From assembly GCF_051014685.1 (NCBI RefSeq), contig NW_027479250.1, forward strand, positions 62,001-126,000: a stretch of 64,000 bases of DNA. The letters run 5' to 3'. This DNA comes from Ptiloglossa arizonensis (taxonomy: Eukaryota; Arthropoda; Insecta; Hymenoptera; Colletidae). Position 1 is the stretch's first letter; each line of letters begins with the position of its first letter. The notes under the pieces are model-generated. The model saw only the letters and a list, made by a program, of their open reading frames with translations. It did not search any database and was not told the origin of the DNA. This document shows, one piece after another, positions 1-64,000 of this stretch. The translations under genes were made by a program, and so were the position numbers.

Positions 1-66
1 ACGTATAACGTATAACGTATAACGTCCAACGTATAACGTATAACGTATAACGTATAACGTATAACG

Positions 67-136
67 TACAACGTTTAACGTATACCGTATAACGAATAAC
101 GTATAACGTATATCGCATGACGTATAACATATAACG
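67..136 (+). repeat. Ten-unit variant cassette (first copy)
   Basis: A 70-bp block of ten monomers with a fixed order of variants: an AACGTTT unit, then units reading TACCGTA, AACGAAT, ATCGCAT, GACGTAT and AACATAT among consensus units. The same cassette recurs dozens of times through the window, for example near 2,397, 6,712, 9,227, 11,534, 13,150, 20,370, 32,560, 42,580, 52,845 and 62,760. It is a good marker of higher-order copying, since independent mutation would not recreate the same order of changes. Confidence 0.85.
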
Positions 137-2325
137 TATAACGTATAACGTATAACGTACAACGTATAACGTATAACGTATAACGTATAACGTATAACGT
201 ATAACGTATAACGTATAACGTATAACGTATAACGTATAACGTATAGCGTATAGCGTATAACGTATAACGTATAACGTATAACGTACAACGTCTAACGTAT
301 AACGTATAACGTATAACGTATAACGTACAACGTATAACGTATAACGTATAACGTATAACGTATAACGTATAACGTATAACGTATAACGTATAACGTATAG
401 CGTATAACGTATATCGTATAACGTATAACGTACAACGTTTAACGTATAACGTATAACGTATAACGTATAACGTATAACGTATAACGTATAACGTATAACG
501 TAAAACGTACAACGTATAACGTATAACGTATATTCTATAACGCATAACATATAACGTATAACGTATAACGTATAACGTATAACGTATAACGTATAACGTA
601 TAACGTATAACGTAAAACGTATAACGTAAAACGTATAACGTATAACGTATAACGTATAACGTATAACGTATAACGTATAACGTATAACGTATAACGTATA
701 ACGTATAACGTATAACGTATAACGTATAACGTATAACGTATAACGCATAACGTATAACGTATAACCTATAACGTATAACGTATAACGTATAACGTATAAC
801 GTATAACGTATAACGTATAACGCATAACGCATAACGTATAACGTATAACGTATAACGTATAACGTATAACGTACAACGTTTAACGTATAACGTATAACGT
901 AGAACGTATAACGTATAACGTATAACGTATAACGTATAACGTATGACGTATAACGTATAACGTATAACGTATGACGTATAACGTATAACGTATAACGTAT
1001 AACGTATAACGTATACAGTATAACGTATAACGTATAACGTGTAACGTATAACGTATATCGTATAACGTATAACGTACAACGTTTAACGTATAACGTATAA
1101 CGTAGAACGTATAACGTATAACGTATAACGTATAACGTATGACGTATAACGTATAACGTATAACGTATAACGTATAACGTATACAGTATAACGTATAACG
1201 TATAACGTTTAACGTATAACGTATACAGTATAACGTATAACGTATAACGTGTAACGTATAACGTATAACGTATAACGTATAACGTATAACGTATAACCTA
1301 TAACGTATAACGTATAATGTAGAACGTATAACGTACAACGTATAACGTATAACGTACAACGTATAACGTATAACGTATATCCTATAACGCGTAACGTATA
1401 ACGTATAACGTGAAACGTATAACGTATAACGTATAACGTATAACGTATAACGAATAACGTATAACGTATAACGTATAACGTACAAGTTTAACGTGTGACG
1501 TATAACGTAGAACGTATAACGTATAACGTATAACGTATAACGTATGACGTATAACGTATAACGTATAACGTATAACGTATAACGTATAACGTATAACGTA
1601 TAACGTATAACGTATAACGTACAACGTATAACGTATAACGTATAACGTATAACGTATATCCTATAACGCATAACGTATAACGTATAATGTATAACGTATA
1701 ACGTATAACGTATAACGTATAACGTATAACGTATAACGAATAACGTATAACGTATAACGTATAACGTACAACGTTTGACGTATAACGTATAACGTATAAC
1801 GTATAACGTATAACGTATAAGGTATAACGTATAACGTATAACGTATAACGTATAACGTATAACGTATAACGTATAACGTATAACGTATAACGTATAACGT
1901 ACAACGTATAACGTATAACGTATATCCTATAACGCATAACGTATAACGTATAACGTATAACGTATAACGTATAACGTATAACGTATAACGTATAACGTAT
2001 AACGTATAACGTATAACGTATAACGTATAACGTATAACGTATAACGTATAACGTATAACGTACAACGTTTTTACGTATAACGTATAACGTAGAACGTATA
2101 ACGTATAACGTATAACGTATAACGTATGACGTATAACGTATAACGTACAACGTTTAACGTATAATGTATAACGTAGAACGTATAACGTACAACGTATAAC
2201 GTATAACGTATAACGTACAACGTACAACGTATAACGTATAACGTATATCCTATAACGCATAACGTATAACGTATAACGTATAACGTATAACGTATAACGT
2301 ATAACGTATAACGTATAACGTATGT

Positions 2326-2341
2326 CGTAATACGTATTACG
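2326..2341. repeat. Recurring 16-bp perfect palindrome
   Basis: The sequence CGTAATACGTATTACG is its own reverse complement. I located intact copies starting at 2326, 11462, 19208, 20950, 24961, 25731, 34003, 34542, 35123, 38770, 44020, 44734, 45308, 57586, 58804, 60743 and 61961. A one-base variant (CGTTATACGTATTACG) occurs near 21.89, 22.77, 23.21 and 36.72 kb, and a copy cut off after its left half lies near 29.07 kb. The normal monomer is only an imperfect palindrome, so this is a distinct variant spread by higher-order copying. Confidence 0.85.
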
Positions 2342-2622
2342 TATAACGTATAACGTATAACGTATAACGTATAACGTATAACGTATAACGTATAACGTAC
2401 AACGTTTAACGTATACCGTATAACGAATAACGTATAACGTATATCGCATGACGTATAACATATAACGTATAACGTATAACGTGTAACGTACAACGTATAA
2501 CGTATAACGTATATCCTATAACGCATAGCGTATAACGTATAACGTATAACGTATAACGTATAACGTATAACGTATAACGTATAACGTATAACGTATAACG
2601 TATAACGTGTAACGTATAACGT

Positions 2623-4720
2623 ACAACGTTTAACGTTTAACGTATAACGTATAACGTATAACGTATAACGTATAACGTACAACGTTTAACATATACCGTA
2701 TAACGAATAACGTATAACGTATATCGCATGACGTATAACATATAACGTATAACGTATAACGTATAACGTATAACGTATAACGTATAACGTATAACGTATA
2801 ACGTATAACGTATAACGTATAACGTATAACGTATAACGTATAGCGTATAACGTATAACGTATAACGTATAACGTACAACGTCTAACGTATAACGTATAAC
2901 GTATAACGTATAACGTACAACGTATAACGTATAACGTATAACGTATAACGTATAACGTATAACGTATAACGTATAACGTATAACGTATAACGTATAACGT
3001 ATATCGTATAACGTATAACGTATAACGTTTAACGTATAACGTATAACGTATAACGTATAACGTATAACGTATAACGTATAACGTATAACGTATAACGTGT
3101 AACGTATAACGTATATCGTATAACGTATAACGTAAAACGTTTAGCGTATAACGTATAACGTAGAACGTATAACGTATAACGTATAACGTATAACGTATGA
3201 CGTATAACGTATAACGTATAACGTATAACGTATAACGTATACAGTATAACGTATAACGTATAACGTATAACGTATAACGTATACAGTATAACGTATAACG
3301 TATAACGTGTAACGTATAACGTATAACGTATAACGTATAACGTATAACGTATAACCTATAACGTATAACGTATAACGTAGAACGTATAACGTACAACGTA
3401 TAACGTATAACGTACAACGTATAACGTATAACGTATATCCTATAACGCGTAACGTATAACGTATAACGTGAAACGTATAACGTATAACGTATAACGTATA
3501 ACGTATAACGTACAACGTTTAACGTATAACGTATAACGTAGAACGTATAACGTATAACGTATAACGTATGACGTATAACGTATAACGTACAACGTTTAAC
3601 GTATAACGTATAACGTATAACGTATAACGTATAACGTATAACGTATAACGTATAACGTATAACGTATAACGTATAACGTATAACGTATAACGTGTAACGT
3701 ATAACGTACAACGTTTAACGTTTAACGTATAACGTATAACGTATAACGTATAACGTATAACGTACAACGTTTAACATATACCGTATAACGAATAACGTAT
3801 AACGTATATCGCATGACGTATAACATATAACGTATAACGTATAACGTATAACGTATAACGTATAACGTATAACGTATAACGTATAACGTATAACGTATAA
3901 CGTATAACGTATAACGTATAACGTATAACGTATAGCGTATAACGTATAACGTATAACGTATAACGTACAACGTCTAACGTATAACGTATAACGTATAACG
4001 TATAACGTACAACGTATAACGTATAACGTATAACGTATAACGTATAACGTATAACGTATAACGTATAACGTATAACGTATAACGTATAACGTATATCGTA
4101 TAACGTATAACGTATAACGTTTAACGTATAACGTATAACGTATAACGTATAACGTATAACGTATAACGTATAACGTGTAACGTATAACGTATATCGTATA
4201 ACGTATAACGTAAAACGTTTAGCGTATAACGTATAACGTAGAACGTATAACGTATAACGTATAACGTATAACGTATGACGTATAACGTATAACGTATAAC
4301 GTATAACGTATAACGTATACAGTATAACGTATAACGTATAACGTATAACGTATAACGTATACAGTATAACGTATAACGTATAACGTGTAACGTATAACGT
4401 ATAACGTATAACGTATAACGTATAACGTATAACCTATAACGTATAACGTATAACGTAGAACGTATAACGTACAACGTATAACGTATAACGTACAACGTAT
4501 AACGTATAACGTATATCCTATAACGCGTAACGTATAACGTATAACGTGAAACGTATAACGTATAACGTATAACGTATAACGTATAACGTACAACGTTTAA
4601 CGTATAACGTATAACGTAGAACGTATAACGTATAACGTATAACGTATGACGTATAACGTATAACGTACAACGTTTAACGTATAACGTATAACGTATAACG
4701 TATAACGTATAACGTATATC
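2623..4720 (+). repeat. Tandem block duplication, period about 1,078 bp
   Basis: The order of variant monomers at about 2.62-3.70 kb is repeated at about 3.71-4.72 kb, offset by 1,078 bp (154 units) over most of the block and 1,085 bp at its left edge, so one monomer differs. Marker runs such as the ACAGTAT units near 3,240 and 3,281 reappear near 4,318 and 4,359. This fits unequal exchange within the satellite. Confidence 0.75.
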
Positions 4721-5099
4721 GTACAAAGTTCAACGTATAACGTATAATGTATAACGTATAACGTATAACGTATAACGTATAAGGTATAACGTATAACGTA
4801 TAACGTACAACGTTTAACGTATAACGTATAACGTAGAACGTAGAACGTATAACGTATAACGTATAACGTATGACGTATAACGTATAACGTATAACGTATA
4901 ACGTATAACGTATACAGTATAACGTATAACGTATAACGTATAACGTGTAACGTATAACGTATAACGTATAACGTATAACGTATAACGTATAACGTATAAC
5001 GTATAACGTATAACGTATAACGTATAACGTATAACGTATAACGTATAACGTATAACGAATAACGTATAACGTATAACGTATAACGTATAACGTATATCC

Positions 5100-6260
5100 T
5101 ATAACACATAACGTATAATGTATAACGTATAATATAACGTATAACGTATAACGTATAACGTATAACGTATTACGTATACGTATAACGTATACGTATAACG
5201 TATAACGTAAACGTATACGTATAAGTATAACGTATATCGTATAACGTATAACGTATAACGTATAAACGTATAACGTATAACGTATACGTATAACGTATAA
5301 CGTATAACGTACAACGTTTAATCGTATAACGTCTAACAGTATAATCGTATAACGTATTAACGTATAAGCGTATAAGTATAACGTATAACGTATAACGTAT
5401 AACCGTATACGGATAACGTATAACGTAGTAACGTATGGCGTATAACGTATTACGTATAACGTTTAACGTATAACGTCCAACGTAAACGTATAACGTATAA
5501 GGTATAACGTATAACGTACAACGTTTAACGTATACCGTATAACGAATAACGTATAACGTATATCGCATGACGTATAACATATAACGTATAACGTATAACG
5601 TATAACGTACCACGTATAACGTATAACGTATATCCTATAACGCATAACGTATAACGCATAACGTATAACGTATAACGTATAACGTATAAACGTATAACGT
5701 ATAACGTATAACGTATAACGTATAACGTATAACGTACAACGTATAACGTATAACGTATATCCTATAACGCATAACGTATAACGTATAACGTATAACGTAT
5801 AACGTATAACGTATAACGTATAACGTATAACGTATAACGTATAAACGTATAACGTATAACGTATAACGTATAACGGTATAACGTATAAACGTATAACGTA
5901 TAACGTATAACGTATAACGTACAACGTTTAACGTATAACGTATAACGTAGAACGTATAACGTATAACGTATAACGTATAACGTATGACGTATAACGTATA
6001 ACGTACAACGTATAACGTAATAATGTATAACGTAGAACGTATAACGTACAACGTATAACGTATAACGTATAACGTACAACGTACAACGTATAACGTATAA
6101 GTATATCCTATAACGCATAACGTATAACGTATAACGTATAACGTATAACGTATAACGTATAACGTATAACGTATAACGTTATAACGTATAACGTATGTCG
6201 TATAACGTATTACGTATAACGTATAACGTATAACGTATAACGTATACGTATAATGTATAA
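5100..6260 (+). repeat. Indel-rich, register-broken satellite segment
   Basis: The monomer is the same but units of 5, 6 and 8 bp are frequent. They are densest at about 5,110-5,480 and scattered to about 6,245 (for example near 5,689, 5,875, 5,888, 6,019, 6,093, 6,179 and 6,243). The variant order from about 5.46 to 6.1 kb parallels a register-perfect paralogous stretch at about 9.18-9.8 kb. The sudden cluster of one-base indels suggests either a low-accuracy consensus patch in the assembly or a real local mutation burst; the sequence alone cannot decide. Confidence 0.8.
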
Positions 6261-9200
6261 CGTATAACGTATAACGTATAACGTATAACGTATAACGTAT
6301 AACGTATAACGTATAACGTATAACGTATAACGTATAACGTATAACGTATAACGTATAACGTACAACGTATAACGTATAACGTATAACGTATAACGTATAT
6401 CCTATAACGCATAACGTATAACGTATAACGTATAACGTATAACGTATAAGGTATAACGTATAACGTATAACGTATAACGTATAACGTATAACGTATAACG
6501 TATAACGTATACAGTATAACGTATAACGTATAACGTGTAACGTATAACGTATAACGTATAACGTATAACGTATAACGTATAACGTATAACGTATAACGTA
6601 TAACGTATAACGTATAACGTATAACGTATAACGTATGGCGTATAACGTATAACGTATAACGTATAACGTCCAACGTATAACGTATAACGTATAACGTATA
6701 ACGTATAACGTACAACGTTTAACGTATACCGTATAACGAATAACGTATAACGTATATCGCATGACGTATAACATATAACGTATAACGTATAACGTATAAC
6801 GTACAACGTATAACGTATAACGTATAACGTATAACGTATAACGTATAACGTATAACGTATAACGTATAACGTATAACGTATAACGTATAGCGTATAGCGT
6901 ATAACGTATAACGTATAACGTATAACGTACAACGTCTAACGTATAACGTATAACGTATAACGTATAACGTACAACGTATAACGTATAACGTATAACGTAT
7001 AACGTATAACGTATAACGTATAACGTATAACGTATAACGTATAACGTATAACGTATATCGTATAACGTATAACGTACAACGTTTAACGTATAACGTATAA
7101 CGTATAACGTATAACGTATAACGTATAACGTATAACGTAAAACGTACAACGTATAACGTATAACGTATATCCTATAACGCATAACGTATAACGTATAACG
7201 TATAACGTATAACGTATAACGTATAACGTATAACGTATAACGTAAAACGTATAACGTAAAACGTATAACGTATAACGTATAACGTATAACGTATAACGTA
7301 TAACGTATAACGTATAACGTATAACGTATAACGTATAACGTATAACGTATAACGTATAACGTATAACGTATAACGTATAACGTATAACGCATAACGTATA
7401 ACGTATAACCTATAACGTATAACGTATAACGTATAACGTATAACGTATAACGTATAACGTATAACGCATAACGCATAACGTATAACGTATAACGTATAAC
7501 GTATAACGTATAACGTACAACGTTTAACGTATAACGTATAACGTAGAACGTATAACGTATAACGTATAACGTATAACGTATAACGTATGACGTATAACGT
7601 ATAACGTATAACGTATGACGTATAACGTATAACGTATAACGTATAACGTATAACGTATACAGTATAACGTATAACGTATAACGTGTAACGTATAACGTAT
7701 ATCGTATAACGTATAACGTACAACGTTTAACGTATAACGTATAACGTAGAACGTATAACGTATAACGTATAACGTATAACGTATGACGTATAACGTATAA
7801 CGTATAACGTATAACGTATAACGTATACAGTATAACGTATAACGTATAACGTTTAACGTATAACGTATACAGTATAACGTATAACGTATAACGTGTAACG
7901 TATAACGTATAACGTATAACGTATAACGTATAACGTATAACCTATAACGTATAACGTATAATGTAGAACGTATAACGTACAACGTATAACGTATAACGTA
8001 CAACGTATAACGTATAACGTATAACGTATATCCTATAACGCGTAACGTATAACGTATAACGTGAAACGTATAACGTATAACGTATAACGTATAACGTATA
8101 ACGAATAACGTATAACGTATAACGTATAACGTACAACGTTTAACGTGTAACGTATAACGTAGAACGTATAACGTATAACGTATAACGTATAACGTATGAC
8201 GTATAACGTATAACGTATAACGTATAACGCATAACGTATAACGTATAACGTATAACGTATAACGTATAACGTATAACGTATAACGTATAACGTATAACGT
8301 ATAACGTATAACGTATAACGTATAACGTATAACGTATAACGCATAACGTATAACGTATAACCTATAACGTATAACGTATAACGTATAACGTATAACGTAT
8401 AACGTATAACGTATAACGCATAACGCATAACGTATAACGTATAACGTATAACGTATAACGTATAACGTACAACGTTTAACGTATAACGTATAACGTAGAA
8501 CGTATAACGTATAACGTATAACGTATAACGTATAACGTATGACGTATAACGTATAACGTATATCGTATAACGTATAACGTACAACGTTTAACGTATAACG
8601 TATAACGTATAACGTATAACGTATAACGTACAACGTATAACGTATAACGTATATCCTATAACGCGTAACGTATAACGTATAACGTGAAACGTATAACGTA
8701 TAACGTATAACGTATAACGTATAACGTACAACGTTTAACGTATAACGTATAACGTAGAACGTATAACGTATAACGTATAACGTATGACGTATAACGTATA
8801 ACGTACAACGTTTAACGTATAACGTATAACGTATAACGTATAACGTATAACGTATATCGTACAAAGTTCAACGTATAACGTATAATGTATAACGTATAAC
8901 GTATAACGTATAACGTATAAGGTATAACGTATAACGTATAACGTACAACGTTTAACGTATAACGTATAACGTAGAACGTAGAACGTATAACGTATAACGT
9001 ATAACGTATGACGTATAACGTATAACGTATAACGTATAACGTATAACGTATACAGTATAACGTATAACGTATAACGTATAACGTGTAACGTATAACGTAT
9101 AACGTATAACGTATAACGTATAACGTATAACGTATAACGTATGGCGTATAACGTATAACGTATAACGTATAACGTATAACGTCCAACGTATAACGTATAA

Positions 9201-12200
9201 CGTATAAGGTATAACGTATAACGTACAACGTTTAACGTATACCGTATAACGAATAACGTATAACGTATATCGCATGACGTATAACATATAACGTATAACG
9301 TATAACGTATAACGTACAACGTATAACGTATAACGTATATCCTATAACGCATAACGTATAACGCATAACGTATAACGTATAACGTATAACGTATAACGTA
9401 TAACGTATAACGTATAACGTATAACGTATAACGTATAACGTACAACGTATAACGTATAACGTATATCCTATAACGCATAACGTATAACGTATAACGTATA
9501 ACGTATAACGTATAACGTATAACGTATAACGTATAACGTATAACGTATAACGTATAACGTATAACGTATAACGTATAACGTATAACGTATAACGTATAAC
9601 GTATAACGTATAACGTATAACGTATAACGTATATCGTATAACGTATAACGTACAACGTTTAACGTATAACGTATAACGTATAACGTATAACGTATGACGT
9701 ATAACGTATAACGTACAACGTATAACGTATAATGTATAACGTAGAACGTATAACGTACAACGTATAACGTATAACGTATAACGTACAACGTACAACGTAT
9801 AACGTATAACGTATAACGTAAAACGTATAACGTAAAACGTATAACGTATAACGTATAACGTATAACGTATAACGTATAACGTATAACGTATAACGTATAA
9901 CGTATAACGTATAACGTATAACGTATAACGTATAACGTATAACGTATAACGTATAACGTATAACGCATAACGTATAACGTATAACCTATAACGTATAACG
10001 TATAACGTATAACGTATAACGTATAACGTATAACGTATAACGCATAACGCATAACGTATAACGTATAACGTATAACGTATAACGTATAACGTACAACGTT
10101 TAACGTATAACGTATAACGTAGAACGTATAACGTATAACGTATAACGTATAACGTATAACGTATGACGTATAACGTATAACGTATAACGTATGACGTATA
10201 ACGTATAACGTATAACGTATAACGTATAACGTATACAGTATAACGTATAACGTATAACGTGTAACGTATAACGTATATCGTATAACGTATAACGTACAAC
10301 GTTTAACGTATAACGTATAACGTAGAACGTATAACGTATAACGTATAACGTATAACGTATGACGTATAACGTATAACGTATAACGTATAACGTATAACGT
10401 ATACAGTATAACGTATAACGTATAACGTTTAACGTATAACGTATACAGTATAACGTATAACGTATAACGTGTAACGTATAACGTATAACGTATAACGTAT
10501 AACGTATAACGTATAACCTATAACGTATAACGTATAATGTAGAACGTATAACGTACAACGTATAACGTATAACGTACAACGTATAACGTATAACGTATAT
10601 CCTATAACGCGTAACGTATAACGTATAACGTGAAACGTATAACGTATAACGTATAACGTATAACGTATAACGAATAACGTATAACGTATAACGTATAACG
10701 TACAACGTTTAACGTGTAACGTATAACGTAGAACGTATAACGTATAACGTATAACGTATAACGTATGACGTATAACGTATAACGTATAACGTATAACGTA
10801 TAACGTATAACGTATAACGTATAACGTATAACGTATAACGTATAACGTATAACGTATAACGAATAACGTATAACGTATAACGTATAACGTACAACGTTTG
10901 ACGTATAACGTATAACGTATAACGTATAACGTATAACGTATAAGGTATAACGTATAACGTATAACGTATAACGTATAACGTATAACGTATAACGTATAAC
11001 GTATAACGTACAACGTATAACGTATAACGTATATCCTATAACGCATAACGTATAACGTATAACGTATAACGTATAACGTATAACGTATAACGTATAACGT
11101 ATAACGTATAACGTATAACGTATAACGTATAACGTATAACGTATAACGTATAACGTATAACGTATAACGTATAACGTATAACGTATAACGTATAACGTAC
11201 AACGTTTAACGTATAACGTATAACGTAGAACGTATAACGTATAACGTATAACGTATAACGTATGACGTATAACGTATAACGTACAACGTTTAACGTATAA
11301 TGTATAACGTAGAACGTATAACGTACAACGTATAACGTATAACGTATAACGTACAACGTACAACGTATAACGTATAACGTATATCCTATAACGCATAACG
11401 TATAACGTATAACGTATAACGTATAACGTATAACGTATAACGTATAACGTATAACGTATGTCGTAATACGTATTACGTATAACGTATAACGTATAACGTA
11501 TAACGTATAACGTATAACGTATAACGTATAACGTACAACGTTTAACGTATACCGTATAACGAATAACGTATAACGTATATCGCATGACGTATAACATATA
11601 ACGTATAACGTATAACGTATAACGTACAACGTATAACGTATAACGTATATCCTATAACGCATAGCGTATAACGTATAACGTATAACGTATAACGTATAAC
11701 GTATAACGTATAACGTATAACGTATAACGTATAACGTGTAACGTATAACGTACAACGTTTAACGTTTAACGTATAACGTATAACGTATAACGTATAACGT
11801 ATAACGTACAACGTTTAACATATACCGTATAACGAATAACGTATAACGTATATCGCATGACGTATAACATATAACGTATAACGTATAACGTATAACGTAT
11901 AACGTATAACGTATAACGTATAACGTATAACGTATAACGTATAACGTATAACGTATAACGTATAACGTATAGCGTATAACGTATAACGTATAACGTATAA
12001 CGTACAACGTCTAACGTATAACGTATAACGTATAACGTATAACGTACAACGTATAACGTATAACGTATAACGTACAACGTATAACGTATAACGTACAACG
12101 TATAACGTATAACGTATATCCTATAACGCGTAACGTATAACGTATAACGTGAAACGTATAACGTATAACGTATAACGTATAACGTATAACGTACAACGTT

Positions 12201-12559
12201 TAACGTATAACGTATAACGTAGAACGTATAACGTATAACGTATAACGTGTGACGTATAACGTATAACGTACAACGTTTAACGTATAACGTATAACGTATA
12301 ACGTATAACGTATAACGTATATCGTACAAAATTCAACGTATAACGTATAATGTATAACGTATAACGTATAACGTATAACGTATAAGGTATAACGTATAAC
12401 GTATAACGTACAACGTTTAACGTATAACGTATAACGTAGAACGTAGAACGTATAACGTATAACGTATAACGTATGACGTATAACGTATAACGTATAACGT
12501 ATAACGTATAACGTATACAGTATAACGTATAACGTATAACGTGTAACGTATAACGTATA

Positions 12560-15500
12560 ACGTATAACGTATAACGTATAACGTATAACGTATAACGTAT
12601 AACGTATAACGTATAACGTATAACGTATAACGTATAACGTATAACGAATAACGTATAACGTATAACGTATAACGTATAACGTACAACGTTTAACGTATAA
12701 CGTAGAACGTAGAACGTAGAACGTATAACGTATAACGTATAACGTATAACGTATGACGTATAACGTATAACGTACAACGTTTAACGTATAACGTATAACG
12801 TATAACGTATAACGTATAACGTATATCGTACAACGTTCAACGTATAACGTATAATGTATAACGTATAACGTATAACGTATAACGTATAAGGTATAACGTA
12901 TAACGTATAACGTATAACGTATAACGTATAACGTATAACGTACAACGTTTAACGTATAACGTCTAACGTATAACGTATAACGTATAACGTATAACGTATA
13001 ACGTATAACGTATAACGTATAACGTATAACGTATAACGTATAACGTATAACGTTAAACGTATAACGTATGGCGTATAACGTATAACGTATAACGTATAAC
13101 GTATAACGTCCAACGTATAACGTATAACGTATAAGGTATAACGTATAACGTACAACGTTTAACGTATACCGTATAACGAATAACGTATAACGTATATCGC
13201 ATGACGTATAACATATAACGTATAACGTATAACGTATAACGTACAACGTATAACGTATAACGTATATCCTATAACGCATAACGTATAACGCATAACGTAT
13301 AACGTATAACGTATAACGTATAACGTATAACGTATAACGTATAACGTATAACGTATAACGTATAACGTACAACGTATAACGTATAACGTATATCCTATAA
13401 CGCATAACGTATAACGTATAACGTATAACGTATAACGTATAACGTATAACGTATAACGTATAACGTATAACGTATAACGTATAACGTATAACGTATAACG
13501 TATAACGTATAACGTATAACGTATAACGTATAACGTATAACGTATAACGTATAACGTATAACGTATAACGTACAACGTTTAACGTATAACGTATAACGTA
13601 CAACGTATAACGTATAACGTATAACGTATAACGTATATCCTATAACGCATAACGTATAACGTATAACGTATAACGTATAACGTATAAGGTATAACGTATA
13701 ACGTATAACGTATAACGTATAACGTATAACGTATAACGTATAACGTGTACAGTATAACGTATAACGTATAACGTGTAACGTGTAACGTATAACGTATAAC
13801 GTATAACGTATAACGTATAACGTATAACGTATAACGTATAACGTATAACGTATAACGTATAACGTATAAGGTATAACGTATGGCGTATAACGTATAACGT
13901 ATAACGTATAACGTCCAACGTATAACGTATAACGTATAACGTATAACGTATAACGTATAACGTACAACGTTTAACGTATACCGTATAACGAATAACGTAT
14001 AACGTATATCGCATGACGTATAACATATAACGTATAACGTATAACGTATAATGTACAACGTATAACGTATAACGTATAACGTATAACGTATAACGTATAA
14101 CGTATAACGTATAACGTATAACGTATAACGTATAACGTATAGCGTATAGCGTATAACGTATAACGTATAACGTATAACGTACAACGTCTAACGTATAACG
14201 TATAACGTATAACGTATAACGTACAACGTATAACGTATAACGTATAACGTATAACGTATAACGTATAACGTATAACGTATAACGTATAACGTATAACGTA
14301 TAACGTATAACGTATAACGTATATCGTATAACGTATAACGTACAACGTTTAACGTATAACGTATAACGTATAACGTATAACGTATAACGTATAACGTATA
14401 ACGTTAAACGTATAACGTATGGCGTATAACGTATAACGTATAACGTATAACGTATAACGTCCAACGTATAACGTATAACGTATAAGGTATAACGTATAAC
14501 GTACAACGTTTAACGTATACCGTATAACGAATAACGTATAACGTATATCGCATGACGTATAACATATAACGTATAACGTATAACGTATAACGTATAACGT
14601 ATAACGTATAACGTATAACGTATAACGAATAACGTATAACGTATAACGTATAACGTATAACGTACAACGTTTAACGTATAACGTAGAACGTAGAACGTAG
14701 AACGTATAACGTATAACGTATAACGTATAACGTATGACGTATAACGTATAACGTACAACGTTTAACGTATAACGTATAACGTATAACGTATAACGTATAA
14801 CGTATATCGTACAACGTTCAACGTATAACGTATAATGTATAACGTATAACGTATAACGTATAACGTATAAGGTATAACGTATAACGTATAACGTATAACG
14901 TATAACGTATAACGTATAACGTACAACGTTTAACGTATAACGTCTAACGTATAACGTATAACGTATAACGTATAACGTATAACGTATAACGTATAACGTA
15001 TAACGTATAACGTATAACGTATAACGTATAACGTTAAACGTATAACGTATGGCGTATAACGTATAACGTATAACGTATAACGTATAACGTCCAACGTATA
15101 ACGTATAACGTATAAGGTATAACGTATAACGTACAACGTTTAACGTATACCGTATAACGAATAACGTATAACGTATATCGCATGACGTATAACATATAAC
15201 GTATAACGTATAACGTATAACGTACAACGTATAACGTATAACGTATATCCTATAACGCATAACGTATAACGCATAACGTATAACGTATAACGTATAACGT
15301 ATAACGTATAACGTATAACGTATAACGTATAACGTATAACGTATAACGTACAACGTATAACGTATAACGTATATCCTATAACGCATAACGTATAACGTAT
15401 AACGTATAACGTATAACGTATAACGTATAACGTATAACGTATAACGTATAACGTATAACGTATAACGTATAACGTATAACGTATAACGTATAACGTATAA

Positions 15501-16381
15501 CGTATAACGTATAACGTATAACGTATAACGTATAACGTATAACGTATAACGTACAACGTTTAACGTATAACGTATAACGTACAACGTATAACGTATAACG
15601 TATAACGTATAACGTATATCCTATAACGCATAACGTATAACGTATAACGTATAACGTATAACGTATAAGGTATAACGTATAACGTATAACGTATAACGTA
15701 TAACGTATAACGTATAACGTATAACGTGTACAGTATAACGTATAACGTATAACGTGTAACGTGTAACGTATAACGTATAACGTATAACGTATAACGTATA
15801 ACGTATAACGTATAACGTATAACGTATAACGTATAACGTATAACGTATAAGGTATAACGTATGGCGTATAACGTATAACGTATAACGTATAACGTCCAAC
15901 GTATAACGTATAACGTATAACGTATAACGTATAACGTATAACGTACAACGTTTAACGTATACCGTATAACGAATAACGTATAACGTATATCGCATGACGT
16001 ATAACATATAACGTATAACGTATAACGTATAATGTACAACGTATAACGTATAACGTATAACGTATAACGTATAACGTATAACGTATAACGTATAACGTAT
16101 AACGTATAACGTATAACGTATAGCGTATAGCGTATAACGTATAACGTATAACGTATAACGTACAACGTCTAACGTATAACGTATAACGTATAACGTATAA
16201 CGTACAACGTATAACGTATAACGTATAACGTATAACGTATAACGTATAACGTATAACGTATAACGTATAACGTATAACGTATAACGTATAACGTATAACG
16301 TATATCGTATAACGTATAACGTACAACGTTTAACGTATAACGTATAACGTATAACGTATAACGTATAACGTATAACGTATA
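12560..16381 (+). repeat. Block duplication, spacing 1,981 bp
   Basis: About 1.84 kb (roughly 12,560-14,400) is repeated at roughly 14,541-16,381 with a constant offset of 1,981 bp (283 monomers). Matching landmarks include AACGAAT at 12,646 and 14,627, a triple AACGTAG run near 12,700 and 14,681, and the mixed TACAACGTTCAACG motif near 12,829 and 14,810. The roughly 140 bp between the copies resemble 13,050-13,210, as expected if the junction arose by unequal exchange inside the unit. Confidence 0.85.
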
Positions 16382-17500
16382 ACGTATAACGTAAAACGTA
16401 CAACGTATAACGTATAACGTATATCCTATAACGCATAACGTATAACGTATAACGTATAACGTATAACGTATAACGTATAACGTATAACGTATAACGTATA
16501 ACGTAAAACGTATAACGTAAAACGTATAACGTATAACGTATAACGTATAACGTATAACGTATAACGTATAACGTATAACGTATAACGTATAACGTATAAC
16601 GTATAACGTATAACGTATAACGTATAACGTATAACGCATAACGTATAACGTATAACGTATAACGTATAACGTATAACGTATAACGTATAACGTATAACGT
16701 ATAACGCATAACGCATAACGTATAACGTATAACGTATAACGTATAACGTATAACGTACAACGTTTAACGTATAACGTATAACGTAGAACGTATAACGTAT
16801 AACGTATAACGTATAACGTATAACGTATGACGTATAACGTATAACGTATAACGTATGACGTATAACGTATAACGTATAACGTATAACGTATAACGTATAC
16901 AGTATAACGTATAACGTATAACGTGTAACGTATAACGTATATCGTATAACGTATAACGTACAACGTTTAACGTATAACGTATAACGTAGAACGTATAACG
17001 TATAACGTATAACGTATAACGTATGACGTATAACGTATAACGTATAACGTATAACGTATAACGTATACAGTATAACGTATAACGTATAACGTATAACGTA
17101 TAACGTATACAGTATAACGTATAACGTATAACGTGTAACGTATAACGTATAACGTATAACGTATAACGTATAACGTATAACCTATAACGTATAACGTATA
17201 ACGTAGAACGTATAACGTACAACGTATAACGTATAACGTACAACGTATAACGTATAACGTATATCCTATAACGCGTAACGTATAACGTATAACGTGAAAC
17301 GTATAACGTATAACGTATAACGTATAACGTATAACGAATAACGTATAACGTATAACGTATAACGTACAACGTTTAACGTATAACGTATAACGTAGAACGT
17401 ATAACGTATAACGTATAACGTATAACGTATGACGTATAACGTATAACGTATAACGTATAACGTATAACGTATAACGTATAACGTATAACGTATAACGTAC

Positions 17501-17504
17501 AACG
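17501..17504 (+). repeat. Left target-site duplication (AACG)
   Basis: AACG directly before the left LTR is repeated directly after the right LTR at 18,520-18,523. The next base outward differs (C at 17,500, A at 18,519), so four is the maximum match. A 4-bp duplication fits an LTR-retrotransposon integrase. Deleting 1,019 bp (element plus one copy) joins AACGTAC to AACGTAT in perfect 7-bp register. Confidence 0.9.
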
Positions 17505-17588
17505 TGTGGCGGCACTACCCACGTTTGCCACCAGAGGGAAACTCACCATCAACCGTTTCCCGCAAGTTCCCGTACCTGCTCCGATCGC

Positions 17589-17596
17589 TATATATA
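17589..17596 (+). promoter_or_regulatory. TATA-box-like sequence in 5' LTR
   Basis: TATATATA lies 34 bp upstream of the hammerhead 5' strand. Transcription starting about 25-35 bp downstream would begin close to the ribozyme, so that nearly all of it would be included in the RNA. The position is plausible for an LTR promoter but rests on the short motif only. Confidence 0.45.
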
Positions 17597-17625
17597 CGAC
17601 CTCTTACCGATCTTCCAATGTCCCG

Positions 17626-17692
17626 GCGTATAAGGCAGGGCCTGCTAGGATGCCTTACTGACGAGTCCACTAGCAGGCCCGGGATGAAACGC
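17626..17692 (+). ncRNA. Type III hammerhead ribozyme in 5' LTR
   Basis: Self-cleaving RNA with stem III open. Stem III is GCGU/ACGC (17,626-17,629 with 17,689-17,692). The cleavage triplet is GUA, with cut predicted after A17,630. Stem I is UAAGGCA/UGCCUUA (17,631-17,637 with 17,651-17,657), seven perfect pairs. The core CUGACGA is at 17,658-17,664. Stem II is GUCC/GGAU (17,665-17,668 with 17,682-17,685). GAAA is at 17,686-17,689. All conserved core positions are present. Departures from the commonest form are A rather than C at the cleavage site (allowed by the GUH rule) and a G-U wobble next to the core in stem II. Loops 1 and 2, 13 nt each, contain 11-nt complementary stretches. The very short stem III is typical of plant retrozymes and may favour cleavage in dimeric RNA. 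Confidence 0.87.
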
Positions 17693-17758
17693 TTATCCCC
17701 ACTTCCTTATATTTCCGTTCACTCCTTCCTCACATACTTTAATTTACCGCCGCCAAAG

Positions 17759-17769
17759 TGGTGACCCCG
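17759..17769 (+). other. Candidate tRNA primer-binding site
   Basis: TGGTGACCCCG begins one base after the 5' LTR. TGG pairs with the universal CCA end of tRNA, which is the expected position and form for a reverse-transcription primer site. It does not match the initiator-Met site (TGGTATCAGAGC) used by most plant LTR elements and retrozymes. I cannot assign the tRNA from the sequence alone. Confidence 0.65.
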
Positions 17770-18256
17770 TCTAAGAACAACGCAACCTTCTGGACAACAG
17801 CACAGCAGCAGTACAGGTGCAGCACAAGACGATGGAAGGAACGCAACGTAAAGGCCGATTTTTCGTAAATCCCCCTCTCCGAGGGTTGACTCCTCGACCT
17901 GCCAGCGACGACACGAACGCTATACTCCCGGCTAACCATCAGGATGAACCCCAGGAGGACAGCAGGCAGCTTGTCGACATTATTCACCGACCACACCGAT
18001 GCGTTTCATAAATACTGGTACGCGCACGCATCAACGTCGGACAACAAGCGAAAAACGCGGCTTGAGCAAACGATGCTCGCCACGCGTATTCCGCAATCGA
18101 CAGCAGCTGGGCCTTACTACGAAAAAGAAGCATTCTTCCCTTCCACCGCTCTGGACAACCTCCTCCTGTGCCTGTTGTGCCAAACCGAACTACGGAACAA
18201 ATACCTACGCCACTGGGACATCAGGACGGAACTTCAAAGTATCGTTTACCACTGGC

Positions 18257-18263
18257 AAGGGGG
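18257..18263 (+). other. Candidate polypurine tract
   Basis: AAGGGGG lies 3 bp (TTA) before the 3' LTR, where a plus-strand primer is expected. The 3-bp gap is slightly unusual because tracts normally abut the LTR. Confidence 0.6.
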
Positions 18264-18350
18264 TTATGTGGCGGCACTACCCACGTTTGCCACCAGAGGG
18301 AAACTCACCATCAACCGTTTCCCGCAAGTTCCCGTACCTGCTCCGATCGC

Positions 18351-18358
18351 TATATATA
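18351..18358 (+). promoter_or_regulatory. TATA-box-like sequence in 3' LTR
   Basis: TATATATA, the exact counterpart of the 5' LTR motif. If active here it would drive transcription out of the element into the satellite. Confidence 0.4.
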
Positions 18359-18387
18359 CGACCTCTTACCGATCTTCCAATGTCCCG

Positions 18388-18454
18388 GCGTATAAGGCAG
18401 GGCCTGCTAGGATGCCTTACTGACGAGTCCACTAGCAGGCCCGGGATGAAACGC
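18388..18454 (+). ncRNA. Type III hammerhead ribozyme in 3' LTR
   Basis: Base-for-base copy of the 5' LTR hammerhead, with predicted cleavage after A18,392. Together with the cut after 17,630 it would free an RNA spanning 17,631-18,392, 762 nt, with the 5'-hydroxyl and 2',3'-cyclic phosphate ends that hammerheads leave and that plant tRNA ligase can join into a circle. Confidence 0.87.
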
Positions 18455-18519
18455 TTATCCCCACTTCCTTATATTTCCGTTCACTCCTTCCTCACATACT
18501 TTAATTTAGCGCCGCCAAA

Positions 18520-18523
18520 AACG
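18520..18523 (+). repeat. Right target-site duplication (AACG)
   Basis: Pairs with 17,501-17,504. The satellite resumes here as AACGTAT units. Comparing this locus with its uninserted relative near 19.99 kb gives an offset of 2,720 bp, which becomes 1,701 (243 units) after subtracting 1,019 bp, confirming the insertion length. Confidence 0.9.
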
Positions 18524-19004
18524 TATAACGTATAACGTATAACGTATAACGTATATCCTATAACGCATAACGTATAACGTATAACGTATAACGTATAACG
18601 TATAACGTATAACGTATAACGTATAACGAATAACGTATAACGTATAACGTATAACGTACAACGTTTGACGTATAACGTATAACGTATAACGTATAACGTA
18701 TAACGTATAAGGTATAACGTATAACGTATAACGTATAACGTATAACGTATAACGTATAACGTATAACGTACAACGTATAACGTATAACGTATATCCTATA
18801 ACGCATAACGTATAACGTATAACGTATAACGTATAACGTATAACGTATAACGTATAACGTATAACGTATAACGTATAACGTATAACGTATAACGTATAAC
18901 GTATAACGTATAACGTATAACGTATAACGTATAACGTACAACGTTTAACGTATAACGTATAACGTAGAACGTATAACGTATAACGTATAACGTATAACGT
19001 ATAA

Positions 19005-21692
19005 CGTATGACGTATAACGTATAACGTACAACGTTTAACGTATAATGTATAACGTAGAACGTATAACGTACAACGTATAACGTATAACGTATAACGTAC
19101 AACGTACAACGTATAACGTATAACGTATATCCTATAACGCATAACGTATAACGTATAACGTATAACGTATAACGCATAACGTATAACGTATAACGTATAA
19201 CGTATGTCGTAATACGTATTACGTATAACGTATAACGTATAACGTATAACGTATAACGTATAATGTATAACGTATAACGTATAACGTATAACGTATAACG
19301 TATAACGTATAACGTATAACGTATAACGTATAACGTATAACGTATAACGTATAACGTATAACGTATAACGTACAACGTATAACGTATAACGTATAACGTA
19401 TAACGTATATCCTATAACGCATAACGTATAACGTATAACGTATAACGTATAACGTATAACGTATAACGTATAACGTATAACGTATAACGTATAACGTATA
19501 ACGTATAACGTATAACGTATAACGTATAACGTATACAGTATAACGTATAACGTATAACGTGTAACGTATAACGTATAACGTATAACGTATAACGTATAAC
19601 GTATAACGTATAACGTATACAGTATAACGTATAACGTATAACGTGTAACGTATAACGTATATCGTATAACGTATAACGTACAACGTTTAACGTATAACGT
19701 ATAACGTAGAACGTATAACGTATAACGTATAACGTATAACGTATGACGTATAACGTATAACGTATAACGTATAACGTATAACGTATACAGTATAACGTAT
19801 AACGTATAACGTATAACGTATAACGTATACAGTATAACGTATAACGTATAACGTGTAACGTATAACGTATAACGTATAACGTACAACGTATAACGTATAA
19901 CCTATAACGTATAACGTATAACGTAGAACGTATAACGTACAACGTATAACGTATAACGTACAACGTATAACGTATAACGTATATCCTATAACGCGTAACG
20001 TATAACGTATAACGTGAAACGTATAACGTATAACGTATAACGTATAACGTATAACGAATAACGTATAACGTATAACGTATAACGTACAACGTTTAACGTA
20101 TAACGTATAACGTAGAACGTATAACGTATAACGTATAACGTATAACGTATAACGTATGACGTATAACGTATAACGTATAACGTATAACGTATAACGTATA
20201 CAGTATAACGTATAACGTATAACGTGTAACGTATAACGTATAACGTATAACGTATAACGTATAACGTATAACGTATAACGTATAACGTATAACGTATAAC
20301 GTATAACGTATAACGTATAACGTATAACGTATAACGTATGGCGTATAACGTATAACGTATAACGTATAACGTACAACGTTTAACGTATACCGTATAACGA
20401 ATAACGTATAACGTATATCGCATGACGTATAACATATAACGTATAACGTATAACGTATAACGTACACGTATAACGTATAACGTATATCCTATAACGCATA
20501 GCGTATAACGTATAACGTATAACGTATAACGTATAACGTATAACGTATAACGTATAACGTATAACGTATAACGTGTAACGTATAACGTACAACGTTTAAC
20601 GTTTAACGTATAACGTATAACGTATAACGTATAACGTATAACGAATAACGTATAACGTATAACGTATAACGTATAACGTATAACGTATAACGTATAACGT
20701 ATATCCTATAACGCATAGCGTATAACGTATAACGTGTAACGTATAACGTATGACGTATAACGTATAACGTACAACGTTTAACGTATAATGTATAACGTAG
20801 AACGTATAACGTACAACGTATAACGTATAACGTATAACGTACAACGTACAACGTATAACGTATAACGTATATCCTATAACGCATAACGTATAACGTATAA
20901 CGTATAACGTATAACGCATAACGTATAACGTATAACGTATAACGTATGTCGTAATACGTATTACGTATAACGTATAACGTATAACGTATAACGTATAACG
21001 TATAATGTATAACGTATAACGTATAACGTATAACGTATAACGTATAACGTATAACGTATAACGTATAACGTATAACGTATAACGTATAACGTATAACGTA
21101 TAACGTATAACGTACAACGTATAACGTATAACGTATAACGTATAACGTATATCCTATAACGCATAACGTATAACGTATAACGTATAACGTATAACGTATA
21201 ACGTATAACGTATAACGTATAACGTATAACGTATAACGTATAACGTATAACGTATAACGTATAACGTATAACGTATACAGTATAACGTATAACGTATAAC
21301 GTGTAACGTATAACGTATAACGTATAACGTATAACGTATAACGTATAACGTATAACGTATACAGTATAACGTATAACGTATAACGTGTAACGTATAACGT
21401 ATATCGTATAACGTATAACGTACAACGTTTAACGTATAACGTATAACGTAGAACGTATAACGTATAACGTATAACGTATAACGTATGACGTATAACGTAT
21501 AACGTATAACGTATAACGTATAACGTATACAGTATAACGTATAACGTATAACGTATAACGTATAACGTATACAGTATAACGTATAACGTATAACGTGTAA
21601 CGTATAACGTATAACGTATAACGTATAACGTATAACGTATAACCTATAACGTATAACGTATAACGTAGAACGTATAACGTACAACGTATAAC
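19005..21692 (+). repeat. Block duplication, spacing 1,742 bp
   Basis: About 950 bp from 19,005 recur from 20,747 with offset 1,742 bp, one short of 249 monomers. The missing base is explained by the single 6-bp unit near 20,462, which lies between the copies. Palindrome copies at 19,208 and 20,950 fit the offset. Confidence 0.75.
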
Positions 21693-24600
21693 GTATAACG
21701 TATAACGTATAACGTACAACGTATAACGTATAACCTATAACGTATAACGTATAACGTAGAACGTATAACGTACAACGTATAACGTATAACGTACAACGTA
21801 TAACGTATAACGTATATCCTACAACGCGTAACGTATAACGTATAACGTGAAACGTATAACGTATAACGTATAACGTATGTCGTTATACGTATTACGTATA
21901 ACGTATAACGTATAACGTATAACGTATAACGTATAACGTATAACGTATAACGTATAACGTATAACGTATAACGTATAACGTATAACGTATAACGTATAAC
22001 GTATAACGTATAACGTATAACGTATAACGTATAACGTATAACGTATAACGTATAACGTATAACGTATAACGTATAACGTATAACGTATAACGTATAACGT
22101 ATAACGTACAACGTATAACGTATAACGTATAACGTATAACGTATATCCTATAACGCATAACGTATAACGTATAACGTATAACGTATAACGTATAACGTAT
22201 AACGTATAACGTATAACGTATAACGTATAACGTATGGCGTATAACGTATAACGTATAACGTATAACGTCCAACGTATAACGTATAACGTATAACGTATAA
22301 CGTATAACGTACAACGATTAACGTATACCGTATAACGAATAACGTATAACGTATATCGCATGACGTATAACATATAACGTATAACGTATAACGTATAACG
22401 TACAACGTATAACGTATAACGTATAACGTATAACGTATAACGTATAACGTATAACGTATAACGTATAACGTATAACGTATAACGTATAGCGTATAGCGTA
22501 TAACGTATAACGTATAACGTATAACGTACAACGTCTAACGTATAACGTATAACGTATAACGTATAACGTACAACGTATAACGTATAACGTATAACGTATA
22601 ACGTATAACGTATAACGTATAACGTATAACGTATAACGTATAACGTATAACGTATATCGTATAACGTATAACGTACAACGTTTAACGTATAACGCATAAC
22701 GTATAACGTATAACGTATAACGTATAACGTATAACGTATAACGTATAACGTATAACGTATAACGTATGTCGTTATACGTATTACGTATAACGTATAACGT
22801 ATAACGTATAACGTATAACGTATAATGTATAACGTATAACGTATAACGTATAACGTATAACGTATAACGTATAACGTATAACGTATAACGTATAACGTAT
22901 AACGTATAACGTATAACGTATAACGTACAACGTATAACGTATAACGTATAACGTATAACGTATATCCTATAACGCATAACGTATAACGTATAACGTATAA
23001 CGTATACAGTATAACGTATAACGTATGGCGTATAACGTATAACGTATAACGTATAACGTCCAACGTATAACGTATAACGTATAACGTATAACGTATAACG
23101 TACAACGATTAACGTATACCGTATAACGAATAACGTATAACGTATATCGCATGACGTATAACATATAACGTATAACGTATAACGTATAACGTACAACGTA
23201 TAACGTATGTCGTTATACGTATTACGTATAACGTATAACGTATAACGTATAACGTATAACGTATAATGTATAACGTATAACGTATAACGTATAACGTATA
23301 ACGTATAACGTATAACGTATAACGTATAACGTATAACGTATAACGTATAACGTATAACGTATAACGTATAACGTACAACGTATAACGTATAACGTATAAC
23401 GTATAACGTATATCCTATAACGCATAACGAATAACGTATAACGTATAACGTATAACGTATAACGTATAACGTATAACGTATAACGTATAACGTATACAGT
23501 ATAACGTATAACGTATAACGTATAACGTATAACGTATAACGTATAACGTATAACGTATAACGTATAACGTATAACGTATAACGTATAACGTATGGCGTAT
23601 AACGTATAACGTATAACGTATAACGTACAACGTTTAACGTATACCGTATAACGAATAACGTATAACGTATATCGCATGACGTATAACATATAACGTATAA
23701 CGTATAACGTATAACGTACAACGTATAACGTATAACGTATATCCTATAACGCATAGCGTATAACGTATAACGTATAACGTATAACGTATAACGTATAACG
23801 TATAACGTATAACGTATAACGTATAACGTGTAACGTATAACGTACAACGTTTAACGTTTAACGTATAACGTATAACGTATAACGTATAACGTATAACGTA
23901 TAACGTATAACGTACAACGTTTAACGTATAACGTATAACGTATAACGTATAACGTATAACGTATAACGTATAACGTATAACGTACAACGTTTAACGTATA
24001 ACGTATAACGTAGAACGTATAACGTATAACGTATAACGTATAACGTATGACGTATAACGTATAACGTACAACGTTTAACGTATACCGTATAACGAATAAC
24101 GTATAACGTATATCGCATGACGTATAACATATAACGTATAACGTATAACGTATAACGTATAACGTACAACGTATAACGTATAACGTATATCCTATAACGC
24201 ATAGCGTATAACGTATAACATATAACGTATAACGTATAACGTATAACGTACAACGTATAACGTATAACGTATATCCTATAACGCATAACGTATAACGTAT
24301 AACGTATAACGTATAACGTATAACGTATAACGTATAACGTATAACGTATAACGTATAACGTATAACGTATAACGTATAACGTATAACGTATAACGTATAA
24401 CGTATAACGTACAACGTATAACGTATAACGTATATCCTATAACGCATAACGTATAACGTATAACGTATAACGTATAACGTATAACGTATAACGTATAACG
24501 TATAACGTATAACGTATAACGTATAACGTATAACGTATAACGTATAACGTATAACGTATAACGTATAACGTATAACGTATAACGTATAACGTACAACGTT

Positions 24601-27600
24601 TAACGTATAACGTATAACGTAGAACGTATAACGTATAACGTATAACGTATAACGTATGACGTATAACGTATAACGTATAACGTATAACGTACAACGTTTA
24701 ACGTATAATGTATAACGTAGAACGTATAACGTACAACGTATAACGTATAACGTATAACGTATGACGTATAACGTATAACGTACAACGTTTAACATATAAT
24801 GTATAACGTAGAACGTATAACGTACAACGTATAACGTATAACGTATAACGTACAACGTACAACGTATAACGTATAACGTATATCCTATAACGCATAACGT
24901 ATAACGTATAACGTATAACGTATAACGTATAACGTATAACGTATAACGTATAACGTATGTCGTAATACGTATTACGTATAACGTATAACGTATAACGTAT
25001 AACGTATAACGTATAATGTATAACGTATAACGTATAACGTATAACGTATAACGTATAACGTATAACGTATAACGTATAACGTATAACGTATAACGTATAA
25101 CGTATAACGTATAACGTATAACGTACAACGTATAACGTATAACGTATAACGTATAACGTATATCCTATAACGCATAACGTATAACGTATAACGTATAACG
25201 TATAACGTATAACGTATAACGTATAACGTATAACGTATAACGTATAACGTATAACGTATAACGTATAACGTATAACGTATAACGTATAACGTATACAGTA
25301 TAACGTATAACGTATGACGTGTAACGTATAACGTATAACGTATAACGTATAACGTATAACGTATAACGTATAACGTACAACGTTTAACGTATAACGTATA
25401 ACGTAGAACGTATAACGTATAACGTATAACGTATAACGTATGACGTATAACGTATAACGTACAACGTTTAACGTATAATGTATAACGTAGAACGTATAAC
25501 GTACAACGTATAACGTATAACGTATAACGTATGACGTATAACGTATAACGTACAACGTTTAACGTATAATGTATAACGTAGAACGTATAACGTACAACGT
25601 ATAACGTATAACGTATAACGTACAACGTACAACGTATAACGTATAACGTATATCCTATAACGCATAACGTATAACGTATAACGTATAACGTATAACGTAT
25701 AACGTATAACGTATAACGTATAACGTATGTCGTAATACGTATTACGTATAACGTATAACGTATAACGTATAACGTATAACGTATAATGTATAACGTATAA
25801 CGTATAACGTATAACGTATAACGTATAACGTATAACGTATAACGTATAACGTATAACGTATAACGTATAACGTATAACGTATAACGTATAACGTACAACG
25901 TATAACGTATAACGTATAACGTATAACGTATATCCTATAACGCATAACGTATAACGTATAACGTATAACGTATAACGTATAACGTATAACGTATAACGTA
26001 TAACGTATAACGTATAACGTATAACGTATAACGTATAACGTATAACGTATAACGTATACAGTATAACGTATAACGTATAACAGGTAACGTATAACGTATA
26101 ACGTATAACGTATAACGTATAACGTATAACGTATAACGTATACAGTATAACGTATAACGTATAACGTGTAACGTATAACGTATATCGTATAACGTATAAC
26201 GTACAACGTTTAACGTATAACGTATAACGTAGAACGTATAACGTATAACGTATAACGTATAACGTATGACGTATAACGTATAACGTATAACGGATAACGT
26301 ATAACGTATACAGTATAACGTATAACGTATAACGTATAACGTATAACGTATACAGTATAACGTATAACGTATAACGTGTAACGTATAACGTATAACGTAT
26401 AACGTATAACGTATAACGTATAACCTATAACGTATAACGTATAACGTAGAACGTATAACGTACAACGTATAACGTATAACGTACAACGTATAACGTATAA
26501 CGTATATCCTATAACGCGTAACGTATAACGTATAACGTGAAACGTATAACGTATAACGTATAACGTATAACGTATAACGAATAACGTATAACGTATAACG
26601 TATAACGTATGACGTATAACGTATAACGTACAACGTTTAACGTATAATGTATAACGTAGAACGTATAACGTACAACGTATAACGTATAACGTATAACGTA
26701 CAACGTTTAACGTTTAACGTATAACGTATAACGTATAACGTATAACGTATAACGTACAACGTTTAACGTATAACGTATAACGTATAACGTATAACGTATA
26801 ACGTACAACGTATAACGTATAACGTATAACGTATAACGTATAACGTACAACGTCTAACGTATAACGTATAACGTATAACGTATAACGTATAACGTATAAC
26901 GTATAACGTATAACGTATAACGTATAACGTATAACGTATGGCGTATAACGTATAACGTATAACGTATAACGTACAACGTTTAACGTATACCGTATAACGA
27001 ATAACGTATAACGTATAGCATGACGTATAACATATAACGTATAACGTATAACGTATAACGTACAACGTATAACGTATAACGTATATCCTATAACGCATAG
27101 CGTATAACGTATAACGTATAACGTATAACGTATAACGTATAACGTATAACGTATAACGTATAACGTATAACGTATAACGTGTAACGTATAACGTACAACG
27201 TTTAACGTTTAACGTATAACGTATAACGTATAACGTATAACGTATAACGTACAACGTTTAACGTATAACGTATAACGTATAACGTATAACGTATAACGTA
27301 TAACGTATAACGTATAACGTACAACGTTTAACGTATAACGTATAACGTAGAACGTATAACGTATAACGTATAACGTATAACGTATGACGTATAACGTATA
27401 ACGTACAACGTTTAACGTATACCGTATAACGAATGACGTATAACGTATATCGCATGACGTATAACATATAACGTATAACGTATAACGTATAACGTATAAC
27501 GTATATCCTATAACGCATAACGTATAACGTATAACGTATAACGTATAACGTATAACGTATAACGTATAACGTATAACGAATAACGTATAACGTATAACGT

Positions 27601-30600
27601 ATAACGTACAACGTTTAACGTATAACGTATAACGTATAACGTATAACGTATAACGTATAATGTATAACGTATAACGTATAACGTATAACGTATAACGTAT
27701 AACGTATAACGTATAACGTATAACGTATAACGTATAACGTATAACGTATAACGTATAACGTATAACGTATAACGTATAACGTACAACGTATAACGTATAA
27801 CGTATAACGTATAACGTATATCCTATAACGCATAACGTATAACGTATAACGTATAACGTATAACGTATAACGTATAACGTATAACGTATAACGTATAACG
27901 TATAACGTATGGCGTATAACGTATAACGTATAACGTATAACGTCCAACGTATAACGTATAACGTATAACGTATAACGTATAACGTACAACGATTAACGTA
28001 TACCGTATAACGAATAACGTATAACGTATATCGCATGACGTATAACATATAACGTATAACGTATAACGTATAACGTACAACGTATAACGTATAACGTATA
28101 ACGTATAACGTATAACGTATAACGTATAACGTATAACGTATAACGTATAACGTATAACGTATAGCGTATAGCGTATAACGTATAACGTATAACGTATAAC
28201 GTACAACGTCTAACGTATAACGTATAACGTATAACGTATAACGTACAACGTATAACGTATAACGTATAACGTACAACGTTTAACGTATAACGTATAACGT
28301 ATAACGTATAACGTATAACGTATAACGTATAACGTATAACGTATAACGTACAACGTTTAACGTATAACGTATAACGTAGAACGTATAACGTATAACGTAT
28401 AACGTATAACGTATGACGTATAACGTATAACGTACAACGTTTAACGTATACCGTATAACGAATAACGTATAACGTATATCGCATGACGTATAACATATAA
28501 CGTATAACGTATAACGTATAACGTACAACGTATAACGTATAACGTATATCCTATAACGCATAGCGTATAACGTATAACATATAACGTATAACGTATAACG
28601 TATAACGTACAACGTATAACGTATAACGTATATCCTATAACGCATAACGTATAACGTATAACGTATAACGTATAACGTATAACGTATAACGTATAACGTA
28701 TAACGTATAACGTATAACGTATAACGTATAACGTATAACGTATAACGTATAACGTATAACGTATAACGTATAACGTATAACGTATAACGTATAACGTATA
28801 ACGTACAACGTTTAACGTATAACGTATAACGTAGAACGTATAACGTATAACGTATAACGTATAACGTATAACGTATGACGTATAACGTATAACGTACAAC
28901 GTTTAACGTATAATGTATAACGTAGAACGTATAACGTACAAGGTATAACGTATAACGTATAACGTACAACGTACAACGTATAACGTATAACGTATATCCT
29001 ATAACGCATAACGTATAACGTATAACGTATAACGTATAACGTATAACGTATAACGTATAACGTATAACGTATGTCGTAATACGTACAACGTACAACGTTT
29101 AACGTATAATGTATAACGTATAACGTATAACGTATAACGTATAACGTATAACGTATAACGTATAACGTACAACGTATAACGTATAACGTACAACGTATAA
29201 CGTATAACGTATAACGTATAACGTATATCCTATAACGCATAACGTATAACGTATAACGTATAACGTATAACGTATAACGTATAACGTATGACGTATAACG
29301 TATAACGTATAACGTATGACGTATAACGTATAACGTATAACGTATGACGTATAACGTATAACGTATAACGTATAACGTATAACGTATACAGTATAACGTA
29401 TAACGTATAACGTGTAACGTATAACGTATATCGTATAACGTATAACGTACAACGTTTAACGTATAACGTATAACGTAGAACGTATAACGTATAACGTATA
29501 ACGTATAACGTATGACGTATAACGTATAACGTATAACGTATAACGTATAACGTATACAGTATAACGTATAACGTATAACGTATAACGTATAACGTATACA
29601 GTATAACGTATAACGTATAACGAGTAACGTATAACGTATAACGTATAACGTATAACGTATAACGTATAACGTATAACCTATAACGTATAACGTATAACGT
29701 AGAACGTATAACGTACAACGTATAACGTATAACGTACAACGTATAACGTATAACGTATATCCTATAACGCGTAACGTATAACGTATAACGTGAAACGTAT
29801 AACGTATAACGTATAACGTATAACGTATAACGAATAACGTATAACGTATAACGTATAACGTACAACGTTTAACGTATAACGTATAACGTAGAACGTATAA
29901 CGTATAACGTATATCGTATAACGTATGACGTATAACGTATAACGTATAACGTATAACGTATAACGTATAACGTATAACGTATAACGTATAACGTACAACG
30001 TATAACGTATAACGTATAACGTATAACGTATATCCTATAACGCATAACGTATAACGTATAACGTATAACGTATAACGTATAACGTATAACGTATAACGTA
30101 TAACGAATAACGTATAACGTATAACGTATAACGTACAACGTCTAACGTATAACGTATAACGTATAACGTATAACGTATAACGTATAATGTATAACGTATA
30201 ACGTATAACGTGTAACGTATAACGTATGACGTATAACGTATAACGTATAACGTATAACGTATAACCTATAACGTATAACGTATAACGTATAACGTATAAC
30301 GTACAACGTATAACGTATAACGTATAACGTATAACGTATATCCTATAACGCATAACGTATAACGTATAACGTATAACGTATAACGTATAACGTATAACGT
30401 ATAACGTATAACGTATAACGTATAACGTATAACGTATAACGTATAACGTATAACGTATAACGTATAACGTATACAGTATAACGTATAACGTATAACATGT
30501 AACGTATAACGTATAACGTATAACGTATAACGTATAACGTATAACGTATACAGTATAACGTATAACGTATAACGTGTAACGTATAACGTATATCGTATAA

Positions 30601-31879
30601 CGTATAACGTACAACGTTTAACGTATAACGTATAACGTAGAACGTATAACGTATAACGTATAACGTATAACGTATGACGTATAACGTATAACGTATAACG
30701 TATAACGTATAACGTATACAGTATAACGTATAACGTATAACGTATAACGTATAACGTATACAGTATAACGTATAACGTATAACGTGTAACGTATAACGTA
30801 TAACGTATAACGTATAACGTATAACGTATAACGTATAACCTATAACGTATAACGTATAACGTAGAACGTATAACGTACAACGTATAACGTATAACGTACA
30901 ACGTATAACGTATAACGTATATCCTATAACGCGTAACGTATAACGTATAACGTGAAACGTATAACGTATAACGTATAACGTATAACGTATAACGTATAAC
31001 GAATAACGTATAACGTATAACGTATAACGTACAACGTTTAACGTATAACGTATAACGTAGAACGTATAACGTATAACGTATAACGTATAACGTATAACGT
31101 ATACAGTATAACGTATAACGTATAACGTGTAACGTATAACGTATAACGTATAACGTATAACGTATAACGTATAACGTATACAGTATAACGTATAACGTAT
31201 AACGTGTAACGTATAACGTATATCGTATAACGTATAACGTACAACGTTTAACGTATAACGTATAACGTAGAACGTATAACGTATAACGTATAACGTATAA
31301 CGTATGACGTATAACGTATAACGTATAACGTATAACGTATAACGTATACAGTATAACGTATAACGTATAACGTATAACGTATAACGTATACAGTATAACG
31401 TATAACGTATAACGTGTAACGTATAACGTATAACGTATAACGTATAACGTATAACGTATAACCTATAACGTATAACGTATAACGTAGAACGTATAACGTA
31501 CAACGTATAACGTATAACGTACAACTTATAACGTATAACGTATATCCTATAACGCGTAACGTATAACGTATAACGTGAAACGTATAACGTATAACGTATA
31601 ACGTATAACGTATAACGAATAACGTATAACGTATAACGTATAACGTACAACGTTTAACGTATAACGTATAACGTAGAACGTATAACGTATAACGTATAAC
31701 GTACAACGTATAACGTATACAGTATAACGTATAACGTATAACGTGTAACGTATAACGTATAACGTATAACGTATAACGTATAACGTATAACGTATAACGT
31801 ATAACGTATAACGTATACAGTATAACGTATAACGTATAACGTGTAACGTATAACGTATATCGTATAACGTATAACGTAC

Positions 31880-34800
31880 AACGTTTAACGTATAACGTAT
31901 AACGTAGAACGTATAACGTATAACGTATAACGTATAACGTATGACGTATAACGTATAACGTATAACGTATAACGTATAACGTATACAGTATAACGTATTA
32001 CGTATAACGTATAACGTATAACGTATACAGTATAACGTATAACGTATAACGTGTAACGTATAACGTATAACGTATAACGTATAACGTATAACGTATAACC
32101 TATAACGTATAACATATAACGTAGAACGTATAACGTACAACGTATAACGTATAACGTACAACGTATAACGTATATCCTATAACGCGTAACGTATAACGTA
32201 TAACGTGAAACGTATAACGTATAACGTATAACGTATAACGTATAACGTATAACGAATAACGTATAACGTATAACGTATAACGTACAACGTTTAACGTATA
32301 ACGTATAACGTAGAACGTATAGCGTATAACGTATAACGTATAACGTATAACGTATGACGTATAACGTATAACGTATAACGTATAACGTATAACGTATACA
32401 GTATAACGTATAACGTATAACGTGTAACGTATAACGTATAACGTATAACGTATAACGTATAACGTATAACGTATAACGTATAACGTATAACGTATAACGT
32501 ATAACGTATAACGTATAACGTATGGCGTATAACGTATAACGTATAACGTATAACGTACAACGTTTAACGTATACCGTATAACGAATAACGTATAACGTAT
32601 ATCGCATGACGTATAACATATAACGTATAACGTATAACGTATAACGTACAACGTATAACGTATAACGTATATCCTATAACGCATAGCGTATAACGTATAA
32701 CGTATAACGTATAACGTATAACGTATAACGTATAACGTATAACGTATAACGTATAACGTATAACCTATAACGTATAACGTATAACGTAGAACGTATAACG
32801 TACAACGTATAACGTATAACGTACAACGTATAACGTATAACGTATATCCTATAACGCGTAACGTATAACGTATAACGTGAAACGTATAACGTATAACGTA
32901 TAACGTATAACGTATAACGAATAACGTATAACGTATAACGTATAACGTACAACGTATACCGTATAACGAATAACGTATAACGTATATCGCATGACGTATA
33001 ACATATAACGTATAACGTATAACGTATAACGTACAACGTATAACGTATAACGTATATCCTATAACGCATAGCGTATAACGTATAACGTATAACGTATAAC
33101 GTATAACGTATAACGTATAACGTATAACGTATGACGTATAACGTATAACGTATAACGTGTAACGTATAACGTACAACGTTTAACGTTTAACGTATAACGT
33201 ATAACGTATAACGTATAACGTATAACGTACAACGTTTAACGTATAACGTATAACGTATAACGTATAACGTATAACGTATAACGTATAACGTATAACGTAC
33301 AACGTTTAACGTATAACGTATAACGTAGAACGTATAACGTATAACGTATAACGTATAACGTATGACGTATAACGTATAACGTACAACGTTTAACGTATAC
33401 CGTATAACGAATAACGTATAACGTATATCGCATGACGTATAACATATAACGTATAACGTATAACATATAACGTACAACGTATAACGTATAACGTATATCC
33501 TATAACGCATAGCGTATAACGTATAACATATAACGTATAACGTATAACGTATAACGTACAACGTATAACGTATAACGTATATCCTATAACGCATAACGTA
33601 TAACGTATAACGTATAACGTATAACGTATAACGTATAACGTATAACGTATAACGTATAACGTATAACGTATAACGTATAACGTATAACGTATAACGTATA
33701 ACGTATAACGTATAACGTATAACGTATAACGTACAACCTTTAACGTATAACGTATAACGTAGAACGTATAACGTATAACGTATAACGTATAACGTATGAC
33801 GTATAACGTATAACGTACAACGTTTAACGTATAATGTATAACGTAGAACGTATAACGTACAACGTATAACGTATAATGTATAACGTACAACGTACAACGT
33901 ATAACGTATAACGTATATCCTATAACGCATAACGTATAACGTATAACGTATAACGTATAACGTATAACGTATAACGTATAACGTATAATGTATAACGTAT
34001 GTCGTAATACGTATTACGTATAACGTATAACGTATAACGTATAACGTATAACGTATAATGTATAACGTATAACGTATAACGTATAACGTATAACGTATAA
34101 CGTATAACGTATAACGTATAACGTATAACGTATAACGTATAACGTGTAACGTATAACGTATAACGTACAACGTATAACGTATAACGTATAACGTATAACG
34201 TATATCCTATAACGCATAACGTATATCGTATAACGTATAACGTATAACGTATAACGTATAACGTATAACGTATAACGTATAACGTATAACGTATAACGTA
34301 GAACGTATAACGTATAACGTATAACGTATAACGTATGACGTATAACGTATAACGTACAACGTTTAACGTATACTGTATAACGTAGAACGTATAACGTACA
34401 ACGTATAACGTATAACGTATAACGTACAACGTACAACGTATAACGTATAACGTATATCCTATAACGCATAACGTATAACGTATAACGTATAACGTATAAC
34501 GTATAACGTATAACGTATAACGTATAACGTATAACGTATGTCGTAATACGTATTACGTATAACGTATAACGTATAACGTATAACGTATAACGTATAATGT
34601 ATAACGTATAACGTATAATGTATAACGTATAACGTATAACGTATAACGTATAACGTATAACGTATAACGTATAACGTATAACGTATAACGTATAACGTAT
34701 AACGTATATCCTATAACGCATAACGTATAACGTATAACGTATAACGTATAACGTATAACGTATAACGTATAACGTATAACGTATAACGTATAACGTATAA

Positions 34801-37800
34801 CGTATAACGTATAACGTATAACGTATAACGTATAACGTATAACGTATAACGTACAACGTTTAACGTATAACGTATAACGTAGAACGTATAACGTATAACG
34901 TATAACGTATAACGTATGACGTATAACGTATAACGTACAACGTTTAACGTATAATGTATAACGTAGAACGTATAACGTACAAGGTATAACGTATAACGTA
35001 TAACGTACAACGTACAACGTATAACGTATAACGTATATCCTATAACGCATAACGTATAACGTATAACGTATAACGTATAACGTATAACGTATAACGTATA
35101 ACGTATAACGTATAACGTATGTCGTAATACGTATTACGTATAACGTATAACGTATAACGTATAACGTATAACGTATAATGTATAACGTATAACGTATAAC
35201 GTATAACGTATAACGTATAACGTATAACGTATAACGTATAACGTATAACGTATAACGTATAACGTATAACGTATAACGTATAACGTACAACGTATAACGT
35301 ATAACGTACAACGTATAACGTATAACGTATATCCTATAACGCGTAACGTATAACGTATAACGTGAAACGTATAACGTATAACGTATAACGTATAACGTAT
35401 AACGAATAACGTATAACGTATAACGTATAACGTACAACGTTTAACGTATAACGTATAACGTAGAACGTATAACGTATAACGTATATCGTATAACGTATGA
35501 CGTATAACGTATAACGTATAACGTATAACGTATAACGTATAACGTATAACGTATAACGTATAACGTACAACGTATAACGTATAACGTATAACGTATAACG
35601 TATATCCTATAACGCATAACGTATAACGTATAACGTATAACGTATAACGTATAACGTATAACGTATAACGTATAACGAATAACGTATAACGTATAACGTA
35701 TAACGTACAACGTCTAACGTATAACGTATAACGTATAACGTATAACGTATAACGTATGACGTATAACGTATAACGTATAACGTATAACGTATAACGTATA
35801 ACGTATACAGTATAACGTATAACGTATAACGTATAACGTATAACGTATACAGTATAACGTATAACGTATAACGTGTAACGTATAACGTATAACGTATAAC
35901 GTATAACGTATAACGTATAACCTATAACGTATAACGTATAACGTAGAACGTATAACGTATAACGTATAACGTATAACGTATAACGTACAACGTATAACGT
36001 ATAACGTATAACGTATAACGTATATCCTATAACGCATAACGTATAACGTATAACGTACAACGTATAACGTATAACGTATAACGTATAACGTATATCCTAT
36101 AACGCATAACGTATAACGTATAACGTATAACGTATAACGTATAACGTATAACGTATAACGTATAACGTATAACGTATAACGTATGGCGTATAACGTATAA
36201 CGTATAACGTATAACGTCCAACGTATAACGTATAACGTATAACGTATAACGTATAACGTACAACGATTAACGTATACCGTATAACGAATAACGTATAACG
36301 TATATCGCATGACGTATAACATATAACGTATAACGTATAACGTATAACGTACAACGTATAACGTATAACGTATAACGTATAACGTATAACGTATAACGTA
36401 TAACGTATAACGTATAACGTATAACGTATAACGTATAGCGTATAGCGTATAACGTATAACGTATAACGTATAACGTACAACGTCTAACGTATAACGTATA
36501 ACGTATAACGTATAACGTACAACGTATAACGTATAACGTATAACGTATAACGTATAACGTATAACGTATAACGTATAACGTATAACGTATAACGTATAAC
36601 GTATATCGTATAACGTATAACGTACAACGTTTAACGTATAACGCATAACGTATAACGTATAACGTATAACGTATAACGTATAACGTATAACGTATAACGT
36701 ATAACGTATAACGTATGTCGTTATACGTATTACGTATAACGTATAACGTATAACGTATAACGTATAACGTATAATGTATAACGTATAACGTATAACGTAT
36801 AACGTATAACGTATAACGTATAACGTATAACGTATAACGTATAACGTATAACGTATAACGTATAACGTATAACGTATAACGTATAACGTACAACGTATAA
36901 CGTATAACGTATAACGTATAACGTATATCCTATAACGCATAACGTATAACGTATAACGTATAACGTATAACGTATAACGTATAACGTATAACGTATAACG
37001 TATAACGTATAACGTATAACGTAGAACGTATAACGTATACAGTATAACGTATAACGTATAACGTGTAACGTATAACGTATAACGTATAACGTATAACGTA
37101 TAACGTATAACGTATAACGTATACAGTATAACGTATAACGTATAACGTGTAACGTATAACGTATATCGTATAACGTATAACGTACAACGTTTAACGTATA
37201 ACGTATAACGTAGAACGTATAACGTATAACGTATAACGTATAACGTATGACGTATAACGTATAACGTATAACGTATAACGTATAACGTATACAGTATAAC
37301 GTATAACGTATAACGTATAACGTATAACGTATACAGTATAACGTATAACGTATAACGTGTAACGTATAACGTATAACGTATAACGTATAACGTATAACGT
37401 ATAACCTATAACGTATAACGTATAACGTATAACGAATAACGTATAACGTATAACGTATAACGTACAACGTTTAACGTATAACGTATAACGTAGAACGTAT
37501 AGCGTATAACGTATAACGTATAACGTATAACGTATGACGTATAACGTATAACGTATAACGTATAACGTATAACGTATACAGTATAACGTATAACGTATAA
37601 CGTGTAACGTATAACGTATAACGTATAACGTATAACGTATAACGTATAACGTATAACGTATAACGTATAACGTATAACGTATAACGTATAACGTATAACG
37701 TATGGCGTATAACGTATAACGTATAACGTATAACGTACAACGTTTAACGTATACCGTATAACGAATAACGTATAACGTATATCGCATGACGTATAACATA

Positions 37801-40800
37801 TAACGTATAACGTATAACGTATAACGTACAACGTATAACGTATAACGTATATCCTATAACGCATAGCGTATAACGTATAACGTATAACGTATAACGTATA
37901 ACGTATAACGTATAACGTATAACGTATAACGTATAACGTGTAACGTATAACGTACAACGTTTAACGTTTAACGTATAACGTATAACGTATAACGTATAAC
38001 GTATAACGTACAACGTTTAACGTATAACGTATAACGTATAACGTATAACGTATAACGTATAACGTATAACGTATAACGTACAACGTTTAACGTATAACGT
38101 ATAACGTAGAACGTATAACGTATAACGTATAACGTATAACGTATGACGTATAACGTATAACGTACAACGTTTAACGTATACCGTATAACGAATAACGTAT
38201 AACGTATATCGCATGACGTATAACATATAACGTATAACGTATAACGTATAACGTTCAACGTATAACGTATAACGTATATCCTATAACGCATAGCGTATAA
38301 CGTATAACATATAACGTATAACGTATAACGTATAACGTACAACGTATAACGTATAACGTATATCCTATAACGCATAACGTATAACGTATAACGTATAACG
38401 TATAACGTATAACGTATAACGTATAACGTATAACGTATAACGTATAACGTATAACGTATAACGTATAACGTATAACGTATAACGTATAACGTATAACGTA
38501 TAACGTACAACGTTTAACGTATAACGTATAACGTAGAACGTATAACGTATAACGTATAACGTATAACGTATGACGTATAACGTATAACGTACAACGTTTA
38601 ACGTATAATGTATAACGTAGAACGTATAACGTACAAGGTATAACGTATAACGTATAACGTACAACGTACAACGTATAACGTATAACGTATATCCTATAAC
38701 GCATAACGTATAACGTATAACGTATAACGTATAACGTATAACGTATAACGTATAACGTATAACGTATGTCGTAATACGTATTACGTATAACGTATAACGT
38801 ATAACGTATAACGTATAACGTATAATGTATAACGTATAACGTATAACGTATAACGTATAACGTATAACGTATAACGTATAACGTATAACGTATAACGTAT
38901 AACGTATAACGTATAACGTATAACGTATAACGTACAACGTATAACGTATAACGTATAACGTATAACGTATATCCTATAACGCATAACGTATAACGTATAA
39001 CGTATAACGTATAACGTATAACGTATAACGTATGACGTATAACGTATAACGTATAACGTATGACGTATAACGTATAACGTATGACGTATAACGTATAACG
39101 TATAACGTATAACGTATAACGTATACAGTATAACGTATAACGTATAACGTGTAACGTATAACGTATATCGTATAACGTATAACGTACAACGTTTAACGTA
39201 TAACGTATAACGTAGAACGTATAACGTATAACGTATAACGTATAACGTATGACGTATAACGTATAACGTATAACGTATAACGTATAACGTATACAGTATA
39301 ACGTATAACGTATAACGTATAACGTATAACGTATACAGTATAACGTATAACGTATAACGAGTAACGTATAACGTATAACGTATAACGTATAACGTATAAC
39401 GTATAACCTATAACGTATAACGTATAACGTAGAACGTATAACGTACAACGTATAACGTATAACGTACAACGTATAACGTATAACGTATATCCTATAACGC
39501 GTAACGTATAACGTATAACGTGAAACGTATAACGTATAACGTATAACGTATAACGTATAACGAATAACGTATAACGTATAACGTATAACGTACAACGTTT
39601 AACGTACAACGTATAACGTAGAACGTATAACGTATAACGTATATCGTATAACGTATGACGTATAACGTATAACGTATAACGTATAACGTATAACGTATAA
39701 CGTATAACGTACAACGTATAACGTATAACGTATAACGTATAACGTATATCCTATAACGCATAACGTATAACGTATAACGTATAACGTATAACGTATAACG
39801 TATAACGTATAACGTATAACGAATAACGTATAACGTATAACGTATAACGTACAACGTCTAACGTATAACGTATAACGTATAACGTATAACGTATAACGTA
39901 TAATGTATAACGTATAACGTATAACGTGTAACGTATAACGTATAACGTATAACGTATAACGTATAACGTATAACGTATAACCTATAACGTATAACGTATA
40001 ACGTATAACGTATAACGTACAACGTATAACGTATAACGTATAACGTATAACGTATATCCTATAACGCATAACGTATAACGTATAACGTATAACGTATAAC
40101 GTATAACGTATAACGTATAACGTATAACGTATAACGTATAACGTATAACGTATAACGTATAACGTATAACGTATAACGTATAACGTATAACGTATAACGT
40201 ATAACGTATAACGTATACAGTATAACGTATAACGTATAACGTGTAACGTATAACGTATAACGTATAACGTATAACGTATAACGTATAACGTATACAGTAT
40301 AACGTATAACGTATAACGTGTAACGTATAACGTATATCGTATAACGTATAACGTACAACGTTTAACGTATAACGTATAACGTAGAACGTATAACGTATAA
40401 CGTATAACGTATAACGTATATCGTATAACGTATAACGTATAACGTATAACGTATAACGTATAACGTATAACGTGTAACGTATAACGTATAACGTATAACG
40501 TATAACGTATAACGTATAACGTATAACCTATAACGTATACCGTATAACGTAGAACGTATAACGTACAACGTATAACGTATAACGTACAACGTATAACGTA
40601 TAACGTATATCCTATAACGCGTAACGTATAACGTATAACGTGAAACGTATAACGTATAACGTATAACGTATAACGTATACAGTATAACGTATAACGTATA
40701 ACGTGTAACGTATAACGTATATCGTATAACGTATAACGTACAACGTTTAACGTATAACGTATAACGTAGAACGTATAACGTATAACGTATAACGTATAAC

Positions 40801-43800
40801 GTATGACGTATAACGTATAACGTATAACGTATAACGTATAACGTATACAGTATAACGTATATCGTATAACGTATGACGTATAACGTATAACGTATAACGT
40901 ATAACGTATAACGTGTAACGTATAACGTATAACGTATAACGTATAACGTATAACGTATAACGTATAACCTATAACGTATAACGTATAACGTAGAACGTAT
41001 AACGTACAACGTATAACGTATAACGTACAACGTATAACGTATAACGTATATCCTATAACGCGTAACGTATAACGTATATCGTGAAACGTATAACGTATAA
41101 CGTATAACGTATAACGTATAACGTATAACGAATAACGTATAACGTATAACGTATAACGTACAACGTTTAACGTATAACGTATAACGTAGAACGTATAACG
41201 TATAACGTATAACGTATAACGTATAACGTATACAGTATAACGTATAACGTATAACGTGTAACGTATAACGTATAACGTATAACGTATAACGTATAACGTA
41301 TAACGTATACAGTATAACGTATAACGTATAACGTGTAACGTATAACGTATATCGTATAACGTATAACGTACAACGTTTAACGTATAACGTATAACGTAGA
41401 ACGTATAACGTATAACGTATAACGTATAACGTATAACGTATAACGTATGACGTATAACGTATAACGTATAACGTATAACGTATAACGTATAACGTATAAC
41501 CTATAACGTATAACGTATAACGTATAACGTATAACGTACAACGTATAACGTATAACGTATAACGTATAACGTATATCCTATAACGCATAACGTATAACGT
41601 ATAACGTATAACGTATAACGTATAACGTATAACGTATAACGTATAACGTATAACGTATAACGTATAACGTATAACGTATAACGTATAACGTATAACGTAT
41701 AACGTATAACGTATAACGTATAACGTATAACGTATAACGTATACAGTATAACGTGTAACGTATAACGTGTAACGTATAACGTATAACGTATAACGTATAA
41801 CGTATAACGTATAACGTATAACGTATAACGTATAACGTATACAGTATAACGTATAACGTATAACGTGTAACGTATAACGTATATCGTATAACGTATAACG
41901 TACAACGTTTAACGTATAACGTATAACGTAGAACGTATAACGTATAACGTATAACGTATAACGTATGACGTATAACGTATAACGTATAACGTATAACGTA
42001 TAACGTATACAGTATAACGTATAACGTATAACGTATAACGTATAACGTATACAGTATAACGTATAACGTATAACGTGTAACGTATAACGTATAACGTATA
42101 ACGTATAACGTATAACGTATAACCTATAACGTATAACATATAACGTAGAACGTATAACGTACAACGTATAACGTATAACGTACAACGTATAACGTATAAC
42201 GTATATCCTATAACGCGTAACGTATAACGTATAACGTGAAACGTATAACGTATAACGTATAACGTATAACGTATAACGAATAACGTATAACGTATAACGT
42301 ATAACGTACAACGTTTAACGTATAACGTATAACGTAGAACGTATAGCGTATAACGTATAACGTATAACGTATAACGTATGACGTATAACGTATAACGTAT
42401 AACGTATAACGTATAACGTATACAGTATAACGTATAACGTATAACGTGTAACGTATAACGTATAACGTATAACGTATAACGTATAACGTATAACGTATAA
42501 CGTATAACGTATAACGTATAACGTATAACGTATAACGTATAACGTATGGCGTATAACGTATAACGTATAACGTATAACGTACAACGTTTAACGTATACCG
42601 TATAACGAATAACGTATAACGTATATCGCATGACGTATAACATATAACGTATAACGTATAACGTATAACGTACAACGTATAACGTATAACGTATATCCTA
42701 TAACGCATAGCGTATAACGTATAACGTATAACGTATAACGTATAACGTATAACGTATAACGTATAACGTATAACGTATAACGTATAACCTATAACGTATA
42801 ACGTATAACGTAGAACGTATAACGTACAACGTATAACGTATAACGTACAACGTATAACGTATAACGTATATCCTATAACGCGTAACGTATAACGTATAAC
42901 GTGAAACGTATAACGTATAACGTATAACGTATAACGTATAACGAATAACGTATAACGTATAACGTATAACGTACAACGTATACCGTATAACGAATAACGT
43001 ATAACGTATATCGCATGACGTATAACATATAACGTATAACGTATAACGTATAACGTACAACGTATAACGTATAACGTATATCCTATAACGCATAGCGTAT
43101 AACGTATAACGTATAACGTATAACGTATAACGTATAACGTATGACGTATAACGTATAACGTATAACGTGTAACGTATAACGTACAACGTTTAACGTTTAA
43201 CGTATAACGTATAACGTATAACGTATAACGTATAACGTACAACGTTTAACGTATAACGTATAACGTATAACGTATAACGTATAACGTATAACGTATAACG
43301 TATAACGTACAACGTTTAACGTATAACGTATAACGTAGAACGTATAACGTATAACGTATAACGTATAACGTATGACGTATAACGTATAACGTACAACGTT
43401 TAACGTATACCGTATAACGAATAACGTATAACGTATATCGCATGACGTATAACATATAACGTATAACGTATAACATATAACGTACAACGTATAACGTATA
43501 ACGTATATCCTATAACGCATAGCGTATAACGTATAACATATAACGTATAACGTATAACGTATAACGTACAACGTATAACGTATAACGTATATCCTATAAC
43601 GCATAACGTATAACGTATAACGTATAACGTATAACGTATAACGTATAACGTATAACGTATAACGTATAACGTATAACGTATAACGTATAACGTATAACGT
43701 ATAACGTATAACGTATAACGTATAACGTATAACGTATAACGTATAACGTACAACCTTTAACGTATAACGTATAACGTAGAACGTATAACGTATAACGTAT

Positions 43801-45323
43801 AACGTATAACGTATGACGTATAACGTATAACGTACAACGTTTAACGTATAATGTATAACGTAGAACGTATAACGTACAACGTATAACGTATAATGTATAA
43901 CGTACAACGTACAACGTATAACGTATAACGTATATCCTATAACGCATAACGTATAACGTATAACGTATAACGTATAACGTATAACGTATAACGTATAACG
44001 TATAATGTATAACCTATGTCGTAATACGTATTACGTATAACGTATAACGTATAACGTATAACGTATAACGTATAATGTATAACGTATAACGTATAACGTA
44101 TAACGTATAACGTATAACGTATAACGTATAACGTATAACGTATAACGTATAACGTATAACGTGTAACGTATAACGTATAACGTACAACGTATAACGTATA
44201 ACGTATAACGTATAACGTATATCCTATAACGCATAACGTATATCGTATAACGTATAACGTATAACGTATAACGTATAACGTATAACGTATAACGTATAAC
44301 GTATAACGTATAACGTATAACGTATAACGTATAACGTATACAGTATAACGTATAACGTATAACGTGTAACGTATAACGTATAACGTATAACGTATAACGT
44401 ATAACGTATAACGTATAACATATAACGTATAACGTATAACGTATAACGTATAACGTATAACGTACAACCTTTAACGTATAACGTATAACGTAGAACGTAT
44501 AACGTATAACGTATAACGTATAACGTATGACGTATAACGTATAACGTACAACGTTTAACGTATAATGTATAACGTAGAACGTATAACGTACAACGTATAA
44601 CGTATAACGTATAACGTACAACGTACAACGTATAACGTATAACGTATATCCTATAACGCATAACGTATAACGTATAACGTATAACGTATAACGTATAACG
44701 TATAACGTATAACGTATAACGTATAACGTATGTCGTAATACGTATTACGTATAACGTATAACGTATAACGTATAACGTATAACGTATAATGTATAACGTA
44801 TAACGTATAATGTATAACGTATAACGTATAACGTATAACGTATAACGTATAACGTATAACGTATAACGTATAACGTATAACGTATAACGTATAACGTATA
44901 TCCTATAACGCATAACGTATAACGTATAACGTATAACGTATAACGTATAACGTATAACGTATAACGTATAAAGTATAACGTATAACGTATAACGTATAAC
45001 GTATAACGTATAACGTATAACGTATAACGTATAACGTATAACGTACAACGTTTAACGTATAACGTATAACGTAGAACGTATAACGTATAACGTATAACGT
45101 ATAACGTATGACGTATAACGTATAACGTACAACGTTTAACGTATAATGTATAACGTAGAACGTATAACGTACAAGGTATAACGTATAACGTATAACGTAC
45201 AACGTACAACGTATAACGTATAACGTATATCCTATAACGCATAACGTATAACGTATAACGTATAACGTATAACGTATAACGTATAACGTATAACGTATAA
45301 CGTATGTCGTAATACGTATTACG
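31880..45323 (+). repeat. Long-range higher-order repeat, about 10.0-10.2 kb
   Basis: The variant pattern of 31.9-35.1 kb reappears at 41.9-45.3 kb. The offset drifts in steps of whole monomers: 10,024 near 32 kb, 10,010 near 33.2 kb, 10,017 at 34.0 kb, 10,192 at 34.5 kb and 10,185 at 35.1 kb, all multiples of 7. A neighbouring pair, 28.3-30.1 versus 38.0-39.8 kb, has offset 9,730-9,737. This implies an old duplication of roughly 10 kb later edited by gains and losses of whole monomers or small blocks. Confidence 0.75.
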
Positions 45324-46679
45324 TATAACGTATAACGTATAACGTATAACGTATAACGTATAATGTATAACGTATAACGTATAACGTATAACGTATAACG
45401 TATAACGTATAACGTATAACGTATAACGTATAACGTATAACGTATAACGTATAACGTATAACGTATAACGTACAACGTATAACGTATAACGTATAACGTA
45501 TAACGTATATCCTATAACGCATAACGTATAACGTATAACGTATAACGTATAACGTATAACGTATAACGTATGACGTATAACGTATAACGTATAACGTATG
45601 ACGTATAACGTATAACGTATAACGTATAACGTATAACGTATACAGTATAACGTATAACGTATAACGTGTAACGTATAACGTATATCGTATAACGTATAAC
45701 GTACAACGTTTAACGTATAACGTATAACGTAGAACGTATAACGTATAACGTATAACGTATAACGTATGACGTATAACGTATAACGTATAACGTATAACGT
45801 ATAACGTATAACGTATAATGTATAACGTATAACGTATAACGTATAACGTATAACGTATAACGTATAACGTATAACGTATAACGTATAACGTATAACCTAT
45901 AACGTATAACGTATAACGTATAACGTATAACGTACAACGTATAACGTATAACGTATAACGTATAACGTATATCCTATAACGCATAACGTATAACGTATAA
46001 CGTATAACGTATAACGTATAACGTATAACGTATAACGTATAACGTATAACGTATAACGTATAACGTATAACGTATAACGTATAACGTATAACGTATAACG
46101 TATAACGTATAACGTATAACGTACAACGTATAACGTATAACGTATAACGTATAACGTATATCCTATAACGCATAACGTATAACGTATAACGTATAACGTA
46201 TAACGTATAACGTATAACGTATGACGTATAACGTATAACGTATAACGTATGACGTATAACGTATAACGTATAACGTATAACGTATAACGTATACAGTATA
46301 ACGTATAACGTATAACGTGTAACGTATAACGTATATCGTATAACGTATAACGTACAACGTTTAACGTATAACGTATAACGTATAACGTACAACGTTTAAC
46401 GTATAACGTATAACGTATAACGTATAACGTATAACGTATAACGTATAACGTATAACCTATAACGTATAACGTATAACGTAGAACGTATAACGTACAACGT
46501 ATAACGTATAACGTACAACGTATAACGTATAACGTATATCCTATAACGCGTAACGTATAACGTATAACGTGAAACGTATAACGTATAACGTATAACGTAT
46601 AACGTATAACGAATAACGTATAACGTATAACGTATAACGTACAACGTTTAACGTATAACGTATAACGTAGAACGTATAA

Positions 46680-49572
46680 CGTATAACGTATATCGTATAA
46701 CGTATGACGTATAACGTATAACGTATAACGTATAACGTATAACGTATAACGTATAACGTATAACGTATAACGTACAACGTATAACGTATAACGTATAACG
46801 TATAACGTATATCCTATAACGCATAACGTATAACGTATAACGTATAACGTATAACGTATAACGTATAACGTATAACGTATAACGAATAACGTATAACGTA
46901 TAACGTATAACGTACAACGTCTAACGTATAACGTATAACGTATAACGTATAACGTATAACGTATAATGTATAACGTGTAACGTATAACGTATAACGTATA
47001 ACGTATAACGTATAACGTATAACGTATAACGTATAACGTATAACCTATAACGTATAACGTATAACGTATAACGTATAACGTACAACGTATAACGTATAAC
47101 GTATAACGTATAACGTATATCCTATAACGCATAACGTATAACGTATAACGTATAACGTATAACGTATAACGTATAACGTATAACGTATAACGTATAACGT
47201 ATAACGTATAACGTATAACGTGTAACGTATAACGTATAACCTATAACGTATAACGTATAACGTAGAACGTATAACGTACAACGTATAACGTATAACGTAC
47301 AACGTATAACGTATAACGTATATCCCATAACGCGTAACGTATAACGTATAACGTGAAACGTATAACGTATATCCTATAACGCATAACGTATAACGTATAA
47401 CGTATAACGTATAACGTATAACGTATAACGTATAACGTATAACGTATAACGTACAACGTTTAACGTATAACGTATAACGTAGAACGTATAACGTATAACG
47501 TATAACGTATAACGTATAACGTATACAGTATAACGTATAACGTATAACGTGTAACGTATAACGTATAACGTATAACGTATAACTTATAACGTATAACGTA
47601 TACAGTATAACGTATAACGAATAACGTGTAACGTATAACGTATATCGTATAACGTATAACGTACAACGTTTAACGTATAACGTATAACGTAGAACGTATA
47701 ACGTATAACGTATAACGTATAACGTATGACGTATAACGTATAACGTATAACGTATAACGTATAACGTATACAGTATAACGTATAACGTATAACGTATAAC
47801 GTATAACGTATACAGTATAACGTATAACGTATAACGTGTAACGTATAACGTATAACGTATAACGTATAACGTATAACGTATAACCTATAACGTATAACGT
47901 ATAACGTAGAACGTATAACGTACAACGTATAACGTATAACGTACAACGTATAACGTATAACGTATATCCTATAACGCGTAACGTATAACGTATAACGTGA
48001 AACGTATAACGTATAACGTATAACGTATAACGTATAACGAATAACGTATAACGTATAACGTATAACGTACAACGTTTAACGTATAACGTATAACGTAGAA
48101 CGTATAACGTATAACGTATAACGTATAACGTATATCGTATAACGTATGACGTATAACGTATAACGTATAACGTATAACGTATAACGTATAACGTATAACG
48201 TATAACGTATAACGTACAACGTATAACGTATAACGTATAACGTATAACGTATATCCTATAACGCATAACGTATAACGTATAACGTATAACGTATAACGTA
48301 TAACGTATAACGTATAACGTATAACGAATAACGTATAACGTATAACGTATAACGTACAACGTCTAACGTATAACGTATAACGTATAACGTATAACGTATA
48401 ACGTATAATGTATAACGTGTAACGTATAACGTATAACGTATAACGTATAACGTATAACGTATAACGTATAACGTATAACGTATAACCTATAACGTATAAC
48501 GTATAACGTATAACGTATAACGTACAACGTATAACGTATAACGTATAACGTATAACGTATATCCTATAACGCATAACGTATAACGTATAACGTATAACGT
48601 ATAACGTATAACGTATAACGTATAACGTATAACGTATAACGTATAACGTATAACGTATAACGTGTAACGTATAACGTATAACCTATAACGTATAACGTAT
48701 AACGTAGAACGTATAACGTACAACGTATAACGTATAACGTACAACGTATAACGTATAACGTATATCCCATAACGCGTAACGTATAACGTATAACGTGAAA
48801 CGTATAACGTATATCCTATAACGCATAACGTATAACGTATAACGTATAACGTATAACGTATAACGTATAACGTATAACGTATAACGTATAACGTACAACG
48901 TTTAACGTATAACGTATAACGTAGAACGTATAACGTATAACGTATAACGTATAACGTATAACGTATACAGTATAACGTATAACGTATAACGTGTAACGTA
49001 TAACGTATAACGTATAACGTATAACTTATAACGTATAACGTATACAGTATAACGTATAACGAATAACGTGTAACGTATAACGTATATCGTATAACGTATA
49101 ACGTACAACGTTTAACGTATAACGTATAACGTAGAACGTATAACGTATAACGTATAACGTATAACGTATGACGTATAACGTATAACGTATAACGTATAAC
49201 GTATAACGTATACAGTATAACGTATAACGTATAACGTATAACGTATAACGTATACAGTATAACGTATAACGTATAACGTGTAACGTATAACGTATAACGT
49301 ATAACGTATAACGTATAACGTATAACCTATAACGTATAACGTATAACGTAGAACGTATAACGTACAACGTATAACGTATAACGTACAACGTATAACGTAT
49401 AACGTATATCCTATAACGCGTAACGTATAACGTATAACGTGAAACGTATAACGTATAACGTATAACGTATAACGTATAACGAATAACGTATAACGTATAA
49501 CGTATAACGTACAACGTTTAACGTATAACGTATAACGTAGAACGTATAACGTATAACGTATAACGTATAACG
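46680..49572 (+). repeat. Perfect tandem duplication, period 1,442 bp
   Basis: Copies at about 46,680-48,130 and 48,122-49,572 abut with constant offset 1,442 bp (206 monomers). Distinctive shared changes include ATCCCAT units near 47,323 and 48,765, AACTTAT near 47,581 and 49,023, and AACGAAT followed by AACGTGT near 47,620 and 49,062. I saw no difference in the markers checked, so this is a young duplication. Confidence 0.85.
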
Positions 49573-50824
49573 TATAACGTATACAGTATAACGTATAACG
49601 TATAACGTGTAACCTATAACGTATAACGTATAACGTATAACGTATAACGTATAACGTATAACGTATACAGTATAACGTATAACGTATAACGTGTAACGTA
49701 TAACGTATATCGTATAACGTATAACGTACAACGTTTAACGTATAACGTATAACGTAGAACGTATAACGTATAACGTATAACGTATAACGTATGACGTATA
49801 ACGTATAACGTATAACGTATAACGTATAACGTATACAGTATAACGTATAACGTATAACGTATAACGTATAACGTATACAGTATAACGTATAACGTATAAC
49901 GTGTAACGTATAACGTATAACGTATAACGTATAACGTATAACGTATAACCTATAACGTATAACGTATAACGTAGAACGTATAACGTACAACGTATAACGT
50001 ATAACGTACAACGTATAACGTATAACGTATATCCTATAACGCGTAACGTATAACGTATAACGTGAAACGTATAACGTATAACGTATAACGTATAACGTAT
50101 AACGAATAACGTATAACGTACAACGTATAACGTACAACGTTTAACGTATAACGTATAACGTAGAACGTATAGCGTATAACGTATAACGTATAACGTATAA
50201 CGTATGACGTATAACGTATAACGTATAACGTATAACGTATAACGTATACAGTATAACGTATAACGTATAACGTGTAACGTATAACGTATAACGTATAACG
50301 TATAACGTATAACGTATAACGTATAACGTATAACGTATAACGTATAACGTATAACGTATAACGTATAACGTATGGCGTATAACGAATAACGTATAACGTA
50401 TATCGCATGACGTATAACATATAACGTATAACGTATAACGTATAACGTACAACGTATAACGTATAACGTATATCCTATAACGCATAGCGTATAACGTATA
50501 ACGTATAACGTATAACGTATAACGTATAACGTATAACGTATAACGTATAACGTATAACGTATAACCTATAACGTATAACGTATAACGTAGAACGTATAAC
50601 GTACAACGTATAACGTATAACGTACAACGTATAACGTATAACGTATATCCTATAACGCGTAACGTATAACGTATAACGTGAAACGTATAACGTATAACGT
50701 ATAACGTATAAGGTATAACGAATAACGTATAACGTATAACGTATAACGTACAACGTATACCGTATAACGAATAACGTATAACGTATATCGCATGACGTAT
50801 AACATATAACGTATAACGTATAAC

Positions 50825-53800
50825 GTATAACGTACAACGTATAACGTATAACGTATATCCTATAACGCATAGCGTATAACGTACAACGTATAACGTATAA
50901 CGTATAACGTATAACGTATGACGTATAACGTATAACGTATAACGTGTAACGTATAACGTAAAACGTTTAACGTTTAACGTATAACGTATAACGTATAACG
51001 TATAACGTATAACGTACAACGTTTAACGTATAACGTATAACGTATAACGTATAACGTATAACGTATAACGTATAACGTATAACGTACAACGTTTAACGTA
51101 TAACGTATAACGTAGAACGTATAACGTATAACGTATAACGTATAACGTATGACGTATAACGTATAACGTACAACGTTTAACGTATACCGTATAACGAATA
51201 ACGTATAACGTATATCGCATGACGTATAACATATAACGTATAACGTATAACATATAACGTACAACGTATAACGTATAACGTATATCCTATAACGCATAGC
51301 GTATAACGTATAACATATAACGTATAACGTATAACGTATAACGTACAACGTATAACGTATAACGTATATCCTATAACGCATAACGTATAACGTATAACGT
51401 ATAACGTATAACGTATAACGTATAACGTATAACGTATAACGTATAACGTATAACGTACAACGTATAACGTATAACGTATAACGTATAACGTATATCCTAT
51501 AACGCATAACGTATAACGTATAACGTATAACGTATAACGTATAACGTATAACGTATAACGTATAACGTATAACGTATAACGAATAACGTATAACGTATAA
51601 CGTATAACGTACAACGTTTGACGTATAACGTATAACGTATAACGTATAACGTATAACGTATAAGGTATAACGTATAACGTATAACGTATAACGTATAACG
51701 TATAACGTATAACGTATAACGTACAACGTATAACGTATAACGTATATCCTATAACGCATAACGTATAACGTATAACGTATAACGTATAACGTATAACGTA
51801 TATCGCATGACGTATAACATATAACGTATAACGTATAATGTATAACGTATAACGTACAACGTATAACGTATAACGTATATCCTATAACGCATAGCGTATA
51901 ACGTATAACATATAACGTATAACGTATAACGTATAACGTACAACGTATAACGTATAACGTATATCCTATAACGCATAACGTATAACGTATAACGTATAAC
52001 GTATAACGTATAACGTATAACGTATAACGTATAACGTATAACGTATAACGTATAACGTACAACGTTTAACGTATAACGTATAACGTAGAACGTATAACGT
52101 ATAACGTATAACGTATAACGTATGACGTATAACGTATAACGTACAACGTTTAACGTATAATGTATAACGTAGAACGTATAACGTACAACGTATAACGTAT
52201 AACGTATAACGTATGACGTATAACGTATAACGTACAACGTTTAACGTATAACGTATAACGTATAACGTATACAGTATAACGTATAACGTATAACGTATAA
52301 CGTATAACGTATACAGTATAACGTATAACGTATAACGTGTAACGTATAACGTATAACGTATAACGTATAACGTATAACGTATAACCTATAACGTATAACG
52401 TATAACGTAGAACGTATAACGTACAACGTATAACGTATAACGTACAACGTATAACGTATAACGTATATCCTATAACGCGTAACGTATAACGTATAACGTG
52501 AAACGTATAACGTATAACGTATAACGTATAACGTATAACGAATAACGTATAACGTATAACGTATAACGTACAACGTTTAACGTATAACGTATAACGTAGA
52601 ACGTATAACGTATAACGTATAACGTATAACGTATAACGTATGACGTATAACGTATAACGTATAACGTATAACGTATAACGTATACAGTGTAACGTATAAC
52701 GTATAACGTGTAACGTATAACGTATAACGTATAACGTATAACGTATAACGTATAACGTATAACGTATAACGTATAACGTATAACGTATAACGTATAACGT
52801 ATAACGTATGGCGTATAACGTATAACGTATAACGTATAACGTACAACGTTTAACGTATACCGTATAACGAATAACGTATAACGTATATCGCATGACGTAT
52901 AACATATAACGTATAACGCATAACGTATAACGTACAACGTATAACGTATAACGTATATCCTATAACGCATAGCGTATAACGTATAACGTATAACGTATAA
53001 CGTATAACGTATAACGTATAACGTATAACGTATAACGTATAACGTGTAACGTATAACGTACAACGTTTAACGTTTAACGTATAACGTATAACGTATAACG
53101 TATAACGTATAACGTACAACGTTTAACGTATAACGTATAACGTATAACGTATAACGTATAACGTATAACGTATAACGTATAACGTATAACGTACAACGTT
53201 TAACGTATAACGTATAACGTAGAACGTATAACGTATAACGTATAACGTATAACGTATAACGTATGACGTATAACGTATAACGTACAACGTTTAACGTATA
53301 CCGTATAACGAATAACGTATAACGTATATCGCATGACGTATAACATATAACGTATAACGTATAACGTATAACGTACAACGTATAACGTATAACGTATATC
53401 CTATAACGCATAACGTATAACGTATAACGTATAACGTATAACGTACAACGTATAACGTATAATGTATAACGTATAACGTATATCCTATAACGCATAACGT
53501 ATAACGTATAACGTATAACGTATAACGTATAACGTATAACGTATAACGTATAACGAATAACGTTTAACGTATAACGTATAACGTATAACGTATAACGTAT
53601 AACGTATAACGTATAACGTATAACGTACAACGTTTATCGTATAACGTATAACGTAGAACGTATAACGTATAACGTATAACGTATAACGTGTAACGTATAA
53701 CGTAAAACGTTTAACGTTTAACGTATAACGTATAACGTATAACGTATAACGTATAACGTATAACGTATAACGTATAACGTATAACGAATAACGTTTAACG

Positions 53801-56664
53801 TATAACGTACAACGTATAACGTATAACGTATATCCTATAACGCATAGCGTATAACGTACAACGTATAACGTATAACGTATAACGTATAACGTATGACGTA
53901 TAACGTATAACGTATAACGTGTAACGTATAACGTAAAACGTTTAACGTTTAACGTATAACGTATAACGTATAACGTATAACGTATAACGTACAACGTTTA
54001 ACGTATAACGTATAACGTATAACGTATAACGTATAACGTATAACGTATAACGTATAACGTACAACGTTTAACGTATAACGTATAACGTAGAACGTATAAC
54101 GTATAACGTATAACGTATAACGTATGACGTATAACGTATAACGTACAACGTTTAACGTATACCGTATAACGAATAACGTATAACGTATATCGCATGACGT
54201 ATAACATATAACGTATAACGTATAACATATAACGTACAACGTATAACGTATAACGTATATCCTATAACGCATAGCGTATAACGTATAACATATAACGTAT
54301 AACGTATAACGTATAACGTACAACGTATAACGTATAACGTATATCCTATAACGCATAACGTATAACGTATAACGTATAACGTATAACGTATAACGTATAA
54401 CGTATAACGTATAACGTATAACGTATAACGTACAACGTATAACGTATAACGTATAACGTATAACGTATATCCTATAACGCATAACGTATAACGTATAACG
54501 TATAACGTATAACGTATAACGTATAACGTATAACGTATAACGTATAACGTATAACGAATAACGTATAACGTATAACGTATAACGTACAACGTTTGACGTA
54601 TAACGTATAACGTATAACGTATAACGTATAACGTATAAGGTATAACGTATAACGTATAACGTATAACGTATAACGTATAACGTATAACGTATAACGTACA
54701 ACGTATAACGTATAACGTATATCCTATAACGCATAACGTATAACGTATAACGTATAACGTATAACGTATAACGTATATCGCATGACGTATAACATATAAC
54801 GTATAACGTATAATGTATAACGTATAACGTACAACGTATAACGTATAACGTATATCCTATAACGCATAGCGTATAACGTATAACATATAACGTATAACGT
54901 ATAACGTATAACGTACAACGTATAACGTATAACGTATATCCTATAACGCATAACGTATAACGTATAACGTATAACGTATAACGTATAACGTATAACGTAT
55001 AACGTATAACGTATAACGTATAACGTATAACGTACAACGTTTAACGTATAACGTATAACGTAGAACGTATAACGTATAACGTATAACGTATAACGTATGA
55101 CGTATAACGTATAACGTACAACGTTTAACGTATAATGTATAACGTAGAACGTATAACGTACAACGTATAACGTATAACGTATAACGTATGACGTATAACG
55201 TATAACGTACAACGTTTAACGTATAACGTATAACGTATAACGTATACAGTATAACGTATAACGTATAACGTATAACGTATAACGTATACAGTATAACGTA
55301 TAACGTATAACGTGTAACGTATAACGTATAACGTATAACGTATAACGTATAACGTATAACCTATAACGTATAACGTATAACGTAGAACGTATAACGTACA
55401 ACGTATAACGTATAACGTACAACGTATAACGTATAACGTATATCCTATAACGCGTAACGTATAACGTATAACGTGAAACGTATAACGTATAACGTATAAC
55501 GTATAACGTATAACGAATAACGTATAACGTATAACGTATAACGTACAACGTTTAACGTATAACGTATAACGTAGAACGTATAACGTATAACGTATAACGT
55601 ATAACGTATAACGTATGACGTATAACGTATAACGTATAACGTATAACGTATAACGTATACAGTGTAACGTATAACGTATAACGTGTAACGTATAACGTAT
55701 AACGTATAACGTATAACGTATAACGTATAACGTATAACGTATAACGTATAACGTATAACGTATAACGTATAACGTATAACGTATGGCGTATAACGTATAA
55801 CGTATAACGTATAACGTACAACGTTTAACGTATACCGTATAACGAATAACGTATAACGTATATCGCATGACGTATAACATATAACGTATAACGCATAACG
55901 TATAACGTACAACGTATAACGTATAACGTATATCCTATAACGCATAGCGTATAACGTATAACGTATAACGTATAACGTATAACGTATAACGTATAACGTA
56001 TAACGTATAACGTATAACGTGTAACGTATAACGTACAACGTTTAACGTTTAACGTATAACGTATAACGTATAACGTATAACGTATAACGTACAACGTTTA
56101 ACGTATAACGTATAACGTATAACGTATAACGTATAACGTATAACGTATAACGTATAACGTATAACGTACAACGTTTAACGTATAACGTATAACGTAGAAC
56201 GTATAACGTATAACGTATAACGTATAACGTATAACGTATGACGTATAACGTATAACGTACAACGTTTAACGTATACCGTATAACGAATAACGTATAACGT
56301 ATATCGCATGACGTATAACATATAACGTATAACGTATAACGTATAACGTACAACGTATAACGTATAACGTATATCCTATAACGCATAACGTATAACGTAT
56401 AACGTATAACGTATAACGTACAACGTATAACGTATAATGTATAACGTATAACGTATATCCTATAACGCATAACGTATAACGTATAACGTATAACGTATAA
56501 CGTATAACGTATAACGTATAACGTATAACGAATAACGTTTAACGTATAACGTATAACGTATAACGTATAACGTATAACGTATAACGTATAACGTATAACG
56601 TACAACGTTTATCGTATAACGTATAACGTAGAACGTATAACGTATAACGTATAACGTATAACGT
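50825..56664 (+). repeat. Tandem duplication, period 2,975 bp
   Basis: About 2.86 kb at 50,825-53,689 recur at 53,800-56,664 with constant offset 2,975 bp (425 monomers). Landmarks include AACGTTT-ATCGTAT near 53,633 and 56,608. The roughly 110 bp between the copies hold a smaller repeated motif (AACGTAA-AACGTTT-AACGTTT) also seen near 50,956 and 53,931. Confidence 0.85.
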
Positions 56665-59600
56665 ATGACGTATAACGTATAACGTACAACGTTTAACGTA
56701 TACCGTATAACGAATAACGTATAACGTATATCGCATGACGTATAACATATAACGTATAACGTATAATGTATAACGTATAACGTACAACGTATAACGTATA
56801 ACGTATATCCTATAACGCATAGCGTATAACGTATAACATATAACGTATAACGTATAACGTATAACGTACAACGTATAACGTATAACGTATATCCTATAAC
56901 GCATAACGTATAACGTATAACGTATAACGTATAACGTATAACGTATAACGTATAACGTATAACGTATAACGTATAACGTATAACGTATAACGTATAACGT
57001 ATAACGTATAACGTATAACGTATAACGTATAACGTACAACGTATAACGTATAACGTATATCCTATAACGCATAACGTATAACGTATAACGTATAACGTAT
57101 AACGTATAACGTATAACGTATAACGTATAACGTATAACGTATAACGTATAACGTATAACGTATAACGTATAACGTATAACGTATAACGTATAACGTATAA
57201 CGTATAACGTATAACGTATAACGTATAACGTACAACGTTTAACGTATAACGTATAACGTAGAACGTATAACGTATAACGTATAACGTATAACGTATGACG
57301 TATAACGTATAACGTACAACGTTTAACGTATAATGTATAACGTAGAACGTATAACGTACAACGTATAACGTATAACGTATAACGTATGACGTATAACGTA
57401 TAACGTACAACGTTTAACGTATAATGTATAACGTAGAACGTATAGCGTACAACGTATAACGTATAACGTATAACGTACAACGTACAACGTATAACGTATA
57501 ACGTATATCCTATAACGCATAACGTATAACGTATAACGTATAACGTATAACGTATAACGTATAACGTATAACGTATAACGTATGTCGTAATACGTATTAC
57601 GTATAACGTATAACGTATAACGTATAACGTATAACGTATAATGTATAACGTATAACGTATAACGTATAACGTATACAGTATAACGTATAACGTATAACGT
57701 GTAACGTATAACGTATAACGTATAACGTATAACGTATAACGTATAACCTATAACGTATAACGTATAACGTAGAACGTATAACGTACAACGTATAACGTAT
57801 AACGTACAACGTATAACGTATAACGTATATCCTATAACGCGTAACGTATAACGTATAACGTATAACGTATAACGTATAACGTATAACGTATAACGTATAA
57901 CGTATACAGTATAACGTATAACGTATAACGTGTAACGTATAACGTATAACGTATAACGTAGAACGTATAACGTATAACGTATAACGTATACAGTATAACG
58001 TATAACGTATAACGTGTAACGTATAACGTATATCGTATAACGTATAACGTACAACGTTTAACGTATAACGTATAACGTAGAACGTATAACGTATAACGTA
58101 TAACGTATAACGTATGACGTATAACGTATAACGTATAACGTATAACGTATAACGTATACAGTATAACGTATAACGTATAACGTATAACGTATAACGTATA
58201 CAGTATAACGTATAACGTATAACGTGTAACGTATAACGTATAACGTATAACGTATAACGTATAACGTATAACCTATAACGTATAACGTATAACGTAGAAC
58301 GTATAACGTACAACGTATAACGTATAACGTACAACGTATAACGTATAACGTATATCCTATAACGCGTAACGTATAACGTATAACGTGAAACGTATAACGT
58401 ATAACGTATAACGTATAACGTATAACGAATAACGTATAACGTATAACGTATAACGTACAACGTTTAACGTATAACGTATAACGTAGAACGTATAACGTAT
58501 AACGTATAACGTATAACGTATAACGTATGACGTATAACGTATAACGTATAACGTATAACGTATAACGTATACAGTGTAACGTATAACGTATAACGTGTAA
58601 CGTATAACGTATAACGTATAACGTACAACGTTTAACGTATAATGTATAACGTAGAACGTATAACGTACAACGTATAACGTATAACGTATAACGTACAACG
58701 TACAACGTATAACGTATAACGTATATCCTATAACGCATAACGTATAACGTATAACGTATAACGTATAACGTATAACGTATAACGTATAACGTATAACGTA
58801 TGTCGTAATACGTATTACGTATAACGTATAACGTATAACGTATAACGTATAACGTATAATGTATAACGTATAACGTATAACGTGTAACGTATAACGTATA
58901 TCGTATAACGTATAACGTACAACGTTTAACGTATAACGTATAACGTAGAACGTATAACGTATAACGTATAACGTATAACGTATGACGTATAACGTATAAC
59001 GAATAACGTATAACGTATATCGCATGACGTATAACATATAACGTATAACGCATAACGTATAACGTACAACGTATAACGTATAACGTATATCCTATAACGC
59101 ATAGCGTATAACGTATAACGTATAACGTATAACGTATAACGTATAACGTATAACGTATAACGTATAACGTATAACGTGTAACGTATAACGTACAACGTTT
59201 AACGTTTAACGTATAACGTATAACGTATAACGTATAACGTATAACGTACAACGTTTAACGTATAACGTATAACGTATAACGTATAACGTATAACGTATAA
59301 CGTATAACGTATAACGTATAACGTACAACGTTTAACGTATAACGTATAACGTAGAACGTATAACGTATAACGTATAACGTATAACGTATAACGTATGACG
59401 TATAACGTATAACGTACAACGTTTAACGTATACCGTATAACGAATAACGTATAACGTATATCGCATGACGTATAACATATAACGTATAACGTATAACGTA
59501 TAACGTACAACGTATAACGTATAACGTATATCCTATAACGCATAACGTATAACGTATAACGTATAACGTATAACGTACAACGTATAACGTATAATGTATA

Positions 59601-62154
59601 ACGTATAACGTATATCCTATAACGCATAACGTATAACGTATAACGTATAACGTATAACGTATAACGTATAACGTATAACGTATAACGAATAACGTTTAAC
59701 GTATAACGTATAACGTATAACGTATAACGTATAACGTATAACGTATAACGTATAACGTACAACGTTTATCGTATAACGTATAACGTAGAACGTATAACGT
59801 ATAACGTATAACGTATAACGTATGACGTATAACGTATAACGTACAACGTTTAACGTATACCGTATAACGAATAACGTATAACGTATATCGCATGACGTAT
59901 AACATATAACGTATAACGTATAATGTATAACGTATAACGTACAACGTATAACGTATAACGTATATCCTATAACGCATAGCGTATAACGTATAACATATAA
60001 CGTATAACGTATAACGTATAACGTACAACGTATAACGTATAACGTATATCCTATAACGCATAACGTATAACGTATAACGTATAACGTATAACGTATAACG
60101 TATAACGTATAACGTATAACGTATAACGTATAACGTATAACGTATAACGTATAACGTATAACGTATAACGTATAACGTATAACGTATAACGTACAACGTA
60201 TAACGTATAACGTATATCCTATAACGCATAACGTATAACGTATAACGTATAACGTATAACGTATAACGTATAACGTATAACGTATAACGTATAACGTATA
60301 ACGTATAACGTATAACGTATAACGTATAACGTATAACGTATAACGTATAACGTATAACGTATAACGTATAACGTATAACGTATAACGTACAACGTTTAAC
60401 GTATAACGTATAACGTAGAACGTATAACGTATAACGTATAACGTATAACGTATGACGTATAACGTATAACGTACAACGTTTAACGTATAATGTATAACGT
60501 AGAACGTATAACGTACAACGTATAACGTATAACGTATAACGTATGACGTATAACGTATAACGTACAACGTTTAACGTATAATGTATAACGTAGAACGTAT
60601 AGCGTACAACGTATAACGTATAACGTATAACGTACAACGTACAACGTATAACGTATAACGTATATCCTATAACGCATAACGTATAACGTATAACGTATAA
60701 CGTATAACGTATAACGTATAACGTATAACGTATAACGTATGTCGTAATACGTATTACGTATAACGTATAACGTATAACGTATAACGTATAACGTATAATG
60801 TATAACGTATAACGTATAACGTATAACGTATACAGTATAACGTATAACGTATAACGTGTAACGTATAACGTATAACGTATAACGTATAACGTATAACGTA
60901 TAACCTATAACGTATAACGTATAACGTAGAACGTATAACGTACAACGTATAACGTATAACGTACAACGTATAACGTATAACGTATATCCTATAACGCGTA
61001 ACGTATAACGTATAACGTATAACGTATAACGTATAACGTATAACGTATAACGTATAACGTATACAGTATAACGTATAACGTATAACGTGTAACGTATAAC
61101 GTATAACGTATAACGTAGAACGTATAACGTATAACGTATAACGTATACAGTATAACGTATAACGTATAACGTGTAACGTATAACGTATATCGTATAACGT
61201 ATAACGTACAACGTTTAACGTATAACGTATAACGTAGAACGTATAACGTATAACGTATAACGTATAACGTATGACGTATAACGTATAACGTATAACGTAT
61301 AACGTATAACGTATACAGTATAACGTATAACGTATAACGTATAACGTATAACGTATACAGTATAACGTATAACGTATAACGTGTAACGTATAACGTATAA
61401 CGTATAACGTATAACGTATAACGTATAACCTATAACGTATAACGTATAACGTAGAACGTATAACGTACAACGTATAACGTATAACGTACAACGTATAACG
61501 TATAACGTATATCCTATAACGCGTAACGTATAACGTATAACGTGAAACGTATAACGTATAACGTATAACGTATAACGTATAACGAATAACGTATAACGTA
61601 TAACGTATAACGTACAACGTTTAACGTATAACGTATAACGTAGAACGTATAACGTATAACGTATAACGTATAACGTATAACGTATGACGTATAACGTATA
61701 ACGTATAACGTATAACGTATAACGTATACAGTGTAACGTATAACGTATAACGTGTAACGTATAACGTATAACGTATAACGTACAACGTTTAACGTATAAT
61801 GTATAACGTAGAACGTATAACGTACAACGTATAACGTATAACGTATAACGTACAACGTACAACGTATAACGTATAACGTATATCCTATAACGCATAACGT
61901 ATAACGTATAACGTATAACGTATAACGTATAACGTATAACGTATAACGTATAACGTATGTCGTAATACGTATTACGTATAACGTATAACGTATAACGTAT
62001 AACGTATAACGTATAATGTATAACGTATAACGTATAACGTGTAACGTATAACGTATATCGTATAACGTATAACGTACAACGTTTAACGTATAACGTATAA
62101 CGTAGAACGTATAACGTATAACGTATAACGTATAACGTATGACGTATAACGTAT
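55837..62154 (+). repeat. Perfect tandem duplication, period 3,157 bp
   Basis: Copies at about 55,837-58,997 and 58,994-62,154 abut with offset 3,157 bp (451 monomers); palindromes at 57,586/60,743 and 58,804/61,961 confirm it. It overlaps the 2,975-bp duplication. The following 62.4-63.0 kb matches 55.4-56.0 kb at offset 6,944 bp, so the exchanges are nested. Confidence 0.85.
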
Positions 62155-64000
62155 AACGTATAACGTATAACGTATAACGTATAACGTATACAGTATAACG
62201 TATAACGTATAACGTATAACGTATAACGTATACAGTATAACGTATAACGTATAACGTGTAACGTATAACGTATAACGTATAACGTATAACGTATAACGTA
62301 TAACCTATAACGTATAACGTATAACGTAGAACGTATAACGTACAACGTATAACGTATAACGTACAACGTATAACGTATAACGTATATCCTATAACGCGTA
62401 ACGTATAACGTATAACGTGAAACGTATAACGTATAACGTATAACGTATAACGTATAACGAATAACGTATAACGTATAACGTATAACGTACAACGTTTAAC
62501 GTATAACGTATAACGTAGAACGTATAACGTATAACGTATAACGTATAACGTATAACGTATGACGTATAACGTATAACGTATAACGTATAACGTATAACGT
62601 ATACAGTGTAACGTATAACGTATAACGTGTAACGTATAACGTATAACGTATAACGTATAACGTATAACGTATAACGTATAACGTATAACGTATAACGTAT
62701 AACGTATAACGTATAACGTATAACGTATGGCGTATAACGTATAACGTATAACGTATAACGTACAACGTTTAACGTATACCGTATAACGAATAACGTATAA
62801 CGTATATCGCATGACGTATAACATATAACGTATAACGCATAACGTATAACGTACAACGTATAACGTATAACGTATATCCTATAACGCATAGCGTATAACG
62901 TATAACGTATAACGTATAACGTATAACGTATAACGTATAACGTATAACGTATAACGTATAACGTGTAACGTATAACGTACAACGTTTAACGTTTAACGTA
63001 TAACGTATAACGTATAACGTATAACGTATAACGTACAACGTTTAACGTATAACGTATAACGTATAACGTATAACGTATAACGTATAACGTATAACGTATA
63101 ACGTATAACGTACAACGTTTAACGTATAACGTATAACGTAGAACGTATAACGTATAACGTATAACGTATAACGTATGACGTATAACGTATAACGTACAAC
63201 GTTTAACGTATACCGTATAACGAATAACGTATAACGTATATCGCATGACGTATAACATATAACGTATAACGTATAACGTATAACGTACAACGTATAACGT
63301 ATAACGTATATCCTATAACGCATAACGTATAACGTATAACGTATAACGTATAACGTACAACGTATAACGTATAATGTATAACGTATAACGTATATCCTAT
63401 AACGCATAACGTATAACGTATAACGTATAACGTATAACGTATAACGTATAACGTATAACGTATAACGAATAACGTATAACGTATAACGTATAACGTACAA
63501 CGTTTAACGTATAACGTATAACGTATAACGTATAACGTATAACGTATAATGTATAACGTATAACGTATAACGTATAACGTATAACGTATAACGTATAACG
63601 TATAACGTATAACGTATAACGTATAACGTATAACGTATAACGTATAACGTATAACGTACAACGTATAACGTATAACGTATAACGTATAACGTATATCCTA
63701 TAACGCATAACGTATAACGTATAACGTATAACGTATAACGTATAACGTATAACGTATAACGTATAACGTATAACGTATAACGTATGGCGTATAACGTATA
63801 ACGTATAACGTATAACGTATAACGTCCAACGTATAACGTATAACGTATAACGTATAACGTATAACGTACAACGATTAACGTATACCGTATAACGAATAAC
63901 GTATAACGTATATCGCATGACGTATAACATATAACGTATAACGTATAACGTATAACGTACAACGTATAACGTATAACGTATAACGTATAACGTATAACGT

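Follow-up and report, generated by a model that had tools for sequence, protein, structure and literature searches.

We report a 1,015-bp element that, judged by its anatomy, is an LTR retrozyme in an animal genome. It lies in a 64,000-nucleotide stretch of DNA (the window), which is part of contig C880; the genome searched comprised 998.7 Mb in 2016 contigs. The best explanation of the element and its relatives, to which we assign a probability of roughly 0.7, is that of an LTR retrozyme whose ribozyme-cut units would be circularised and whose cDNA would be begun on one RNA and finished around a circular RNA. On a broader proposition we are evenly divided. It holds that LTR retrozymes exist in animals and that the DNA of this family records such copying, in which cDNA synthesis begins on one RNA and is finished by reading around a circular one, the two LTRs of a newly made copy have U3 but not U5 in common, the ordinary second strand transfer goes unused, and divergence in the 3' half of the LTR is unrelated to age.

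Anatomy of the element

Apart from the element, the window consists of a satellite with the 7-bp tandem repeat ACGTATA, as an earlier note on this DNA had recognised in calling the element the only non-satellite DNA in 64 kb. The same satellite also fills 8 kb from the start of contig C2 (L052), and its register is interrupted repeatedly at about 5130-6030 of the window by single-base insertions and deletions. The element has two LTRs of 253 bp, identical at 252 of 253 positions as had been stated, with the sole mismatch at LTR position 243. The LTR start, TGTGGCGGC, and end, GCCGCCAAA, form an inverted repeat with one mismatch, and other copies share these termini. AACG is present on both flanks (Table 1). 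Since the satellite itself presents AACG at 7-bp intervals, a duplication seen only here would be weak proof; the 4-bp target duplication claimed earlier was confirmed by the family copies, which sit in unrelated DNA with clear target duplications.

Table 1. Features of the element and its flanks in window coordinates
Feature	Position	Strand	Basis and remarks
Left target duplication, AACG	17501..17504		Family rule: 4 bp in 52/57 full copies, 5 bp in 4/57, none in 1
5' LTR, 253 bp, TGTGGCGGC...GCCGCCAAA	17505..17757	+	Termini same in other copies
TATATATA, likely promoter TATA box	17589..17596	+	Sequence; promoter role putative; about 34-41 bp upstream of predicted cleavage site
Type III hammerhead, 5' LTR	17623..17695	+	Rfam RF00008, 22.8 bits, below gathering; descriptor; conservation; cleavage expected after A17630
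Ribozyme loop 1 (17638-17650) and loop 2 (17669-17681)	17638..17681	+	11 contiguous complementary nt
Hypervariable G-poor LTR end, LTR 191-253	17695..17757	+	Many copies have unequal LTRs in this part
Internal region, 509 bp, no recognised protein	17758..18266	+	Pfam search, frame inspection
PBS, TGGTGACCCCG	17759..17769	+	Sequence; one base after 5' LTR; unvaried in 61 internal regions, many chosen by TGGTGACCCCG
Polypurine tract (PPT), GGCAAGGGGG	18254..18263	+	Sequence; then TTA before 3' LTR; last 20 internal bases unvaried in 61 internal regions
3' LTR	18267..18519	+	LTR comparison
Type III hammerhead, 3' LTR	18385..18457	+	Rfam match and descriptor; cleavage expected after A18392
Predicted self-cleaved RNA unit, 762 nt, 53% G+C	17631..18392	+	Spacing of predicted cleavage sites
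Right target duplication, AACG	18520..18523		LTR/flank comparison

The PBS reads as what we take to be the complement of the tRNA-Trp 3' end. In a family copy on contig C6, the match to a PBS of this type is extended to GTGGTGACCCCGACGTG, and a genome search found an extended PBS of the tRNA-Trp type at 8 places, 7 of which were not recognised as members of the family. The putative TATA box occupies LTR position 84, 85, or 87 in 121 of 121 LTRs, a position that would put the transcript start close to the ribozyme. A pol III promoter was also sought. Because tRNA and 5S matches were lacking up to an E of 10 and neither an A nor a B box was present, a Helenus/TRIMp3-type pol III promoter in the LTR was rejected; likewise, no tRNA was found in L054, a locus holding two element copies.

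In agreement with the earlier statement that the element encodes no proteins, Pfam searches of five open frames gave no family above the cut-off (one weak match had an E of 0.17), and a protein-coding reading was rejected on this ground. Stop-free stretches of 177 and 195 codons exist in the element. In 15 of the 52 single-unit copies the longest frame stays open over 209 codons, but it crosses the ribozyme, and the peptide marks sought in it are missing in 12 of the 52. Variable sites by codon phase number 13, 8, and 14 of 126, 126, and 125 sites, respectively, and give no clear coding signal. With two LTRs, a PBS, a PPT, and no protein, the element has the features of a TRIM, its 1015 bp lying just above the 1000-bp limit quoted in PMC10886601.

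Hammerhead motifs in both LTRs

All core motifs of a hammerhead are present in both LTRs, namely stem III GCGU/ACGC with GAA preceding the stem III strand, stem I UAAGGCA/UGCCUUA, the core CUGACGA, and stem II GUCC/GGAU. Each LTR is hit on the + strand by the Rfam model RF00008 (Hammerhead_3), with 22.8 bits and an E of 0.048. This falls short of the model's gathering score, 48.5, and no Rfam match in the window attains its gathering threshold; the low score goes with the long loops. Our own type III descriptor hit exactly two sites, both on the + strand of the element, and none on its - strand or in the rest of the window. On 299,188 bases of fetched loci it matched in the element family only. 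A chance hammerhead was rejected, since none of 3000 dinucleotide shuffles of the element matched the descriptor. The full type III hammerhead that the earlier note had placed in each LTR is thus upheld by the core motifs and the descriptor but not by the Rfam threshold. The predicted cleavage sites lie 762 nt apart, as had been predicted for the self-cleaved unit.

Loops 1 and 2 have 13 nt each, and 11 contiguous nt are mutually complementary, an extent reached by 0 of 300,000 shuffles of the two loops. Both loop strings are intact in 119 of 121 LTRs, and the five motif strings checked are all intact in 110 of 121. Because a simple two-loop hairpin is predicted to be more stable (-30.3 kcal/mol) than the hammerhead without loop-loop pairing (-12.2 kcal/mol), cleavage activity of the predicted hammerhead is not certain. 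The loop-loop duplex alone is predicted at -25.6 kcal/mol, and the 11-nt complementarity may support or block cleavage.

The ribozyme stems hardly vary among copies. Over the 121 aligned LTRs, the number of variants per site was 0.59 inside the hammerhead vs 5.26 elsewhere, the latter figure being inflated by up to 2 through two truncated LTRs. The excess variation is located in LTR 191-253, where G accounts for 6.7% of bases vs 23% in the rest of the LTR; LTR 1-118 is also well conserved, and the hammerhead is the most conserved stretch in the second half of the LTR. An older, diverged relative of the family on contig C1 near 34053818 (L028; 75-84% identity) has a changed core, with both loop strings and their complementarity kept.

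Copies in the genome

Other copies of the element, which the earlier note had proposed as a check together with solo LTRs, are numerous. The exact 20-bp LTR-PBS junction occurs in 255 copies in the genome (0 for a reversed-pattern control), and there are 635 exact LTR starts. The listing of starts is complete for contigs C1 and C2, where 29 of 91 lack a partner at one unit's distance; they represent either solo LTRs or copies in which the start of the other LTR is altered. Removal of 5 duplicates from 69 chained hits left 64 for examination, of which 57 were full copies and 7 were not. The full copies comprise 52 single units, three two-unit arrays, one three-unit array, and the rearranged copy L037, which was left out of most LTR-pair statistics and included in the count of 64 adjacent pairs given below. 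The target duplication is 4 bp in 52 of the 57 and 5 bp in 4, with none in L037. The same borders in 57 full copies, 56 of them with a 4- or 5-bp duplication, bear out, together with the anatomy and the ribozyme motif, the initial description of a retrozyme-like element with paired hammerheads. The copies are not a random sample: they consist of the 8 best matches, PBS-selected copies taken in contig order on C1-C4, and five chosen loci.

Ten single LTR starts in the same orientation lie within about 0.5 Mb at C2:3848580-4361139, which may be a duplicated or amplified region. A further array of the family is located on C7 near 20262123-20262881. Copy pairs with identical flanks, direct or inverted, on C101 (L006, L007), C285 (L047), and C9 (L043, L044) point to segmental duplications. 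Exact searches gave 0 matches for a 22-mer in viral_contigs and 0 for a 28-mer in genome_contigs, neither of which holds insect genomes as such.

Host

The genome points to an animal host, most likely an aculeate hymenopteran. Mitochondrial-type COX1 insertions occur on many contigs, including C101 (of 631 candidates, 88 were scored). TGA is read as a residue in them (TGA=W), and one has an open frame of 517 aa whether table 4 or table 5 is used. Its best matches among solved structures (PDB) are COX1 chains of 513/514 residues, at 736-743 bits vs 640 for the next. We take these chains to be vertebrate, that is, of animal type, and the next-best match is presumably from a plant. Several insertions lie within single contigs, five of them on C969; others were seen on C8, C101, and C139 (L039-L042). 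At the ends of C1 (L051, L053), a telomere-like 11-bp repeat, present as TTAGGTCTGGG and TTAGGTCCGGG, lies on one side and a different long tandem repeat on the other. TTAGGTCTGGG is given for many aculeate Hymenoptera (PMC10632776). Both the COX1 with TGA=W and the telomere motif are at odds with a plant host, which is a descriptive trait of the published LTR retrozymes considered. Contamination of one contig was rejected, because copies are found on many contigs and C101 holds both element copies and a mitochondrial-type COX1 insertion.

Unequal LTR pairs

Ordinary LTR replication copies one U3-R-U5 into both LTRs, which are identical at birth as a result. When the LTRs of the 52 single-unit copies were compared over positions 127-253, 19 copies had no difference, 9 had 1-3, and 24 had at least 4; the last are called heterotypic here, and they make up 24 of 45 single-unit copies when L001-L008 are left out. 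Over LTR 1-126, there were 10 differences in 6552 compared bases (0.15%). The two LTRs of heterotypic copies share 1-126 but carry different family haplotypes in 127-253. Their mean difference in LTR 1-126 is 0.125 within a copy vs 1.88 between copies, an agreement matched by 0 of 20,000 permutations. In LTR 127-253 it is 12.2 within vs 11.9 between copies, an equality that is partly built in, since the copies were chosen for unequal right halves, which is not so for the left-half agreement; over all 52 copies the values are 5.9 and 12.3. The left-half result was stable in 12 of 12 settings, combining boundaries of 100, 126, 150, and 180 with thresholds of 4, 7, and 10, at P 0.0002 throughout, which is the floor of 5000 permutations. 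Moreover, the two LTRs match at four informative U3 sites in all 24 heterotypic copies (chance 0.53 per copy), and in each of the 24 the 127-253 part of either LTR has a closer counterpart in some other copy than in the partner LTR. The target duplication of these copies is 4 bp in 22 and 5 bp in the other 2.

Counted over 64 adjacent LTR pairs, L037 included, 28 pairs differ by at least 4 events in LTR 191-253, and these 28 hold 293 events in that stretch vs 23 in LTR 1-190. The switch point can be placed only between LTR 85 and about 188, as the intervening sites hardly vary. Left U5 and the first internal quarter were weakly linked in 31 heterotypic units (r 0.26, P 0.0025), the corresponding values for right U5 were r 0.13 and P 0.06, and linkage of U5 with the internal region was not significant in finer bins over single units. 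The internal region is mosaic, with a Mantel r of 0.24 between its first and last quarters.

The tandem arrays show related patterns. In L043, LTR1 equals LTR2, and LTR3 is unequal only in 127-253. In both L046 and L066, LTR1 equals LTR3 in 1-126 and LTR2 is different (at 4 and 2 sites, respectively), with internal regions that are unlike within the array. In the trimer L045, LTR1 and LTR3 show no difference, nor do internal regions 1 and 3, and the last LTR and LTR2 are also unequal at two U3 sites.

How nearly identical two LTRs are is not a safe clock in this family, because causes other than age often make the 3' half of the LTR unequal within a copy. Recent activity, proposed earlier from the near-identical LTRs of the window copy, is supported by the few differences in LTR 1-126 but loses near-identity as its measure.

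Proposed replication through a circular RNA

In the pathway that we propose, a transcript would start at the LTR promoter just before the ribozyme, and the two ribozymes would cut it to a 762-nt unit consisting of R/U5 of the 5' LTR, the internal region, and U3 of the 3' LTR. Units would then be ligated into circles, sometimes two different units per circle. Inside a particle formed by an autonomous LTR element (probably a Gypsy-type one), a tRNA (tRNA-Trp) would prime cDNA at the PBS, and the reverse transcriptase would copy R/U5 of one RNA up to its cleavage-site end, jump to a circular RNA through the nearly invariant ribozyme stretch, and read around the circle past the PBS to the start of U3. 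The product, with a left LTR made of the circle's U3 and U5 and a right LTR made of the circle's U3 and the U5 of the starting RNA, would be integrated with a 4-bp duplication.

Equal U3 together with unequal R/U5 would mean that the left LTR was made by a first strand extended beyond the PBS along a template that has an R/U5 of its own, and a one-LTR circle supplies such a template with the same U3. If two RNAs are packaged, homotypic and heterotypic copies should be about equally frequent; 28 copies with 0-3 differences and 24 with at least 4 were seen. A circular template is, on the DNA evidence, the best account of the unequal LTR pairs and would explain three of the four tandem arrays. 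The pattern of L046 and L066 is as expected of a two-unit circle, and the trimer L045 appears to fit only in part: it needs a further switch to account for the two U3 sites at which LTR2 and the last LTR are unlike.

The same DNA might instead belong to an ordinary TRIM that replicates canonically from uncleaved linear RNA and bears a hammerhead without using it for replication. The size, PBS, PPT, and short duplications fit, TRIMs are known in Hymenoptera (PMC3532108, PMC10886601), and LTR 127-253 is free of differences in 19 of 52 single-unit copies. Canonical transfer gives identical LTRs, however, yet 24 of 52 carry two haplotypes in one LTR half only, U3 differs at just 0.15% of bases, and the ribozyme is the most conserved stretch of the second LTR half, all of which makes this reading quite improbable. 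LTRs identical at birth might also have been altered later by gene conversion or crossing-over with other copies, in keeping with 3'-half haplotypes common to several copies, with the mosaic internal region, and with a heterotypic pattern that was read in the retrozyme family alone, that is, in one LTR family of the genome. Such a history has a poor chance in our estimate: crossing-over would break matching flanks, yet a 4- or 5-bp duplication is retained by all 24 heterotypic single-unit copies, and conversion should hit U3 too, where the four-site haplotype matches in every one of them.

Equal U3 with different U5 would likewise result, with no need of a circle, if strong-stop DNA jumped to a second linear RNA and the reverse transcriptase copied through the second PBS into its R/U5, the mismatched left LTR being repaired either way. 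We regard this as unlikely, for by itself it makes no tandem arrays, of which 4 independent ones were examined, and it requires R at the 3' end of the RNA, which ribozyme cutting would remove, an argument already made for plant retrozymes (PMC4918200). L046 and L066, dimeric arrays that resemble copies of two-unit circles, might suggest that heteromeric RNA from end-to-end joining of cut units explains the single-unit copies too; it predicts unlike U3 in their two LTRs, however, and U3 agrees, so that we hold this to be highly improbable. Replication around a circular RNA remains our preferred reading.

Implications

It has been discussed that viroids and similar circular RNAs may stem from retrozymes. 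Should insects also harbour LTR retrozymes, the division in the literature considered here into LTR elements with type III hammerheads in plants and non-LTR elements with type I hammerheads in animals fails, and horizontal transfer versus independent invention becomes a testable question. In plants, circular RNA was proposed as the most plausible template of reverse transcription because the cut linear RNA is without the R repeat (PMC4918200). The pattern of shared U3 and unshared U5 would offer a test of that proposal from genome sequence only. It could be applied to plant retrozymes, in which LTR mismatches, up to 32 in those of N. benthamiana, have been interpreted as age (PMC9695139). If our reading is true, every such genome holds a readable record of circular-RNA reverse transcription.

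Comparison with known systems

Plant LTR retrozymes are described with type III hammerheads, a tRNA-Met PBS, and 4-bp duplications (PMC4918200; commentary PMC4918198). The present element shares with them (Cervera et al. 2016, PMC4918200) a type III hammerhead in both LTRs, here on the same strand, a non-coding centre with PBS and PPT, the 4-bp duplication, a unit of about 700-770 nt, single-LTR copies, and a G+C content near 53-55%. It differs in its animal host, in a PBS (TGGTGACCCCG) that is tRNA-Trp-like and not of the tRNA-Met type, in 13-nt loops with 11-nt Watson-Crick complementarity, in its tandem copies of one or more units, and in LTR pairs with shared U3 and unshared U5, of which we found no such description in the available text of PMC4918200.

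The retrozymes reported from animals are non-LTR elements with type I hammerheads (PMC7229834; PMC7761336), and PMC7761336 mentions insect elements with type III hammerheads as in preparation. By title and start of abstract, no LTR retrozyme from an animal was recognised among open-licence PMC papers. With metazoan non-LTR retrozymes (Cervera and de la Pena 2020, PMC7229834) the element has in common an animal genome, a hammerhead, the lack of a protein, and a presumed circular RNA. Those elements differ from it in their type I hammerheads, short tandem repeats with units of about 150-450 bp, absence of LTR, PBS, and PPT, and longer duplications when present. The insect TRIMs PbTRIM of ants (PMC3532108) and Helenus (PMC10886601) are likewise short hymenopteran LTR elements with PBS, PPT, and 4-bp duplications, and some Helenus elements and one insect Gypsy use tRNA-Trp, like the PBS seen here (PMC10886601). 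They differ in that the available text of both papers mentions no ribozyme in the LTRs; PbTRIM further differs in its tRNA-Leu PBS and LTRs of 152-184 bp (PMC3532108).

The atypical type III hammerheads of HDV-like agents, termites, and dipterans (PMC7936874) resemble ours in Watson-Crick pairing between the loops of helices I and II and in their occurrence in insects. They differ in that the pairing is about 4 nt beside an extra hairpin and the termite genomic copies are isolated motifs; according to that source, none of its hammerhead architecture was found in hymenopterans. The minimal type I hammerhead and encoded protein that characterise Penelope-like elements are both lacking in the present element. 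We know of no PBS/PPT LTR anatomy in Penelope-like elements or Terminons. Like the present family, these are animal retroelements with hammerheads in terminal repeats, and they differ in being autonomous and in having hammerheads of the minimal type I (PMC7761336). Plant LTR retrozymes, hymenopteran TRIMs, and type III hammerheads with loop pairing in insects are already known (PMC4918200, PMC10886601, PMC7936874); what appears to be new here is that an animal carries an LTR retrozyme, one whose loops 1 and 2 show an unusual complementarity over 11 nt.
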